Positions 1 through 64,000 of a stretch of DNA of 64,000 nt are shown piece by piece. A program made the position numbers and the translations under genes. Positions within the stretch are counted from its first letter, which is position 1; each line of letters begins with the position of its first letter. The notes beneath the pieces were generated by a model. That model was not told the origin of the DNA. It made no database searches and saw only the letters and a list, made by a program, of their open reading frames with translations. Where the stretch lies: contig JAILDJ010000272.1 of the NCBI GenBank assembly GCA_024689505.1, positions 17,049-81,048 on the forward strand, written 5' to 3'. Source of the stretch: Clostridiales bacterium. Lineage in GTDB: Bacteria > Bacillota > Clostridia > Lachnospirales > Bianqueaceae.

Positions 1-2
1 CC

Positions 3-1391
3 CTGTTCTATTATGATGAGCTGTCTGTAAAAGAAATCGCTTCAGAACTGGGGATCCCTGAGGCCACGGTCAAGAGCCGGCTGCAGTACGGCCGCCGCAA
101 GATCGAGACGCAGGTCAGGGAATTGGAGAAGAAGGGTACGAAGCTGTACAGCATGGCGCCGCTCCCGTTCTTCCTCGCCTTGCTGCGTGAAGCTGCGACA
201 GTGGATGCGCCTTCGGCCCTTTTGCCAGGGATCCTTGCGGGCGGCAGCGGCACGACGGGCACCGTGGGTGTCATTGCGGCGAAGACGGCAGGAGCAGCCG
301 CAAAAGCAGCCGTTGGCGCTACTGTGAAGACCGCGATCGCCGCCAAGATCGCGGCGGGCGTAGTGATCGTGACATTGGTCGGCGGAGGGACCACCGCGGC
401 CGTGATCCATCATAATCGAAAGGTGCAGAAAGAACCGACACAGGCCAGTGAAATGCAAGTGGAAGAGGTCGAGCAGGAAGAAGAGTCCCTGGTCAGACCG
501 GAAGCGGAAGCGGTGCCTGAACCTCCGGAAGAGCCGGAACCTCCAAAGGAGCCGGAGGTGTCAGAAGGATCGGAGTCAGAGGTATCGGAGCCGGAGGAAT
601 CGGCTGAAGAGTCTGAACCTGCAACTGAAGAACCGGAAGCACCTGCATCTGATACTGCCTGGGTAGACGCTTATCAACAGATCCTGGACGGCTGTCAGCA
701 ATGCCTTTCGGAAGGCCTGAATGGATCGAGCCCATTCCTGGAATACGTCTGGTTCCAGCGTGTGTTGGGGGTGCAGGATGGGTCCCGCGCACTGCAATAT
801 GCGCTGCATGACGTGAACCATGATGGCCGGCTGGAGCTTATCCTGGCCGTGGATCAGCTTCTGGAGGATGGGTCGGAAGTGTGGATCCCCTTTGAGATCT
901 ATGCTTTTGACGGTACGATCGCGGTTCCGCTGCTGCGGGAGTATCTGGACGAAGCACATTCCCTGGAGATCTGGGCGTCCGGCGGCCTGTCCATCAGTTC
1001 CTTGCAGGAAGGGCAGACGTTCTATAGCCTGCCGGAGGGCAGTGCTGCAGTGAAACGATTGGACGAGTACCTGATCCAGTTCGATGAAAAGGTCGATCAG
1101 TCTTTGGCATATCACAGCATCCTGACACCGATCGTTTCTTCTTTGGAAGAAATGCAGTCCAATGGTTTTCCTGAGGAAATGATCGCCTATATCAAAGCAC
1201 AGCTTCAGATCCCGGAGGATCTGGAGACAGAGGATCGGATCGATTTCAATGATACGACCTATTGGGATGTGGGTGAGCAATGGCTCGTCAACTGCGAATT
1301 TTATTATGACGGGGAACTGGTCGCTGCCGCGCTCGTCGACAGAGAGACCGGTGAACTGGTGCGCAATATCATTCTGTATTCGGGAAATTGA
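3..1391 (+). CDS. Sigma-70 region 4 protein (5' truncated by window) with C-terminal transmembrane helix, Glu/Pro-rich linker and extracellular domain
   Basis: Frame is open from nt 3: LFYYDELSVKEIASELGIPEATVKSRLQYGRRKIE is a typical sigma region 4.2 HTH. It is followed by an Ala/Val TM segment (AAKIAAGVVIVTLVGGGTTAAVI), an E/P/S-rich spacer and a domain with DVNHDGRLELI. The track's TTG start at 123 is probably internal. Confidence 0.8.
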   Translation: MFYYDELSVKEIASELGIPEATVKSRLQYGRRKIETQVRELEKKGTKLYSMAPLPFFLALLREAATVDAPSALLPGILAGGSGTTGTVGVIAAKTAGAAAKAAVGATVKTAIAAKIAAGVVIVTLVGGGTTAAVIHHNRKVQKEPTQASEMQVEEVEQEEESLVRPEAEAVPEPPEEPEPPKEPEVSEGSESEVSEPEESAEESEPATEEPEAPASDTAWVDAYQQILDGCQQCLSEGLNGSSPFLEYVWFQRVLGVQDGSRALQYALHDVNHDGRLELILAVDQLLEDGSEVWIPFEIYAFDGTIAVPLLREYLDEAHSLEIWASGGLSISSLQEGQTFYSLPEGSAAVKRLDEYLIQFDEKVDQSLAYHSILTPIVSSLEEMQSNGFPEEMIAYIKAQLQIPEDLETEDRIDFNDTTYWDVGEQWLVNCEFYYDGELVAAALVDRETGELVRNIILYSGN

Positions 1392-1478
1392 TCCTTTCAA
1401 AAAACTTTTCGAAAATTAAATCCTGACTTCTTCCAGCTGCGTCTTAAGGGTGAAGAACGCAAACAGGAGGAAAACAAA

Positions 1479-2753
1479 ATGAAGGTCGGATATGAGAAGC
1501 ATCACGACGAGAAACTTACATTCAAAGACTACAAGGCGCTGTATAAGCTCTCAGCGCGCGGCTGGATCTGGCGGCATGAGGGGGATGCGTTCCTGCAGAA
1601 CCTGTTCCGCAACAGGGCGTTGATCTTTTGGGCGATCTGTTGGTTCGCGATCATCGACAGCCACTATTTCCTGCTCCAGTCCATGATCGGTATCATCTAT
1701 TCCGTGTTCCATCCATCGACCCTGCTCAAAACGTTGGTAGGTTTCAGTGAATTATTGGCGGTCAATCTGCTGATCATCGACCCCGTCAAGTTGAAACGGT
1801 CATTACATTTCACAAAGTCGGCCTGGTGGAAGAATACCGGGATCCATCCGGTGGAGATCATCCAAGATGCGGGACTTTACGGTGAGTATATCGCGACCAT
1901 GCGTGTAGAAGAAGAACTGGACAAGGCGCATGTGTACGGCAAGATCTACAACAGTCTGATGATCCCGATCCAGAATCATGGCCAGAACGCCTGGAGCGAA
2001 GCGGATATCGTGGCAGTAACAGAAAATGGGATCCAGGTGTTCGAAGTCAAGAACCATATGGGCTTGATCGAAGGCGCTTTCAATGGGGACGTATGGTACC
2101 GGAATGGTGATTATACAGCAGATCCGCCGTATAAGAATCCCTTGCTCCAGAACCAGCAGCATGTCAATTATCTGATCGAGTACCTGTATCCGCGGATGGC
2201 TGCGGCAGGTATGCTGGATAGCAGTAGATCGCTGCTGCATCATTTCGTGAACATCGTCATGTATACGCAGAACCGGTATCTGAACATCGGACTGGATTTC
2301 TCTCAGATGCCGATGCAGACAGGTTTCTGCATGACCGGAGGCAGGACCCCGGTGGACTATACGGTGAAGCTTACGAAAAACCTTTGCAGCGGCAATTTCA
2401 CACACGAGCAGGTGGACTATATCTGCAGTGTCCTGGATCCTTTGGCAGCTGTCGATCCCTATCAGCATGCGGCGATGGTCGCGGCAAAGGTCCGGCAGGA
2501 AAGCATGTTCGATAACGATCCGCAGTACCGCGCATCGTACCGTGTCGTTGTAGGGAATATCAACGGTGGGGAACCACTGGTCAATATCGCGAAGACGGTC
2601 AGTCCCTATACTTGGTATGATATCGAGGGTAATTATTTCTTTTGGGCAGAACCGGAGTTCTGCATCCTTGAACAGTCGGCACCGGCCGGAGGCAGGGCTG
2701 GATATCAGCAGAGTTTGGCGCTGGCAAGGCAAATGACAGGGCAGGCGGCGTAA
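1479..2753 (+). CDS. NERD (nuclease-related) domain protein with N-terminal hydrophobic segments
   Basis: IYNSLMIPIQNHGQNAWSEADIVAVTENGIQVFEVKNHMGLIEG matches the NERD core (E-x-D-h-h-h...G-h-x-V-h-E-V-K). RBS aggagg upstream. Confidence 0.75.
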   Translation: MKVGYEKHHDEKLTFKDYKALYKLSARGWIWRHEGDAFLQNLFRNRALIFWAICWFAIIDSHYFLLQSMIGIIYSVFHPSTLLKTLVGFSELLAVNLLIIDPVKLKRSLHFTKSAWWKNTGIHPVEIIQDAGLYGEYIATMRVEEELDKAHVYGKIYNSLMIPIQNHGQNAWSEADIVAVTENGIQVFEVKNHMGLIEGAFNGDVWYRNGDYTADPPYKNPLLQNQQHVNYLIEYLYPRMAAAGMLDSSRSLLHHFVNIVMYTQNRYLNIGLDFSQMPMQTGFCMTGGRTPVDYTVKLTKNLCSGNFTHEQVDYICSVLDPLAAVDPYQHAAMVAAKVRQESMFDNDPQYRASYRVVVGNINGGEPLVNIAKTVSPYTWYDIEGNYFFWAEPEFCILEQSAPAGGRAGYQQSLALARQMTGQAA

Positions 2754-2844
2754 AATCGCCTGCCTGCTTGATTCTGTCAGGATTTCGGAGTATACTATAT
2801 ACGTGTTGAAAACTATCAAGGGGAGAGTCAGATAGTACATATAC

Positions 2845-3720
2845 ATGGCTAAAAAGAAATCTAAGAAACATAGTTGGATCGGTACCGTGCTTTTGGTATT
2901 GATCCTGCTTGCGGGTGTCGGGCTTTTGGTGTACCCGACGTTCAGTGACTGGTGGAATACCATGCATCAGTCCCGGGCCATCGCCGGTTATGTAGAGCGG
3001 ATCAGTAATGCGGATCAAGAGGAGATCGAACGTTTGTGGGAGGAAGCACACGCGTATAACGCGGAGCTGGCCAAAAAGGGCAATCGGTTCAAGGTCTCGG
3101 AAGAAGAACTGGAACGATACAAAACCGTGCTGGATGTGACGGGAACGGGCATCATGGGTTATATCGATATCCCGAAGATCGACGTATCGCTGCCGATCTA
3201 TCACAGTACGAGTGATGAAGTGCTGCAGATCGCGGTAGGCCATATGGAGGGGACATCGCTTCCGGTCGGCGGCAAAGGCACACATGCGCTGTTATCCGGA
3301 CATACAGGGCTGCCCTCCGCCAAATTGTTCACCAACATCGACAGGCTGGAAGAGGGCGACAGGTTCATGATCAATGTCCTGGGCAGGATGCTGACCTATG
3401 AAGTCGACCAGATCCAGGTCGTGCTGCCGATGGAAGTAGAAGACCTGGACATCGATCCGGAGCAGGACTATGTTACGCTGATCACCTGCACGCCCTATGG
3501 CGTCAATACACACCGCCTGCTGGTGCGCGGGCGTCGTGTAGAGGAAGATACAGAAGAGCAGATGGTAGTGCCCGCGGAAGCGGTCTTCCTGGACAAGATC
3601 GTCCTCGGTGTCGTCGTTGGTGTACCGGTACTTTTGTTCATACTGATCATGACCTTGATCTTTACGCGAAAAAAGAAAAAGCATGCACGAAAAGGCTTGA
3701 CAGCGGAAGACGAGGTGTGA
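2845..3720 (+). CDS. Class C-like sortase
   Basis: GIMGYIDIPKIDVSLPIYHSTSDEVLQIAVGHMEGTSLPVGGKGTHALLSGHTGLPSAKLF...TLITCTPYGVNTHRLLVRGRR with catalytic H/C/R; N- and C-terminal TM helices. Confidence 0.93.
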   Translation: MAKKKSKKHSWIGTVLLVLILLAGVGLLVYPTFSDWWNTMHQSRAIAGYVERISNADQEEIERLWEEAHAYNAELAKKGNRFKVSEEELERYKTVLDVTGTGIMGYIDIPKIDVSLPIYHSTSDEVLQIAVGHMEGTSLPVGGKGTHALLSGHTGLPSAKLFTNIDRLEEGDRFMINVLGRMLTYEVDQIQVVLPMEVEDLDIDPEQDYVTLITCTPYGVNTHRLLVRGRRVEEDTEEQMVVPAEAVFLDKIVLGVVVGVPVLLFILIMTLIFTRKKKKHARKGLTAEDEV

Positions 3721-3726
3721 TATACT
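3697..3726 (+). promoter_or_regulatory. Sigma-A-type promoter for tRNA-Pro, embedded in the 3' end of the sortase gene
   Basis: TTGACA (3697-3702), 18 nt spacer, TATACT (3721-3726), about 29 nt before the tRNA. Confidence 0.6.
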
Positions 3727-3754
3727 ATTCAAGCTTCTGTCAAGGACAGAACGT

Positions 3755-3828
3755 CTGGGTGTAGCTCAGTTTGGTAGAGCGCTAGAATGGGGTTCTAGAG
3801 GCCGCAGGTTCGACTCCTGTCACCCAGA
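3755..3828 (+). tRNA. tRNA-Pro (GGG anticodon)
   Basis: Acceptor CTGGGTG/CACCCAG, D arm GCTC..GAGC, anticodon arm CTAGA-atGGGgt-TCTAG, T arm GCAGG-TTCGACT-CCTGT. CCA not encoded. Confidence 0.95.
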
Positions 3829-3834
3829 TTGGAA

Positions 3835-3879
3835 CCCATGCTCAGAGCTCGGAGTCTCCGACCGGCTCTTAGCAGTGGG
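3835..3879 (+). promoter_or_regulatory. Structured leader hairpin upstream of rpsO
   Basis: CCCA.GCT.AGAGC.TCGGA-gtc-TCCGA.GCTCT.AGC.TGGG forms a nested imperfect hairpin between tRNA-Pro and the rpsO RBS. Confidence 0.55.
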
Positions 3880-3909
3880 GGATATTTATTTTTAGGAGGA
3901 AATGTTACA

Positions 3910-4173
3910 ATGACAAAGGAAAGAAAGCTTGAAATTATCAAGGAATTCGGCCGTTCCGAGGGTGACACCGGTTCTCCTGAAGTGCAGATCGCGCTTCTGA
4001 CCGAGCGTATCAATCACCTTACCGAGCATCTGAAGACCCACAAAAAGGATCATCATTCCCGTCGTGGTATGCTGATGCTGGTCGGACAGCGCCGCGGTAT
4101 GCTGAACTATCTTCGCAGCAAAGATATCGAGGCCTATCGTACTCTGATCGCCAGACTGGGTATCAGAAGATAA
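3910..4173 (+). CDS. rpsO: 30S ribosomal protein S15
   Basis: [75 protein letters not shown] aggagg; the ATG at 3910 is preferred over the track start. Confidence 0.98.
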
Positions 4174-4185
4174 TTTTCGGGTATC

Positions 4186-4226
4186 AAGAGCGGACAAATC
4201 TATGTTCGCTCTTCTTTTGGTTTTTT
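4186..4226 (+). terminator. Rho-independent terminator after rpsO
   Basis: AAGAGCG...CGCTCTT followed by a T-rich tract. Confidence 0.65.
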
Positions 4227-4314
4227 GCGCATTCAAAGCGCAGCAAAGAAGCCGTGGCGGATGGCCGCTGTGTGCTTATGTTGGTAGTTTGTTGTTAAGG
4301 AGAAAAGGTTAAAA

Positions 4315-6594
4315 ATGGTAAAAGTATTTGAAATGGAAGTCGCGGGCCGCAAGCTGCGCGCCGAGATCGGCAAAGTCGCAGAGCAGGCCAATGGCGCCGC
4401 ATGGATGTCCTATGGAGATACGGTAGTCCTGTCCACCGCCACCGCGTCCGAAAAGCCCAGAGATGGTATCGATTTCTTCCCTCTGGCAGTTGATTACGAA
4501 GAGAGACTGTATTCCGTCGGCAAGATCCCGGGCAGCTTCATCAAGCGTGAAGGCCGTCCTACGGAAAATGCCATCCTCACAGCCCGCTGCATCGATCGTC
4601 CGATGCGTCCGCTGTTCCCGAAAGATTATCGTAACGATGTAGCGTTGGTCAACACCGTTCTGTGTGTCGATCAGGATTGCTCTCCGGAGATCCTGGCCAT
4701 GGTCGGATCCTCCGTCGCCGTATCCATCTCTGACATCCCGTTCGACGGTCCGATCGCTGCTGTTTCCGTCGGTCTGGTCGATGGTGAGCTGGTCATCAAC
4801 CCCACGTCCGCACAGCGCGAAGTCAGTGATCTGAACCTGACCGTCGCTTCCACCGCGGAAAAGGTCGTCATGATCGAAGCCGGCGCGAATGAAGTCCCGG
4901 AAGAGAAAATGATCGAAGCGATCTTCCTTGCCCATGAGCAGAACCAGAAGATCGTCGAATGGATCAAGGGCATCGTCGCCGAAGTCGGCCGCGAGAAGCA
5001 TGCCTATGAAGAGCATGTGGTGCCTGAATATGTATTTGACAAACTGAAGGAAGTCGTTCCTCCGGCACGTATGGAAGAAGCGGTATTTGCTGATGAGAAG
5101 CAGGTCCGTGACGCGAATATCGCACTGGTCACTGCTGATTTCCAGGCCGCCATCGCTGAAATGCCGGAAGAAGAGCAGGAGAAGTTCCTGCCTTTCGTGG
5201 ACGAAGCCATCTATCAGTATCAGAAGAAGACCGTCCGTAAGATGATCAAAGAAGACGGAAAGCGCCCCGATGGACGTTCCTTCACCGAGATCCGTCCGCT
5301 GTCCGCCGAGATCGATCTGCTGCCGCGTACCCATGGTTCCGGTATGTTCAAGCGCGGTCAGACCCAGGTCCTTACGGTCGCTACTCTTGGCGCTCTGTCC
5401 GATCAGCAGCGTCTGGACGGCCTGGACGATCTGGAAGTGTCCAAGCGTTATATCCATCACTATAATTTCCCGTCCTTCTCCGTCGGTGAGACCCGCAGTT
5501 CCCGCGGTCCCGGCCGTCGTGAGATCGGTCATGGCGCTCTGGCAGAGCGTGCTCTGGTACCTGTGCTGCCCAGCGAGGAAGAGTTCCCGTACGCGATGCG
5601 TCTGGTCTCCGAAGTCCTGAGCTCCAACGGTTCCACCTCTCAGGGTTCCATCTGCGCCAGCACTCTGGCTCTGATGGCCGCCGGTGTTCCGATCAAGGCT
5701 CCGGTCGCCGGTATCTCCTGCGGTCTTGTCACCGGTGAGACGGATGATGATTTCATTCTGCTGACCGATATCCAGGGCCTTGAGGACTTCTTCGGCGATA
5801 TGGACTTCAAGGTCGCCGGTACCAAGAAGGGTATCACCGCGATCCAGATGGATATCAAAGTCCACGGCCTGACCCGTGCCATCATCGAAGGCGCGATCGC
5901 CCGTACTCGCGAAGCACGCGAGTACATCCTGGACGAGATCATGCTGCCCTGCATCTCCGAGCCGCGTGCCTCCGTCTCCCAATATGCTCCGAACATCTAC
6001 CAGACCAAGATCCCGGTCGACAAGATTGGTGAAGTCGTAGGTCCGAAGGGCAAGATGATCAACAAGATCATCGACGAGACCGGCGTCAAGATCGATATCG
6101 AGGACGATGGTTCCGTTTATGTCCTTGGCAACGATGAGGCGATGGCCCTTAAGGCGATCTCCATCATCGAGAACATCGCCAAAGAGATCCAGATGGATGA
6201 GATCTACAACGCCAAGGTCGTGCGTCTGGCTGATTTCGGTGCGTTCGTAGAACTGTGCCCGGGTAAAGACGCCCTGCTGCATAATTCCCAGATCAGCAAC
6301 GAATACGTCGAAAAGGCGGAAGACGTGCTGAAGATCGACGACGAGATCATGGTCAAGGTCATCGGTATCGAAGTCGACAAGCAGAGCGGCAAGTCCAAGG
6401 TCAAGGTCTCCCATAAGGTCCTGCTGCCTCCGAAGGAAGGCGCAGAAGAGGGCGAAGGCGAGCGCAGACCGCGTAATAACGACCGTCCGCGCCGTGAGCG
6501 CAGCAATAACTATCGTAACGACCGCCGCGGAGAGGAGCGTAAAGAGAACTCCGACAAACCGCGCCGCCGTTTCGACAAGAATGACCGCGCATGA
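4315..6594 (+). CDS. pnp: Polyribonucleotide nucleotidyltransferase (PNPase)
   Basis: RNase PH repeats, KH ([14 protein letters not shown]) and S1 ([16 protein letters not shown]) domains; follows rpsO as is usual. Confidence 0.98.
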
Positions 6595-7094
6595 TCCGTT
6601 TTGAAAAAGTTACTGCAGAGCAGTATGTAGAGGACCGTCGTAAGCGCAGTTCGTCTGTGCCGGACGGTCCCTCTCTGTTACAGGAATATGCATCCATCAG
6701 CATGCCGAAGCGCAGTACCCGTTATTCTGCCGGATATGACATCCGTACTCCGTTTGGATTCGCGCTGTGGCCGGGGCAGTCTCTTGTGGTGCCCACCGGG
6801 CTCAGAGCCGTTATGGAGCCGGATATGTGGCTCGGTCTGTACATCCGATCCAGCCTGGGGTTCAAGTATGGCATCCGCCTGGTCAACTCTACGGCCGTGA
6901 TCGATGCTGATTACGCGGGAGCAGCCAATCAAGGCCATCTCATGGTCGGGATCTATAATGGCGGACAGAAAGTCCTGCGGCTGGAAGCGGGGGATGCTTT
7001 CGCCCAGGGGATCTTCCAGAAATACTATAGGACCGATGATGACGATCCGGCAGATCAGGTCCGTGTCGGTGGATTTGGATCGACAAATGGATAA
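6591..7094 (+). CDS. dut: dUTP diphosphatase
   Basis: STRYSAGYDIRTPF, SSLGFKYGI, VIDADYAG and C-terminal RVGGFGSTNG motifs; 4-nt overlap with pnp. Confidence 0.88.
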   Translation: MIRFEKVTAEQYVEDRRKRSSSVPDGPSLLQEYASISMPKRSTRYSAGYDIRTPFGFALWPGQSLVVPTGLRAVMEPDMWLGLYIRSSLGFKYGIRLVNSTAVIDADYAGAANQGHLMVGIYNGGQKVLRLEAGDAFAQGIFQKYYRTDDDDPADQVRVGGFGSTNG

Positions 7095-7097
7095 ATA

Positions 7098-7128
7098 AAA
7101 ACAGCCATCTATGAAAGATGGCTGTTTT
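7098..7128 (+). terminator. Rho-independent terminator after dut
   Basis: ACAGCCATCT-atgaa-AGATGGCTGT then TTTT. Confidence 0.88.
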
Positions 7129-7325
7129 GCGTTGATCTGCCGTGCGGAGGAGCTTTACAGGAGATGGGCCTTGGAGGCGATTATCAACACGTGCAGCGGT
7201 CCACGTCGATGAGGCTTATAGCATGCGAATATATGTTCTTATTTACGCACTTTCTTATTTACAAAAACGGAATATTATGGTATAATCATAAAAAAATATC
7301 GGCTTTTATCAAGGGAGCAAATTCC

Positions 7326-8177
7326 ATGGAAAAAATATCTATTCTGCACGCCATCATCATGGGCATCGTACAAGGGCTGACAGAGTTTTTGCCGATCTCC
7401 AGTTCCGGCCATCTGGTGCTGGCTAAGTTTCTACTGCGGGCCGATCTTGGCGCGAATTCCGCTTTTTTCGAAGTCCTGCTGCACGTCGGTACCTTCATCG
7501 CGGTCTGCTGCGTGTATTGGAAAGATGTCTGGAGTCTCATCAAAGAGTTCTTTATCCTCATCAAGGACCTCTTCCACTATTGCAAAGAGAAGAAAGCCAT
7601 CGAGATGTACCCGGAGCGCAAAATGCTGCTGTTGGTGCTCATCGCCTCAGTACCTACGGCCATCCTTGGCCTCATCATCGAAAAGACGCTGGCCGATGTA
7701 TTCATGGGTTCTGTGCTTGCGGTAGGGCTGGCGCTGCTCATTACGGCCGCTATCCTCATCTTTTCGGCGCGCGTCCCGGAAGGGCGCAAACAACTGAAGG
7801 GCATCAAGTATTCTGATGCGCTCTTCATCGGGTTTGTACAGGGCATCGCAGTAACGCCTGGCATCTCGCGGTCCGGATCCACCATCGTTGCCGGTTTGTG
7901 TTCTGGCTTGAAAAGAGAGTTTGCCATTCGGTTTTCTTTTCTCATCTCTCTGCCGGCCATTGCGGGTGCTATGCTGCTTTCATTGAAAGACTTGTCCGGG
8001 CAGGATATCGCCTTGAACGGGCTGGCATATTTCATCGCGCTCATCTTTTCAGCCGGCGTAGGGTACGTCTGCATACGATGGATGCTCAGGCTCCTGAAAA
8101 AGAATAAGTTGTATTATTTCGGTTATTACTGCGCGGTCATTGGCATCGTTGCGGTCATCACCGGCTTGTTTATGTAA
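7326..8177 (+). CDS. uppP: Undecaprenyl-diphosphatase
   Basis: MEKISILHAIIMGIVQGLTEFLPISSSGHLVL and PGISRSGSTI; ATG 7326 has an upstream RBS. Confidence 0.96.
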   Translation: MEKISILHAIIMGIVQGLTEFLPISSSGHLVLAKFLLRADLGANSAFFEVLLHVGTFIAVCCVYWKDVWSLIKEFFILIKDLFHYCKEKKAIEMYPERKMLLLVLIASVPTAILGLIIEKTLADVFMGSVLAVGLALLITAAILIFSARVPEGRKQLKGIKYSDALFIGFVQGIAVTPGISRSGSTIVAGLCSGLKREFAIRFSFLISLPAIAGAMLLSLKDLSGQDIALNGLAYFIALIFSAGVGYVCIRWMLRLLKKNKLYYFGYYCAVIGIVAVITGLFM

Positions 8178-8189
8178 TTGGAGGATAAA

Positions 8190-10928
8190 ATGGCTGCAAA
8201 AAAGTCGACGTCTGCTAAAAAGAAAACAACGGGGAAAACACGAACGACAAAAGCGCCTGCAACAAAAAACAGTGCTCTGTCTGATCCTGTGGTATCTGAG
8301 ATCCGCAGCATCAGTATCCTGATCCTGCTGGTCATTTTGAACCTGTGCATGATCCTGCACAATCGCATGGGCATCATTGGACGCTCGATCTATAAGTGCG
8401 GTATCGGTGTCTTCGGTTTTTCTGCTTATTTACTGTGTTTGTTCGCGCTCATCGTGGTGATCCTTAATCTGGCGCACAAGCTGGAGGGACACACGGCAAA
8501 AGCATGGGCTGTTCTGGGCGTGATCCTGGGTCTGAGCGTGCTGCTGTATCTCATCAATGGGGATCTGTCGGTCAAGGAGCTGAAAACCTATTATGAAAAC
8601 GCTACTGCTGCCAACGGAGGCCTGCTGGGCGGTTTGATCGCGGGGTTCCTGGTACGGCTCATCGGCCGCATCGGCGCCATGGTCGTGGTACTGCTCATCC
8701 TGCTCATCACAATCGTCATCGTCACGGAACGTTCTTTGACGCGGGACCTGGGCCATGTGGCGCAGGCGTCCGCGCACGAAGTCCGTACGATGCATGAGGC
8801 TCATGTGCGCACCCGCGAGGAACGTCGTGCGGCGCTGGAAGAGAAACGCCGTGAGGAGGAGATCGCCAAAGCACGCGTTTCCCGGGAACTGCGGGAGATG
8901 GATCCGGCGGAAAAGTTCGTGCCGGAGGAAGAGCCCTCAGGTCCTGTCGTGTATGGTGCGCGTCCGGGTTCCGGAAAACCCACTGCCGCGCCAGTTGGCA
9001 AGGGCGGTCTGGATTTTGCTTTGTTCGATGATGATGACGATTATTATCTCAATAAAAAACGTCGGTATCAGTTGAAAAACGGCATCGAAGAGGAAGTGAC
9101 GGAGGAGAAGCGGCCGCGCCGCCGCAGAACAGCTGCGGAAAAGGCAACAGTACAGCCGGAAGCAAAGCCGGAGCCGATGGTCGAAGAGGAATCTGCGGCC
9201 TTCACGCCTTCTTCTGAGGAAGAGATCCGGATCAACATGCCCAAAACGCAGGAAACCAAAGTGGACGAATATTTGCCGGATGTGGATTTCGACGATCCGT
9301 TCACGGTAGCCGCGCCTGTGCAGAAACCGGTGAAGCCCGCTGCGTCTGGTTCCGGCCATGGCGAACGCCGCCCGAAGGTGGATTACGGCGAACAGCAGTC
9401 ACTGGATCAGGAACCTGATGAACCTGAAGAACCACTGGAACTGGATGGGGATGCGGATGTCACACCGGCTGCAGTCGTACACGAATACGTCTTCCCGCCG
9501 ATCGATCTGCTTTCGCCTCCGGGCGACAGCGAGGGCGGTGAATCCTACGATGATCTGCTGCGCAATGCCCGTACGTTGGAACAGTCACTGGCGAGCTTCG
9601 GTGTGGAAGCGAAAGTCCTGCAGGTCAATAAAGGACCTGCGGTCACCCGCTATGAGCTGCAGCCCAGCGAAGGTGTGCGCGTCAGCCGCATCATGAACCT
9701 GGCAGATGACATCGCTTTGAACCTGGCCACATCCGGGATCCGCATCGAGGGGCCGATCCCAGGCAAAAAGGCACTGGGCATCGAAGTGCCCAACCGGGAG
9801 ACTACTTCAGTCTATCTGCGGGAGGTCATCGATTCCGACCGCTTCCGCAGCCTGTCTTCACCGTTGGCCTTCGCCCTCGGCAAGGATATCGATGGCAACG
9901 TGCAGGTCACAGATATCGCCCGTATGCCGCATCTGCTCATCGCCGGCGCTACCGGTTCCGGTAAGAGCGTCTGCATCAACTGTCTGTTGATGAGCATCAT
10001 TTATAAAGCAAAACCGGAAGATGTCGGCTTGATCCTGATCGATCCTAAAGTCGTGGAACTGTCGGTGTATAATGGTGTTCCGCATCTTCTGACCCCGGTC
10101 GTGACCGATCCTAAAAAAGCGGCGCTGTCCCTGAATTGGGCGGTGCAGGAGATGACCAAGCGTTATAAACGGTTCTCCGATGCGCAGGTCCGTGATATCA
10201 AAGGCTTCAATGAATGGGTGGAAGCCAATCCGGACTGCGGGCAGCCGCGTATGAAGCGTATCATCATCGTGGTCGACGAGCTGGCCGACCTTATGATGGT
10301 CGCCTCCAAGGAAGTCGAGGATTACATCTGCCGCCTGGCGCAGATGGCCCGTGCAGCGGGCATCCATCTGGTCATTGCGACACAGCGTCCGTCGGTAGAC
10401 GTCATCACCGGTCTGATCAAGGCCAATATCCCGTCACGTCTTGCATTTGCGGTTTCTTCCGGCATCGATTCGCGAACCATCCTGGATATGGTCGGAGCCG
10501 AGAAACTGTTGGGACGGGGCGATATGCTGTTCGCGCCGATCGGCGCTTCCAAACCGCTGCGTATCCAGGGCGCTTTCGTTTCCGATCATGAGGTCGAGAA
10601 CGTCGTAGCAGCCGTTAAACAGACGTCCGTCCTTACGGATCCGGATCTTGAGGATACGCTGCGCACCGGCGGTTCTTCCACCTCTTCCGGCGGAGCCGAG
10701 GACGACGATCTGGATGAGTTCCTGGAACAGGCGATCCAGTATGTGGTGGACAAACAGAAGGCCTCCATCAGTATGTTGCAGCGCGTGTTCCGCATCGGTT
10801 TCAACCGTGCGGCCCGCCTTATGGACGCATTGGAGGAGCGCGGGATCGTCGGCCCGGACGAGGGCAGCAAACCGCGTAAAGTGTTGATGACATCCGAAGA
10901 ACTCAATGCTGAGGATGAAGAATATTAA
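8190..10928 (+). CDS. ftsK: FtsK/SpoIIIE DNA translocase
   Basis: N-terminal TM helices, FtsK motor ([29 protein letters not shown]), C-terminal gamma winged helix. ATG 8190 follows GGAGG. Confidence 0.96.
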
Positions 10929-10951
10929 TCAAATCAGGAGGATCCCATACC

Positions 10952-12628
10952 ATGAGCTACAAGAGTGATATCGAGATCGCAAGAGAAGCGAAAGTCCTGC
11001 CTATCACACAGGTGGCGGAGAAACTGGGCATCGAGGCCGACGACCTGGAAGCCTATGGCAAGTATAAAGCGAAGATCGCACCTTCCTATTGGGAGAAGAT
11101 CAAGGACAATCCGGATGGTAAACTGGTCCTGGTCACGGCTATCAATCCTACACCTGCGGGTGAAGGCAAGACGACGATCACCGTTGGTCTCGGCCAGGCT
11201 CTGGGACGTCTTGGGATCAAGTCCGTCATCGCTCTGCGTGAGCCTTCCCTGGGACCCTGTATGGGCGTTAAGGGCGGTGCCGCGGGCGGCGGTTACAGCC
11301 AGGTCGTTCCCATGGAAGACATCAATCTGCATTTCACTGGCGACATCCACGCCATCAGCACAGCCCACAATCTGCTGTCCGCGATGATCGATAATCATCT
11401 GCAGCAGGGCAATGCGCTGGGCATCGATCCGCGTCAGATCACCTGGAAGCGCGTCGTCGATCTGAACGATCGTGCGCTGCGTCATATCGTAGTAGGTCTG
11501 GGGGGCAAACTGCAGGGCGTTCCGCGTGAAGATGGATATATGATCACGGTCGCGTCCGAGATCATGGCGATCCTCTGCCTGTCTCGTGATCTTAAGGATC
11601 TGAAAGAACGCATCGGCCGCATCATCATCGGATACAATTACGCGGGTCAGCCTGTCACTGCGGCTGATTTGAAAGCGCAAGGCGCTATGGCAACGCTGCT
11701 GAAGGATGCTATCCATCCGAATCTGGTACAGACACTGGAAAACACGCCAGCCATCATCCATGGAGGTCCTTTCGCGAATATCGCCCATGGCTGCAACAGT
11801 CTGCGTGCTACACGGTATGCGCTGAAAACGGCGGATGTCGTTGTTACGGAAGCCGGCTTCGGTGCCGATCTTGGTGCTGAGAAGTTCCTGGATATCAAGT
11901 GCCGCATCGGCGGCCTGAAACCTTCTGCCATCGTGCTCGTGGCCACAGTCCGCGCGCTGAAATATAACGGCGGTGTAAAACGGGATCAGCTGGGTACGGA
12001 GAATCTGGAAGCGTTGGCGGCAGGCTTCGTCAACCTCCAGAAGCATATCGAAAATCTGCAGCAGTATGACGTTCCGGTCGTCGTCACGCTGAACGCTTTT
12101 GTTACAGATACCGAAGCGGAAACCAAGTTCATCGAGGACAAAGTCCGTGCCATGGGATGCGAATTCGCATTGGCCCGCGTCTGGGAGAAGGGCGGCGAAG
12201 GTGGAGAAGAACTGGCCAAAGCCGTGCTGAAGACCCTCGAAGAAAAGGAATCTCATTATCATCCGTTGTATCCGGATGATATGCCTCTGGACAAGAAGAT
12301 CGAGACCATCGCGACAAAGATCTACGGTGCGGACGGAGTCATCTATGGCGCCGGTGTCAAGACCCGTTTGAAGAAATTCGCTGAGATGGGATTCGGCAAT
12401 TGCCCGGTCTGCATCGCCAAGACGCAATACTCCCTGTCGGACAATCAGAAGAAACTGGGCCGTCCGACCGGATTCAAGATCACGATCCGTGAAGTCAATA
12501 TCTCTGCCGGTGCCGGCTTTGTAGTCGCCATCGCGGGCGATATCATGACGATGCCGGGTCTGCCGCCCGTTCCGGCTGCAGAAAACATCGACATCGATGA
12601 AAATGGTGTCATCACAGGTCTGTTCTAA
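10952..12628 (+). CDS. fhs: Formate--tetrahydrofolate ligase
   Basis: [57 protein letters not shown]. Confidence 0.98.
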
Positions 12629-12641
12629 AAAAGGAGAAAGC

Positions 12642-13499
12642 ATGGAAACCAAGATCATAGATGGAAAAAAGATCGCGCGTGAGATCCGTGCCGAATTGAA
12701 GGAGCGTATCGCCGCCCACGTGGCGGCGGGTCGCCCCACGCCGAAAATGACGGTCATCCTGGTCGGAGATGATCCGGCTTCGCAGGTCTATGTTGCCAAT
12801 AAGGAGAAGGCCTGCGGCTGGATCCGGATGGAGTCGGAAACACTGCGTATGCCTGCATCCACGACGACGGAAGAAGTCATTGCGGCGATCGAACAGTTGA
12901 ATCAGGACGAAACCGTGCACGGGATCCTCGTGCAGCTGCCGGTGCCTGAGCAGATCGATAAAGCGGCCGTGCTGAAGACCATCGATCCACGCAAAGACGT
13001 GGACGGTTTCCATGTCATCAATGCCGGACAGTTGTTCACCGGCACGGGAGATCCTCTGGTCGCCTGCACACCGTCCGGCATCATCCAGATGCTGAAACGC
13101 TCCGGGATCGAGATCACTGGGAAAAACTGCGTTGTTGCCGGCCGCAGCAATATCGTGGGCAAGCCCATGGCGATGCTCATGATGAATGAGAATGCGACGG
13201 TCACGGTCATCCATACCCGTACGAAGGACGATCGTGAGTTCATCAAAAACGCGGATATCTTCATCTCCGCTGTGGGGCGTCCCAAACGCTTCACAGGTGA
13301 TGATATCAAAGAAGGCGCCGTAGTGATCGACGTGGGGATCCATCGCACCGAAGAAGGCTTATGCGGGGATTGCGATTATGAATCCATGCTTGGCAAGGCT
13401 TCTTATATCACACCCGTACCAGGCGGCGTCGGTCCTATGACGATCGCCATGCTGCTCAGCAACTGTCTGAAAGCTTATGAGGGTCAAATATGCCAGTAA
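12642..13499 (+). CDS. folD: Bifunctional methylenetetrahydrofolate dehydrogenase/cyclohydrolase
   Basis: VGDDPASQVYVANKEKAC; GILVQLPVPEQID; VVAGRSNIVGKPMAMLM; TPVPGGVGPMTIAML. Confidence 0.97.
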   Translation: METKIIDGKKIAREIRAELKERIAAHVAAGRPTPKMTVILVGDDPASQVYVANKEKACGWIRMESETLRMPASTTTEEVIAAIEQLNQDETVHGILVQLPVPEQIDKAAVLKTIDPRKDVDGFHVINAGQLFTGTGDPLVACTPSGIIQMLKRSGIEITGKNCVVAGRSNIVGKPMAMLMMNENATVTVIHTRTKDDREFIKNADIFISAVGRPKRFTGDDIKEGAVVIDVGIHRTEEGLCGDCDYESMLGKASYITPVPGGVGPMTIAMLLSNCLKAYEGQICQ

Positions 13500-14833
13500 C
13501 TGTATCGTTCGTATCCCTTGGCTGTGATAAAAACACGGTCGACAGCGAGATCATGCTGGAGCGCTTGCTGGAAAACGGGTACGAACTTGTCAAGGATGAT
13601 GCTTTAGCTGAGGTGATCATCATCAATACCTGTGGTTTCATCCAGTCGGCACAGGAGGAATCGATCGAAACCATCCTGGAGATGGCTGCGTATAAGGAAT
13701 CCGGCTGCTGTAAAAAACTGGTCGTGACGGGCTGCCTTGCCCAACGCTTCGCCAAGGAGATCGGTGAGGATCTGCCGGAGGTCGATGCGGTGGTGGGGAC
13801 CGGAAGCTACGAGGAGATCGTTGAAGTGCTGGATGAGCTGCTGGACTCTGATCAGAAGATCGTCCGTCTTGGCGCTTTGCCGGATCGGGATCTCGGATAT
13901 CAAAAGCGTTTGCTTTCCACGACAGGATACTATGAATATATCAAGATCGCGGAAGGCTGCGATAATTTCTGCACGTACTGTACCATCCCTTCGATCCGTG
14001 GACGCTATCGCTCACGTAAGGCGGAGGATATCATACGGGAGGTGCGGGATCTCGCGGAGCAGGGCGTGACGGAGCTGATGGTCGTGGCGCAGGACATCAC
14101 GAAATACGGTAAGGATCTGGACGAGGATATCGATCTGTCAGATCTGCTGTATATGATGTGCCGGGTCGAGGGTATCCATTGGATCCGCCTCCTGTACTGC
14201 TATCCGGAGGATATCACCGAGAAGCTCATTCGGACGATGGCGTCGGAAGAGAAGATCCTTCCATATATCGATATGCCGATCCAGCATTGTTCCGACAGTG
14301 TCTTGAAGCGTATGAACCGCAAACATTCCAAGGCTATATTGCAGCAGGTCATGGATCAACTGCGGGATGCGATGCCGGAAGTCTGCATCCGTACGACGCT
14401 CATCACCGGTTTTCCAGGAGAGACAGAAGCGGAATTCGAGGAAATGTGTGATTTCGTCAACGAGGCTGGTTTTGATCGGTTGGGCGTCTTCACCTATTCT
14501 CAGGAAGAGGGTACTCCGGCAGCCCGCATGAAGGATCAGGTGCCGGAAGAAGAGAAAGAACGCCGCAAGGATGTCCTGATGCAGATCCAGCAGCAGGTCA
14601 GCCGGGAGATCTCGGAGTCCTTGATCGGGAGTGAAATGGAAGTCATCGTTGAAGGAGAGATCCCTGACGCGGTGGAGGAAGGGCATGTATACAGCGCGCG
14701 ATCGTACCGGGATGCTCCGGATATCGACGGGTTCGTGTTTGTTACTACGGAGGAGCCGCATCAGTCGGGCGACTATATCCGCTGCCGCATCAGCGGTGCC
14801 TATGAGTACGACTTGATTGGAGAAGAGATCTGA
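13490..14833 (+). CDS. rimO: Ribosomal protein S12 methylthiotransferase
   Basis: VSFVSLGCDKNTVDSEIML; EGCDNFCTYCTIPSIRGRYRSR (radical SAM CxxxCxxC); C-terminal TRAM. Confidence 0.96.
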   Translation: MPVTVSFVSLGCDKNTVDSEIMLERLLENGYELVKDDALAEVIIINTCGFIQSAQEESIETILEMAAYKESGCCKKLVVTGCLAQRFAKEIGEDLPEVDAVVGTGSYEEIVEVLDELLDSDQKIVRLGALPDRDLGYQKRLLSTTGYYEYIKIAEGCDNFCTYCTIPSIRGRYRSRKAEDIIREVRDLAEQGVTELMVVAQDITKYGKDLDEDIDLSDLLYMMCRVEGIHWIRLLYCYPEDITEKLIRTMASEEKILPYIDMPIQHCSDSVLKRMNRKHSKAILQQVMDQLRDAMPEVCIRTTLITGFPGETEAEFEEMCDFVNEAGFDRLGVFTYSQEEGTPAARMKDQVPEEEKERRKDVLMQIQQQVSREISESLIGSEMEVIVEGEIPDAVEEGHVYSARSYRDAPDIDGFVFVTTEEPHQSGDYIRCRISGAYEYDLIGEEI

Positions 14834-15399
14834 TGGAAGCTAAGAAAAAGATCGATCTGAATATCGCGAATAAGCTGACGATCCTCAGGGTCCTGCTGAT
14901 CCCGGTATTCATTGTACTGTACATGACGAAACTGCTGCCGCATCCTTGGAACCGTATCGTCGCATTGGCGGTGTTTGCGCTTGCTTCCTATACCGATCAT
15001 TTGGATGGATATCTGGCGCGCAGCCGCGGACTGGTCACGGATTTCGGCAAGTTCATGGATCCGTTGGCAGATAAATTGCTGGTCATCTCCGCGCTGATCT
15101 GCTTTGTAGAACGAGGAGAATTGGCCGGCTGGATCGTGATCATCATCGTGGCACGCGAATTCATCATCAGCGGTTTTCGCCTGGTAGCCGCCTCCAAGGG
15201 AGTCGTGATCGCGGCGGCCATGCTGGGCAAGATCAAGACGGTCGTCCAGATGATCATGGCGATGCTGATCATTCTGGGTTGGCAGTATAACTGGTATCAG
15301 ATCCTGATCACGATCAGCGCATATCTGTCCATGATCCTTTCGATCGCATCTGTTATCGAATATATCTACAAAAACAGGGAAGTACTGTATGAAGAATAA
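14833..15399 (+). CDS. pgsA: CDP-diacylglycerol--glycerol-3-phosphate 3-phosphatidyltransferase
   Basis: LNIANKLTILRVLLIP; DHLDGYLARSRGLVTDFGKFMDPLADK (CDP-alcohol phosphotransferase motif). Confidence 0.95.
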   Translation: MEAKKKIDLNIANKLTILRVLLIPVFIVLYMTKLLPHPWNRIVALAVFALASYTDHLDGYLARSRGLVTDFGKFMDPLADKLLVISALICFVERGELAGWIVIIIVAREFIISGFRLVAASKGVVIAAAMLGKIKTVVQMIMAMLIILGWQYNWYQILITISAYLSMILSIASVIEYIYKNREVLYEE

Positions 15400-16654
15400 A
15401 GAGTGGTCCGCGGAGATCATCGCCATCGGGACCGAGATCCTGCTGGGAGATATCGTCAATACCAACGCTTCCTACATTGCAAGAGGACTGGCGGCACTGG
15501 GGATCGATCTGTTCCATCAGCAGGTGGTCGGAGATAATCCTGACCGGGTCCTGGATGCGTTCCGATTGGCTTTTGACAGGGCGGATATCGTGATCACCAC
15601 AGGAGGCCTTGGCCCCACGGGAGATGACCTGTCCAAAGAGATGGGAGCCAGATATTTCGATGTGCCCATGGAAGAGAACCGGGAGGCGCGGACCAATATC
15701 GAGGACCGTCTCAGACAGATGCACCGTGAGATCACGCCGAACAACTGGAAGCAGGCCATGCTGCCGCAAGGGGCCGTACCTTTGCAGAATGCACATGGTA
15801 CAGCGCCGGGTTTCATCTTGCGCAAGGAGGACAAGATCCTCATCATGCTGCCTGGACCGCCATCGGAAATGCGGCCTATGTTCGATGCGCAGGTGTGTCC
15901 TTATCTAAGAAGCCTTTCGGGGGAGGTCATGCTTTCTCGGACGCTGCATTTGTGCGGGATCGGGGAATCCGCCCTGGAATACCGATTGCATGAGCGCATG
16001 GAGCGTATGACCAATCCCACGTTGGCCCCATATGCCAAGACGGGCATGGTGGATCTTCGGATCACGGCGAAAGCTGCGACGCAGGAAGAAGCACTGGCAT
16101 TGATCTATCCGGTCGAAGCGGAGCTTAGACAGGAATTGGGTACATTGATCTATGGATCAGATGATGATACTTTAGAAAGTGTAGTCGGCCAACTGCTGAT
16201 CAAGAAAAAAATAACGGTCAGCGCGGCGGAATCGTGCACAGGAGGCCTTTTTTCCGGACAGCTGATCAATTATAATGGGATATCGGAAGTGTACAAAGCC
16301 GGTTTCATTACATATGCCAACGAGGCCAAGGAGCAGTTTCTAGGCGTCCCTCACGAGGTACTCCTCCAGCATGGAGCAGTCAGTGAGCAGACAGCCCGTG
16401 CCATGGCGGAAGGGGCAGCCCGTGCTGCTGGAACGGATGCTGCGGTCGCTGTTACCGGGATCGCAGGACCGGGCGGCGGTACGTCTGAGAAACCGGTCGG
16501 ACTCATCTATGTGGGGGTCACCGTGCGGGGCAGGACGGAAGTCCTGGAACTGCATCTGAAGGGCGACCGTCAGGAGAACCGCCATCGTACGGTCATCCAG
16601 GCACTGAACAAACTCAGGCTCATGATCCTGGAGGAGCCGGATCCGGAAAGTTGA
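15389..16654 (+). CDS. cinA: Competence/damage-inducible protein CinA
   Basis: [29 protein letters not shown]-terminal [15 protein letters not shown]...[20 protein letters not shown]. Confidence 0.95.
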
Positions 16655-16736
16655 GATTTTTTATAAAAACACTGTACACACATCAAAAAACAGCCTTATA
16701 TACACTATAGAGATTATTTCAGGAGGTATCTTAATC

Positions 16737-17765
16737 ATGGCAGGAAATGAAAGACAAAAAGCATTGGAGGCCGCCATCTCACAGATCCAGAAAAGCTACG
16801 GCCAAGGTGCGATCATGAAACTGGGCGAGTCCGTCAGTATGAACGTCGAAACCATCCCGACCGGCTCCTTAAGCCTGGATGCAGCACTTGGCGTCGGTGG
16901 AATTCCGCGCGGCCGTATCATCGAGATCTATGGACCGGAATCCAGTGGTAAAACCACGGTTGCGCTGCACATGGTCGCAGAAGCGCAGAAGCGCGGCGGC
17001 ATTGCCGGTTATATCGATGCGGAGCACGCTATGGATCCGACGTACGCGCGCAATCTGGGTGTAGATATCGAAAACCTGTACATTTCTCAGCCGGACAACG
17101 GCGAGCAGGCACTGGAGATCACGGAGACCATGGTCCGTTCCGGCGCCATGGATATCGTAGTCGTGGACTCTGTTGCGGCTCTGGTCCCCAAGGCGGAGAT
17201 CGATGGCGAAATGGGTGATTCCCATGTCGGCCTGCAGGCGCGTCTTATGTCGCAGGCGCTGCGTAAGCTGACGGGAGCGATCAATAAATCCAACTGCATC
17301 GTTGTCTTCATCAACCAACTGCGTGAAAAAGTCGGCGTTATGTTTGGCAATCCTGAAACTACCACCGGCGGCCGTGCACTGAAGTTCTATGCTTCTGTAC
17401 GTCTGGATGTGCGTCGCATCGAAACACTGAAAGCAAACGGTGAATTCATTGGCAACCATGTCCGTGTCAAGGTCGTAAAGAACAAGGTAGCACCTCCGTT
17501 CAAGGAAGCGGAATTCGATATCATGTACGGGCAGGGCATCTCTCGTGAGGGCGATATCCTGGATCTTGCAGCCAACGAAGGTATCGTTGTCAAGAGCGGC
17601 GCATGGTACAACTATAACGACGAGCGTCTGGGACAGGGCCGTGAAAACGTGAAAAAACTGTTGCACGACAATCCTGAACTTATGGCCGAGATCGAGCACA
17701 AAGTCCGTGTCAAACTGGGCTTCGATGCCGCCACGGAAGAAGCGGAAGCGGAAACTGAAGAGTAA
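16737..17765 (+). CDS. recA: Recombinase RecA
   Basis: [51 protein letters not shown]. Confidence 0.99.
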
Positions 17766-17780
17766 GCAATCCAAAACCAT

Positions 17781-18311
17781 ATGAGAACTGCAGGAAAAAA
17801 CAAGCGCCGGATCCCGGAGTTTACTTCGGAATCCGAGCGCAGTTCTTTTTACAGGAATGAAGCGCTGCATTTTTTGGATTTCAAAATGCGGACGGAGGCA
17901 GAGATTCGTACGCATTTAAAGGAAAAACAATGTCCGCAGGAAGTATCCGATGAGGTGTTGGATTTCCTGAAGGAATATCACTATGTGGATGATGCGCGTT
18001 ATGCACTCTTGTTCATACGCCAGGAACAAGAACTGCATCATCGTTCGCGTAAGGACATTGCTAACCGCCTGCTCAGCAAGGGTATCGATGGGGCGCTGAT
18101 CGCGTCTGCCTTCGACGAAAACGGGGCGGATGAAGAGACTGAGCTGGAGATGGCGCGGTGGCATGTTCAGAAAAAGACCAGATCTGATGCGGTCGGTGCG
18201 GATAAACTCATGGCCTTTCTGGAAAGAAAAGGCTTTTCTTATCGCACCATCAAATCGGTGCTTCAGGAAGTGGAAACTTCCGAAGAATCGTGGTTGGATG
18301 ATACTATGTAA
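17781..18311 (+). CDS. recX: Regulatory protein RecX
   Basis: AL..LDFKMRTEAEIRTHLKEKQCPQEVSDEVLDFLKEYHYVDDARYA; directly downstream of recA. Confidence 0.9.
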   Translation: MRTAGKNKRRIPEFTSESERSSFYRNEALHFLDFKMRTEAEIRTHLKEKQCPQEVSDEVLDFLKEYHYVDDARYALLFIRQEQELHHRSRKDIANRLLSKGIDGALIASAFDENGADEETELEMARWHVQKKTRSDAVGADKLMAFLERKGFSYRTIKSVLQEVETSEESWLDDTM

Positions 18312-18316
18312 ATGAC

Positions 18317-18343
18317 GAGACGGGTATTGTTCCGTCTCTTTTT
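18317..18343 (+). terminator. Rho-independent terminator after recX
   Basis: GAGACGG-gtattgtt-CCGTCTC-TTTTT. Confidence 0.85.
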
Positions 18344-18405
18344 CATAAAGATTGTAAGATATCGTTTGTTTTGTCGTCATTAAGGGTGAAAAGGAGGTGG
18401 GTGCA

Positions 18406-18966
18406 TTGGAAGATGAGCAGATCGTGCAGCTGTATTGGGACAGGAACGAGTCCGCGATCGAGGAATCATCGAAGAAATATGGGTCCTACGTGCGTCAGAT
18501 CGCCTGCCGGATCCTGAACGACATCGCGGATGCGGAGGAATGTGTAAATGATACCTGGCTCCGGGCTTGGAACGCTATACCTCCGCAGAGGCCCACTGTT
18601 TTAGGCGCTTTTTTCGGAAAGATCACCAGAAATCTGTCTTTTGACATGTACAGAAAAGCGCGCCGGGGTAAAAGAGGCGGCACTGAGATCGATCTGGTCC
18701 TGGATGAACTGGGCGAGTGCGTCTCCGGGCAGGAGGATACGGAGACACGGTGGGAGTCAAAAGAACTGGTGCGGGAGATCAACAGATTCTTGAATTCTCT
18801 GCCGCGGACGAAGCGAGACATGTTCGTTCTTCGTTACTGGTATGCGGACAGCATCCATGCGATCGCGGATCGATATCAGACCACCGAGAACAATGTATCT
18901 GTGACCTTAAGCCGCCTGAGAAAAAAACTGCGCACACATCTGACAGAAAGAGGGTATGATATATGA
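18406..18966 (+). CDS. ECF-type sigma-70 family sigma factor
   Basis: YGSYVRQIACRILNDIADAEECVNDTWLRAWNAIPPQRP (region 2) and LPRTKRDMFVLRYWYADSIHAIADRYQTTENNVSVTLSRLRKKL (region 4). GGAGG favours TTG 18406 over GTG 18397. Confidence 0.9.
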   Translation: MEDEQIVQLYWDRNESAIEESSKKYGSYVRQIACRILNDIADAEECVNDTWLRAWNAIPPQRPTVLGAFFGKITRNLSFDMYRKARRGKRGGTEIDLVLDELGECVSGQEDTETRWESKELVREINRFLNSLPRTKRDMFVLRYWYADSIHAIADRYQTTENNVSVTLSRLRKKLRTHLTERGYDI

Positions 18967-20408
18967 AAAAAGAAGACCTGTTCGATGCAATGGGTGAGAT
19001 CAACGAAGAATTCATTCGGAATGCCCGGAAAGAGCGAGTGCCCAGGAGAGTTTTGTGGATGCGATGTGCGGCGGCCGCGACGTGCGCTCTGGCAGTATTG
19101 GTGGTTTTTCTCAGATCACCTTTTTTTCGGAACAAGTTCAATAAAGAAGGGGAGTACACACAAATGGAAGGTGTTTTCGCGGTCAATGCCGCGTATCCCG
19201 AGCCGGTCGCTCAGCATATGAGTGCCAGTGAATTCTATGAGAACGATGCTCATTGGGAATGGTGGACTTCCTATAGAAAGTTCACAGACAGATCCTCGAA
19301 ACTGCAGGATGGTCTGCAGGGATACTATTCCAATATCATGGGGCAGATCCTGACTGCGGAGGACGAGAACACGGTCTGTTCTCCCATCAATATCTATATC
19401 GCATTTGCCATGTTGGCAGAGGTTTCAGACGGTTCGACCCGTCAACAGATCCTGGATATGCTGGGGTGCTCTGATATCGATAAGCTGCGTGATCAGGCCA
19501 ATGCGTTGTGGCAGAGCAATTATGTGGACACACCGGCTCTGAAAAGTCTGCTTGCCAATTCGATCTGGCTGGACCAATCTGTCGCGTATCATTCCGAGAC
19601 GCTGCAGCGCCTGGCAGATCAGTATTTTGCATCATCTTTCAGCGGAATACCGGGCTCTCAGGAGATGGATGAAGCACTGCGGCATTGGACGGATGAGAAT
19701 ACCGGCAATCTGTTGAGTGAATATACGAAAGATATGAAGATCGATCCAAATACGGTTTTGGAGATCCTGTCAACGATCTACTACAAAGCGACCTGGATGG
19801 ATACGTTCCTTGAGAAGAATACGACACAGGAAACATTTCATGGGACTGTAGGCGACACCACCGTCGATATGATGCATCGGTCGGATATGATGGGCGTATA
19901 TCGGACGGACACGTATATCGCATTGAGCCTCAATCTGACAGACAGTGGGAATATGACGTTCTATCTGCCAGAAGAGGGTGTAGATGTGAATGATCTGGCG
20001 GCAGATCCAAGTGTTCTCAATGCAGCCAGATACGGAGAGGATGAGAACAGGTCCTATCCGATGGTCCACCTGTCAGTGCCCAAATTCCGAGTGACAGCCA
20101 AAACGGACCTGATCGAGACGATCCGGTCGCTGGGAGTTACAGATGCATTAGACCCGGCAGTATCTGATTTTACACCGCTTACAACAGAAAAAGATGAATT
20201 ATTTGTGAGTAAGGCAGAGCATGCGGCATTGATCGAGATCGATGAGGAAGGTGTTACCGGAGCCGCCTATACTGAATTGGCCATCGCCGAAGGTGCAGCA
20301 CTTCCGGAAGAAGAGATCGATTTTGTCCTGGATCGTCCCTTTATGTTCGTCGTGACAGGGATGGACGGATCCATTCTGTTTTCCGGGATCGTAAGAAATA
20401 TACAGTAA
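18963..20408 (+). CDS. Membrane-anchored serpin with a short cytoplasmic N-terminus, coupled to the upstream sigma gene
   Basis: NTVCSPINIYIAFAMLAEVSDGSTRQQILDMLG; LSTIYYKATWMDTFLEKNTTQETFHG; EEGVTGAAYTELAIAEGAALPEEEIDFVLDRPFMFVV (hinge and reactive-centre loop region). TM helix after about 32 aa; ATGA overlap with the sigma gene. Confidence 0.92.
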   Translation: MKKEDLFDAMGEINEEFIRNARKERVPRRVLWMRCAAAATCALAVLVVFLRSPFFRNKFNKEGEYTQMEGVFAVNAAYPEPVAQHMSASEFYENDAHWEWWTSYRKFTDRSSKLQDGLQGYYSNIMGQILTAEDENTVCSPINIYIAFAMLAEVSDGSTRQQILDMLGCSDIDKLRDQANALWQSNYVDTPALKSLLANSIWLDQSVAYHSETLQRLADQYFASSFSGIPGSQEMDEALRHWTDENTGNLLSEYTKDMKIDPNTVLEILSTIYYKATWMDTFLEKNTTQETFHGTVGDTTVDMMHRSDMMGVYRTDTYIALSLNLTDSGNMTFYLPEEGVDVNDLAADPSVLNAARYGEDENRSYPMVHLSVPKFRVTAKTDLIETIRSLGVTDALDPAVSDFTPLTTEKDELFVSKAEHAALIEIDEEGVTGAAYTELAIAEGAALPEEEIDFVLDRPFMFVVTGMDGSILFSGIVRNIQ

Positions 20409-20412
20409 AAAG

Positions 20413-20456
20413 AAGGCACTTGGACTTTCGTGCTATGCACTCCGTCCTCGTGCCTT
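20413..20456 (-). repeat. GA-element copy 1 (structured hairpin)
   Basis: Minus strand: AAGGCAC GA GGAC GGA GTGC ATA GCAC GAA AGTCC AA GTGCCTT. Confidence 0.7.
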
Positions 20457-20461
20457 TTATC

Positions 20462-20520
20462 ATGCCATATGATAAAACAAGTCCTTCTGCAAGCAGAGGA
20501 CTTGTTTTATCGCATGGCAT
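20462..20520. repeat. 59-nt long inverted repeat, copy 1
   Basis: ATGCCAT-at-GATAAAACAAGTCC-ttctgcaagcaga-GGACTTGTTTTATC-gc-ATGGCAT; 14-bp perfect core stem. Confidence 0.85.
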
Positions 20521-20544
20521 AGGATTGATTTGGTGCATAAACCC

Positions 20545-20577
20545 GGAGGCCTTCGCGCGGCTGCGCTTTCGGCCTCC
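20545..20577 (-). repeat. GAAA/GAA-element hairpin, paired with GA-element copy 2
   Basis: Minus strand: GGAGGCC GAAA GCGC AGCC GCGC GAA GGCCTCC. Confidence 0.7.
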
Positions 20578-20580
20578 TGA

Positions 20581-20623
20581 AAGCACTCGGACTTTCGTAC
20601 TTCCGTACTTCGTCCTCGTGCTT
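20581..20623 (-). repeat. GA-element copy 2
   Basis: Minus strand: AAGCAC GA GGAC GAA GTAC GGAA GTAC GAA AGTCC GA GTGCTT. Confidence 0.75.
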
Positions 20624-20626
20624 TTT

Positions 20627-20697
20627 GCGTTCTTAATGTCGTATAAAAGCGCGAGTATACAAGTACACTCGAGCTTCTTTATATGACTTTAGAACGC
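20627..20697. repeat. About 70-nt imperfect hairpin
   Basis: GCGTTCT..GTCGTATAAAAGCGCGAGTATA..ACACTCGAGCTTCTTTATATGAC..AGAACGC. Confidence 0.7.
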
Positions 20698-20723
20698 TCT
20701 TAAAAGTGTTGCAATAAGTCCCC

Positions 20724-20751
20724 GCGTGGCTGCACTGCGTTTCCGCCACGC
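20724..20751 (-). repeat. GAAA/GAA-element hairpin (degenerate), paired with GA-element copy 3
   Basis: Minus strand: GCGTGGC GGAAA CGCAGTGCA GCCACGC. Confidence 0.55.
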
Positions 20752-20752
20752 T

Positions 20753-20800
20753 AAAAGGCACTCGGATTTTCGTACTTCGTACTTCATCCTCGTGCCTTTT
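20753..20800 (-). repeat. GA-element copy 3
   Basis: Minus strand: AAAAGGCAC GA GGAT GAA GTAC GAA GTAC GAA AATCC GA GTGCCTTTT. Confidence 0.75.
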
Positions 20801-20803
20801 GTC

Positions 20804-20862
20804 ATGCCATATGCTAAAACAAGTCCTTCTGTAAGCAGAGGACTTGTTTTATCGCATGGCAT
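20804..20862. repeat. 59-nt long inverted repeat, copy 2, abutting the 3' end of pruA
   Basis: ATGCCATATGCTAAAACAAGTCC...GGACTTGTTTTATCGCATGGCAT; near-identical to 20462-20520. Confidence 0.85.
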
Positions 20863-20867
20863 GGGAC

Positions 20868-22493
20868 TTATTTGGTCATGTATGGATACGTGATCGCCGT
20901 GGTGGGGACGAGGGTCTCTTTGATGTTGCGGGTGCTGGTCCAGCGGTAGAGGTTCAGCATGGAGCCGGCTTTGTCGTTGGTGCCGGAAGCGCGTCCGCCG
21001 CCAAAAGGCTGCTGGCCGACTACAGCACCGGTCGGTTTGTCGTTGATGTAGAAGTTGCCGGCTGCAGAGGAGAGTTTCTGCTCCATATAGATGATAGCGT
21101 TGCGGTCGTTCGCGAAGATCGCGCCGGTCAAAGCGTATGGAGAAGCGGTGTTGCAGGCTTCCAGTGCCTCATCGAGCTGATCATCCGGGTAGACGTACAC
21201 ACTCAGGACCGGTCCGAAAATCTCTTCGACCATGGTCTTCTCGTACGGAGTCTTGCACTCGATGACAGTCGGATATACAAAGTAGCCCTTGGAATCGTCC
21301 AGAGAACCGCAAAGGATCTCGCTGTTCTCGGATGCTGCCGCATAGTCCACATAGGACTTGATGTTGTCGAAGGAAGCCTTGTCGATCACGGCGCCGAGCA
21401 TGGTGGTATAGTCCGTAACATCACCGACCTTCAGGGCTTTAGCTTCTTCGATCAGACGCGGTTTGACCTGCCCCCATAAGCTTTCCGGAATGAAAGCGCG
21501 GGAAGCGGCAGAGCACTTCTGGCCTTGGTACTCGAAAGCACCGCGGACCAATGCGGCGACGAGGGGCTCGACAGCGGCGGTCGGATGCGCAAAGACGAAG
21601 TCCTTACCTCCGGTCTCGCCGACCAGACGCGGATAGGATTCATAATCGAAGATGGTCTCGCCGACCTGCTTCCAGATCGTCTTGAAGACTTGCGTGGAAC
21701 CGGTAAAGTGTACGCCAGCCAGCATCTTGTCGGACAGAACATACTTGCTGACATCGGATCCGCGGCTGGGCACAAAGTTGATGACGCCGGCGGGCAGACC
21801 GGCTTCCATCAGGATCTGCAGGAAGTAGTAGTTAGAGAGAACAGCGGTGGAAGAGGGCTTCCACAAAGCTACATTGCCCATGATCGCGGGTGCGGTCGGC
21901 AGGTTGCCGCCGATGGAGGTAAAGTTGAACGGAGTGATGGCCATGATGAAACCATCGAGCGGACGGTACTCAAGACGATCCCAGATGCCTTTGGAACTGT
22001 TCGGCTGCTGGGCAAAGATCTCCTGCGCGAAGTATGTGTTGAAACGAAGGAAGTCGGCCAGCTCGCAGGCAGAATCGATCTCGGCCTGGAAAGCGGTCTT
22101 GCTCTGCCCCAGCATGGTCGCGGCGTTGATCTTGGCACGATAGGGACCGGTCAATAACTCAGCAGCTTTGATGAAGATGCTGGCGCGGTGTTCCCAGGGC
22201 ATGAACTCCCAGGCTTTTTTGGCTTCCAGTGCGGCAGCGATTGCCTCCTTCAGCTCTTTCTCTCCAGCCATATGATAGCGAGCGATCACATGCTGATGGT
22301 CGTGCGGCATGACGATATCTTTCATGACGCCGGTGCGGACTTCTTTGCCGCCGATGATCAGCGGGATCTCGATGATCTGTGCCGACTGTTTTTCCAGTTC
22401 TTTTGTTAATGCCAGTCGTTCCGGAGATCCGGGCATATATCCGAGGACCGGCTCGTTGGCCGGCATGGCAAGTTTATAGGTGCCGTTGTTCAT
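20868..22493 (-). CDS. pruA: L-glutamate gamma-semialdehyde (1-pyrroline-5-carboxylate) dehydrogenase
   Basis: ALDH family: RLVGETGGKDFVFAHPTA; FEYQGQKCSAASRAFIP (catalytic Cys); QQPFGGGRASGTNDKAG. Confidence 0.93.
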   Translation of the reverse strand: MNNGTYKLAMPANEPVLGYMPGSPERLALTKELEKQSAQIIEIPLIIGGKEVRTGVMKDIVMPHDHQHVIARYHMAGEKELKEAIAAALEAKKAWEFMPWEHRASIFIKAAELLTGPYRAKINAATMLGQSKTAFQAEIDSACELADFLRFNTYFAQEIFAQQPNSSKGIWDRLEYRPLDGFIMAITPFNFTSIGGNLPTAPAIMGNVALWKPSSTAVLSNYYFLQILMEAGLPAGVINFVPSRGSDVSKYVLSDKMLAGVHFTGSTQVFKTIWKQVGETIFDYESYPRLVGETGGKDFVFAHPTAAVEPLVAALVRGAFEYQGQKCSAASRAFIPESLWGQVKPRLIEEAKALKVGDVTDYTTMLGAVIDKASFDNIKSYVDYAAASENSEILCGSLDDSKGYFVYPTVIECKTPYEKTMVEEIFGPVLSVYVYPDDQLDEALEACNTASPYALTGAIFANDRNAIIYMEQKLSSAAGNFYINDKPTGAVVGQQPFGGGRASGTNDKAGSMLNLYRWTSTRNIKETLVPTTAITYPYMTK

Positions 22494-22592
22494 AATCTTA
22501 CGCTCCTAACTATGATAAATGTTATGATATTATGATTATAAACGCCGGATGGACAAAAATCAACCTGTAAATCAATTGTAATATCGTATCAC

Positions 22593-22622
22593 TTGACAGA
22601 TCGAGAGAGAATTAGGTATAAT
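22593..22622 (+). promoter_or_regulatory. Sigma-A-type promoter upstream of the CHAP/SH3b protein gene
   Basis: TTGACA (22593-22598), 18 nt, TATAAT (22617-22622). Confidence 0.6.
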
Positions 22623-22733
22623 CCTTTAGAATAGGTATAAAATGCGCTATAGGAGAAAACAAAGCGAAGCTGCAAAAGCCCGGAAACATAGAAAAGAATT
22701 TGGGGCAGCAGCCGAGGAAAAACAGGGGGCATT

Positions 22734-25580
22734 ATGATGAAGAAATCATTGATAAGGATCATCAGTCTGCTGATGGCAGCACTTATTTTGATCCCTACAT
22801 CTCTGCCTGTTTTCGCTGAGGAAGCGGAAACGGAACAACCGATATCCGAGACAGAAGAGACGGAAGCAGTTCCTTCTCAAGAAGAAACTGTAGATGAGGA
22901 GCCGATCCAGGAAGAAGAGCCTGCATTGGAAACCGTGGAAGAAGCAGCGGAGGAACCTGTAGAAGAGACTGAAGCGGAGTCCATGGAAGGACCAGCAGAA
23001 GAGGAAGAGCCTCTGGAAGAGCAGGCGGATGCTGAAACTGTCGAGGAACCGGCCGCGGAGGAGGAAGTGCCGGTGGAAGAGACGGCCGATGCTGAGGACG
23101 AGATCGTAATGGTAGCATCCACATTGCCGGATGAGACCATGGATCTGACCAAAGCCAAGATCGAATTCGTCGATGAAACACCTATCGTATATGACGGCAC
23201 TGAAAAAAAGCCTGAGTTCATCCTGGTCTATCAAAAGGATGAGGCTTCTGAAGAGTACCGTGTGATCCAGAAAGATCTGGAAACGGTATGCAAAGTCGTA
23301 TATTCCAACAATATCAATGCCGGTACAGGCAAGATCACGATCACTTATAAAGATGATCCGGCGACCAAACCCACCAATAAGCTTGTCGGAACGTTCACGA
23401 TCGAGAAAGCGCCGCAGACCTTTACGGTCAAAGTACCTTCCACTAATATGTACGTCTATGACAAGCAGACCGTCACGGTGACGGAAGCTGTCGGTACTGT
23501 GACATATAAATCTTCAAAAACATCAGTTGCGACTGTCTCTGCTAAAGGTGTGATCACAGCTGTAGGCCCTGGTTCTGCCACGATCACGGTCACTGCCGCG
23601 GGAGACACCAATCATCTTGAAACCGCTAAGACCCTCAAACTGAAAATCGAATATGAGGAGTTCGATATCGAAAACTGTACGATCAGTTTGGAAAATGAGG
23701 AGCTTCCTTATACGACAAAAGAGATCTGTCCTGCTGTTACCATTACGTACAAGAACCGGACTCTGGTCGAAAATGAGGATTATACGCTGACCTATTCCAA
23801 CAATATCAAGGTCGGCACGGCCAAGGTCGTGATCCATCCGACGGGTCATTGCCATGGAGATGATGTCACTAAGACGTTCAAGATCGTCAAAGCCAAGAAC
23901 CCGATCGTAGCAAAGAATATGAATAAAGTGTTCTCTCTGAAGGAGCAGAAGTTTACGCTGAATGCTAGTGCCAAGGAAGGTGCTACCATCACTTTCAAGA
24001 TCACGAAGCCGAGCAACCCGAAGATCACGATCAATGCTAAGACCGGTGAAGTGACGATCCCTGCCAGTTATCTGGGATATGCCAAAGTAGCCATCACCTC
24101 CAGCGAGACAGAAAGCTATGTCAAGACGACGAAATACGTCTATGTTTATGCGCGCTATATGACCAAGACGCGGATCCTGGAATCCATCAAAGGTATCATG
24201 GCGTCCTGGAACGGTGCTGATTACAACAGTGCGATCTATAAAAAGATCATCGATACGTATAATGCCTATGCGGATCAGATCGGCGCCGGAAAGATGAAGA
24301 CCAGTTATCCTTGGTGCGCTGCGACGGTCTCCGCTGCCTGGATCACAGCAGGTGTGGCAAAATATACGGGCATCGAGATGTCCTGCGGACGCTTCATCAA
24401 TATCGCGAAGGAGAAGGATGCCTGGAACAATGATTGGAAGAGCGTGCCGAAAGTGGGCGATGCCATCATCTATTCGTGGGATGGTACACATTCCAGTCAT
24501 GACCATGTAGGTATGGTCATAGCCGTTTCCAAGGATAAGAAAACCTTTACTACGATCGAAGGCAATACCAATGGCAGTGGCATGTACAATGGTGAAGTTG
24601 GTTCTTTCACTCGTAAGGTCAGTTACAAGTACATCCAGGGTTTCATTTCCTATGATTACTCTAAGATGGCGGATGAACTGAAATACATCAAACGGATCGA
24701 CGATGATGAATTCATCACCGTATCTTCCATTGCTGCGCAGAAATATACTGGTTCCGCGATCCGTCCTTCGGTCACCATCAAGGATCAGGGAAAGACACTT
24801 ACAGCAGGCACGGATTATACACTGTATTATACGTCCAATACTGCGCCGGGTACGGCCTCGATCACGATCGTTGGTAAGGGGAACTATTCAGGCGTACGCA
24901 CCTTGAATTTCACTATCAAGGCCAGTTATTCCTATTATCATGTCATCGAAACGAGCGTGCGCTATCGTACCGGTCCGGGCACCAGCTATTCTGTTGCAGG
25001 TACGTTCAAGAAGAATCAGAATGTCAAGGTCCTGAAAGGATATTCCAAATCCGCCAACGGGTATACCTGGTATGCCGTGATGATCGGCTCCAATACGTAT
25101 TACGCCGCCTCCATGTATTTGAAGAAGGGCAAATACGTATCCAATACAAAGAGCATCAATGCTGACAGTATCACAGTATCCAGGATCAGCAATAAGAGTT
25201 TCAAGGGCTCTGCCATCAAGCCGTCGCCTACCATCAAGGACGGGGATACGAAGCTGGTCAAAGGCACAGACTATACGCTGTCTTATAAGAACAATAAATG
25301 GCCCGGGACCGCAACGGTCACGATCACAGGTATCGGTAAGTATTCCGGTACACGGACAGTCACGTTCAAGATCGTCGGCAAGTATACCAAGTATACGACA
25401 AAGTATGCTTTGAACTATCGCAGTAAACCTTCGACGTCCGGTACGATCAAAGGCACCTTCGCGCAAGGCGCCACAGTCACGGTACTGAACGGATATTCGA
25501 AATCGGCGAATGGATACACCTGGGTCATCGTCAAGGTCGGAACGAAGTATTATTATACTGCCAAAGATTTTCTTAAATGA
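22734..25580 (+). CDS. Secreted modular cell-wall protein: signal peptide, acidic linker, Ig-like repeats, CHAP amidase, SH3b domains
   Basis: Signal peptide MMKKSLIRIISLLMAALILIPTSLPVFA; Glu-rich region; YPWCAATVSAAW...GDAIIYSWDGTHSSHDHVGMVIAV...TIEGN (CHAP/NlpC-like); two YRTGPGTSYS/YRSKPSTSG SH3b domains. Confidence 0.85.
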   Translation: MMKKSLIRIISLLMAALILIPTSLPVFAEEAETEQPISETEETEAVPSQEETVDEEPIQEEEPALETVEEAAEEPVEETEAESMEGPAEEEEPLEEQADAETVEEPAAEEEVPVEETADAEDEIVMVASTLPDETMDLTKAKIEFVDETPIVYDGTEKKPEFILVYQKDEASEEYRVIQKDLETVCKVVYSNNINAGTGKITITYKDDPATKPTNKLVGTFTIEKAPQTFTVKVPSTNMYVYDKQTVTVTEAVGTVTYKSSKTSVATVSAKGVITAVGPGSATITVTAAGDTNHLETAKTLKLKIEYEEFDIENCTISLENEELPYTTKEICPAVTITYKNRTLVENEDYTLTYSNNIKVGTAKVVIHPTGHCHGDDVTKTFKIVKAKNPIVAKNMNKVFSLKEQKFTLNASAKEGATITFKITKPSNPKITINAKTGEVTIPASYLGYAKVAITSSETESYVKTTKYVYVYARYMTKTRILESIKGIMASWNGADYNSAIYKKIIDTYNAYADQIGAGKMKTSYPWCAATVSAAWITAGVAKYTGIEMSCGRFINIAKEKDAWNNDWKSVPKVGDAIIYSWDGTHSSHDHVGMVIAVSKDKKTFTTIEGNTNGSGMYNGEVGSFTRKVSYKYIQGFISYDYSKMADELKYIKRIDDDEFITVSSIAAQKYTGSAIRPSVTIKDQGKTLTAGTDYTLYYTSNTAPGTASITIVGKGNYSGVRTLNFTIKASYSYYHVIETSVRYRTGPGTSYSVAGTFKKNQNVKVLKGYSKSANGYTWYAVMIGSNTYYAASMYLKKGKYVSNTKSINADSITVSRISNKSFKGSAIKPSPTIKDGDTKLVKGTDYTLSYKNNKWPGTATVTITGIGKYSGTRTVTFKIVGKYTKYTTKYALNYRSKPSTSGTIKGTFAQGATVTVLNGYSKSANGYTWVIVKVGTKYYYTAKDFLK

Positions 25581-25595
25581 TAAGGGATCACATCA

Positions 25596-27956
25596 ATGAA
25601 CCAAAGGATCAAAGCTTTACGTGAAACAAGTCTGAACACACAGGCCCGCCTCTACATGGAGCGGGCCGATATCATGACGGATGCATATCAGAAGTATGAA
25701 GGAACAGTCTCCATCCCGGAGATGCGCGCCATCGCGTTTCGTGAATTCATGTCCAGAAAAACGCTGTATATCGGTGCAGGCGAGCTCATCGTAGGTGAGA
25801 AGGGCGATGGCCCGCAGGCCGCGCCTTCGTTCCCGGAACTGTGCTGCCATACGCTGGAAGATATGCATGTCATGAACGACCGCGACCTGATCAATTTTAA
25901 GGTCACGGAAGAGGACTTAAAGCTCCAGGAGGAGAAGATCATTCCCTATTGGAAAGAGCGCAGCATCCGCGCTAAGATCCTGGAAGCCATGACGCCCGAG
26001 TGGAAGGACTGCTATGAAAGCGGTATCTTCACAGAATTCATGGAGCAGAGAGGCCCGGGTCATACCGTCGGCTCTGAAAAGATATATCTCAAGGGTTTTT
26101 TGGATTATCAGAAGGACATCCAGGATGCTTTGGAGCAGTTGGATTATCTCAATGATTTCGAAGCGCCTGCAAAGAGGGATCAGTTGAAGGCCATGTCCAT
26201 CGCCTGCGACGCGATCATGATCTTAGGGTCCCGTTATGCGGCATATGCCAGAGAACTGGCGGAGCAGGAGAGCGATCCGGTACGTAAGGAAGAATTACTG
26301 CAGATCGCTAAGAACTGCGATGTTGTGCCCGCACACGCTCCGGAGACTTTCTGGCAGGCCATCCAAATGTACTGGTTCGTGCATCTTGGTGTGACTACGG
26401 AACTCAATCCGTGGGATGCCTACAGTCCGGGCCGTTTCGATCAGCATCTGATCCGTTTCTATCGTAAGGATACAAAGGATGGCGTGCTGGACGATGATAA
26501 GGCGTTGGAACTGTTGGAGTGCCTGTGGGTCAAGTTCAACAACCAGCCCGCACCTCCGAAGGTCGGTATCACGCTGAAGGAATCCGGAACCTATACGGAT
26601 TTTGCCAATATCAATACCGGAGGCATCACTCCGGATGGTAAAGATGGTGTCAACGACGTTTCCTACCTGATCCTGGACTGCATGGATGAGATGAAACTGC
26701 TGCAGCCCTCTTCCAATGTGCAGATCAGCCGCAAGACCCCGCGTGCATTCCTGCTCAGAGCCTGCGAGATCAGCCGTAAAGGCTGGGGACAGCCCGCTTT
26801 CTACAACACGGAGGCGATCGTTCAGGAGTTGCTGAATGCAGGAAAATCCATCGAGGATGCCCGCCGCGGCGGCACCTCCGGCTGCGTGGAGACCGGTGCG
26901 TTCGGTAACGAAGCTTACATCCTGACCGGATATTTCAACCTGCCGAAGATCCTGGAGATCACGCTGAACAATGGTTTCGATAAAGTCTCCGGCAAGCAAC
27001 TGGGCCTGAAGACCGGCAATGCCGAGGATTATAAGTCTTACGAGGAGCTTTGGGAAGCGTATCAGAAGCAGGTCCGCCATTTCGTGGATATCAAAGTCGC
27101 CGGATCGAACATGATCGAGAGCATCTATGCCAGATACATGCCCGCGCCGTTCCTGTCCATCATCACCAATGACTGCATCGCGAAGGGCAAGGATTACAAT
27201 GGCGGAGGCGCACGCTATAACACCAAGTACATCCAGGGTGTTGGGATCGGCACTATTACAGATTCCTTGGCGGCGATCAAGTACAATGTATACGATCATA
27301 AACTCTTCAGTATGCGGGAACTGATGCAGGCATTGGAGGATAACTTCGAAGGCCATGACAGGATCAAGCATCTGGTCAGCCATCGGACTCCGAAATATGG
27401 TAATGATGATGATTATGCCGATGATATCATGATCGACGTATTCACCATGTACCGGGACACTGTCACCGGACGTCGTACACCGATCGGTGCTACGTATCGT
27501 GTCGACATGCTGCCCACCACCTGCCATGTCTATTTCGGTGAAGTCATGATGGCCAGCCCCAACGGCCGTCTGGCGCATGTACCGGTCTCCGAAGGCATCT
27601 CTCCGGAGAAAGGCGCGGATACGCACGGCCCGACCGCCGTCATCAAATCCTGTTCGAAGATGGATCATTTAAGCACCGGTGGTACGCTGCTCAACCAGAA
27701 ATTCACACCGGCTGTCGTAGCAGGCAAGGAAGGTCTGGACCACATGGCCGACCTGATCCTCGCGTATTTCAACATGGATGGCCACCATATCCAGTTCAAT
27801 GTCATCGATCGCGAGACCTTGATCAAGGCGCAGCAGCATCCGGATGAATATCGGGATCTGATCGTACGCGTCGCCGGTTACAGTGACCATTTCCGCAACC
27901 TGAGCAAAGCGCTTCAGGACGAGATCATCAACAGAACGGAGCAGAGCTTCGGATAA
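25596..27956 (+). CDS. hypD: Glycyl radical enzyme, probably trans-4-hydroxy-L-proline dehydratase
   Basis: GTSGCVETGAFGNEAYILTGYFNLPKILEITLNNG (GCVE active site) and C-terminal glycyl-radical loop RVAGYSDHFRNLSKALQDEIINRT. Confidence 0.8.
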   Translation: MNQRIKALRETSLNTQARLYMERADIMTDAYQKYEGTVSIPEMRAIAFREFMSRKTLYIGAGELIVGEKGDGPQAAPSFPELCCHTLEDMHVMNDRDLINFKVTEEDLKLQEEKIIPYWKERSIRAKILEAMTPEWKDCYESGIFTEFMEQRGPGHTVGSEKIYLKGFLDYQKDIQDALEQLDYLNDFEAPAKRDQLKAMSIACDAIMILGSRYAAYARELAEQESDPVRKEELLQIAKNCDVVPAHAPETFWQAIQMYWFVHLGVTTELNPWDAYSPGRFDQHLIRFYRKDTKDGVLDDDKALELLECLWVKFNNQPAPPKVGITLKESGTYTDFANINTGGITPDGKDGVNDVSYLILDCMDEMKLLQPSSNVQISRKTPRAFLLRACEISRKGWGQPAFYNTEAIVQELLNAGKSIEDARRGGTSGCVETGAFGNEAYILTGYFNLPKILEITLNNGFDKVSGKQLGLKTGNAEDYKSYEELWEAYQKQVRHFVDIKVAGSNMIESIYARYMPAPFLSIITNDCIAKGKDYNGGGARYNTKYIQGVGIGTITDSLAAIKYNVYDHKLFSMRELMQALEDNFEGHDRIKHLVSHRTPKYGNDDDYADDIMIDVFTMYRDTVTGRRTPIGATYRVDMLPTTCHVYFGEVMMASPNGRLAHVPVSEGISPEKGADTHGPTAVIKSCSKMDHLSTGGTLLNQKFTPAVVAGKEGLDHMADLILAYFNMDGHHIQFNVIDRETLIKAQQHPDEYRDLIVRVAGYSDHFRNLSKALQDEIINRTEQSFG

Positions 27957-27971
27957 CACATGATCTAACGA

Positions 27972-28027
27972 CCCTGTCCGTATATCCTTATCTGAATGCA
28001 TGAGGAAATAGGGACAGGGCTTTTTTT
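27972..28027 (+). terminator. Terminator after the glycyl radical enzyme gene
   Basis: CCCTGTCC...GGACAGGG-c-TTTTTTT. Confidence 0.8.
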
Positions 28028-28102
28028 ATGTCACAAAACACCGCATGGGCATATTTACCTATAAAAACAAGAAAATCCAAAAAACCTTGTATATCCCATG
28101 TA

Positions 28103-28131
28103 TTGAAAAAGACTATTAAATCCTTTATCAT
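28103..28131 (+). promoter_or_regulatory. Promoter of xpt
   Basis: TTGAAA (28103-28108), 17 nt, TATCAT (28126-28131). Confidence 0.5.
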
Positions 28132-28148
28132 TTATATCGTCACTTGAT

Positions 28149-28167
28149 AGTGTCATTTAGTGACACT
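28149..28167 (+). promoter_or_regulatory. Palindromic element AGTGTCA-tttag-TGACACT upstream of xpt
   Basis: Perfect 7-5-7 inverted repeat just downstream of the predicted -10. Confidence 0.6.
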
Positions 28168-28199
28168 CAATCGCACGGTAAAGGGAGCGGAAAAGATAC

Positions 28200-28778
28200 A
28201 TGAAACTGTTGGAAGAGCGTATTCGCCGGGATGGGATCGTCCGGGCCGGCAACATTCTGAAGGTTGACAGCTTTTTGAATCACCAGATGGATATCGCTTT
28301 GTTTTCCGAGATGGGCAAGGAGTTTGCCCGTCTGTTTGCTGCATGTGGCGTCAATAAGATCTTAACCATAGAGGCATCCGGAATCGGTATTGCGTGCATC
28401 GTCGCGCAGGAGTTCGGGTGCCCTGTTGTTTTTGCTAAAAAGAACAAGACCAAGAACATCGCTGGCGATGTCTGGACCGCCAAGGTCGAATCGTTCACGC
28501 ACGGCCGTGTCTATGACATCATCGTTTCCAAGGATTTCCTGACCAAGGACGACCGTGTTCTGATCATCGATGATTTCCTGGCGATGGGATCCGCCCTGCA
28601 AGGATTGATCAAACTCGTGCAGGATTCCGGTGCCACATTGGTCGGCGCGGGCATCGCGATCGAAAAAGCATTCCAGCCCGGCGGCGATCTGATCCGTTCG
28701 CAAGGCGTTCGTGTGGAATCCCTGGCGCGTATCGCGTCCATGGATCCGGAGACCGGCGTAGAGTTTTGCGAAGATTGA
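28200..28778 (+). CDS. xpt: Xanthine phosphoribosyltransferase
   Basis: MKLLEERIRRDGIVRAGNILKVDSFLNHQMDI; VLIIDDFLAMGSAL (PRPP motif). Confidence 0.95.
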   Translation: MKLLEERIRRDGIVRAGNILKVDSFLNHQMDIALFSEMGKEFARLFAACGVNKILTIEASGIGIACIVAQEFGCPVVFAKKNKTKNIAGDVWTAKVESFTHGRVYDIIVSKDFLTKDDRVLIIDDFLAMGSALQGLIKLVQDSGATLVGAGIAIEKAFQPGGDLIRSQGVRVESLARIASMDPETGVEFCED

Positions 28779-28831
28779 TGCGTTTTAAGCCTTGTATCGG
28801 CTTGAAATAAAACTTTTTGTGGAGGAAAAAA

Positions 28832-30103
28832 ATGAAGAAATTACTTGCTGTTCTCCTGGTACTGGCGATGGCGCTGAGCCTTTGCGCTTGTGCCTCCAAG
28901 CCCCAGGAAACTCAAAAGACCGATTCTCAGACAGAAGAGAAGACTGAGGAAGCACCTGCAGAAGAAGCACCTGCAGAAGAAGCCGAAGCTACTGGTAATA
29001 CCGTAAAAGCTGGTTTCATCTTCTTGCATGATGAAAACTCTACCTATGACCTCAACTTCATGAACGCGGCGAAGGAAGCTTGCGAAGCTCTGGGTGTCGA
29101 GTACATCATCAAGACCAACATCCCGGAAGGCCAGGAGTGCTATGATGCAGCTCTTGAGCTGATCGATGAAGGATGCAACTTCATCTTTGCGGATTCTTTC
29201 GGCCATGAGGATTTCATGATCCAGGCTGCGAAAGAGAACCCGAACGTACAGTTTGCGCATGCGACCGGTACCAAAGCCCACACCGAAGGTCTGGCCAACT
29301 ATCACAACGCGTTTGCTGAGATCTTTGAAGGCCGTTACCTGGCTGGAGTTGCGGCTGGCATGAAGCTCAACGAGATGATCGACAATGGTACGATCACTGC
29401 GGATCAGGCGAAGATGGGTTATGTTGGTGCTTTCACCTATGCCGAAGTTATCTCCGGTTACAGCTCCTTCTTCCTGGGCGCTCGTTCTGTTTGCCCGTCC
29501 GTAACGATGGAAGTTACCTTTACCGGTTCCTGGTATGATGAGACCGCCGAGAAGGAAGGCGCCAACAAGCTGATCCAGAACGGCTGCGTCCTGATCTCTC
29601 AGCACGCGGACTCCATGGGTGCTCCGACTGCCTGTGAGACGGCTGGTGTTCCGAACGTTTCCTACAATGGTTCCACCGAGAGCGTTGCTCCGAATACCTT
29701 TATCGTTTCTTCCCGTATCGACTGGGCTCCGTACATGACCTACTGCATGGAGTGCATCCGCGATGGCAAAGAGATCGACACCGACTGGACCGGTACTCTG
29801 GCTACCGGCTCTGTCAAGCTGACGGAAGTCAACGAGAAGGCGGCTGCCGCGGGTACTGCTGAAAAGCTTGAAGAAGTCCGTGCACAGCTTGAGAACGATA
29901 CGCTGGAAGTCTATGACATCACCACCTTCACTGTAGGCGGCAATGGCGTAGAATCTTATATGGCTGACGTTGATACCGATCCGGATTACACTCCGGATAC
30001 CGAAGTAGTCGTGGATGGTGCGTTCCGTGAATCCAAGTTCCGTTCCGCTCCGTATTTCGACATGCAGATCGACGGCATCACCCTGCTGGATACCAAGTTC
30101 TAA
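28832..30103 (+). CDS. BMP family ABC transporter substrate-binding lipoprotein
   Basis: Lipobox MKKLLAVLLVLAMALSLCACAS; VKAGFIFLHDENSTYDLNFMNAAKEA; BMP/Med-type fold; ATG 28832 after GGAGG. Confidence 0.92.
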   Translation: MKKLLAVLLVLAMALSLCACASKPQETQKTDSQTEEKTEEAPAEEAPAEEAEATGNTVKAGFIFLHDENSTYDLNFMNAAKEACEALGVEYIIKTNIPEGQECYDAALELIDEGCNFIFADSFGHEDFMIQAAKENPNVQFAHATGTKAHTEGLANYHNAFAEIFEGRYLAGVAAGMKLNEMIDNGTITADQAKMGYVGAFTYAEVISGYSSFFLGARSVCPSVTMEVTFTGSWYDETAEKEGANKLIQNGCVLISQHADSMGAPTACETAGVPNVSYNGSTESVAPNTFIVSSRIDWAPYMTYCMECIRDGKEIDTDWTGTLATGSVKLTEVNEKAAAAGTAEKLEEVRAQLENDTLEVYDITTFTVGGNGVESYMADVDTDPDYTPDTEVVVDGAFRESKFRSAPYFDMQIDGITLLDTKF

Positions 30104-30133
30104 GAGAGAACAAAATCCAAACTATGTACCATC

Positions 30134-30177
30134 AAAAGGTCACAGCATCCCGCCAACCGGCTCTACTGTGACCTTTT
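30134..30177 (+). terminator. Strong hairpin terminator/attenuator between lipoprotein and ABC ATPase genes
   Basis: AAAAGGTCACAG...CTGTGACCTTTT, 12-bp perfect stem. Confidence 0.85.
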
Positions 30178-30264
30178 ATCCCTTATATAGGGTCCGGCTT
30201 ACGAAAGAGCCGTGCGAAGGACGACGCTTTCGCAAACCGGATCTGAAAACCAAGGAGGCTCGAA

Positions 30265-31803
30265 TTGAGTACCAAAGAACCGATCATCAAAATGAGGGGC
30301 ATCACAAAAACATTCGGTACGGTCGTAGCGAATGAGAATGCGCAGCTGGATATCTACAGCGGCGAGATCCTGGCGATCCTCGGCGAAAACGGCAGTGGAA
30401 AGACCACGCTCATGAACATGCTGGCAGGCATCTATTTCCCGGATTCCGGCCAGATCTACATCAATGGGGAAGAAGTGGTCATCGCGTCCCCGAAGGATGC
30501 TTTCCAATATGGCATCGGCATGATCCATCAGCATTTCAAACTGGTCAATGTGCTGTCTGCCGCAGAGAATGTCGCACTGGGATTGAATGAGAAGGGGCGT
30601 TTCAATATCAAAAAAGTCGCGGAACGTATCCAGAAGCTCTGTGATCAGTATGGATTCGATATCGATCCTTATGAAAAGATCTACAATATGAGCGTCTCCC
30701 AGAAGCAGACGGTAGAGATCATGAAGGTACTTTATCGTGGGGCTGACGTGCTGATCCTTGATGAACCTACTGCGGTCCTGACACCGCAGGAGACGGAAAA
30801 ACTGTTCAAAGTCCTGCGCAATATGCGCAACGATGGGAAAGCGGTCGTCATCATCACTCATAAGATGAATGAAGTGGAAGAATTGTCCGACCGTGTGGCG
30901 GTCCTGCGCAAAGGGGCCTATGTCGGTGATATGCTGACAAAGGATACCAATGCAGAAGAGATGACCAACATGCTGGTCGGCCATCCGGTCAAACTTGAGA
31001 TCGAACGGCCAGATCCGGTGGATCCGAAACCCAGGATCAAGGTCGAGCATCTGACGGTGCGCAACGAGGAAGGTCTGCTGAAGCTGGACGACGTTTCCTT
31101 TACGGCAAATTCAGGAGAGATCCTGGGGATCGCAGGTGTTTCCGGCAATGGGCAGAAAGAACTGTTGGAGGCGATCGCCGGGTTGCAGCCGACGGAAGCC
31201 GGGTCGATCCATTACATCGATGACGATGGTTCTGAGCGGGAACTGATCGGTATGGATCCGCTGCTGATCCAGCGTATGGGTGTCTCGCTGTCCTTCGTTC
31301 CTGAGGATCGACTGGGCATGGGCCTTGTCGGCAGTATGGACATCACGGAGAATATGATGCTTAGATCCTACCGCCGCGGCGCTTCCGTCTTCCTGGATCA
31401 GAAGAATCCGCATAAACTGGCGGCGCGCGTCGTAAAGAACCTGTCCGTCAATACACCGAATCTGGAAACTCAGGTCCGCAAATTATCCGGCGGCAACGTG
31501 CAGAAGGTGCTGGTCGGCCGTGAGATCTCATCGGCTCCGACGGTGCTTTTGACGGCATATGCGGTGCGCGGACTGGATATCAATTCATCCTATACCATCT
31601 ATGATCTGATCAACCGGCAGAAGCAGGAAGGCGTTGCTGTCATCTATGTAGGTGAGGATCTGGACGTACTGCTGGAACTGGCCGACAAGATCCTGGTCCT
31701 GTGCGGCGGCCGTGTCAGCGGTATCGTAGAAGGACGCCGGGCAGATAAGAAACAAGTCGGCTTGATGATGACCCGTGTGGAGGCACAGAAAAACGATGAC
31801 TAA
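30265..31803 (+). CDS. Nucleoside/sugar ABC transporter ATP-binding protein (two NBDs)
   Basis: ILGENGSGKTTLMNMLAGIY; VLILDEPTAVLTPQE; LSGGNVQKVLVGREI. Confidence 0.95.
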   Translation: MSTKEPIIKMRGITKTFGTVVANENAQLDIYSGEILAILGENGSGKTTLMNMLAGIYFPDSGQIYINGEEVVIASPKDAFQYGIGMIHQHFKLVNVLSAAENVALGLNEKGRFNIKKVAERIQKLCDQYGFDIDPYEKIYNMSVSQKQTVEIMKVLYRGADVLILDEPTAVLTPQETEKLFKVLRNMRNDGKAVVIITHKMNEVEELSDRVAVLRKGAYVGDMLTKDTNAEEMTNMLVGHPVKLEIERPDPVDPKPRIKVEHLTVRNEEGLLKLDDVSFTANSGEILGIAGVSGNGQKELLEAIAGLQPTEAGSIHYIDDDGSERELIGMDPLLIQRMGVSLSFVPEDRLGMGLVGSMDITENMMLRSYRRGASVFLDQKNPHKLAARVVKNLSVNTPNLETQVRKLSGGNVQKVLVGREISSAPTVLLTAYAVRGLDINSSYTIYDLINRQKQEGVAVIYVGEDLDVLLELADKILVLCGGRVSGIVEGRRADKKQVGLMMTRVEAQKNDD

Positions 31804-32893
31804 AACACATGCGCCTTTATTCCATATCGCGAAACGCCGCTCCATGAAATGGTATCATGCGATGGCGATCCGCGCGTTAGCGATCATCCTGGCGCTGATC
31901 CTGGATGCGGTGATCACAGCGATGGTCACCGGACTGAATCCGCTGGAGATCTATGTGACGATCTTCAAGGGCTCTTTCGGCACGATCCGTAAGTTCTGGG
32001 TCCTGATGCAGAATATTGCGATCCTCCTGTGCGTTTCGATCGCCGTGACGCCGGCATTCAAGATGCGCTTTTGGAACATCGGTGGTGAAGGGCAGATCCT
32101 GGTAGGCGCCCTGGCGACCGCTGCCTGCATGATCCTTCTGGGCGATAAAGTTCCGAATGGTCTGCTGATCCCGATCATGGCCATCGCCAGCATCCTGGCG
32201 GGCGGCCTTTGGGGTCTGATTCCTGCCTTTTTCAAAGCGCGCTGGAATACGAATGAAACGTTGTTTACGCTGATGATGAACTATGTTGCCACACAGTTGG
32301 TCGCATTCTTTGTGATCATCTGGGAAGTACCGAAAGGTGCCGGCCAGATCGGTATCATCAATCAGTCGTCACAGAGTGGATGGTTCCCCTATTTGGGCGG
32401 CAATGCATATCTGCTGAACATCATTATCGTCAGTATCCTGACGCTCTTTATCTTTGCCTATTTGAAATACAGTAAACATGGGTATGAGATCTCTGTCGTC
32501 GGGGAATCCGAGAGGACAGCGCGGTATATCGGTATCAAAGTCGAGAAGGTCATCATGCGTACGATGGTGCTTTCCGGCGCGCTGTGCGGTATCGCGGGAC
32601 TGTTGCTGGTCGCGGGTACGAACCATACAGTCACTACGTCGATTTCGGGCGGCCGCGGTTTTACCGCCGTCATGGTATCGTGGCTTGCGAAGTTCAATCC
32701 GCTGTACATGGTACTGACCAGTTTCCTGATCGTGTTCCTGGAGCGCGGCGCCAGTGCCATCTCTTCGAACTATGGACTGAATGCTTCGTTCGCAGATATC
32801 ATCACAGGTATCATTTTGTTCTTCATCATCGCCTGCGAGTTTTTCGTAAACTATCAGTTGGTCTGGCGTAAAAAAGAAGAGAGGAGGGCTTAA
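31796..32893 (+). CDS. ABC transporter permease
   Basis: TM-rich NupP/BPD_transp_2-like: FWNIGGEGQILVGALA; start ATG 31796 overlaps the ATPase gene end. Confidence 0.92.
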   Translation: MTKTHAPLFHIAKRRSMKWYHAMAIRALAIILALILDAVITAMVTGLNPLEIYVTIFKGSFGTIRKFWVLMQNIAILLCVSIAVTPAFKMRFWNIGGEGQILVGALATAACMILLGDKVPNGLLIPIMAIASILAGGLWGLIPAFFKARWNTNETLFTLMMNYVATQLVAFFVIIWEVPKGAGQIGIINQSSQSGWFPYLGGNAYLLNIIIVSILTLFIFAYLKYSKHGYEISVVGESERTARYIGIKVEKVIMRTMVLSGALCGIAGLLLVAGTNHTVTTSISGGRGFTAVMVSWLAKFNPLYMVLTSFLIVFLERGASAISSNYGLNASFADIITGIILFFIIACEFFVNYQLVWRKKEERRA

Positions 32894-32897
32894 CATC

Positions 32898-33920
32898 ATG
32901 GCAGCTGTACTTGCATCGATCGGTGCCTTCCTTGTCACCTTCATCCCCCGTGCCGTTGCACAGGGTATTCCGCTGCTGTTCGGTTCTACAGGTGAGACCA
33001 TCACCGAAAAAGCCGGACACCTCAACCTGGGTATTCCCGGCATCATGTATGTCGGAGCCATCAGCGGTGTCATTGGTGCGTTCTTCTATGAACAGTACCT
33101 GAGAGTGAGCGGAGCTCCCACCAATGGGTTCCTCGTCATCTTCATTCCATTGACGGCCTGCCTTGTAGGGTCTCTGCTCATGGGACTGATCTACAGCGTG
33201 CTGACCATTACCTTCCGTGCCAATCAGAACGTGGCCGGTCTGGCGCTGACTACCTTTGGTATCGGTTTCGGCAATTTCTTCGGTGGCTCCTTGATCAAGC
33301 TGACCGGCAGCGAAGTACCCAATATCACCCTGTCTACCACAAGCGCGTATTTCAGCGCGAAACTGCCGGCAGCCGCTACCACGGGCTGGTTCGGAAAAGT
33401 TTTCCTGAATTACAGCTTCCTGGCGTATGTGGCGATCCTCGTGGCGTTTATCGCAGCGTTTGTCCTTAAGAGGACCCGTACCGGACTGAATCTGCGTGCG
33501 GTCGGAGAGAACCCCGGCACCGCGGACGCGGCCGGTATCGACGTCAATAAGTACAAGTATACCGCGACCTGCCTGGGAGCCATGATCGCCGGCCTGGGCG
33601 GCCTGTATTATGTCATGGATTACGCTTGTGGCGTCTGGTCCAACGATGCATTCGGTGACCGCGGATGGCTCGCGATCGCGCTGGTCATCTTCACGGTATG
33701 GCGTCCCAACGTCAGTGTCTTCGCTTCGATCCTGTTCGGCGGTCTCTATATCCTGTATCTGTATATTCCTACAGGTATGAACCTTTCCCTCAAGGAATTG
33801 TACAAGATGCTGCCTTATGTGGTCACGCTGGTCGTTCTTATCATCTCGAGCATGAAGAAGAAGAGAGAGAACCAGCCGCCGGAAGGTCTGGGCATCCCGT
33901 ATTTCCGAGAAGAACGGTAG
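32898..33920 (+). CDS. ABC transporter permease
   Basis: GIPLLFGSTGETITEKAGHLNLGIPGIMYVGA; GLNLRAVGENPGTADAAGIDVN. Confidence 0.93.
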   Translation: MAAVLASIGAFLVTFIPRAVAQGIPLLFGSTGETITEKAGHLNLGIPGIMYVGAISGVIGAFFYEQYLRVSGAPTNGFLVIFIPLTACLVGSLLMGLIYSVLTITFRANQNVAGLALTTFGIGFGNFFGGSLIKLTGSEVPNITLSTTSAYFSAKLPAAATTGWFGKVFLNYSFLAYVAILVAFIAAFVLKRTRTGLNLRAVGENPGTADAAGIDVNKYKYTATCLGAMIAGLGGLYYVMDYACGVWSNDAFGDRGWLAIALVIFTVWRPNVSVFASILFGGLYILYLYIPTGMNLSLKELYKMLPYVVTLVVLIISSMKKKRENQPPEGLGIPYFREER

Positions 33921-33930
33921 CTTTACATCT

Positions 33931-33962
33931 GCGCCTTTGTCTAGTGCAAAGGCGCTTATTTG
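33931..33962 (+). terminator. Terminator of the BMP transporter operon
   Basis: GCGCCTTTG-tctagtg-CAAAGGCGC-TTATTTG. Confidence 0.75.
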
Positions 33963-34172
33963 ATATGTGGACTGTATATGGGATATCTATGCGTTTTGAC
34001 ACACAAAATATGCGTTTTCTCTTGACAATCCCACCAAATAGCTGTAAAATTTTATAGGTTGCCGTATGGTTTAATATATACCAACGAAAATCATTTCCGG
34101 ACCTGCCGCAAGGCAGCCGTCCGTTCTTACGATTTGTGATCTATGAAAATTAAAGAAGGAGGTGTAATTATC

Positions 34173-35714
34173 TTGTGGTATGCTATAGAAGCTGTACTTG
34201 CGCTCCTGTTGATCGCCGTTGCTTTTTACTTTGGCATCCAGTACCGTAAAAAGGTTGCTGAAGCGCAGATCGGCCAGGCCGAGACCAAAGCCCGCGAGAT
34301 CGTCGACGATGCGTTGAAGACCGCGGATGCCAAGAAGCGTGAAGCGTTGATCGAAGCTAAAGAAGAGTCCATGAAACTGCGCAATGACGTGGACAAGGAA
34401 ATCAAGGAGCGGCGCAGCGAAGTACAGAAACAAGAAAAGCGACTTGTTCAGAAAGAAGAAGCGCTCGATCGCAAGAACGAGCAGCTGGAACGTAAAGATA
34501 ACCAGATGAACAGGAAGCTGGAAGAAATAGAACGCAAGAATCAAGAAATTTCACAGATTCATGAGAAAAAGATAGCTGAACTGGAAAAGATCTCCGGTCT
34601 GACGACAGACCAGGCGAAAGAGGTCCTGATCCGCTCTATCGAAGACGATGTCAAGCACGACGTCGCCGTCATGATCAAAGAAAATGAGACCCGTGCCAAA
34701 GAGGAATCCACCAAAAAAGCCAGAGAGATCCTGACCGGAGCTATTCAGCGCTGCGCAGCCGATCACGTTGCGGAAACTACGGTTTCCGTCGTGCCTCTGC
34801 CGAACGACGAAATGAAGGGCCGCATCATCGGAAGGGAAGGCCGCAACATCCGTGCGCTCGAGACCATGACCGGCATCGATCTGATCATCGACGATACGCC
34901 GGAAGCCGTGATCCTCTCCGGATTTGACGGCGTCCGCCGTGAGATCGCCCGCATCGCGCTGGAAAAACTCATCGTTGACGGCCGCATCCATCCTGCCCGC
35001 ATCGAGGAAATGGTCGGTAAGGCCACCAAAGAGGTGGAGACCAAGATCCGGGAAGAGGGTGAAGCCGCTACCTTCGATACCAATGTGCACGGCCTGCATC
35101 CGGAATTGATCCGGCTGCTGGGTAAGCTCCGGTATCGTACCAGTTACGGTCAGAATGTGCTGAAACATTCCATCGAAGTCTCCCATCTGGCAGGCCTTAT
35201 GGCTGCGGAACTGGGACTGGACGTGCGCATGGCGAAACGTGCCGGATTGCTGCACGACATCGGCAAGGCTGTCGATCATGAAATGGAAGGCTCCCACGTT
35301 ATGCTGGGTGCGCAGCTTTTGAAAAAGTATCATGAATCCCGTGTGGTGATCAATGCAGTGGAAGCCCATCATGGTGATGTGGAGCCTGAAAGCGAGATCG
35401 CGGTCCTGGTGCAGGCAGCGGATTCTGTATCCGCGGCACGTCCCGGCGCCCGCAGAGAAACGCTGGAGAACTACATCACGCGTATGGAGAAACTGGAATC
35501 GATCGCCAACGATTTCAAAGGTGTCGAGAAGACCTTTGCGATCCAGGCCGGCCGTGAACTGCGCCTGATCGTTACACCGGAACAGGTCAACGACGATGAA
35601 ATGGTGATCCTGGCCCGAGACGTTGCCAAACGGATCGAGAACGAACTCGAATATCCGGGACAGATCAAAGTCAACATCATTCGGGAAACCCGTGCTGTCG
35701 AGTATGCGAAGTAA
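34173..35714 (+). CDS. rny: Ribonuclease Y
   Basis: N-terminal TM, coiled coil, KH ([29 protein letters not shown]) and HD ([12 protein letters not shown]). AAGGAGGTG favours TTG 34173 over ATG 34143. Confidence 0.95.
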
Positions 35715-35744
35715 CTTGAAGCGCATCGTTCCCTAACCGGACCC

Positions 35745-35780
35745 TACAGGAGTTTCCTTGAGTTTCAGGAGACTCCTGTA
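35745..35780 (+). terminator. Hairpin between rny and purB (possible terminator/attenuator)
   Basis: TACAGGAGT...ACTCCTGTA 9-bp stem, weak T tract. Confidence 0.45.
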
Positions 35781-35811
35781 TTTGATTATATACATGAAGG
35801 AGGCCGATATC

Positions 35812-37242
35812 ATGCGAGATACTTATGAGACGCCCTTTAACTCCCGGTATGCCGGCAAGGAAATGCAATACCTCTTTTCACCTGACAAGAAATTCAAGAC
35901 CTGGCGCAAGCTTTGGATCGCGCTGGCGGAAGCGGAGAAAGAGTTGGGTCTGGACATATCAGAAGAGCAGATCGAGGATCTGAAGCGCTATGCCGACGAT
36001 ATCAACTACGAAGTCGCCGCGGCGCGTGAGAAGGAAGTCCGCCATGACGTCATGAGCCACGTCTACGCTTATGGTCAGCAGGCCGTCAAAGCCAAGCCCA
36101 TCATCCATCTGGGTGCGACCAGCTGCTACGTGGGCGATAATACCGACCTCATCATCATGTACGAGGCGCTGGAGCTGATCCGTACCAAACTGGTGGCGGT
36201 CATGGGGAAACTCGCGGCTTTCGCGGAGCAGTATAAAACCATGCCTACCCTGGGCTTCACGCACTATCAGCCGGCACAGCTGACAACGGTCGGCAAGCGT
36301 GCCTGCCTGTGGCTGGAAGAACTGTGGATGGACTATGGGGAACTCACACATCTGCTGGAGACCCGTCGCCTGCGCGGTGCGAAAGGCACCACGGGCACCC
36401 AGGCCAGTTTTATGGAATTGTTCGATCAGGACAGTGAGAAGGTCAAGGCGCTCGATCGTTTGGTGGCGCAGAAAATGGGTTATACCGATACCTATCCGGT
36501 CACCGGGCAGACCTATCCGCGCAAGTTCGACACCATGTGCCTGAACGTGCTCAGCCTCATTGCCCAGTCCTGTTATAAATTCGCCAATGATCTTAGGCTT
36601 CTGCAGAATCTTAAGGAAATGGAAGAACCCTTCGAAAAGAGTCAGATCGGTTCGTCCGCCATGGCCTATAAGCGCAATCCGATGCGGTCGGAGCGTATCT
36701 GCTCCCTGGCCCGGCTGGTGCTTGCCAATGTCATGAACCCGGCCATCACCGCATCCACCCAGTGGTTCGAGCGCACGTTGGATGATTCTGCGAACAAACG
36801 CGTCTCCGTCAGCGAAAGCTTCCTGGCGGTCGACGGGATCCTGATGATCATGCTGAACGTAACGGAAGGTATGGTCGTATATCCCAAAGTCATCCGCACG
36901 CATGTGATGAGCGAACTGCCGTTCATGGCCACCGAAATGATCATCATGGAAGAGGTCAAGCGAGGCGGGGATCGGCAGGAGCTGCACGAGCGCATCCGCG
37001 TCCATTCCATGGAAGCGGCCCGCATGGTCAAACAGGAAGGACGTCCGAATGATCTGATCGAACGGGTCGAGAACGATCCTTTCTTCAAAATGAGTAAAGA
37101 AGAACTGGAGCAGGCACTGGAGCCCGAGCATTTCATCGGACGTGCCCCGCAGCAGGTCGATGATTTCCTGAACGAATACATCCGGCCGATCCTGGATGCG
37201 AATCAGGAACTGCTGGACCAGCATGCCAGTCTCTCAGTGTAA
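35812..37242 (+). CDS. purB: Adenylosuccinate lyase
   Basis: IGSSAMAYKRNPMRSERICSLAR signature; ATG 35812 preceded by aaggagg. Confidence 0.97.
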   Translation: MRDTYETPFNSRYAGKEMQYLFSPDKKFKTWRKLWIALAEAEKELGLDISEEQIEDLKRYADDINYEVAAAREKEVRHDVMSHVYAYGQQAVKAKPIIHLGATSCYVGDNTDLIIMYEALELIRTKLVAVMGKLAAFAEQYKTMPTLGFTHYQPAQLTTVGKRACLWLEELWMDYGELTHLLETRRLRGAKGTTGTQASFMELFDQDSEKVKALDRLVAQKMGYTDTYPVTGQTYPRKFDTMCLNVLSLIAQSCYKFANDLRLLQNLKEMEEPFEKSQIGSSAMAYKRNPMRSERICSLARLVLANVMNPAITASTQWFERTLDDSANKRVSVSESFLAVDGILMIMLNVTEGMVVYPKVIRTHVMSELPFMATEMIIMEEVKRGGDRQELHERIRVHSMEAARMVKQEGRPNDLIERVENDPFFKMSKEELEQALEPEHFIGRAPQQVDDFLNEYIRPILDANQELLDQHASLSV

Positions 37243-37257
37243 TCAAAGGAGCATATC

Positions 37258-38055
37258 ATGAATCAGATCACCATCAGTTTTATCGGAGCCGGCAATATCG
37301 GCGGTGCCTTGATCCAGGCCATCAGCAATCTGAACAAGGGATATGTGATCAAAGCATATGACGTTTCCGAGAAGGCCATGCGCCGTGCCGAGTCGATGTT
37401 TGCCATCGGCTGCGGATCCATTCGTGAAGTTGCCAGCCATACCGATATCGTGATCATGGCTGTCAAACCGCAGTATTACAACGAAGTCATCGAAGAGCTG
37501 CGCGATGCGATGGAGCCTAATACTATCGTCATCAGTCTGGCGCCAGGCTGGGGCGTGTCTTTGCTGAAGGAAAAGCTGGGTGCGGAACGCCGCATCGTGC
37601 GTGCCATGCCGAATACGCCGGCACAGGTCGGTGAAGGCATGTCTGCCGTAGCGTTTTCTCATGATGCATATACGGCTGATGAAAAGAACGCGGTCCTGGA
37701 TATCTTCCGCGGCGCAGGTCACGTGATCGAAGTCCGCGAGGAGATGATGGATGCCGTAATGGCACTGTCCGGCTGCGCTCCGGCCTACGGCTATATTTTC
37801 ATCGAGGCGTTGGGCGATATCGGAACAGCGCTGGGTTTGCCGCGTGCCACCTGCTATGAACTGGCGGCACAGACGCTTCTTGGTGCGTCCAAGATGGTGC
37901 TGGAGAGCGGTAAACATCCGGGCGAGTTGAAAGACATGGTCTGCACACCCGGCGGTACGACCATCCAGGGCGTTATGGCGCTTGAGGAAAGCGGTTTCCG
38001 TAACGCCATCATCCAGGCGGTCGCGGCGACGTATCGTAAAGCAAAGGAATTATAA
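37258..38055 (+). CDS. proC: Pyrroline-5-carboxylate reductase
   Basis: ISFIGAGNIGGALIQAI; RAMPNTPAQVGEGMSA; ALSGCAPAYGYIFIEALGDIGTALGLPR. Confidence 0.96.
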   Translation: MNQITISFIGAGNIGGALIQAISNLNKGYVIKAYDVSEKAMRRAESMFAIGCGSIREVASHTDIVIMAVKPQYYNEVIEELRDAMEPNTIVISLAPGWGVSLLKEKLGAERRIVRAMPNTPAQVGEGMSAVAFSHDAYTADEKNAVLDIFRGAGHVIEVREEMMDAVMALSGCAPAYGYIFIEALGDIGTALGLPRATCYELAAQTLLGASKMVLESGKHPGELKDMVCTPGGTTIQGVMALEESGFRNAIIQAVAATYRKAKEL

Positions 38056-38057
38056 AC

Positions 38058-38591
38058 ATGGATTTCAAGAAGATCGACAGTAAAGTCATTTTTCGGGGAC
38101 ATATCATGGACGTAGTGGTGGACCAGATCGAATTTGAGAACGGGGTCCAGGCACAACGCGAGGTCGCTGTGCACGCCAGCTGCGCCGCAGTCGTCCCGAT
38201 CACGCCGGAAGGTAAGATCATCATGGTGCGTCAGTATCGGTACGCGGTCGAAGAAGACACGTTGGAGATCCCGGCGGGTCTGCTGGAACCGGGCGAGGAC
38301 CCGATGGAAGGCGCGAAGCGCGAATTAGAGGAAGAGATCGGACAGAAGCCCTTGCATATGGAGTATCTGTTCCGCTTCTATGCGTCGCCGGGATTCACGA
38401 CCGAAACGTTGGACGTTTTTCTCTGCAATGAGATGAGCCCGTCGCATCAGCACCTGGATGTGGATGAGTTCATCGATATCCAGGAGGTCACGCCTGAAGA
38501 AGCAATGCGCATGATCGCCGATGGTCGTATCAAAGATGGCAAGACTGTTGCTGCGGTCTCATATTATGTTGCACGGGCGAAGGAGGCCTGA
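38058..38591 (+). CDS. NUDIX hydrolase (ADP-ribose pyrophosphatase-like)
   Basis: IPAGLLEPGEDPMEGAKRELEEEIG Nudix box. Confidence 0.94.
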   Translation: MDFKKIDSKVIFRGHIMDVVVDQIEFENGVQAQREVAVHASCAAVVPITPEGKIIMVRQYRYAVEEDTLEIPAGLLEPGEDPMEGAKRELEEEIGQKPLHMEYLFRFYASPGFTTETLDVFLCNEMSPSHQHLDVDEFIDIQEVTPEEAMRMIADGRIKDGKTVAAVSYYVARAKEA

Positions 38592-38595
38592 ATAT

Positions 38596-39597
38596 TTGAG
38601 CGAATTGCAGATCCAGCTGCCGGCTGAACATATCAGCAATATTTTTGGCAGTTTTGATGAGAATATGAAAGCGTTGGAGAAGCAGTTGAACGTCACGGTC
38701 ATCAATCGTGAGGACAAGCTGACCATTTCCGGCGAGGCGAACGCGGTGGAAGAGGCGGCCGGCGTCCTGCGCAATCTGTCACAGATCGCGGCTCGGGGCG
38801 AGGATGTTTCTCTGCAGCACGTAAACTACCTCATGTCGCTGTCCCAGGAAGAACTTTCCGGTGACAACAGCGAGTGGATGTCCGATATCGTCACGTTCAC
38901 ACGGCAGGGCAAGCCTGTACGGCCGAAGACCATCGGTCAGAAAAAATATGTGGACCTGATCCGTAAGAACATGTTGACGTTCGGGATCGGCCCCGCGGGT
39001 ACTGGTAAGACCTACCTTGCCATGGCTATGGCGATCCAGGCTTTCAAGTCCGGAGAAGTCAGCCGTATCATCCTGACCCGGCCGGCGATCGAAGCCGGTG
39101 AGCGCCTGGGTTTTCTCCCGGGCGACCTGCAGAGCAAGATCGATCCCTATCTGCGTCCGCTGTACGACGCGTTGTATGATATCATGGGTGCGGAGAGCTT
39201 CCAGAAACATCTGGAACGCGGTGCCATCGAGGTAGCACCATTAGCGTACATGCGCGGCCGCACGCTGGACAATTCTTTCATCGTGCTGGATGAAGCGCAG
39301 AACACGACACAGGCACAGATGAAGATGTTCCTGACACGTATCGGTTTTCAGTCCAAGGTCGTCATTACCGGCGACTTGACGCAGATCGATCTGCCGGGAG
39401 ATCAGAAATCCGGCCTTCGTCAGGCAGCCATGATCCTGCGTGGGATCGAGGGCATCGGCATGGTCACGCTGCGCAACCAGGATGTTGTGCGTCATCCGCT
39501 GGTACAGCGGATCGTAGAAGCCTACGAGAAACATGATAAGCAGCAGGAGGTCGAGCGTGATCGCCGCAATTTCCAGACGGAGAAAATGAAAAAATGA
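38596..39597 (+). CDS. PhoH family ATPase
   Basis: FGIGPAGTGKTYLAMAMAIQAF; ILTRPAIEAGERLGFLPGDLQSKIDPYLRPLYD; TTG 38596 follows AAGGAGG. Confidence 0.94.
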   Translation: MSELQIQLPAEHISNIFGSFDENMKALEKQLNVTVINREDKLTISGEANAVEEAAGVLRNLSQIAARGEDVSLQHVNYLMSLSQEELSGDNSEWMSDIVTFTRQGKPVRPKTIGQKKYVDLIRKNMLTFGIGPAGTGKTYLAMAMAIQAFKSGEVSRIILTRPAIEAGERLGFLPGDLQSKIDPYLRPLYDALYDIMGAESFQKHLERGAIEVAPLAYMRGRTLDNSFIVLDEAQNTTQAQMKMFLTRIGFQSKVVITGDLTQIDLPGDQKSGLRQAAMILRGIEGIGMVTLRNQDVVRHPLVQRIVEAYEKHDKQQEVERDRRNFQTEKMKK

Positions 39598-40082
39598 AAT
39601 GCTGGTTCAATTGGGAAATTGAAGCGGAAGGGCAGGAGCAGATCGAGACCCTGCTCGAGACCGTCCTTGTAAAAGGACTGGAAATGGAAAAGATCACTGT
39701 ACCGGTGGAGATCAGTATCACGATCACCACGGCGGAAGAAGTGCATCGCCTCAATCTCGAATACCGCGGGATCGACAGGACGACGGACGTCCTTTCCTTC
39801 CCCATGGTCGAATTCGATACGGACGATATCAATGCTTGTATAGAGCAGTCGGAGTGGGATCCAGATGAGGATTGTGCCGTTCTGGGCGATATCATCCTGA
39901 ATTACGGACAAGCCCTTGTCCAGGCGGAAGAATATGGACATAGTGCGGAGCGTGAACTTGCGTTCCTCACGATACACAGCCTGCTGCATCTTTTGGGGTA
40001 TGATCATATCCAGGAGGAAGAAGAGCAGGTCATGCGCGCGCATCAGGAACAGGTATTGGAAGCGCTCGCGATCACAAGATAA
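39594..40082 (+). CDS. ybeY: rRNA maturation endoribonuclease YbeY
   Basis: HSLLHLLGYDHIQEEEEQVMRAHQE (HGxLHLxGYDH-like zinc motif). Confidence 0.96.
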   Translation: MKCWFNWEIEAEGQEQIETLLETVLVKGLEMEKITVPVEISITITTAEEVHRLNLEYRGIDRTTDVLSFPMVEFDTDDINACIEQSEWDPDEDCAVLGDIILNYGQALVQAEEYGHSAERELAFLTIHSLLHLLGYDHIQEEEEQVMRAHQEQVLEALAITR

Positions 40083-40098
40083 AGAAGGTTTATGTTGC

Positions 40099-41313
40099 AT
40101 GAAGAATAAAGCAATCAGTATTGTACTGATCATAGGGTTCCTGCTGGCTGCCGGCGGCGTAGGAGCGTATGTGCTGTGGCCGGAAAAAGAACCGGAAGTC
40201 GTAGAAGAGCCGGAATCCAGCGTGTCGGAAGAATCCAGTTCTGAAGAAAGCAGTTCCGAGAGCAGTGAAAGCGAAGAACCAGAGTCTTCGGAGTCCAGCA
40301 GTGAAGAAAGCTCTTCTGAAAGCTCTAAAGACGAATCATCCAAAAAAGAAGAGAAGAAAAAACTGGCTAAGGACGAGGCCTACAGTCAGCTGACGGGCCT
40401 GGTCGTTTCGAAAGATGTTTACAAGCAGCGCCCGGTGGCGGTCTCCATCAACAATCATGTGGATGCCTGCCCCCAGAGCAATCTGAACGCCGCTGATATC
40501 GTGTATGAAGTCATGGTCGAGGGTTCGATCACCCGTTATGTAGCGGTCTTCCAGGATTATATGGATCTGGAGAAGATCGGTTCGATCCGAAGTGCACGCC
40601 GTTACTTCCTGGATTTTGCCATGGATCAGAGCGCAGTGCTGGCCCATTTCGGCCAGGATCCGGACATCGTGGATACGTTCTATGCGATCGGATGCCCTCA
40701 TCTGAATGGCCTGGAGGATGCGTATCACTATTGGCGCAGTACCGACCGTGTCGCGCCGCATAATGTGTATACGACGGGCAAGGACCTGGCAGACGCTATG
40801 GACAAGTACGGGTATGGAGCTACGATGGAAGAAGCCATCGAAGATCCGATGTTCAAGTTCTATCGTGTGTACGAGGATGCGTCAAAGATGAAGAAAGAGC
40901 GTAAAGCGCTTTCCAAATCGGACGATACCTTCTCTTGCAAGAAATTATCTATCCCAGGATTCAATTCATCGTTCACATATAATAAAGACACCAAGATGTA
41001 TGAGCGGACCGTATACGGTGAAAAGCAGATCGATGCGGAGACGAAGGAACGGACCGCCTGCAAGAACATCATCCTCCAGTTCACTGATGTATATGATCGT
41101 GGGGATGATAAAGGCCATCTGGATATCGATACCATCGGCGAGGGCGACGGATACTATATCTGCCAGAATCTGGTCGTTCCGGTACATTGGGTCAAAGAAG
41201 GACAGTACGAAACAACGCATTATTACCTGGAAAACGGCGATCAGCTCGTCATGGTTCCGGGCAAAACGTGGATCTGTGTGCTTTCCAACTATCAGGAATA
41301 TACGATCGAGTAA
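40099..41313 (+). CDS. DUF3048-like (YerB-like) membrane-anchored protein with Ser/Glu-rich linker
   Basis: N-terminal TM; LTGLVVSKDVYKQRPVAVSINNHVDACPQSNLNAADIVYEVMVEGSITRYVAVFQD; start ATG 40099. Confidence 0.82.
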   Translation: MKNKAISIVLIIGFLLAAGGVGAYVLWPEKEPEVVEEPESSVSEESSSEESSSESSESEEPESSESSSEESSSESSKDESSKKEEKKKLAKDEAYSQLTGLVVSKDVYKQRPVAVSINNHVDACPQSNLNAADIVYEVMVEGSITRYVAVFQDYMDLEKIGSIRSARRYFLDFAMDQSAVLAHFGQDPDIVDTFYAIGCPHLNGLEDAYHYWRSTDRVAPHNVYTTGKDLADAMDKYGYGATMEEAIEDPMFKFYRVYEDASKMKKERKALSKSDDTFSCKKLSIPGFNSSFTYNKDTKMYERTVYGEKQIDAETKERTACKNIILQFTDVYDRGDDKGHLDIDTIGEGDGYYICQNLVVPVHWVKEGQYETTHYYLENGDQLVMVPGKTWICVLSNYQEYTIE

Positions 41314-41328
41314 AAGAAAGGGAATACT

Positions 41329-43038
41329 ATGGCAAACGAGCGGCCATCGGAGACCAAACAGCTGGCGACCCAGGGCATCATCCTGGTCGCAGCCTCCTTT
41401 GTGGTGCGGTTTATCGGGTTTTTATACAGGATCCCGTTGACCAACCTGTGGGGCGATGCCGGCAATGACGCCTATTCCATGGCGTATCAGATCTATAATC
41501 TGTTCATCATCATCTCCTCATTCGGTGTGCCGGCCGCGCTGTCCCGTATGGTGGGCAAGCGGCTTGCCTTGAAGCAGTATGCCAACGCGAGGAAGGTATT
41601 TATCGTGGCGTTGGTCCTGATCGGATCGATCACCCTTGTCTGTGCCTTGTTCATGTGGTTCGGCGCTGGTTTCATCGCCAACCAGATCTTCGGTGTTGCC
41701 GAATCCATGCCATCCATCCGGGTCCTGGCGGTTACCTTGCTGATCGTCGCCGGGATCGCTGTGCTGCGCGGTTTGTTCCAGGGTATGAACAATATGAAAC
41801 CCACCGCGGTCTCCCAGATCCTGGAACAGTTCGTCAACGCCGCTGCCAGTCTGATCTTCGCTTTCGCTCTGTTCGGCAAAGGTCTTGCCTGGGGCGTCGC
41901 AGGAGGTATCAGCGGTGCGGGCTTTGGTGGACTGGCAGCGTTGGTGCTCCTGCTGTTCATCTACTACTTGTACCGCGGTCATTCCTGGATCGGCTCTAAA
42001 AAGGCCGATGCGAAATATGTGACGGAATCCAACAAAGAGATCGTCAAGGAAATGATGCTTCTGGTCATCCCGATCGTGTTGGCATCCGCTGTTTTGAACA
42101 TCAAGAATATCGTGGATTCCAGTCTGTTCCTGAAACTGATGCGGGTCAAAGGGTATGAGACCAGTGAGATCTCGTTGCTGCGCGGTATGTATCAGGGCAA
42201 ATTCATCCTGCTGACGACCCTGCCCATCGCGGTGGGCAACGCGCTTGGAACAGCAGCGGTGCCCAGCATCACCCGTTCGATCACCCTCAATGACCGACAA
42301 GAGATCCGTTCCAAGATCATGATGCAGTATCGGATGATCGTGCTGATCACGCTGCCGGCGGCGATCGGTATGGCCATCGTGGCAAAACCCATGCTGCAGG
42401 TATTGTTCCCAGCCGCGCCTGATGGAGCAGCACTGTTCTGGGTAGGTTCCATCCAGGTCGTTTTCTACAGTATCGTCCATGTGTCCACCGGCATCCTGCA
42501 GGGACTGAACCGGGTCAGGATCCCGATCATCAACGCGATCATCGCGGCTGTCATCGCCTTGATCGTCTGCATTTTCTGTATCCTGCTGTTCAACCTGAAT
42601 ATCTATTCCCTGGTCATCAGTGATATCATCTTCACAGCCGTGCTTGCGTACCTGGATACGGACTCCGTGCGCAGATTCACACGCTTTACTGTGGACTGGA
42701 TCGATATCTTCAAAAAACCATTGATCGCGACAGCCGCCATGAGTCTGTGCTGTCTGTTGACCTATCTGTTGGTCAACCGGGTCGAGGGATCGAACTTCAT
42801 GGCACTCCTGCTTTCCGTGATCGTGGCAGTCGCGGTTTATTTCGTGGTCCTGGTCAACATCGATGGTGTATCTGAGGAAGATATGGACAACCTGCCTATG
42901 GGCCATAAGCTGGAGCTGCTGCGGATCCCGGGCTTGCCATCATTTGGTAAAAAGAACAAAAGAAGACCGGCGCCGAAGCATATGCATCGTCGTCCGGTCC
43001 ATACGGACAATAACAGAAGACCCCGCACGAGACGCTGA
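41329..43038 (+). CDS. Polysaccharide biosynthesis/SpoVB-MurJ-like flippase
   Basis: Multi-TM MOP superfamily: FIGFLYRIPLTNLWGDAGNDAYSMAYQIYNLFIIISSFGVPAALSRMV. Confidence 0.92.
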   Translation: MANERPSETKQLATQGIILVAASFVVRFIGFLYRIPLTNLWGDAGNDAYSMAYQIYNLFIIISSFGVPAALSRMVGKRLALKQYANARKVFIVALVLIGSITLVCALFMWFGAGFIANQIFGVAESMPSIRVLAVTLLIVAGIAVLRGLFQGMNNMKPTAVSQILEQFVNAAASLIFAFALFGKGLAWGVAGGISGAGFGGLAALVLLLFIYYLYRGHSWIGSKKADAKYVTESNKEIVKEMMLLVIPIVLASAVLNIKNIVDSSLFLKLMRVKGYETSEISLLRGMYQGKFILLTTLPIAVGNALGTAAVPSITRSITLNDRQEIRSKIMMQYRMIVLITLPAAIGMAIVAKPMLQVLFPAAPDGAALFWVGSIQVVFYSIVHVSTGILQGLNRVRIPIINAIIAAVIALIVCIFCILLFNLNIYSLVISDIIFTAVLAYLDTDSVRRFTRFTVDWIDIFKKPLIATAAMSLCCLLTYLLVNRVEGSNFMALLLSVIVAVAVYFVVLVNIDGVSEEDMDNLPMGHKLELLRIPGLPSFGKKNKRRPAPKHMHRRPVHTDNNRRPRTRR

Positions 43039-43063
43039 TCTTCAGCGCCCTGCGGGGCTTTTT
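43021..43063 (+). terminator. Terminator whose stem overlaps the end of the flippase ORF
   Basis: CCCCGC..CGCTGA-tc-TCAGCG..GCGGGG-c-TTTTT. Confidence 0.75.
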
Positions 43064-44959
43064 CTATTCTTCATCCAAAGCATCGGACAGCTCGGCCCAT
43101 TCTTCCATCAGGGCTTCCAACTGACCATCCAGGGTTTCCTTGTTCTGCTCCAGACGAGCAAATTCGGAAGCGGAATTGTAGAATTCCGGATCGAGCATTT
43201 TTTCTTCGATGTCGTGCAGTTTCCACTCGATCTCTTCGATCTCTTTTTCCACGCGGTTGAAGCGGGTCTTTCTGCGTGTACGTTCCCGCTGCAGCTTCTT
43301 CTGCTGATAGAAATCCAGTTCAGCAGAGGTCGAAGAAGTGCGTGCCTGTGTTTCGGGATCGTTGGACGCAGCGTGCTCCAGATAGTAATCATAGCCGCCG
43401 GGATAGATGCGGACGCCATCCTGGGTCAGCTCAAAGATCTTGTCAGCGACGCGGTTGATAAAGTATCGGTCGTGGGAGATGAACAAGATCGTGCCTTGAT
43501 AGCCGATGAGGTTGTCCTCCAGCACCTCGCGGGACGGAATGTCCAGGTGGTTCGTAGGCTCATCGAGCAGCAGGAAATTATTGTCGGCCAGCATGATCTT
43601 GCACAGGGAGACACGGGCTTTTTCCCCGCCGCTTAAGGCTTCTATGGGCTTGAAGACGTCATCTCCGCGGAAGAGGAAGGCGCCTAAAACGTTGCGTACC
43701 TGGCCCAGCGTCATCTGCGGGAAAGAGTCATAGATCTCTTCTAGGACTGTGTTGCCCGGTGACAGGTTTTCCTGCTGCTGATCATAGTACCCGGGGTAGA
43801 CTTTGACGCCGGTGTGCAGGTAGCCGGAGGTGGGCGGCACCAAGCCCATGATCATCTTGAAGAGAGTGGTCTTGCCGGTCCCGTTCGAGCCGAGCAGAGC
43901 GATCTTCTCTCCGCGGCGGATCTGAAAGTTGACATGTTCGAACAACAGATTGCCATCAAACTGTTTGGATAGTTCTTCGGCGCTCAGTACGTCCTCGCCG
44001 CTCAAGGTGGAGGGAACGAGCTTCAGCTTCATGTTGGCGTTCAGTTCGGACGGCCGGTCCAAAACCTCCATTTTGTCGAGGATCTTCTCACGGCTCTGGG
44101 CACGGCGGATGAATTTCTCCATACCGCGGGACCGCAGATCGGCGATGATGCCCTGCTGCCGTTTGATCTCTGCCTGCTGCAGATTGTATTCTTTCAGTGC
44201 CTGTTTGGCGCGGAGTTCCTTTTCATGTGCGTACCAGGTGTAATTACCATGATATTCGCTGCTGACGCCGCGTTCCAGTTCAATGGTACGGGTGCAGAGC
44301 TTGTCCAGAAAATAGCGGTCGTGGGAGATCAATATACAGGCTCCGGGAAATGACCCGAGGAAGCCTTCCAGCCATTGTATGGCCGCGATGTCCAGATGGT
44401 TGGTCGGTTCATCGAGCAGCAGCAGATCCGGCTGCTCCAACAGCAGTCTTGCCAAGGCGACTCTGGAACGCTGCCCGCCAGAAAGCTGGGAGATGGGAAG
44501 GGCATATTCCGCCTCCTGGAACCCCAGACCTTTCAGCACCCCACGGACACGGCTGCGGTACTGATAGCCATCCCGCTGCGTGAACGCCTGCTGCAGACGG
44601 TCGTATTCTTCTAACAGCTGCGGCGTGGACGCACGGCTGATCTCGTGTTCCAATCGGCGCATATCGTCTTCCATGCGGATCAGGTCATCGAAGACAGAAA
44701 GCAGGACCTCTTCGATGCGTTTGGTGGATGTATAATCTGAGGACTGCGGCAGATACCCGACCTTAAGATCCCGCTGACGGTAGATCTGCCCCTCATCCGG
44801 TTCCAGATCTCCTGTCAGGATGCGGAGCAGTGTGGTCTTTCCGGCACCGTTGACGCCGACCATGGCCACTTTCTCGTGTGCCTCTATATGGAAGGTGCAG
44901 TCCTTGAGCACTTCCTGTGTCAGGAAGGCTTTCCGGATGTGACTGCATGATAAAATCAT
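43064..44959 (-). CDS. ABC-F family ATP-binding protein
   Basis: Two NBDs (GVNGAGKTTLLRILTG; GSNGTGKTTLFKMIMG), LSGGQRSRVALARLLLEQPDLLLLDEPTNHLD, C-terminal coiled coil. Confidence 0.94.
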   Translation of the reverse strand: MILSCSHIRKAFLTQEVLKDCTFHIEAHEKVAMVGVNGAGKTTLLRILTGDLEPDEGQIYRQRDLKVGYLPQSSDYTSTKRIEEVLLSVFDDLIRMEDDMRRLEHEISRASTPQLLEEYDRLQQAFTQRDGYQYRSRVRGVLKGLGFQEAEYALPISQLSGGQRSRVALARLLLEQPDLLLLDEPTNHLDIAAIQWLEGFLGSFPGACILISHDRYFLDKLCTRTIELERGVSSEYHGNYTWYAHEKELRAKQALKEYNLQQAEIKRQQGIIADLRSRGMEKFIRRAQSREKILDKMEVLDRPSELNANMKLKLVPSTLSGEDVLSAEELSKQFDGNLLFEHVNFQIRRGEKIALLGSNGTGKTTLFKMIMGLVPPTSGYLHTGVKVYPGYYDQQQENLSPGNTVLEEIYDSFPQMTLGQVRNVLGAFLFRGDDVFKPIEALSGGEKARVSLCKIMLADNNFLLLDEPTNHLDIPSREVLEDNLIGYQGTILFISHDRYFINRVADKIFELTQDGVRIYPGGYDYYLEHAASNDPETQARTSSTSAELDFYQQKKLQRERTRRKTRFNRVEKEIEEIEWKLHDIEEKMLDPEFYNSASEFARLEQNKETLDGQLEALMEEWAELSDALDEE

Positions 44960-45201
44960 CAGAATTCCCTTTCTTTTTGGTGTTCATGTTTATGTACTAA
45001 AATAATGATAGCAAAAAATTTGAAAAAAGAAAAGACTGTTTTGCAGTGTTGGTGTATCGCGGACAGTTTTTTTGTTAATATTGCATTAAAGCATGATTTC
45101 GCATGGAAATCGGCTTGACGAAATATCCGGTGTATGCTAAAATAAGCCTACTAGTGATCTGCACCATGGAGATCCTAAAGATTTTTATGGAGGTCAGTTT
45201 C

Positions 45202-45402
45202 ATGAAAACTGGAGTAGTAAAATGGTTTGACGCGAAGAAGGGGTTTGGGTTCATTTCCGTTCCTGAAGAGGACGATGTTTTCGTTCATTTCTCCGCGATC
45301 CAGGGCGAGGGCTACAAGACCCTGGAGGAAGGCCAGCAGGTAGAGTTCGACATTGAAGAAGGACCCAAAGGCCCGCAGGCGTGCAACGTTGTGAAGCTGT
45401 AA
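45202..45402 (+). CDS. Cold-shock protein
   Basis: [66 protein letters not shown]. Confidence 0.97.
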
Positions 45403-45481
45403 CATGAGGCTGTATTTCCTCTCCATTAGATTGAACACGCGTCTAGCGCAAAGGAAACTGATTATCACGAAGTGTTGTTCT

Positions 45482-45510
45482 AAGGATGGTCGTAATGATC
45501 ATCCTTTTTC
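45482..45510 (+). terminator. Terminator after the cold-shock gene
   Basis: AAGGATG-gtcgtaatgat-CATCCTT-TTTC. Confidence 0.7.
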
Positions 45511-45532
45511 CTTGGATAAAAGCCTTTTTTTC

Positions 45533-45562
45533 TTGACAAGACAGGGGCTTTTTAGATATAAT
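45533..45562 (+). promoter_or_regulatory. Promoter of the secDF operon
   Basis: TTGACA (45533-45538), 18 nt, TATAAT (45557-45562). Confidence 0.7.
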
Positions 45563-45605
45563 ATATACGCTTGACTTTTTTAGAGTTTATGGAGGAAGAC
45601 GAATC

Positions 45606-47096
45606 ATGGGTCGTTTGAAAAATGTTTTCATCCTTCTGCTCGTGCTCATCGTCACGGCGGCTCTTTGCCTGCTTTCTTATGTAGGCTGGGGCAGCAGCAC
45701 GCGCCTGGGTGTTAAGAATATCAACCTGGGCCTGGACCTGGCAGGAGGCGTTTCTATCGTTTATGAGGCGGAAGAGGGCAGCAATCCTTCTTCTGATGAA
45801 ATGAACGGTGCTCTGGCGGTCATCCAGCGTCGTCTGGATGCTAAGGGATATACCGAGGCCAGTGCATATATCGACGGGACGGAGCGTATCCGTGTGGATA
45901 TCCCCGGCGTCAAAGATGCGAACGAGGCAGTTTCCGAGATCGGCAAGACCGCGCAGCTTACCTTTGTTGGTGTCGTATGGTCCGATGTTTTAGCCGATAC
46001 GGATTTCATTACACCGTTTTATCAGCAGTACGTGGACGACGCGCTGGCTGCTATGGAAGAATCCGAGCGTGAAGAAGCCGATACAGAGGCGCTGATGAGC
46101 GAGGCGAAGAGCTTCATGGCTACTTATCCGGGTTATGCTGTGCAGGTCTATCCCGAGATTCTGGAGCAGGCTGTCGAGCATGGCCTTGCCGAGGTCGTCG
46201 TCACCGGAACGGACGTCGAGAAGGCGTCCTACCAGTACGGTCAGTACAGCCAGAATTCGGCCGCGGGACCGTACGTTCAACTGAGACTGAACTCCGATGG
46301 TACCAAGAAATTCGCAGAAGGCACGCAGAAATATCTGAACCAGTATATCGCGATCCGTCTGGACGAAGTCGTCTGCAGTATGCCGACTGTCAGTGCCGTC
46401 ATCGAGAACGGTGAAGCTGTCATCAGCGGCAGTTATACCGAAGATGAGGCAAAAGCGCTTGCCGACGACATCAACGGCGGTGCACTGCCGGTACAGCTGA
46501 AGGTCATCCAGATGAACAGTGTCGGCGCCACACTGGGCCAGGATTCCCTGCAGACCAGTATCATGGCGGCCATCATCGGTTTCGTCCTGATCCTCATCTT
46601 TATGATCGTTTACTATAAGATCCCTGGAGTGGCTTCTGCGCTGGCGCTCATCCTGTATGTCGCCCTGGTGCTTTTGACCATCAATCTGTTCGATCTTACC
46701 CTGACGTTAGCCGGTGTTGCAGGTATCATCCTGTCCATCGGTATGGCGGTCGATGCCAACGTCATCATCTTCTCCCGTATCACGGAAGAACTGCGGCTGG
46801 GACGCGGTCTGCGCGTTTCCATCCACTCTGGTTTCCAGAAAGCGCTTTCCGCTATCCTGGATGGTAACATCACCACGCTTCTGGTCGCCATCGTTCTGTA
46901 CGCGCTGGGCAGCGGTACCATCCGCGGTTTCGCGCAGACACTGGCGATCGGTATCGTGCTGTCCATGTTCACGGCTCTGATCGTGACACGGCTCTACCTG
47001 AATCAGTTCGTCGCCCTAGGCACGGATAATCCGAAGGCATATACTTCCCTGAACTTCTTCAAGCACAAGGAAGCAGCCGTAAAAGAAGAAGCGTAA
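45606..47096 (+). CDS. secD: Protein translocase subunit SecD
   Basis: NLGLDLAGGVSIVYEAE; IILSIGMAVDANVIIFSRITEELRLGRGLRVSIHSGF. Confidence 0.97.
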   Translation: MGRLKNVFILLLVLIVTAALCLLSYVGWGSSTRLGVKNINLGLDLAGGVSIVYEAEEGSNPSSDEMNGALAVIQRRLDAKGYTEASAYIDGTERIRVDIPGVKDANEAVSEIGKTAQLTFVGVVWSDVLADTDFITPFYQQYVDDALAAMEESEREEADTEALMSEAKSFMATYPGYAVQVYPEILEQAVEHGLAEVVVTGTDVEKASYQYGQYSQNSAAGPYVQLRLNSDGTKKFAEGTQKYLNQYIAIRLDEVVCSMPTVSAVIENGEAVISGSYTEDEAKALADDINGGALPVQLKVIQMNSVGATLGQDSLQTSIMAAIIGFVLILIFMIVYYKIPGVASALALILYVALVLLTINLFDLTLTLAGVAGIILSIGMAVDANVIIFSRITEELRLGRGLRVSIHSGFQKALSAILDGNITTLLVAIVLYALGSGTIRGFAQTLAIGIVLSMFTALIVTRLYLNQFVALGTDNPKAYTSLNFFKHKEAAVKEEA

Positions 47097-47109
47097 GGAG
47101 GTGCAGACC

Positions 47110-48033
47110 ATGAAATTCAAGATCATTGAAAAAACCAAGCTCTGGTTTATCATTCCAGCCTGCATCATCACGATCGGCCTTCTGTTCTTCATCATCCGCG
47201 GCTTCAATCTGGATATCGAATTTGCCGGCGGTACTATGATGCAGATCAACATCGGACAGGAATTCGACGCACGCAGCGATATCGAGCCCATCGTCCGTGA
47301 GATCACTGGCGACACCAACCCGCAGGTCCAGAAGGTTTCCGGCGCTGGCGGAGATCAGCAGGTCTCCATCAAAGTCAAGGAACTGTCCTCTGAACAGGCT
47401 GTGGAACTGTATGAAGCCATCGCTGAAAAGTATGGTCTGGATACCGAGACCAATGCCAATCTGATCGAGCAGGGCAGCATCAGCCCGACTATCAGTTCCG
47501 AAATGAAGAAGACAGCCACCACGGCGATCACTGTAGCTGTTATCCTCATGTTGGTCTATATCACCATCCGTTTCCGTGACTGGCGTTTCGGTTTGAGCTC
47601 TATCGCGGCTCTGGTACACGACGTTCTGATCGTCCTGGCTATGTACGCGATCTTCCGTATTCCGATCAACAATAACTTTATCGCGGCTATGCTGACCATC
47701 GTTGGTTATTCTATCAACGATACTATCGTTATCTTCGACCGTGTTCGTGAAAACCGCCGCTACTATCGTTCCAACCAGCTCAACGAACTGGGCAATGTCA
47801 GTGTATCTCAGTCCATCGGACGTTCTGTCAACACCTCCATCACCACCATCATCATGGTGCTGCTGCTGTTCCTGCTGGGGGTACAGTCTGTACGTTGGTT
47901 CGCATTCCCGCTGATGATCGGTTTCATCGCTGGTACATATTCTTCTATCTGCATTGCGACGCCGGTATGGGTCCTGTTGAACAAACTTGGCAGGAAGCAG
48001 ACCTCTACGCCCAGCAAAGCGAAGAAAGCCTGA
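47110..48033 (+). CDS. secF: Protein translocase subunit SecF
   Basis: RGFNLDIEFAGGTMMQI; GYSINDTIVIFDRVREN. Confidence 0.97.
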   Translation: MKFKIIEKTKLWFIIPACIITIGLLFFIIRGFNLDIEFAGGTMMQINIGQEFDARSDIEPIVREITGDTNPQVQKVSGAGGDQQVSIKVKELSSEQAVELYEAIAEKYGLDTETNANLIEQGSISPTISSEMKKTATTAITVAVILMLVYITIRFRDWRFGLSSIAALVHDVLIVLAMYAIFRIPINNNFIAAMLTIVGYSINDTIVIFDRVRENRRYYRSNQLNELGNVSVSQSIGRSVNTSITTIIMVLLLFLLGVQSVRWFAFPLMIGFIAGTYSSICIATPVWVLLNKLGRKQTSTPSKAKKA

Positions 48034-48115
48034 TCCGGTACGGATCTGTTCAAGTCAATAAGGGTGTCCTGTTTGGGACACCTTTTCCCATTCAAGAAAG
48101 AAGGAGGGATGGTCC

Positions 48116-49840
48116 TTGCAGGAAAAATGGGTCCTCAGACGACGGTCTTATCAAGAACTGGCAGAACGACTGCACATTCCGCCGGTACTGGCCCACGTCA
48201 TCCGCAATCGCGTTTCTGAGGAAGAAACTGAAAAATATCTAGACAGAGAAGGCCCGCTGGAAGATCCATTCCTCATGATGGGTATGGAAGAGGCCTGTGG
48301 CATCCTGCTGCAAGCAAGGCAGGATCATGTTGAGATCCGTGTCGTGGGGGACTATGATGTGGATGGCGTCACGGCTACGGCCATTCTCTGCCTGGGCTTG
48401 TCTGCCCTTGGATGCATAGTCTCCTACCGTATTCCGGATCGTATGGAGGATGGATACGGTATCCGAAAGCACATGGTCGATGAGGCGATCACGGAAGGCT
48501 GCGGCTTGATCCTGACGTGTGATAATGGGATCCGTGAGTTCGAGACTATGACCTATGCGAAAGAAAAAGGTATCCCTGTGGTGCTGACGGATCACCATGA
48601 GATCACGCAGGATGCGGAAGGACACGACGTGCTGCCGGAAGCGGCCTGTGTCATCGATCCGCACCGGCAGGATGATACCTACCCGTGCAAGGACTTGTGC
48701 GGAGCTGGTGTTGCCTTCAAACTGGTACAGGCACTGGCAAAGCGTACAGGTGGTACGGTCCCTGCTTCTCTGATCGGATATGCAGCCTTGGGGTCGGTTT
48801 GCGACGTTGTGAAGCTTGTCGGTGAAAACCGACGCATCGTATGGCAGGGACTGGAGGAGTGGAACCTGCATCCGCCGGTCGGTATCGCCGCGCTCATGGA
48901 TGCGGCTATGCTGAAGAATCTGACGGTTTATAGTTTTGGGTTCGTCATCGGACCGATGATCAACGCCGGCGGGCGACTGAAAAATCAACAGTCGTTGATC
49001 CGTATCCTGCTGACGGAGGATCCGGCGGAAGCCTACGTTTTGGCGCAGGAACTCAAGCGGTTGAACGAGGAACGTCAGAATATGACGCAGGTCGGGATCG
49101 AAGAGGCCAGTCTCCTGGTGGAGACGGCGTTGAAAAATGACATCGTCAAGGTCCTGCATCTGGAAGACCTGCATGAGAGCATCGCTGGTCTGGTCGCCGG
49201 CCGGATCAAAGAAAGATACTATCGTCCTGCGATCGTCTTTTCCGGTACGGAAGATCTTGTCAAAGGATCCGGGCGATCGATCGAAGGGTATGATCTGTTC
49301 CGGCATCTGCAGGAGCAGGACGCGCTGCTGGAGCGCTATGGCGGACATCCGTTGGCCGCCGGACTGTCCATCCGGAAGGACAGGATCGGAGAATTGCGCA
49401 GGGCTTTGAATGCACATTGTGAGATTCCTGAGGATAAGCTGCAGCCGACGGTCGTGGTCGATGCCATGCTGCCGCTGGCTGAAGCGGATCTGCAGCTGGC
49501 CGGTCTTCTGACCCGGCTGGAGCCTTTCGGGACAGGCAATGAACGACCTGTTTTCGCTGCCATGAACGTGGAAGTCCTTTCTCTGCGACTGATGGGCAGA
49601 AAACAGAATGTCTGCCGGCTGCAGCTGCTGCAGGACGGGCGACCGTGTGAAGCCATTACTTTCCGTGTCGAAGTCTTAAAAGAAGTGATCAGCGAACGGT
49701 ATGGTATGGATGTTTGGGAGAGGCTTAGCACCGGAGCGAGAGCCGAACGAGGCATCTGTCTTGATCTTCTGTATCATTTGGAGATCAACGAATTCCGTGG
49801 TATGACATCCGCGCAATGTACCATTTGCAATATCCGGTGA
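48116..49840 (+). CDS. recJ: Single-stranded-DNA-specific exonuclease RecJ
   Basis: VVGDYDVDGVTATAILCLGLSALG; LTDHHEI; DHH/DHHA1 order; RBS GGAGG before TTG 48116. Confidence 0.94.
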   Translation: MQEKWVLRRRSYQELAERLHIPPVLAHVIRNRVSEEETEKYLDREGPLEDPFLMMGMEEACGILLQARQDHVEIRVVGDYDVDGVTATAILCLGLSALGCIVSYRIPDRMEDGYGIRKHMVDEAITEGCGLILTCDNGIREFETMTYAKEKGIPVVLTDHHEITQDAEGHDVLPEAACVIDPHRQDDTYPCKDLCGAGVAFKLVQALAKRTGGTVPASLIGYAALGSVCDVVKLVGENRRIVWQGLEEWNLHPPVGIAALMDAAMLKNLTVYSFGFVIGPMINAGGRLKNQQSLIRILLTEDPAEAYVLAQELKRLNEERQNMTQVGIEEASLLVETALKNDIVKVLHLEDLHESIAGLVAGRIKERYYRPAIVFSGTEDLVKGSGRSIEGYDLFRHLQEQDALLERYGGHPLAAGLSIRKDRIGELRRALNAHCEIPEDKLQPTVVVDAMLPLAEADLQLAGLLTRLEPFGTGNERPVFAAMNVEVLSLRLMGRKQNVCRLQLLQDGRPCEAITFRVEVLKEVISERYGMDVWERLSTGARAERGICLDLLYHLEINEFRGMTSAQCTICNIR

Positions 49841-49895
49841 AACGTGCTACTATAAAAACAAGTATTCTATACTACGCAAAGGAGCAGGTGATCTT

Positions 49896-50411
49896 ATGAA
49901 CTTAGCAGAAACCGTCCGTGCGATTCCGGACAAACCTATTCCCGGTGTCATGTTCCGTGACATTACCACGACTCTGCAGGATCCTGAAGCGCTGCATGAG
50001 GCGATCGATCAGATGTGCGGCCTTTTGAAGGATGTGGATTTCGACCTGGTCGTCGGTTCTGAATCCCGCGGCTTTATCTTTGGTGTACCGATCGCGTACG
50101 CAATGCACAAGGGCTTCGTCCCTGTACGCAAACCGGGCAAACTGCCATATAAAGTCATTTCTAAAGAGTATTCTTTGGAATACGGTACCGACAAGCTGGA
50201 GATGCACATCGATGCGATCAAACCTGGTCAGAAAGTCGTCATCGTTGATGATCTGATCGCGACCGGCGGCACATCCAAAGCCATGATCGAGCTGATCGAA
50301 GAAGCCGGCGGTGTCGTTGTGGATACAGCCTTCTTCATTGAACTGAGCTCTGAATTCGACTGCAAAGGGGCGCTTGCACCTTATCCGGTACATTCCGTAC
50401 TCCAGTATTAA
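49896..50411 (+). CDS. apt: Adenine phosphoribosyltransferase
   Basis: IPDKPIPGVMFRDITTTLQDPEAL; VVIVDDLIATGGTSKAM. Confidence 0.97.
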   Translation: MNLAETVRAIPDKPIPGVMFRDITTTLQDPEALHEAIDQMCGLLKDVDFDLVVGSESRGFIFGVPIAYAMHKGFVPVRKPGKLPYKVISKEYSLEYGTDKLEMHIDAIKPGQKVVIVDDLIATGGTSKAMIELIEEAGGVVVDTAFFIELSSEFDCKGALAPYPVHSVLQY

Positions 50412-50416
50412 ATATT

Positions 50417-51364
50417 ATGGATATCATGAAAATGCGCCCTGCCATGAAAGAAATGGTTTGGGGCGGGCGACTGCTTGCAGATCGCTTTGGTAAGAAGATC
50501 CCTTCAGATGCTACGGGCGAAGCATGGGAAATTGCCGCGCATCCGCACGGACAGAGTACAGTGGACGGCGGTCCCTTGGATGGAACAGAGCTGCAAACAC
50601 TGGTCGATCAGTACAAAGAAGCACTTGTCGGCACGCGTGTGTATGCTGCTTATGGGAACTATTTCCCGCTGCTCATCAAATTCATCGACGCCAATCAGAA
50701 CCTGTCGGTACAGGTGCATCCCAACGACAGTCAGGCGGTGGATCTGGAAGGTCCCGGTGCGTCCGGGAAGACGGAGATGTGGTACGTGCTGGATGCCAAG
50801 CCCAGTGCGAAACTGGTCTATGGTTTCAACAGGGATCTGACAGAGGCTGAACTGAAAAATGCCCTGGAACAGGGCACTTTGGAATCTTTCTTGAACTGGG
50901 TCGACGTGTATCCGGGGGATACGTTTTACATTCCGGCCGGGACCTTGCATGCCATCGGCAGTGGGATCTTGATCGCGGAGATCCAGCAGAATTCCGATCT
51001 GACGTATCGCGTGTACGATTATAACCGATTAGGGTTGGATGGGAAGCCAAGGCAGCTGCATGTGGAAAAAGCCGTCGCGGTGGTCGATCGGAAAGCGCCG
51101 ATCGGTCATGAGAAGGCGGATATCGATCAGGGTATCATCAGTCCATTCTTCGAGACTCGAAGATTCAAAGTGGACGGATCGTGGAAACTGGAGGTCAGTC
51201 CGGAACGGTTCGAGATCCTGATCTGTGTCGGCGGATGCGGCAGCATCGTAAGCGAAGGGCAGACGCTGTCGGTCAAAGAGGGGGATTCTTTCCTGATCCC
51301 TGCCACGGCAGGTACGATCCGGGCAGAAGGGCAGCTGACGTTGCTGCAGACCCACGTACAATGA
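50417..51364 (+). CDS. manA: Class I mannose-6-phosphate isomerase
   Basis: VWGGRLLADRFGK; LSVQVHPNDSQA; DTFYIPAGTLHAIGSGILIAEIQQNSDLTYRVYDYNR. Confidence 0.95.
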   Translation: MDIMKMRPAMKEMVWGGRLLADRFGKKIPSDATGEAWEIAAHPHGQSTVDGGPLDGTELQTLVDQYKEALVGTRVYAAYGNYFPLLIKFIDANQNLSVQVHPNDSQAVDLEGPGASGKTEMWYVLDAKPSAKLVYGFNRDLTEAELKNALEQGTLESFLNWVDVYPGDTFYIPAGTLHAIGSGILIAEIQQNSDLTYRVYDYNRLGLDGKPRQLHVEKAVAVVDRKAPIGHEKADIDQGIISPFFETRRFKVDGSWKLEVSPERFEILICVGGCGSIVSEGQTLSVKEGDSFLIPATAGTIRAEGQLTLLQTHVQ

Positions 51365-51377
51365 GTGTACTTAAGTA

Positions 51378-51410
51378 AAAAGGCACCAGACGTTTATGTC
51401 TGGTGCCTTT
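51378..51410. terminator. Bidirectional terminator between manA and GH3 genes
   Basis: AAAAGGCACCAGAC-gtttat-GTCTGGTGCCTTT. Confidence 0.88.
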
Positions 51411-51443
51411 CATAATTAGGGTATAAATAAGATCTATGCTTGA

Positions 51444-53723
51444 TCAAATGCCCTTATTCTCCGGCTTCAGCTGGACAGGGACGTTATACTTGGCGACACG
51501 TTCGTCGCAGATGACGCCGGCGTAGTTCAGACCGTAAGCGAAATCATACTTGTGGCCGACGGAATCCGTGTAGCATTCCATATCACGCGGGGTATCTTCT
51601 GCCTGACGCTCAACGTCGTCCATATCCTTCGGCATCTGCATGGGCAGAAGGGCAGACGGTTCTTCGACGCCAGCTACGATCGCAGCCAGTGCTTCAGAGG
51701 AAGCAGTGCCACCGCCATACATAGATGGGGCAGAGAAGGTAACGACAATACCATCGACTTCCGGTTCGAATTCATGGAAACACATCGGACGACCGGTAAA
51801 CATAGCGACCACGGAAGGAACACCCAGTTTCTTAGCTTTTTCAGCAAACTCCAGGATCTGGTCAAGCTGTTCTTCATTGGTGGTCAAGGCTTTCTGGCCG
51901 TAGTAACTACGGTTCTCCTTGGTACCATCTTCCAGCTCATTGCCAGCGATGGAGACCTTGCGAACATAAGGACCATTGGCTACATACGGACGATACTGAC
52001 GCGTCAGTGGTACGAACACCTTATCATCGGCACGGCCATCTTGTGGATAAGAGTTGCCAGGCTCCTGCGCTGTGATCAGGATGAGGTCAACATCTTTCAG
52101 TTCTTCCAAAGTCAGACGAGTAATGTCAGCACCGTCGACTTTATCAGTAACGATATCGAAATACTTGGAAGCCATGTCCAGAGCGATTGGATATCCTGCT
52201 TTCGCTTCGCCCATAACAGCGCCTCGAACATGGTCCATCTCGATATGTGGAGCTTCGTACAGGGCAGGCATGTAGACCTTCATGCGCTTGTCATGCGGAC
52301 GGATCGCACCGTTTTCGTTCTTGACCATGACGACGGCTTTGATCTGTGCTTTCAGGGCTTCCGCCTGCTTATCCTCGGAATTGACGTCCGCAAGGACGGC
52401 TTTTTCGTCAAGATACGGATCCTCGAACATGCCGGTCATGAAATAGCCCTGCAGGAGGCGCTTCGCGGATTCAGCGAAGGCAGCATCCATCTTTTCCTTG
52501 CCGATCTGTTCGCAGCCATAGTAATAAGCGTCGATCAGGATCTGGGGATCGGAGCAGCCGCCCATCTGGTCGACACCGACCATGATGGCGATGAATGCGC
52601 GCTGTGCAGGCGTTACATCGTCATCCTCGATGCCTTTGCCCCAGCCGTTTTTACGTGCGTAGTTGTTCAGGACCATCCAGTCCGTGCAGACGACACCGGT
52701 GAAGCCATAGCGGTCACGCAGCAGGTCCTTCATTTTATACTTCGAGAAGCTGGAACCGACAGCGTCGCCCAGGGATCCGTCCTCTGCATAAGCAGCGGTG
52801 TAAGAACTCATGACAGCGGCACAGGTCTTGGTCTTGCCATCCAGTTTGAAAGCACCGTCCACGAAGGGGATGAGCAAGGCTTCGAAGTTGTTGTTCGGGT
52901 ATACGGCGTATTTGCCGCCTTCCATATGGGCTTCGCGTCCGCCTTCGGAGGCACCTTCACCGGTCCAGTGCTTAGCCATGGCGGTCATGGATTCACTGCC
53001 CCAGCCCAGATCGTTGCCCTCAGCATCGTATGTGCTCTGCAGACCATCGCAGAAGGCGCGGACCATGTCTGCGCTCAGAGCCGGATCCTCACCGAAAGTA
53101 CCGCTGTTGCGGAACCAACGCGGATCGGAAGAAACGTCGACCTGCGGTGCCAAGAAGCAGGCGATACCGAGATCACGCAGTTCGCGGGACTGACATTTGG
53201 CGGATTCCCAGGCGATCTTCGGGTCGAAGGTAGCGGCCAGGGACAGGTTGCCCGGCCAGTCTGCCACACCGGCGCCGTTACGCGGATCAGAAGCAAAATA
53301 GCACGGAATACCGAAATCTTTGCCTTCAACGTACCGTTGCATTGCATTGGCCCACGGGACCTGGACTTCATCCGGAATGCCGGCCAGACCGCCGGAATTC
53401 AGAACGGAACGCAGATGATGATCCAGGAATTCCTTTTGATCATCGTTGACTTCGTTACCCATATTGAACTGGTGGGCGGAGAAGCACATGAGGCCCGCGA
53501 CCTGTTCCACGGACAGCCGTTTGGCCAGGTCTTCGGCGCGTTCTTCCGGAGAAAGGCGCCAGTCTTCATAGGGCAGCAGTTCGCCGGTCTTCGCAAGATC
53601 CTTGAAGACAAAACCGTCTTTCTCGATCAGTTTCACGCCGGAACTCGGATCGTAAGACAGTTTTTTGCCGCCTTCATTTTCGACGATGTGAAAACCGTAC
53701 TCTGTTTGTTTTTCAGTCCACAT
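51444..53723 (-). CDS. Glycoside hydrolase family 3 protein (beta-glucosidase-like)
   Basis: IPCYFASDPRNGAGVADWPGNLSLAATFDP; MTAMAKHWTGEG; GFTGVVCTDWMVLNNYARKNGWGKG (catalytic Asp). Confidence 0.9.
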   Translation of the reverse strand: MWTEKQTEYGFHIVENEGGKKLSYDPSSGVKLIEKDGFVFKDLAKTGELLPYEDWRLSPEERAEDLAKRLSVEQVAGLMCFSAHQFNMGNEVNDDQKEFLDHHLRSVLNSGGLAGIPDEVQVPWANAMQRYVEGKDFGIPCYFASDPRNGAGVADWPGNLSLAATFDPKIAWESAKCQSRELRDLGIACFLAPQVDVSSDPRWFRNSGTFGEDPALSADMVRAFCDGLQSTYDAEGNDLGWGSESMTAMAKHWTGEGASEGGREAHMEGGKYAVYPNNNFEALLIPFVDGAFKLDGKTKTCAAVMSSYTAAYAEDGSLGDAVGSSFSKYKMKDLLRDRYGFTGVVCTDWMVLNNYARKNGWGKGIEDDDVTPAQRAFIAIMVGVDQMGGCSDPQILIDAYYYGCEQIGKEKMDAAFAESAKRLLQGYFMTGMFEDPYLDEKAVLADVNSEDKQAEALKAQIKAVVMVKNENGAIRPHDKRMKVYMPALYEAPHIEMDHVRGAVMGEAKAGYPIALDMASKYFDIVTDKVDGADITRLTLEELKDVDLILITAQEPGNSYPQDGRADDKVFVPLTRQYRPYVANGPYVRKVSIAGNELEDGTKENRSYYGQKALTTNEEQLDQILEFAEKAKKLGVPSVVAMFTGRPMCFHEFEPEVDGIVVTFSAPSMYGGGTASSEALAAIVAGVEEPSALLPMQMPKDMDDVERQAEDTPRDMECYTDSVGHKYDFAYGLNYAGVICDERVAKYNVPVQLKPENKGI

Positions 53724-53839
53724 AGAGTATCCTCCTTTATAGTGATGTTAAACGATCAATCATTACTTCAACTATATATCAAAACAAGGCAACTGGTCAA
53801 GGACTTCTATGACAATCCTCAAAATTCATCTGCAGACAA

Positions 53840-53863
53840 AAGGCCCGCTCCGATGAGCGGGTC
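53840..53863 (-). terminator. Terminator of thrC
   Basis: Minus strand: ACCCGCTC-atcg-GAGCGGGC-cTTTTG. Confidence 0.75.
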
Positions 53864-53874
53864 TTCGATTCTTT

Positions 53875-55347
53875 TTATTCTGTCAGCCAGTGTGTGATAG
53901 CAGCCTTCATAGCAGCAGGCGCTACGGACGATTGGAACCGTTCTTCTTTTTCTTCCAATGAGGCGAGGGCAGCAGGGGCTTTCCGCCCGGTACACGTTTC
54001 CAACGCATGCAGCTGCGCAAAATCATCCTCAGGTACAGCAGCACCCAATGCCTTCAAAACACTTGCCGGGAATTTGAACGGATCCGCGGTTGCGGCCAGG
54101 ATCGTAGGTGTCGTGTCGCCGGTCTCGGATGCATACTGCTCATACACGTTCCAGCCGACAGCTGTGTGCGTATCCAACAGATAGCCGGAATCCTCATAGA
54201 CTTTACGGATCGTTTCAAAGGTCATGGCATCGTCGGCACAGCCGCCGTAAAAGCGCTCGGAAAGAGCAGAGAAAGCGCCGGACTCTAAAGTATACTTCCC
54301 TGTTTCGGCGAGAGAATCCATGTAGCCCCGCACGATCGAAGGATCGCGATCGGACAGCAGGTAGAGCAGACGCTCCAGATTGGAGGAGATCAGGATGTCC
54401 ATGGAAGGAGAAGCGGTGGTATAGAACGGACGGGCGGCATCATAGGTGCCGGTACGGATCAAGTCGGTAAGGACCTGGTTGCTGTTGGAGGCGCAGAGGA
54501 AGCGGTGCACAGGCAGGCCGCAGCATGAGGCCAGATAGGCCGCCAGGATGTTGCCAAAATTACCGGTGGGCACATCGATGTTGACCGCATCACCAAAAGC
54601 GATGCGGCCAGAGGAGGCCAGATCGCAGTAAGCGGAGAAATAGTAGGCGATCTGCGGAGCGAGACGCCCCCAATTGATCGAATTGGCAGAGGAGAAGAGG
54701 AACCCCTTTTGTGCCAGTTCCTCCCGCAGGGCAGGATCAGAGAAGAGCCGTTTGACACCGGTCTGGGCATCGTCAAAGTTGCCCTCAACGGCAAAAACAA
54801 CAACGTTCTCGCCCGCCTGGGTCGTCATCTGCATCCGTTGGATGGCACTGGTGCCGCCTTGAGGAAAGAAGACGGCGATGCGGGTACCGGGTACATCAGC
54901 AAAACCTTCCAAAGCGGCCTTGCCGGTATCACCGGAAGTCGCGGTCAGGATGACGATGGTGCGTTCTTCGCCGGTCTTTTTCAAAGCGCCGGTCAGAAGA
55001 TAAGGCAGCAGCTGAAGTGCAAAATCCTTGAAAGCGCAGGTGGGTCCGTGATACAGTTCCAGTACGGATACTGTGTTGGTCAGAACCTTCAGCGGCGCGT
55101 CAAAAGACGCGTACGCCTGCCGGGTATAGGAGAGTAGTTCGTCATAAGAATAATCCGTCAAAAAACGTGAAAGAACGAACGCAGCCCGCTCAGCGTAAGA
55201 AAGGTCCGAGAGAAAACGGATCTCCTCCATGGTGAAGAAAGGCAGCTGATCAGGCAGAAACAGCCCCCCGTCCGGTGCCAGTCCTTGCTGGATCGCCTGT
55301 GCGGCAGTGAAAGCAGCATCAAAACCGCGGGTACTGATATATTGCAT
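53875..55347 (-). CDS. thrC: Threonine synthase
   Basis: MQYISTRGFDAAFTAAQAIQQGLAPDGGLFLP; YHGPTCAFKDFALQLLP (PLP Lys). Start moved to Met-41 of the track ORF. Confidence 0.96.
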   Translation of the reverse strand: MQYISTRGFDAAFTAAQAIQQGLAPDGGLFLPDQLPFFTMEEIRFLSDLSYAERAAFVLSRFLTDYSYDELLSYTRQAYASFDAPLKVLTNTVSVLELYHGPTCAFKDFALQLLPYLLTGALKKTGEERTIVILTATSGDTGKAALEGFADVPGTRIAVFFPQGGTSAIQRMQMTTQAGENVVVFAVEGNFDDAQTGVKRLFSDPALREELAQKGFLFSSANSINWGRLAPQIAYYFSAYCDLASSGRIAFGDAVNIDVPTGNFGNILAAYLASCCGLPVHRFLCASNSNQVLTDLIRTGTYDAARPFYTTASPSMDILISSNLERLLYLLSDRDPSIVRGYMDSLAETGKYTLESGAFSALSERFYGGCADDAMTFETIRKVYEDSGYLLDTHTAVGWNVYEQYASETGDTTPTILAATADPFKFPASVLKALGAAVPEDDFAQLHALETCTGRKAPAALASLEEKEERFQSSVAPAAMKAAITHWLTE

Positions 55348-55487
55348 GGGTATTCCTCCAAATATTTGTGTTTGTACGGCGTACTTTTGTATTATAAAAC
55401 AAGTCCATCGGAATTGCAAACGGTCATTGTGTTTACCAGTCAAGTTTGGTATAATTGTCTGTAACATAACGGGAAAGGGTTTTGTTT

Positions 55488-56873
55488 ATGTTTAAAAAGC
55501 TGATAGGCAATAAAGCCTTTTACAAGATGGTCTTCGCGGTCGCAGTGCCCATCATGATACAGAACGGCATCACAAATTTCGTTGGCCTTCTGGATAATAT
55601 CATGGTCGGACAGGTCGGTACCGAGCCCATGTCCGGCGTCTCGATCGTCAACCAGCTGCTGATGGTCTATTATATCTGCATCTTCGGAGGCTTGTCCGGT
55701 GCGGGGATCTTTGGCGCGCAGTTCTTCGGTTCCGGTGATATGGAAGGTGTGCGCCACTCCTATCGTTTCAAGCTGTACGTCTGCATCCTTCTGACGACGG
55801 CTGGTTTTTTGGTTTTCGGTTTCTTCGGAGATCCGCTGATCAAGCTGTATCTTCATGATACGGGCGATGGTATCGCAGATGTGAACAAAGTCCTGGGCTA
55901 CGGCAGGTCCTATCTCAAGATCATGCTGATCGGCCTTCCGCCGTTCGCACTGTCACAGGCCTATGCCACAACGCTGCGTGAAACAGGGGAGACCAAACTG
56001 CCCATGATCGCGGGCATCACCGCCGTTTTTGTCAACCTTTTCTTCAATTACATCTTCATTTTCGGCCATTTCGGAGCGCCGCGGATGGGCACACGTGGTG
56101 CCGCCGTCGCGACGGTCCTGTCCCGCTACGTGGAGCTGGGCATCATGATGTTCGTGGTCCATCGCCATACGGAGCATTTCACCTTCGCGGAGGGCCTGTA
56201 CCGCTCGCTGAAACTGCCGGGGCAGCTGGCCAAGCGCATCTTTACGATGGGAGCGCCGCTGCAGCTCAATGAGATCCTGTGGTCGATCTCCATGGCCGCC
56301 GTCGTGCAATGCTATTCGGTACGTGGTGTCACCACCGTCGCCGCGCTGAATATCTCTACTACGGTCTCCAATCTTTTCAACGTCGTCTTCTATTCCATGG
56401 GCAGTGCCGTTGCCATCATCGTGGGGCAGAAGCTTGGCGCAGGCAATATTGAAGATGCCAAAGATACGGACATCAAGCTCATCTTTTTCTCCGCTGTGCT
56501 TTGCATCGGTATGGGCGTATTGATGATCCTGAGCGCGCCGTTCATTCCGCGGATCTATAAGACGGCGCCGGAAGTCCGCCAGCTTGCGACCCGGCTCATC
56601 ATCGTATCCGCGGCCTGCATGCCGCTGTATTCCACGAACAATGCGTGTTATTTCACGGTGCGCTCCGGCGGCAAGACCTGGATCACCTTTGCCTTCGACA
56701 GTATGTATCAGTGCCTGTTCACATACCCGCTGGCCTTCATTCTGTCCCATTTCACAGGCATGCCCATCGTACCCATGTTCCTGTGCGTACAGTTGATCGA
56801 TATTTTCAAATTGATCATGGGTCTGTACCTGGTCCATAAGGGGACCTGGGCTGAGAATCTGGTCGCAGAATAA
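55488..56873 (+). CDS. MATE family efflux transporter
   Basis: 12-TM MatE: AVPIMIQNGITNFVGLLDNIMVGQVGTEPMSGVSIVNQL. Confidence 0.93.
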   Translation: MFKKLIGNKAFYKMVFAVAVPIMIQNGITNFVGLLDNIMVGQVGTEPMSGVSIVNQLLMVYYICIFGGLSGAGIFGAQFFGSGDMEGVRHSYRFKLYVCILLTTAGFLVFGFFGDPLIKLYLHDTGDGIADVNKVLGYGRSYLKIMLIGLPPFALSQAYATTLRETGETKLPMIAGITAVFVNLFFNYIFIFGHFGAPRMGTRGAAVATVLSRYVELGIMMFVVHRHTEHFTFAEGLYRSLKLPGQLAKRIFTMGAPLQLNEILWSISMAAVVQCYSVRGVTTVAALNISTTVSNLFNVVFYSMGSAVAIIVGQKLGAGNIEDAKDTDIKLIFFSAVLCIGMGVLMILSAPFIPRIYKTAPEVRQLATRLIIVSAACMPLYSTNNACYFTVRSGGKTWITFAFDSMYQCLFTYPLAFILSHFTGMPIVPMFLCVQLIDIFKLIMGLYLVHKGTWAENLVAE

Positions 56874-56988
56874 TACCAAAGGCCACTTGCAAAAACTGGA
56901 AAATCATGCTATGATTATTATAATTTTGATAAAATGCGGTTAGATTGGCCTCGCTTTTTGGTCACTAATCTCAAAGGAGGTGTTTTTC

Positions 56989-57291
56989 TTGTTACTAAGC
57001 GCAGAGTTATCCAACCTCTTCGTCGTCTGCCTTGGTCTCGGCGTCGTTTTCGTCGGTCTGATCAGTTTGATCCTCATCTGTCAGGTCATGGGAACGATCT
57101 GCACATCTTTTATCAGGGTCAAACGTCCTGAGGTCCAAGCACCTGCTCCGGCTCTTGCTCCCAAAGCGCCAGCTCCGGCGCCGGAGATCAAAAACCGTCA
57201 GGAATTCGTGGCAGCCGTCGCGGCGGCCATCGCGGAAGATCTGGGAACCGATGTTTCCCGCATCCGAATCCACTCCATTAAAAAACTGTGA
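56989..57291 (+). CDS. OadG-like small membrane subunit of a Na+-pumping decarboxylase
   Basis: Single TM, Ala/Pro linker, C-terminal REFVAAVAAAIAEDLGTDVSRIRIHSIKKL; TTG 56989 after AAAGGAGG; operon context. Confidence 0.8.
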   Translation: MLLSAELSNLFVVCLGLGVVFVGLISLILICQVMGTICTSFIRVKRPEVQAPAPALAPKAPAPAPEIKNRQEFVAAVAAAIAEDLGTDVSRIRIHSIKKL

Positions 57292-57344
57292 TTTACGGCT
57301 GTATTCCTACGGCTGCACATTTCTTAGAAGGGAATTAAGACAAA

Positions 57345-57695
57345 ATGAAAAAGTATCTTGTCAATGTTAACGGAACTGATTATGAAATCACTTTGGAAGA
57401 AGTTAAAGATGGAGCGGATTTTCCGAAGAAAGCGCCTCAGCAGGCGGCTCCTGCTCCTGCCGCTGCCGCAGCTCCCGCGGGTGCTGAAAATGTAACTGCT
57501 CCCATGCCGGGCACCATCCTCAGCGTCAACGTGACGGCCGGTCAGGCTGTCCGCAAGGGCGACGTTCTGGTCGTTCTGGAAGCCATGAAGATGGAGAACG
57601 AGATCATGGCCAACCGCGATGGTAAAGTTGCGAGCGTGGCGGTCTCCAAGGGTGCTTCTGTCGAGACGGGCACAGTCCTTTGCGTCATCGAGTGA
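57345..57695 (+). CDS. Biotin carboxyl carrier protein of the decarboxylase
   Basis: [40 protein letters not shown] (biotinylated Lys in EAMKMEN). Confidence 0.95.
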
Positions 57696-57734
57696 TCATA
57701 GTAAGAAACTTTAAACTCAAGGAGTCGTAAAAAT

Positions 57735-58904
57735 ATGGAAGCGTTACAAAACTTTCTCCAGCAGACCGGCTTCTCGATGATCGCGCAGGACTACCGGGTC
57801 TTGATCATGATCTTGATCGCCTGCTTCCTTCTGTATCTGGCGATCGTGAAAAAGTTCGAGCCTTTGCTGCTCCTGCCCATCGCGTTCGGTATGCTGCTTA
57901 CAAACCTGCCCGGTGCCGGCATGTACAATTCCGAAGTCTTCGCGGAAGGACATGTCCATTGGGAGTATTTCGCGGAAGGCAATGTCGGCCTTCTGGACGT
58001 CCTGTATCTGGGCGTTAAGCTGGGGATCTACCCCTGCTTGATCTTTATCGGCGTTGGTGCCGGTACGGATTTCGGTCCGCTGATCGCCAACCCCACCACG
58101 CTGCTGCTGGGTGCTGCCGCGCAGGCAGGTATCTTCCTGACCTTCATCGGCGCACGTGCCCTGGGCTTCACCGGAGCAGAAGCGGCCTCCATCGGTATCA
58201 TCGGTGGTGCTGACGGCCCGACGGCGATCTACACCACGACCCGTCTGGCAGCTCACCTGCTGGGTCCCATCGCGGTCGCCGCATATTCCTACATGGCTCT
58301 GGTCCCGGTCATCCAGCCGCCTATCATGAAAGCGCTCACCACGAAGAAAGAGCGTCAGATCAAGATGAACCAGCTGCGTCCGGTCTCCCGTACCGAGAAG
58401 ATCATCTTCCCGATCGTCGTTACCATTTTCGTTACTCTGTTGGTACCTTCCGCCGGTCCTCTGGTCGGCTGCCTCATGCTGGGCAACCTGATGCGTGAAA
58501 GCGGCGTCGTCGAGCGTCTGAGCAAGACCGCGCAGAACGAGCTGATGAACATCGTCGTCATCATGCTGGGTACTTGCGTCGGTGCTACCGCGAAGGCTGA
58601 AGCGTTCTTGAACATCCGCACCATCGAGATCATGGTCATGGGTGTCATCGCGTTTGGCTGCGGTACCGGCTGCGGTGTCCTGCTTGCCAAGCTCATGAAC
58701 ATCTTCCGTAAGCAGAAGATCAATCCGTTGATCGGTTCCGCCGGTGTTTCCGCGGTTCCGATGGCAGCCCGCGTATCTCAGAGAGTCGGTCAGGCCGAAG
58801 ATCCGTCCAACTTCCTGCTCATGCATGCCATGGGTCCGAACGTGGCCGGTGTTATCGGTTCCGCTCTTGCGGCCGGTGCTTTGCTGGCATTGTTCGGCGC
58901 TTAA
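57735..58904 (+). CDS. Na+-translocating decarboxylase beta subunit (OadB/GcdB family)
   Basis: [51 protein letters not shown]. Confidence 0.96.
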
Positions 58905-58925
58905 GGGAAAGAGAGGAAGAATACT

Positions 58926-60326
58926 ATGGCAAATCCATTACAGATCACAGATACCATCCTGCGTGACGCGCACCAGTCGCAGGCTGCGACGCGTATGCGC
59001 CTGGAGGACATGCTTCCGGCGCTGCCGATCCTGGATGATATCGGATATTGGTCCCTGGAGTGCTGGGGCGGCGCAACCTTCGATGTCTGCATGCGTTTCC
59101 TGGATGAGGATCCGTGGGAGCGTCTGCGCATCATCAAGAAGAACACCCCGAAGACCAAGCTGCAGATGCTGCTGCGCGGTCAGAACCTTCTTGGATACAA
59201 GCATTATGCGGACGATGTGGTCGAGAAATTCGTTCAGAAGTCCATCGATAACGGTATCGAGGTCGTGCGTATTTTCGACGCGCTGAACGATCCCCGTAAT
59301 ATCGAAGCAGCCATGAAGTACGTCAAATACTACGGCGGTATCTGCGAGGCTTGCTTCTCCTATACCACAAGCCCGGTCCATGATGAGGATTACTTCATCA
59401 AGCTGGCGATGCGCCTGGAGAAGATGGGTGCGGACGTGATCGCGATCAAGGATATGGCAGGTCTTCTGCTGCCGTATGATGCGTATTCTCTGGTTAAGAG
59501 AATGAAATCCGTCCTGAATATCCCGATCCATCTGCATACACATAATACGGCAGGTACCGGTGATATGACCAACCTTATGGCAGCCCAGGCCGGCGTGGAT
59601 ATCGTCGACTGTGCCCTGAGCCCGTTGGCCAATGGTACCTCTCAGCCGAGCACTGAAGCTATGGTCGTTACCATGCAGGGCACCGAGCGTGATACCGGAC
59701 TCAATCTCGAGACCCTGAGCAAGGCAGCCGCTCATTTCCGCGGCGTGGCACAGCGCTTGAAGGAGACCGGTTCTCTGGATCCCAAGGTCCTGAATGTAGA
59801 TCCGAATACGCTGTTGTATCAGGTCCCGGGCGGTATGCTGTCCAACCTGCTGGGTCAGCTGAAACAGGCCAAAGCGGAAGACAAGTACTACGATGTGCTC
59901 GCGGAAGTCCCGCGTGTACGTAAGGACTTCGGCTATCCGCCGCTGGTCACCCCGACCAGTCAGATCGTTGGTACCCAGGCCGTTATGAACATCATCTCCG
60001 GCCAGCGCTACAAGATGGTCCCGAAGGAATCCAAGGCGCTGCTGCGCGGTGAATACGGCGCACTGCCGGGCGAGGTCAACGAGGAAGTTCGCAAGAAATG
60101 CATCGGTGATGATGAAGTGATCACCTGCCGCCCGGCGGATCTGATCGAGCCGGAGCTGGAGAAGTATCGCGAAGAATCCAAAAAGTGGGCTACCTGTGAA
60201 GAAGACGTGCTGTCTTATGCACTGTTCCCGCAGGTCGCTACCAAATTCTTCGAACGTCGTGCCAAGGGCTTCAAAGACGAAGAGGAAGTCCGCAAGATCT
60301 ACGTGGACGACGTTTCGATCCAGTAA
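58926..60326 (+). CDS. Oxaloacetate decarboxylase/pyruvate carboxylase-type carboxyltransferase subunit
   Basis: ITDTILRDAHQSQAATRMRLEDMLP; HLHTHNTAGTGDMTNLMAAQAGVDIVDCAL. Confidence 0.95.
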   Translation: MANPLQITDTILRDAHQSQAATRMRLEDMLPALPILDDIGYWSLECWGGATFDVCMRFLDEDPWERLRIIKKNTPKTKLQMLLRGQNLLGYKHYADDVVEKFVQKSIDNGIEVVRIFDALNDPRNIEAAMKYVKYYGGICEACFSYTTSPVHDEDYFIKLAMRLEKMGADVIAIKDMAGLLLPYDAYSLVKRMKSVLNIPIHLHTHNTAGTGDMTNLMAAQAGVDIVDCALSPLANGTSQPSTEAMVVTMQGTERDTGLNLETLSKAAAHFRGVAQRLKETGSLDPKVLNVDPNTLLYQVPGGMLSNLLGQLKQAKAEDKYYDVLAEVPRVRKDFGYPPLVTPTSQIVGTQAVMNIISGQRYKMVPKESKALLRGEYGALPGEVNEEVRKKCIGDDEVITCRPADLIEPELEKYREESKKWATCEEDVLSYALFPQVATKFFERRAKGFKDEEEVRKIYVDDVSIQ

Positions 60327-60353
60327 CAGAAAAACACACCCCTATATAACGAA

Positions 60354-60388
60354 TGAAGGCCCTTATGCTTGTAAGGGTCTTCATTTTA
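60354..60388 (+). terminator. Terminator of the decarboxylase operon
   Basis: TGAAGGCCCTTA-tgcttg-TAAGGGTCTTCA-TTTTA. Confidence 0.82.
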
Positions 60389-60433
60389 TGTTATGATACA
60401 TCGAAAGAATTCAGAAAGATAGGAATGTAGAAT

Positions 60434-61489
60434 ATGGGAGTATTTGAGACGACGGTCGATCGGATCCGGGAAACGCGGACGATCACGTATGATCAATTGG
60501 TATATATTTTTGAGCATATCGATGAGGAGAAGGAGCAGTACCTCTATGCGCAGGCACGAGCGGTCGCAGAACCCATTTTTCATAAAGCAGTCTATCTGCG
60601 CGGCTTGATCGAGTTCACCAATATCTGCAAGAATGACTGCTATTACTGCGGGATCCGCTGCAGCAACCCCAATGCGCAACGCTATCGGCTGACGGAAGAA
60701 CAGATCCTGAACTGCTGCGATATGGGAGCGAAGCTGGGATTCAAAACTTTTGTACTGCAGGGCGGAGAGGACCCGTATTATACGGACGATAGGGTCTGCG
60801 ACATCATACGCAAGATCAAAGAGCGGTATCCGGATCGTGCGGTAACACTCTCGATCGGCGAAAAGGAGTATGACAGTTACAAGCGGTATTATGAGGCTGG
60901 CGCGGACCGGTATCTCTTGCGGCATGAAACTGCCAACGAAGAACACTATGCCATGCTGCATCCGGCAAGCCTTTCCGGCGCACATCGCAAGCAGTGCCTC
61001 CGGGATCTGAAAGAGATCGGGTATCAGGTAGGCTGCGGCATCATGGTGGGTACGCCGCACCAGACACTGCAGCATATCTATGAGGACTTTGTCTTCATGG
61101 AGGAACTTCAGCCGCATATGATCGGCATCGGCCCCTTTATTCCGCATAAAGATACACCGTTCCGAGATGAACCCATGGGCAGCGTGCAGCAGACACTGTG
61201 GCTTCTGGCCCTGCTGCGCCTGGTCTTCCCGAAGGTCCTGCTGCCGGCAACGACTGCGCTGGGTACCGCGGATCCTATGGGCAGGGAGAAGGGGATCCTG
61301 GCCGGTGCCAATGTTATGATGCCCAATCTGTCTCCCGTGGACGTGCGGGAAAAGTATATGCTGTACGATGGTAAGATCTGCACTGGAGATGAGGCAGCGG
61401 AATGCAACCGTTGTATGCGTATGCGCGTCGAAAAGATCGGCTACCATGTAGAAGACAGCCGAGGCGATCACCCGGACTATGTACAATAA
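60434..61489 (+). CDS. hydE: [FeFe] hydrogenase H-cluster radical SAM maturase HydE
   Basis: LRGLIEFTNICKNDCYYCGIRCSN (CxxxCxxC); TFVLQGGEDPYYTD; HKDTPFRDEPMGSVQQTL. Confidence 0.92.
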   Translation: MGVFETTVDRIRETRTITYDQLVYIFEHIDEEKEQYLYAQARAVAEPIFHKAVYLRGLIEFTNICKNDCYYCGIRCSNPNAQRYRLTEEQILNCCDMGAKLGFKTFVLQGGEDPYYTDDRVCDIIRKIKERYPDRAVTLSIGEKEYDSYKRYYEAGADRYLLRHETANEEHYAMLHPASLSGAHRKQCLRDLKEIGYQVGCGIMVGTPHQTLQHIYEDFVFMEELQPHMIGIGPFIPHKDTPFRDEPMGSVQQTLWLLALLRLVFPKVLLPATTALGTADPMGREKGILAGANVMMPNLSPVDVREKYMLYDGKICTGDEAAECNRCMRMRVEKIGYHVEDSRGDHPDYVQ

Positions 61490-61545
61490 GCGCCTGAAAG
61501 TCAAGCAAAGCTTGCTTGCGAGGCTTTGCTTGACCTTAAAGGCGC
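61490..61545 (+). repeat. Hairpin abutting the hydE stop (outer stem, GAAA loop, 12-bp inner stem)
   Basis: GCGCCT GAAA GTCAAGCAAAGC-ttgcttgcgag-GCTTTGCTTGAC CTTAA AGGCGC. Confidence 0.8.
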
Positions 61546-61546
61546 A

Positions 61547-61594
61547 AAACACACGAGGATGAAGCTGCAAAGCAGCGGGAGTCCGAGTGTGTTT
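61547..61594 (+). repeat. GA-element copy 4
   Basis: AAACACAC GA GGAT GAA GCTGC AAA GCAGC GGG AGTCC GA GTGTGTTT; same conserved loops as copies 1-3 with different stem sequence. Confidence 0.78.
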
Positions 61595-61595
61595 A

Positions 61596-61629
61596 GGGAG
61601 CTGAAAGCACCGAAGGTGCGAAGGCTCCC
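61596..61629 (+). repeat. GAAA/GAA-element hairpin paired with GA-element copy 4
   Basis: GGGAGC T GAAA GCACC GAA GGTGC GAAG GCTCCC. Confidence 0.75.
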
Positions 61630-61654
61630 GTATTGGAGTAAACCCGTTTTGAAG

Positions 61655-61691
61655 CAAATAAAGAAGGATCAGATGTGCTCTGATCCTTCTT
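61655..61691 (-). terminator. Terminator of the GH35 gene
   Basis: AAGAAGGATCAGA-tgtgc-TCTGATCCTTCTT 13-bp stem with a T-containing tail on the minus strand. Confidence 0.8.
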
Positions 61692-61695
61692 CATT

Positions 61696-63813
61696 TTATA
61701 GATCTATGATCTTTACTTCCATGGCTTGCAGTCTGATGTCGCCCAGATCTTCTGGCGCATCTGCGTGGACGATCAAATGCGTCTCCTGCGGTGCAGAGTA
61801 GAGATTCATAGCGAATACACTGCGATGACCGGCGTCATCCGCCCAGTAGGTAGTAAAGATATTGCGGTTGCTGCTCTCTACAATGGGCTTTGCACCTAAA
61901 CGTTCGACCAGGACTTCCAACATCTCTGCCTGCGGGAAGGTCGTGGCCATCCAGGAGAATCCGCACCAAAGGATCGTACCAGCGCCATAAGGCATTTCGA
62001 AGGAAACGATCTTGCCCTGATCATCCGTTGCCAACGGAATCGCTCCTTCTGGCAGTTTTTCACAAATGCGCAGTACGTCCAGCATGAATACATGGCCGTC
62101 CAGACCTTCAAAGTTGATGCCGGGAGAAGTAAGTCCATCTGCAAAGACGGCATCATCGAAAGCCGTTGCAAGGATGGAGCAGGGACGGTAAGACAGATCC
62201 GTTTCCGGCAGGACAGGCAGCAGGATCACCTTGCCGCCTTGCGCAGCGAAGTGTAGAACTGCTTTCTGCGCGTCAGCACTCATGGCGGAAGGCGCCGGCA
62301 CGATCAGTGGACGCTCGAGGTCCAGATCTCCGGTGAGACAGACCATCTGTCCATTGTGCCTGGTGCACATCAAGGTATAGAGCAGACCATTCATGATAAA
62401 ATCGTAGGCCTTGCCTAAGGGGAAAAGCTGTGTGGCCAGATCATAGGCTGGCGCGTTCATCAGGTTCCATTCATAACCGATCTGCACAGAAGAACGGCGA
62501 TGGGTCTGCTGCATCCATGCGTGCGCATGGGCGGCTTCATGGAAGTCCTTCATGGCGTAATAGGAGGGACGGATCGTATTGTCCCAGGCGACAGGAGCAC
62601 CATAATCATACATATCACGATTTTCGCCCGTGTCCTCGAAGTTGGGACCTCCTGTGAAAACGTAGTAGTTGACACCCTTCATGCCGACTGCCATATTAGC
62701 CATGTAGCAGGCTTTCAGATCTTCTGGCAGGATGGGCGGCATATCGCAGCTGGAACCGGCCGGCATCTCCAGGACCGCCGGAGGCATCTTGAGCTGACGC
62801 AGGGTATCCATACTCATCATCATCTTTAAAGCATATTGCGGAGTTGGACTGTTCTGGGCCCAGGTCAAACCCAGATTATAATAATGATCGCTGCCCAGCA
62901 GGAAGGGGATGTGTGCCTTCTCAAAAGCGGAGACCGTCTGCACGAAAAGATGATTCATTGTGGGGTTGGCAGAATTGTGGCAGATCGGGCCTTCCAGTCC
63001 ATCCTCCCGCAGCCAGCGGGCAAGAAGGACCAGGTATTCAGCCATCATGCTTTGATAGAAATCATTATAATCCTTATGCCGCAGGCATTCGGCGGCATTT
63101 TTGGGATCATTTTCAGTGAAGGGCTCAACTGAAGCAAGATCTGGATATTTGGTGCCGTACGCTGTATTGACTGCTTCGATGCTGCCATAACGTTTTTTCA
63201 GGAACCGGGGGAATCTTCCATCAGGGTCACCAAAACCGATGGTGGTCAGGTTGCAGTCTTTGGAACCGTACCAAACATGGATGCCGGCCAGCTCGTTGTC
63301 CACCTGGATCATCTCCACAGGGCCGCCGTTCTGCGCCATATACGGACGTACAAGGTCCGCAAAGGCCTTATAGAACCTGCGGCTCTTTTCCAAAAAGACC
63401 GGATGCAAGTAAGAGACGGAACGTCGGTGGATGATCGCTCCACTGGCGGAACGAGCCAAGGTCTCCGGATACTTGTCTAAAATCCACTGCGGCAGGCCGG
63501 CATTGACCAGCTCGGAGTAGGAGTAGGGGCCGGGACGCAGGATGACTTTCAAGCCGACTTCAGCAGCGGTCTTGAGAAACCCTTTCAGATCCCGGGGACC
63601 GACGTCGCCGAACAGGATACAGCCTTCTTCCGGTTCATGGATGATCCAGGGTACGTAGGTAGCCAATGTATTGCCGCCGCAGTCCTTGAACAGCTGCATG
63701 CGGTACTTCCAATCCTCGCGCGGAACGCGGAAATAATGGAACTCGCCGGAGATCATGAAATCATCGCGGCCATCAAGCTGGAAACCATTTTGATCGTATG
63801 TCAAGGTATTCAT
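61696..63813 (-). CDS. Glycoside hydrolase family 35 (beta-galactosidase-like)
   Basis: FQLDGRDDFMISGEFHYFRVPREDWKYRMQLFKDCGGNTLATYVPWIIHEPEEG; VEMIQVDNELAG (catalytic NE). Confidence 0.9.
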   Translation of the reverse strand: MNTLTYDQNGFQLDGRDDFMISGEFHYFRVPREDWKYRMQLFKDCGGNTLATYVPWIIHEPEEGCILFGDVGPRDLKGFLKTAAEVGLKVILRPGPYSYSELVNAGLPQWILDKYPETLARSASGAIIHRRSVSYLHPVFLEKSRRFYKAFADLVRPYMAQNGGPVEMIQVDNELAGIHVWYGSKDCNLTTIGFGDPDGRFPRFLKKRYGSIEAVNTAYGTKYPDLASVEPFTENDPKNAAECLRHKDYNDFYQSMMAEYLVLLARWLREDGLEGPICHNSANPTMNHLFVQTVSAFEKAHIPFLLGSDHYYNLGLTWAQNSPTPQYALKMMMSMDTLRQLKMPPAVLEMPAGSSCDMPPILPEDLKACYMANMAVGMKGVNYYVFTGGPNFEDTGENRDMYDYGAPVAWDNTIRPSYYAMKDFHEAAHAHAWMQQTHRRSSVQIGYEWNLMNAPAYDLATQLFPLGKAYDFIMNGLLYTLMCTRHNGQMVCLTGDLDLERPLIVPAPSAMSADAQKAVLHFAAQGGKVILLPVLPETDLSYRPCSILATAFDDAVFADGLTSPGINFEGLDGHVFMLDVLRICEKLPEGAIPLATDDQGKIVSFEMPYGAGTILWCGFSWMATTFPQAEMLEVLVERLGAKPIVESSNRNIFTTYWADDAGHRSVFAMNLYSAPQETHLIVHADAPEDLGDIRLQAMEVKIIDL

Positions 63814-63892
63814 GAGGACCTCCTGTATGGATTTGAGGTTATGGTATCACACGTCCCTAAGAAAATCCATGGAAACATTTTCAAATTCAATA

Positions 63893-63921
63893 TTGACAAA
63901 AACAGGCGCCTGCTATATAAT
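63893..63921 (+). promoter_or_regulatory. Consensus promoter of tRNA-Ser
   Basis: TTGACA (63893-63898), 17 nt, TATAAT (63916-63921). Confidence 0.85.
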
Positions 63922-63936
63922 TATTGTTGCGCTTGT

Positions 63937-64000
63937 GGAGAGGTGTCCGAGAGGTTTAAGGAGCCGCACTCGAAATGCGGTGTCTCCGCAAGGAGCCGCG
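63937..64000 (+). tRNA. tRNA-Ser (CGA anticodon), 3' end truncated by window
   Basis: GGAGAGG acceptor, D arm TCCGAGAGGTTTAAGGA, anticodon arm CCGCA-ctCGAaa-TGCGG, start of long variable arm. Confidence 0.92.

Follow-up and report, generated by a model that had tools for sequence, protein, structure and literature searches.

Can a membrane-anchored serpin, encoded in overlap with an ECF sigma factor, act as the anti-sigma factor of this sigma and, being consumed by extracellular proteases, signal their presence? Such a pair was found in the window, i.e. in the whole 64,000-nucleotide stretch of DNA analysed here, which comes from a fragmented assembly of 295 contigs. We put at about 0.6 the probability that it is an autoregulated ECF sigma/membrane anti-sigma pair whose outer domain, an inhibitory-type serpin, is both sensor and effector, so that trapping of a protease would free sigma. 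The broader statement, that widespread sigma pathways sense extracellular proteases by suicide capture and that consumption of the anti-sigma serpin triggers its own replacement, appears slightly better than an even bet. Direct support is provided by the arrangement of the genes, a promoter-like element, conservation of the pair, the modular nature of the cytoplasmic stub that precedes the membrane helix, loss of the stub motif together with sigma, the hinge of the serpin and the occurrence of serpins as operon output.

The sigma gene (18406–18966, + strand) most probably starts with TTG at 18406, 7 nt 3' of GGAGGTG, since the GTG at 18397, taken as the mechanical start of this open reading frame, lies within the Shine-Dalgarno sequence. 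Its product of ~185 aa contains regions 2 and 4 only, as is characteristic of ECF sigma factors, and was recognised by both Pfam (Sigma70_r2, E=5e-12; r4_2, E=5.8e-7) and NCBIfam (sigma70-ECF, 9.2e-22). The following gene (18963–20408, +), which overlaps the sigma gene by ATGA, encodes 481 aa. On the same + strand it comprises the stub proposed as a short anti-sigma segment (residues 1–29, 18963–19049), a transmembrane helix (residues 30–51, 19050–19115), an extracellular linker that by AF2 includes the start of the serpin helix A region (residues 52–129, 19116–19349), the serpin domain (residues 130–479, 19350–20399; Pfam E=7.5e-61) and, within the latter, the hinge and reactive centre loop (residues 428–457, 20244–20333). 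The hydrophobic peak starts at residue 30 (Kyte-Doolittle value 2.09), and AF2 modelled a helix across the same segment, 30–51; mean pLDDT of the model is 74.8, while helices 3–11 and 15–21 of the stub were predicted with low confidence. Basic residues preceding the membrane segment suggest an N-in topology. Thus the partner gene adjoins and overlaps the sigma gene, and its product has one transmembrane segment and a probably cytoplasmic N-terminus, as membrane anti-sigma factors do. The anatomy proposed in the original prediction (ECF sigma, ATGA overlap, one transmembrane helix, serpin) was therefore reproduced by Pfam, NCBIfam, AF2 and Kyte-Doolittle analysis, except that its “about 32 charged residues” was wrong: the stub is of mixed charge, with a net value of +1 across residues 1–33.

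Signals on both sides of the pair delimit it. A terminator-like hairpin with a T run after recX (18317–18338, +; GAGACGGGTATTGTTCCGTCTC TTTTTC) sets it apart from the upstream gene, an ECF-type promoter TGTAAG-N16-CGTC (18353–18378, +), predicted to be autoregulatory, precedes its own operon, and a strong hairpin lies right 3' of the serpin stop codon (20412–20457, +; −26.1 kcal/mol across a 71-nt stretch, z = −5.3), where it likely terminates the two-gene unit. Taken together, these elements make the pair look like a self-contained transcription unit. Similar elements, TGTAAC/G-N16/17-CGTC or CGCT, are present upstream of several related sigma genes. A second exact match to the promoter pattern was not found in the window genome at that stringency, and sigma may thus control hardly anything besides its own operon; a wider regulon was sought with the same pattern and rejected, the lipoprotein serpin L002 being no evident target. 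This other serpin of the genome (G000:C63) is preceded by a 230-aa gene that is AIM24-type-like by eye, and no sigma gene was found in the stretch fetched around it.

Serpin is the sole Pfam domain of the partner protein. It is near-complete (positions 15–369 of the 370 in the profile are matched), and the predicted fold resembles the structures of antithrombin, PAI-1, tengpin and conserpin (Foldseek E 1e-29). The hinge P17–P8 reads EEGVTGAAYT, with Gly at P15 and small residues, as in inhibitory-type serpins, and 29 residues separate P15 from the Pro of RPF, which makes the loop long enough for insertion. Val at P14 and Tyr at P9 are atypical, the textbook residues being Thr/Ser and Ala, respectively. 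Across the fused serpins the inhibitory-type hinge is kept, and Ala445 is near-invariant among those aligned. The predicted P1–P1' bond near Gly444–Ala445 would suit elastase- or subtilisin-like enzymes. That the serpin is a pseudogene was ruled out by its open frame, the conserved hinge and dN/dS of ~0.06–0.09 in the main serpin body. Miropin, tengpin and the B. longum serpin share the fold and the inhibitory-type hinge; they are stand-alone proteins, whereas the window serpin is fused through a transmembrane helix to a sigma-partner stub.

This stub has a recognisable signature. Aligned stubs approximate to the consensus M(N/K)xxDLxDAxxxIDDxxxxEA, behind which come basic residues and then the transmembrane segment, so that the N-terminal motif given in the original prediction is real and represents the stub common to partners of the window sigma family. 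Across the order and class, nearly all matches to the stub profile (E<=1e-5) are products of the gene right behind a window-family ECF sigma, commonly with the same ATGA overlap. A further profile search placed 25 of 27 loci in this position, and a sigma-first census registered a stub partner in 29 of the 32 window-family sigmas. Outer domains carried by the stub are diverse: DUF4179/DUF5643-like, RsgI_M with PepSY, and unassigned ones. At L172 (G039) a stub-TM partner with RsgI_M and PepSY repeats occupies the equivalent position, which ties the ECF family of the window to RsgI-type sensing. No curated anti-sigma domain was found in the stub above the cut-offs of Pfam and NCBIfam; having no recognised domain and falling short of the 50 aa taken for class I anti-sigma domains (PMC7406223), it does not belong to that class. 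Class II ECF anti-sigma factors (CnrY type) carry a short two-helix cytoplasmic segment before the membrane helix (PMC7406223). The window stub, with its two low-confidence AF2 helices ahead of the membrane segment, resembles them without a demonstrated sequence relationship. CnrY systems sense metals.

Relatives within the genus show what happens to the stub when sigma is lost. G001 retains the pair, and its serpin protein is 87% identical to that of the window genome (G000), the linker being the least conserved part (68%). In G003 the equivalent locus, with recX before and an aldehyde-dehydrogenase-like gene after, contains the serpin and no sigma; what is left is the promoter-like element and ~30 bp from the 3' end of the sigma gene. 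A stub HMM trained without the window genus scored the window at 35.6 bits, G001 at 39.5, L208 at 22.9, L207 at 17.9 and the G003 stub at only 4.5, a value that reflects one deletion in one MAG, situated mid-contig and leaving a scar. The G003 serpin domain is still ~80% identical though the stub motif is lost. Faster overall evolution of the stub after the loss of sigma was considered and not found: the stub/serpin dN ratio is not raised in the sigma-less lineage (~2.0–2.3 vs 2.5), the loss being visible in which residues changed and not in the rate. G002 has a related membrane serpin at another locus, without stub or sigma, and the related sigma-less membrane serpins L003, L022 and L023 likewise have no stub. 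Loss of the motif alongside sigma argues that the stub is the part that would hold sigma. The case for an action of the stub on sigma is strongest here, in this 4.5-bit score and in the tie between the stub profile and the sigma family; anti-sigma function of this putative short segment is well supported by genomics.

To estimate recurrence of the pair, serpins were sought in 392 genomes of the order and their neighbourhoods were read; the class and named genomes followed. Sixteen loci with an intact sigma and stub-TM-serpin were registered, spread over several families of the order and two families beyond it: L001 (the window), L005, L207, L024, L114, L118, L210, L012, L025, L157, L236, L104, L123, L125 and the two from outside the order, L254 and L263. 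Thus the genome survey suggested in the original prediction found the pair both conserved and recurrent, and the non-conservation named there as a refutation did not occur. Among named genomes, the nearest relatives are MAGs of uncultured Bacillota, Clostridiales and Lachnospiraceae, and several of these carry a ruminant-gut label. Serpins of L036 and L092 are fused too, with other sigma types and stubs. At L208 the sigma is represented by its region-4 half only, at L235 the partner, with an L024-type linker, is truncated by the contig end, and L270 has a disrupted serpin frame and no sigma that could be found. At L114 (G337) sigma and stub-TM-serpin are followed on the same strand by another sigma of that family (1080–4106 as oriented). 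The serpin frame of L036 (G373, − strand), which lies behind another type of ECF sigma, encodes a 719-aa transmembrane protein with BspA-type leucine-rich repeats after the serpin.

In the 19-genome family 8 sigma–serpin adjacencies were found against 0.026 expected (Poisson P ~5e-18), as calculated for 32 sigmas of the window kind and ~36 serpins with the number of genes estimated from genome size; one of the 8 is cut by a contig end and its serpin was deduced from the linker. If they are counted as 3 independent events only, P is ~3e-6. Enrichment and recurrence rule out chance adjacency. On a FastTree phylogeny of 148 serpins the fused label changes 11 times, at least 8 changes being forced by well-supported branches, and the label for a serpin partner, placed on a quick-search tree of 61 sigmas, changes 8–9 times, at least 4 of these changes being forced; both counts are blind to gain versus loss, and some branches are long. 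Serpin partners have at least five separate placements on the sigma tree (window/L207; L012/L025/L157/L236; L123/L125; L114; L024/L210/L104). An oddity of a single lineage was thereby ruled out by both trees.

Serpins were also found as further genes of related operons. Sigma, a stub-TM protein without full outer domain and a lipoprotein serpin follow each other at L119 and L120; in L124, L129, L138 and L277 the stub-TM carries some other outer domain before the lipoprotein serpin, L138 and L277 belonging to different orders; and in L012, L025 and L280 sigma is followed by the membrane serpin and then by a lipoprotein one. The operon of L281 contains three serpins. Protease inhibition is therefore a common theme of sigma/stub/serpin units, and since serpins are also an output of related operons, the serpin domain is probably an effector as well as a sensor.

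Based on this data one can envisage the following course of events. At rest sigma would be held at the membrane by the cytoplasmic stub. An extracellular protease attacking the reactive loop would become covalently trapped, and the resulting changes, i.e. insertion of the loop, the attached protease and exposure of the linker, may cause the anti-sigma to be cleaved and to undergo intramembrane proteolysis. Freed sigma would transcribe its own operon and restore the consumed serpin, and in relatives it would supply extra secreted serpins too. What we infer, then, is that the stub binds sigma, that trapping of a protease is the trigger and that the cleavage cascade follows. A homologue of the M50 site-2 protease is present in the window genome; to our knowledge, nearly all bacteria have one, so its presence is permissive only. 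No site-1 cleavage site was identified, which counts against this scheme.

The direct precedent for an anti-sigma that is receptor and inhibitor at once is RsiV, which binds and inhibits lysozyme, is cut by signal peptidase and then by RasP, and belongs to an autoregulated operon (PMC5014341). SigV-RsiV of Bacillus subtilis and Clostridioides difficile shares with the window pair an ECF sigma and an adjacent single-pass anti-sigma; the outer domain of RsiV binds and inhibits the attacking enzyme and autoregulation yields more inhibitor (PMC5014341), as we propose for the serpin. The two systems differ in that the outer domain here is a serpin, its ligand is presumably a protease and capture would be covalent and irreversible; the stub sequence is different, and intramembrane proteolysis is only proposed. 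Pfam detected no RsiV-type lysozyme-binding domain in the window protein, which would therefore work like RsiV without being a member of its family. SigI-RsgI of Clostridium thermocellum likewise relies on a membrane anti-sigma whose outer sensor domains are interchangeable, and L172 has RsgI_M. SigI, however, belongs to a different sigma family, the known outer domains of RsgI sense polysaccharide substrates (PMC12203970), and the RsgI_M central domain is absent from the window protein according to Pfam.

The main rival reading, which we regard as possible but rather unlikely, leaves the stub a true anti-sigma and lets the switch answer some other cue, such as envelope damage or another protein. 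The serpin would then be a membrane-displayed inhibitor made by sigma and fused for anchoring and dosage, and trapping would carry no signal. Plain serpin genes behind sigma and a stub with another outer domain in several operons speak in its favour, as does the coexistence of fused (L123/L125) and split (L119/L120) versions within one clade. Membrane-anchored and lipoprotein serpins also persist without sigma, in sister genomes among others, and this indicates a signalling-independent use of the serpin that counts against sensing by trapping. On the other hand, outer domains of other partners differ at the equivalent place, as is usual for sensors, the serpin was put there repeatedly even though its delivery would need no more than a separate lipoprotein gene, and in RsiV inhibitor and receptor are one domain.

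Two other schemes are less likely. The serpin may inhibit a site-1 protease in cis or among its neighbours, so that a foreign protease would use up the serpin and let the site-1 protease act on the anti-sigma, the signal being loss of active serpin and not the complex. Membrane anchor, linker, inhibitory-type hinge and replenishment would fit this brake equally well by inference, but it requires a hypothetical site-1 protease that is of the serine type and matches the serpin in specificity, and it would leave the pathway permanently on after removal of the serpin, and we consider it highly improbable. Hardly better are the chances that the stub leaves sigma uninhibited: sigma and the membrane serpin would then share no more than a transcript, and the stub would act as a positive factor or serve simply as a leader for membrane insertion. 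The lack of a match to curated anti-sigma domains would agree with this, but the stub follows the window sigma family whatever the outer domain, is absent or degraded where sigma is gone, and has an RsgI_M protein as its counterpart in the equivalent position.

What appears to be new here is a serpin as the outer domain in an otherwise known kind of ECF/anti-sigma signalling. A phylogeny of 6,000 sequences notes membrane-anchored prokaryotic serpins, never mentions sigma factors and calls the functions of bacterial serpins relatively enigmatic (PMC8233489). No description of a serpin with an ECF sigma/anti-sigma pair was found in the literature searched, most subscription papers and preprints being outside its scope. 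Should trapping turn out to be the signal, this type of signalling would gain a new sensing principle, with irreversible covalent capture of proteases added to the known triggers, and bacterial serpins would gain a regulated physiological role. Gut Clostridia might in this way detect and resist proteases of the host or of competitors, and a one-use protease reporter for laboratory work may be conceivable. Owing to recurrence of the pair, the claim is testable in any culturable relative.

The region behind the pair has some peculiarities of its own. Downstream of the serpin, at 20413–20876, there are two copies of a 122-nt element that share 89% identity and lie 342 bp apart; together with additional hairpin-forming fragments between them they make up a small repeat cluster. 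Further on, positions 22734–25580 encode a 948-aa protein that looks secreted on visual inspection; its N-terminal part is acidic, some of its segments are repeated, and it is perhaps exposed at the cell surface.

What the first reader, a model, noticed from the sequence alone, without database searches (positions are those of the whole stretch)
20413..20862. Repeated structured element with conserved purine internal loops and covarying stems (GA-element family)
Three hairpins here and one at 61547-61594 share [stem1]-GA-GGAY-GRA-[stem2]-loop-[stem2']-GRR-ARTCC-RA-[stem1']. Stem1 changes compensatorily (GGCAC/GTGCC, AGCAC/GTGCT, ACACAC/GTGTGT), as does stem2 (GTGC/GCAC, GTAC/GTAC, GCTGC/GCAGC) and the middle stem (GGAC/GTCC, GGAT/ATCC), while the GA/GA and GAA-type loops are kept. 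CGAG facing CGAG would form tandem sheared G-A pairs. Compensatory change with invariant internal loops is a hallmark of selected RNA structure, not a plain terminator.
Basis: seen in the sequence. Interest (0 to 1): 0.78.

Follow-up and report, generated by a model that had tools for sequence, protein, structure and literature searches.

The report
Stop-codon-anchored copies of Clostridiales-1 RNA
The hairpins belong to an RNA family already in the databases (Clostridiales-1, function unknown), and comparison of genomes indicates that it is not an ordinary small-RNA gene but a spreading structured element that sits, in the reading direction, exactly on the stop codon of many genes.

Summary
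The window holds three tandem copies on the minus strand behind pruA and one on the plus strand behind hydE; the genome holds 18. Covariation is overwhelming (21 of 21 P3/P4 pairs show double changes). Three properties appear undescribed. (1) Of 129 array-leading copies in 18 genomes, 54 begin within -7 to +14 nt of the stop codon of the same-strand upstream gene; the next 22-nt bin holds 4. The closing helix P1 contains all or part of that stop codon in 45 of 54. (2) Anchored genes include rplL, rplA, rpmI, ssb, tsf, groEL and pheS; several copies lie inside operons, so it is not simply a terminator. (3) In Butyrivibrio the same body is the core of a 190-bp MITE with 18-bp TIRs and 5-6-bp TSDs. 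Best reading: a mobile-derived 3'UTR/intercistronic RNA module working like REP/ERIC elements on mRNA fate, possibly sensing the terminating ribosome. The mechanism is inferred; no expression data were available.

The parts
20715..20870 (-). RF01699 copy A, first of the array behind pruA.
   Evidence: cmscan 86.6 bits; helices from the fold of 20713-20873 minus, z -11.35
20868..20870 (-). TAA stop codon of pruA; it lies inside the 5' strand of P1 of copy A
   Evidence: ORF 20868-22493 minus, TIGR01236; P1 AATAAGTCCC/GGGACTTATT
20536..20702 (-). RF01699 copy B, second of the array
   Evidence: cmscan 74.9 bits; orthologous copy in G011
20371..20527 (-). RF01699 copy C, third of the array, truncated (P4 lost); its P3 hairpin abuts the stop of the convergent 481-aa gene
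   Evidence: cmscan 47.9 bits, cut-off 48; sequence
20868..22493 (-). pruA, L-glutamate gamma-semialdehyde dehydrogenase, 541 aa; gene upstream of the array
61482..61637 (+).
   Evidence: cmscan 82.8 bits; fold z -9.5
61487..61489 (+). TAA stop codon of hydE; first two bases lie in P1 (CAATA 61484-61488 with TATTG 61631-61635)
   Evidence: sequence; HydE TIGR03956
61661..61691 (+). Ordinary intrinsic terminator-like hairpin downstream of copy D, i.e. the element is not needed as terminator here
   Evidence: consensus scan only

Best explanation
The hairpins are the P3 arms of four copies of Clostridiales-1 RNA (RF01699). The family is a structured element that spreads in genomes and is retained in the sense direction on the stop codons of genes, where it becomes the start of the 3'UTR or the spacer between two genes of an operon. 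Once transcribed it would fold into a tight, closed four-helix junction whose closing helix P1 takes in the stop codon. Most likely it works like REP/ERIC elements: a stable block on the mRNA directly behind the reading frame that sets the fate of the upstream message (barrier to 3'-5' exonucleases, or a conditional processing site). Because P1 overlaps the stop codon it should close only when no ribosome is terminating there. Shown: identity, structure, covariation, stop anchoring, sense bias, MITE forms, empty sites. Inferred: transcription of the element, effect on decay, ribosome dependence. Confidence by layer: identity 0.97; stop-anchored sense element 0.9; mobile ancestry 0.85; REP/ERIC-like action on mRNA 0.45 (the figure given below).
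For: Identity. Covariation. Anchoring: 54 of 91 same-strand 5' neighbours end at -7..+14 of the element (mode -2), next 22-nt bin 4; mirror case (opposite-strand stop at the 3' end) 2. P1 >= 7 bp in 43 of 54 anchored copies against about 8% of swapped-partner controls; stop codon fully in P1 in 29, partly in 16. Same body as MITE is rarely anchored (3 of 33; Fisher p = 0.0004). Intra-operon copies rpmI-rplT, ssb-rpsR, pheS-pheT, trpG-trpD, ATP synthase c-b. Empty sites at rplL, rplA and pruA. G-U 44 against A-C 15: one strand is constrained. MITE form with TIR and TSD.
Against: No RNA data: neither transcription nor any effect on mRNA is shown. 9 of 54 anchored copies have no stop nucleotide in P1 and a minority of copies lie behind terminators, tRNA genes or a promoter instead. 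C-GNA-G triloops and apex inversions would fit a DNA hairpin as well. Patchy presence at orthologous genes shows that the function is dispensable.
Confidence: 0.45

Rival explanations
1. It is a transcription terminator / 3'-end module that has replaced the ordinary terminator behind genes.
For: Relatives have an ordinary terminator behind rplL and pruA where this genome has elements; P2 of some copies has an A-run/T-run stem and the scan finds terminator-like hairpins in the pruA array.
Against: T-run of 4 or more after P4/P1 in only 5 of 30 anchored copies; hydE has a separate terminator 24 nt further on; copies lie between co-directional operon genes such as rpmI-rplT and pheS-pheT with 5-54 nt to the next start.
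Confidence: 0.2
2. It is a purely selfish MITE-type DNA element; sense anchoring reflects where old copies are tolerated, and the pairing is kept at DNA level (transposase recognition or template switching between palindrome arms).
For: TIR and TSD, up to about 50 copies, near-identical copies; P2 apex differs or is inverted between near-identical copies; P1 can copy up to 12 nt of gene-specific sense codons in inverted form; GNA triloops.
Against: Tolerance does not explain nucleotide-precise anchoring in one orientation, nor G-U exceeding A-C three to one; anchored copies lack the right TIR and still keep their fold; in-place compensatory change.
Confidence: 0.25
3. It is an independently transcribed trans-acting small RNA, as Rfam's type 'Gene; sRNA' says.
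For: Rfam type; the G000 C179 copy starts directly behind a TATAAT, and several copies follow a terminator.
Against: No promoter-like site before the pruA copies and none on the plus strand before the hydE copy; anchoring on the stop leaves a promoter only inside the reading frame; many divergent copies per genome without a conserved single-stranded seed.
Confidence: 0.1

Closest known systems
Clostridiales-1 RNA, Rfam RF01699 (Weinberg et al. 2010, PMC2864571)
   Same: Same family by covariance model, all four copies.
   Different: The paper's table rates it RNA 'y', cis-regulatory 'n' and Rfam files it as an sRNA gene; mobility and stop-codon anchoring are not mentioned in the text searched.
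ERIC elements (127-bp enterobacterial MITEs; review PMC2229807)
   Same: Structured MITE co-transcribed with neighbours; orientation-dependent effect on upstream mRNA with a proposed role of the ribosome.
   Different: Unrelated sequence and host group; ERIC is one long hairpin; here a four-helix junction closed on the stop codon. No functional data here.
REP / palindromic units
   Same: Repeated structured element behind genes or between operon genes, known substrate of RNase R/PNPase (PMC12320835); from my own knowledge (not checked here), REPs very close to stop codons were reported to affect translation.
   Different: REPs are 20-40 bp single palindromes (PMC3733652); these are ~160 nt with conserved internal purine loops.
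bcr1-bcr3 repeats of Bacillus cereus
   Same: MITE-like repeats found in UTRs and operon spacers; bcr3 correlates with mRNA decay (PMC3446304).
   Different: Other sequence and host; no stop-codon anchoring described there.

Membership tests
RF01699 Clostridiales-1 | Score above the family's gathering cut-off (48 bits) over the whole model | tested here: met
   86.6, 74.9, 82.8 bits, model positions 1-166; third array copy 47.9, truncated
RF01699 Clostridiales-1 | P1-P4 architecture supported by covariation | tested here: met
   P3/P4; P1; folds:
RF01699 Clostridiales-1 | Rfam type: independent sRNA gene | tested here: inconclusive
   Most leading copies are anchored on stop codons without own promoter, a minority may be independent; no RNA data
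MITE | Terminal inverted repeats and target-site duplication, many near-identical non-coding copies | tested here: met
   For the G276/G245 (Butyrivibrio) forms: 190 bp, 18-bp TIR, TSD 5-6 bp
MITE | Same features in the window copies themselves | tested here: not met
   Copies of this genus lack the right TIR and a recognisable TSD
MITE | Autonomous partner with matching ends | tested here: inconclusive
   None between TIR pairs or among PF01609 transposases; other families not searched
REP/ERIC-type mRNA element | Located in transcribed 3'UTR or operon spacer, sense-oriented | tested here: met
   Position only; transcription not tested
REP/ERIC-type mRNA element | Changes mRNA decay or translation | not testable with these tools
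   Needs RNA experiments
Intrinsic terminator | GC-rich hairpin followed at once by a U-run | tested here: not met
   5 of 30 anchored copies have a T-run of 4 or more there

The most novel reading that the evidence does not exclude
A domesticated mobile RNA that builds its closing helix on the stop codon of its host gene and so reports on terminating ribosomes: while ribosomes terminate P1 is open, when they do not the junction closes and changes the fate of the message. Separate occurrences behind the same gene in distant lineages (rplL in two families) would make it a recurrent gene-end module of Lachnospirales.
Probability: 0.2. Interest if true: 0.8.

Novelty: new variant of a known kind. 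Interest (0 to 1): 0.55.

Why it matters
RF01699 has been filed as a small-RNA gene of unknown function since 2010. Seeing it as a mobile-derived element anchored on stop codons gives a first testable hypothesis for it, would correct its type in annotation, and offers a natural case of mobile DNA turned into 3'UTRs in rumen and gut bacteria. It also warns that strong covariation in a repeat family does not by itself mean a small-RNA gene.

Tried and rejected
(1) 'New family': rejected by cmscan. (2) DNA-only pairing inferred from low G-U: rejected after the control; G-U is 2.6% here against 4.0% in tRNA stems of the same loci and exceeds A-C. (3) Plain terminator as the general function: rejected. 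(4) Element inserted inside the last codons and supplying a new stop: not general, since rplL, rplA and pruA keep their C-termini (within a residue or so) with and without it, and the reverse orientation would supply a stop too. (5) Partner transposase between TIR pairs or in PF01609: none. (6) Phage link: no match of the MITE form in the phage collection. (8) Literature: RF01699 appears in three open papers, none on its function.

Full report
CHECK. The genome has 18 copies, several in tandem. Folding gives P1 (10 bp, containing the pruA stop), P2, P3 and P4 with almost no unpaired linker, z -11.35; the hydE copy z -9.5.

COVARIATION. A first alignment of 40 copies gave 22 of 22 P3/P4 pairs with double changes. 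A covariance model of P3-P4 found 111 copies in 82 loci: 94.0% of cells paired, 21 of 21 pairs with changes on both sides, 614 double-change cells against 160.8 +/- 12.8 shuffled, score 0.685 against 0.200; sliding the partners by 1-3 columns drops pairing to 26-46%. The shuffles ignore relatedness and the alignment is fitted to the model, but orthologous copies at one locus also show compensatory change (pruA). In 86 non-redundant copies there are 1550 Watson-Crick pairs, 44 G-U and 15 A-C; tRNA stems from the same loci have 4.0% G-U. So one strand carries the constraint. P3 and P4 loops are mostly C-GNA-G triloops, P2 mostly ends in G-CUUG-C.

DISTRIBUTION. 10 of 19 genomes of the family and 57 of 295 of the order have it, with 1 to about 50 copies. 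The MITE form is 99.5% identical on plasmid pNP243 of Butyrivibrio fibrisolvens D1, which suggests that G276/G245 are Butyrivibrio or near it and that the order is Lachnospirales.

MOBILE FORM. G276 has about 30 near-identical 155-nt copies. They are the core of a 190-bp element with left end TGACGTAAGGGTCAAAAG and right end (reverse complement) TGAGGTAGGTGTCAAAAG, flanked by AT-rich direct repeats of 5-6 bp in nearly all right-end-complete copies of G276 and G245. Ends of the same kind are seen in G119 and G003. No transposase with these ends was found. These young copies lie between genes in both orientations.

STOP-CODON ANCHORING. Gene contexts in 18 genomes give 129 array-leading copies. 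With a same-strand gene on the 5' side (91 cases), 54 begin at -7..+14 of its stop, mode -2, which means that the stop codon is the first triplet of the element; the following 22-nt bins hold 4, 4, 5 and 3. The mirror case, the stop of an opposite-strand gene at the 3' end, falls in that bin twice. MITE copies abut a stop in 3 of 33 (Fisher p = 0.0004). P1 of the 54 anchored copies has a mean of 8.2 bp and is at least 7 bp in 43, against about 8% of swapped-partner controls; it contains the whole stop codon in 29, part of it in 16, none in 9, and can run into sense codons (15 bp at G284:C220). The covariance model knows nothing of genes, so the coincidence is not built in. Gene calls used a simple codon-usage score and I sampled mainly the best-scoring copies, so percentages are approximate.

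WHICH GENES. Anchored genes include rplL (in two families), rplA, rpmI, ssb, tsf, groEL, gapA, ychF, pheS (in two genomes), argS, cysK, ATP synthase subunit c, trpG/pabA, mfd, pruA, hydE and several lipoproteins that look like ABC solute-binding proteins. The share of translation and other highly expressed genes is striking, but I computed no formal background. Several copies are inside operons: element to next start is 46 nt for rpmI-rplT, 128 for ssb-rpsR, 5 and 54 for pheS-pheT, 34 for trpG-trpD, 79 for ATP synthase c-b.

EMPTY SITES. Behind rplL, G010, G001, G013 and G006 have an ordinary terminator where this genome has two elements; behind rplA, this genome has 23 nt to the rplJ promoter where G010 has the element between stop and promoter; behind pruA, G010 has ordinary 3' sequence where this genome and G011 have elements. 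The proteins are not truncated.

MECHANISM. Best supported is a sense, stop-anchored mRNA module of the REP/ERIC kind. Terminator function is not general: a T-run follows P4/P1 in 5 of 30, hydE has its own terminator further on, and operon copies must be read through. An independent small RNA is possible for a minority, such as the copy behind a TATAAT in C179. Mobile DNA without function, with pairing kept at DNA level, is the main rival: for it speak the GNA triloops, apex inversions and gene-specific inverted copying in P1; against it the strict sense anchoring and the G-U/A-C asymmetry. Transcription, decay effects and ribosome dependence are inference, modelled on ERIC (PMC2229807), REP (PMC12320835) and bcr repeats (PMC3446304).

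NOVELTY. The sequence family is already known. In the open papers searched I found nothing on its mobility or its place on stop codons; subscription papers and the supplement of the 2010 paper were not available. I therefore call it a new variant of a known kind (small mobile structured repeat), with the family name unchanged.

Noticed in passing
G003 copies (L087, L089, L090, L091, L094) and the G009 C356 tandem pair (L062): The two apex bases of hairpin P2 differ between otherwise near-identical copies (CTCG, CGTG, CCAG, CAGG, CGGG) and are inverted between the two tandem copies (CTGG / CCAG), as if the apex were rewritten or flipped during duplication.
   Followed up: no
G000 C123 (L050), G009 C12 (L060), G000 C26 (L048), G276 L103, L154-L156: Full copies are often followed downstream by 5'-truncated partial copies (P3-P4 or P2 parts only), with the 3' end kept.
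   Followed up: partly
G000 C46, C59, C123, C26:14668; G010 C15; G011 C155, C228; G245 L132-L134: A second position class: the element begins directly behind the T-run of an intrinsic terminator or behind the 3' end of a tRNA-like sequence instead of a stop codon.
   Followed up: no
G245 L163, L169, L173, L178 (G276), L182: Solo short palindromes made only of the two MITE ends facing each other, about 39 bp.
   Followed up: no
G276 L135-L138: Four MITE copies of 248 bp carry the same extra ~58-nt structured insert in P3.
   Followed up: no
P3 and P4 loops, alignment A3: Terminal loops are mostly C-GNA-G triloops (36 of 75 and 36 of 62), GNRA only 4; this loop type is known as especially stable in DNA (own knowledge), so a single-stranded DNA role is worth a thought.
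   Followed up: partly
window 18397-20408: A sigma-factor-like ORF followed by a 481-aa ORF that reads like a membrane-anchored serpin, convergent with pruA; its stop lies about 5 nt before the last hairpin of the array, which could serve both strands as a terminator.
   Followed up: no
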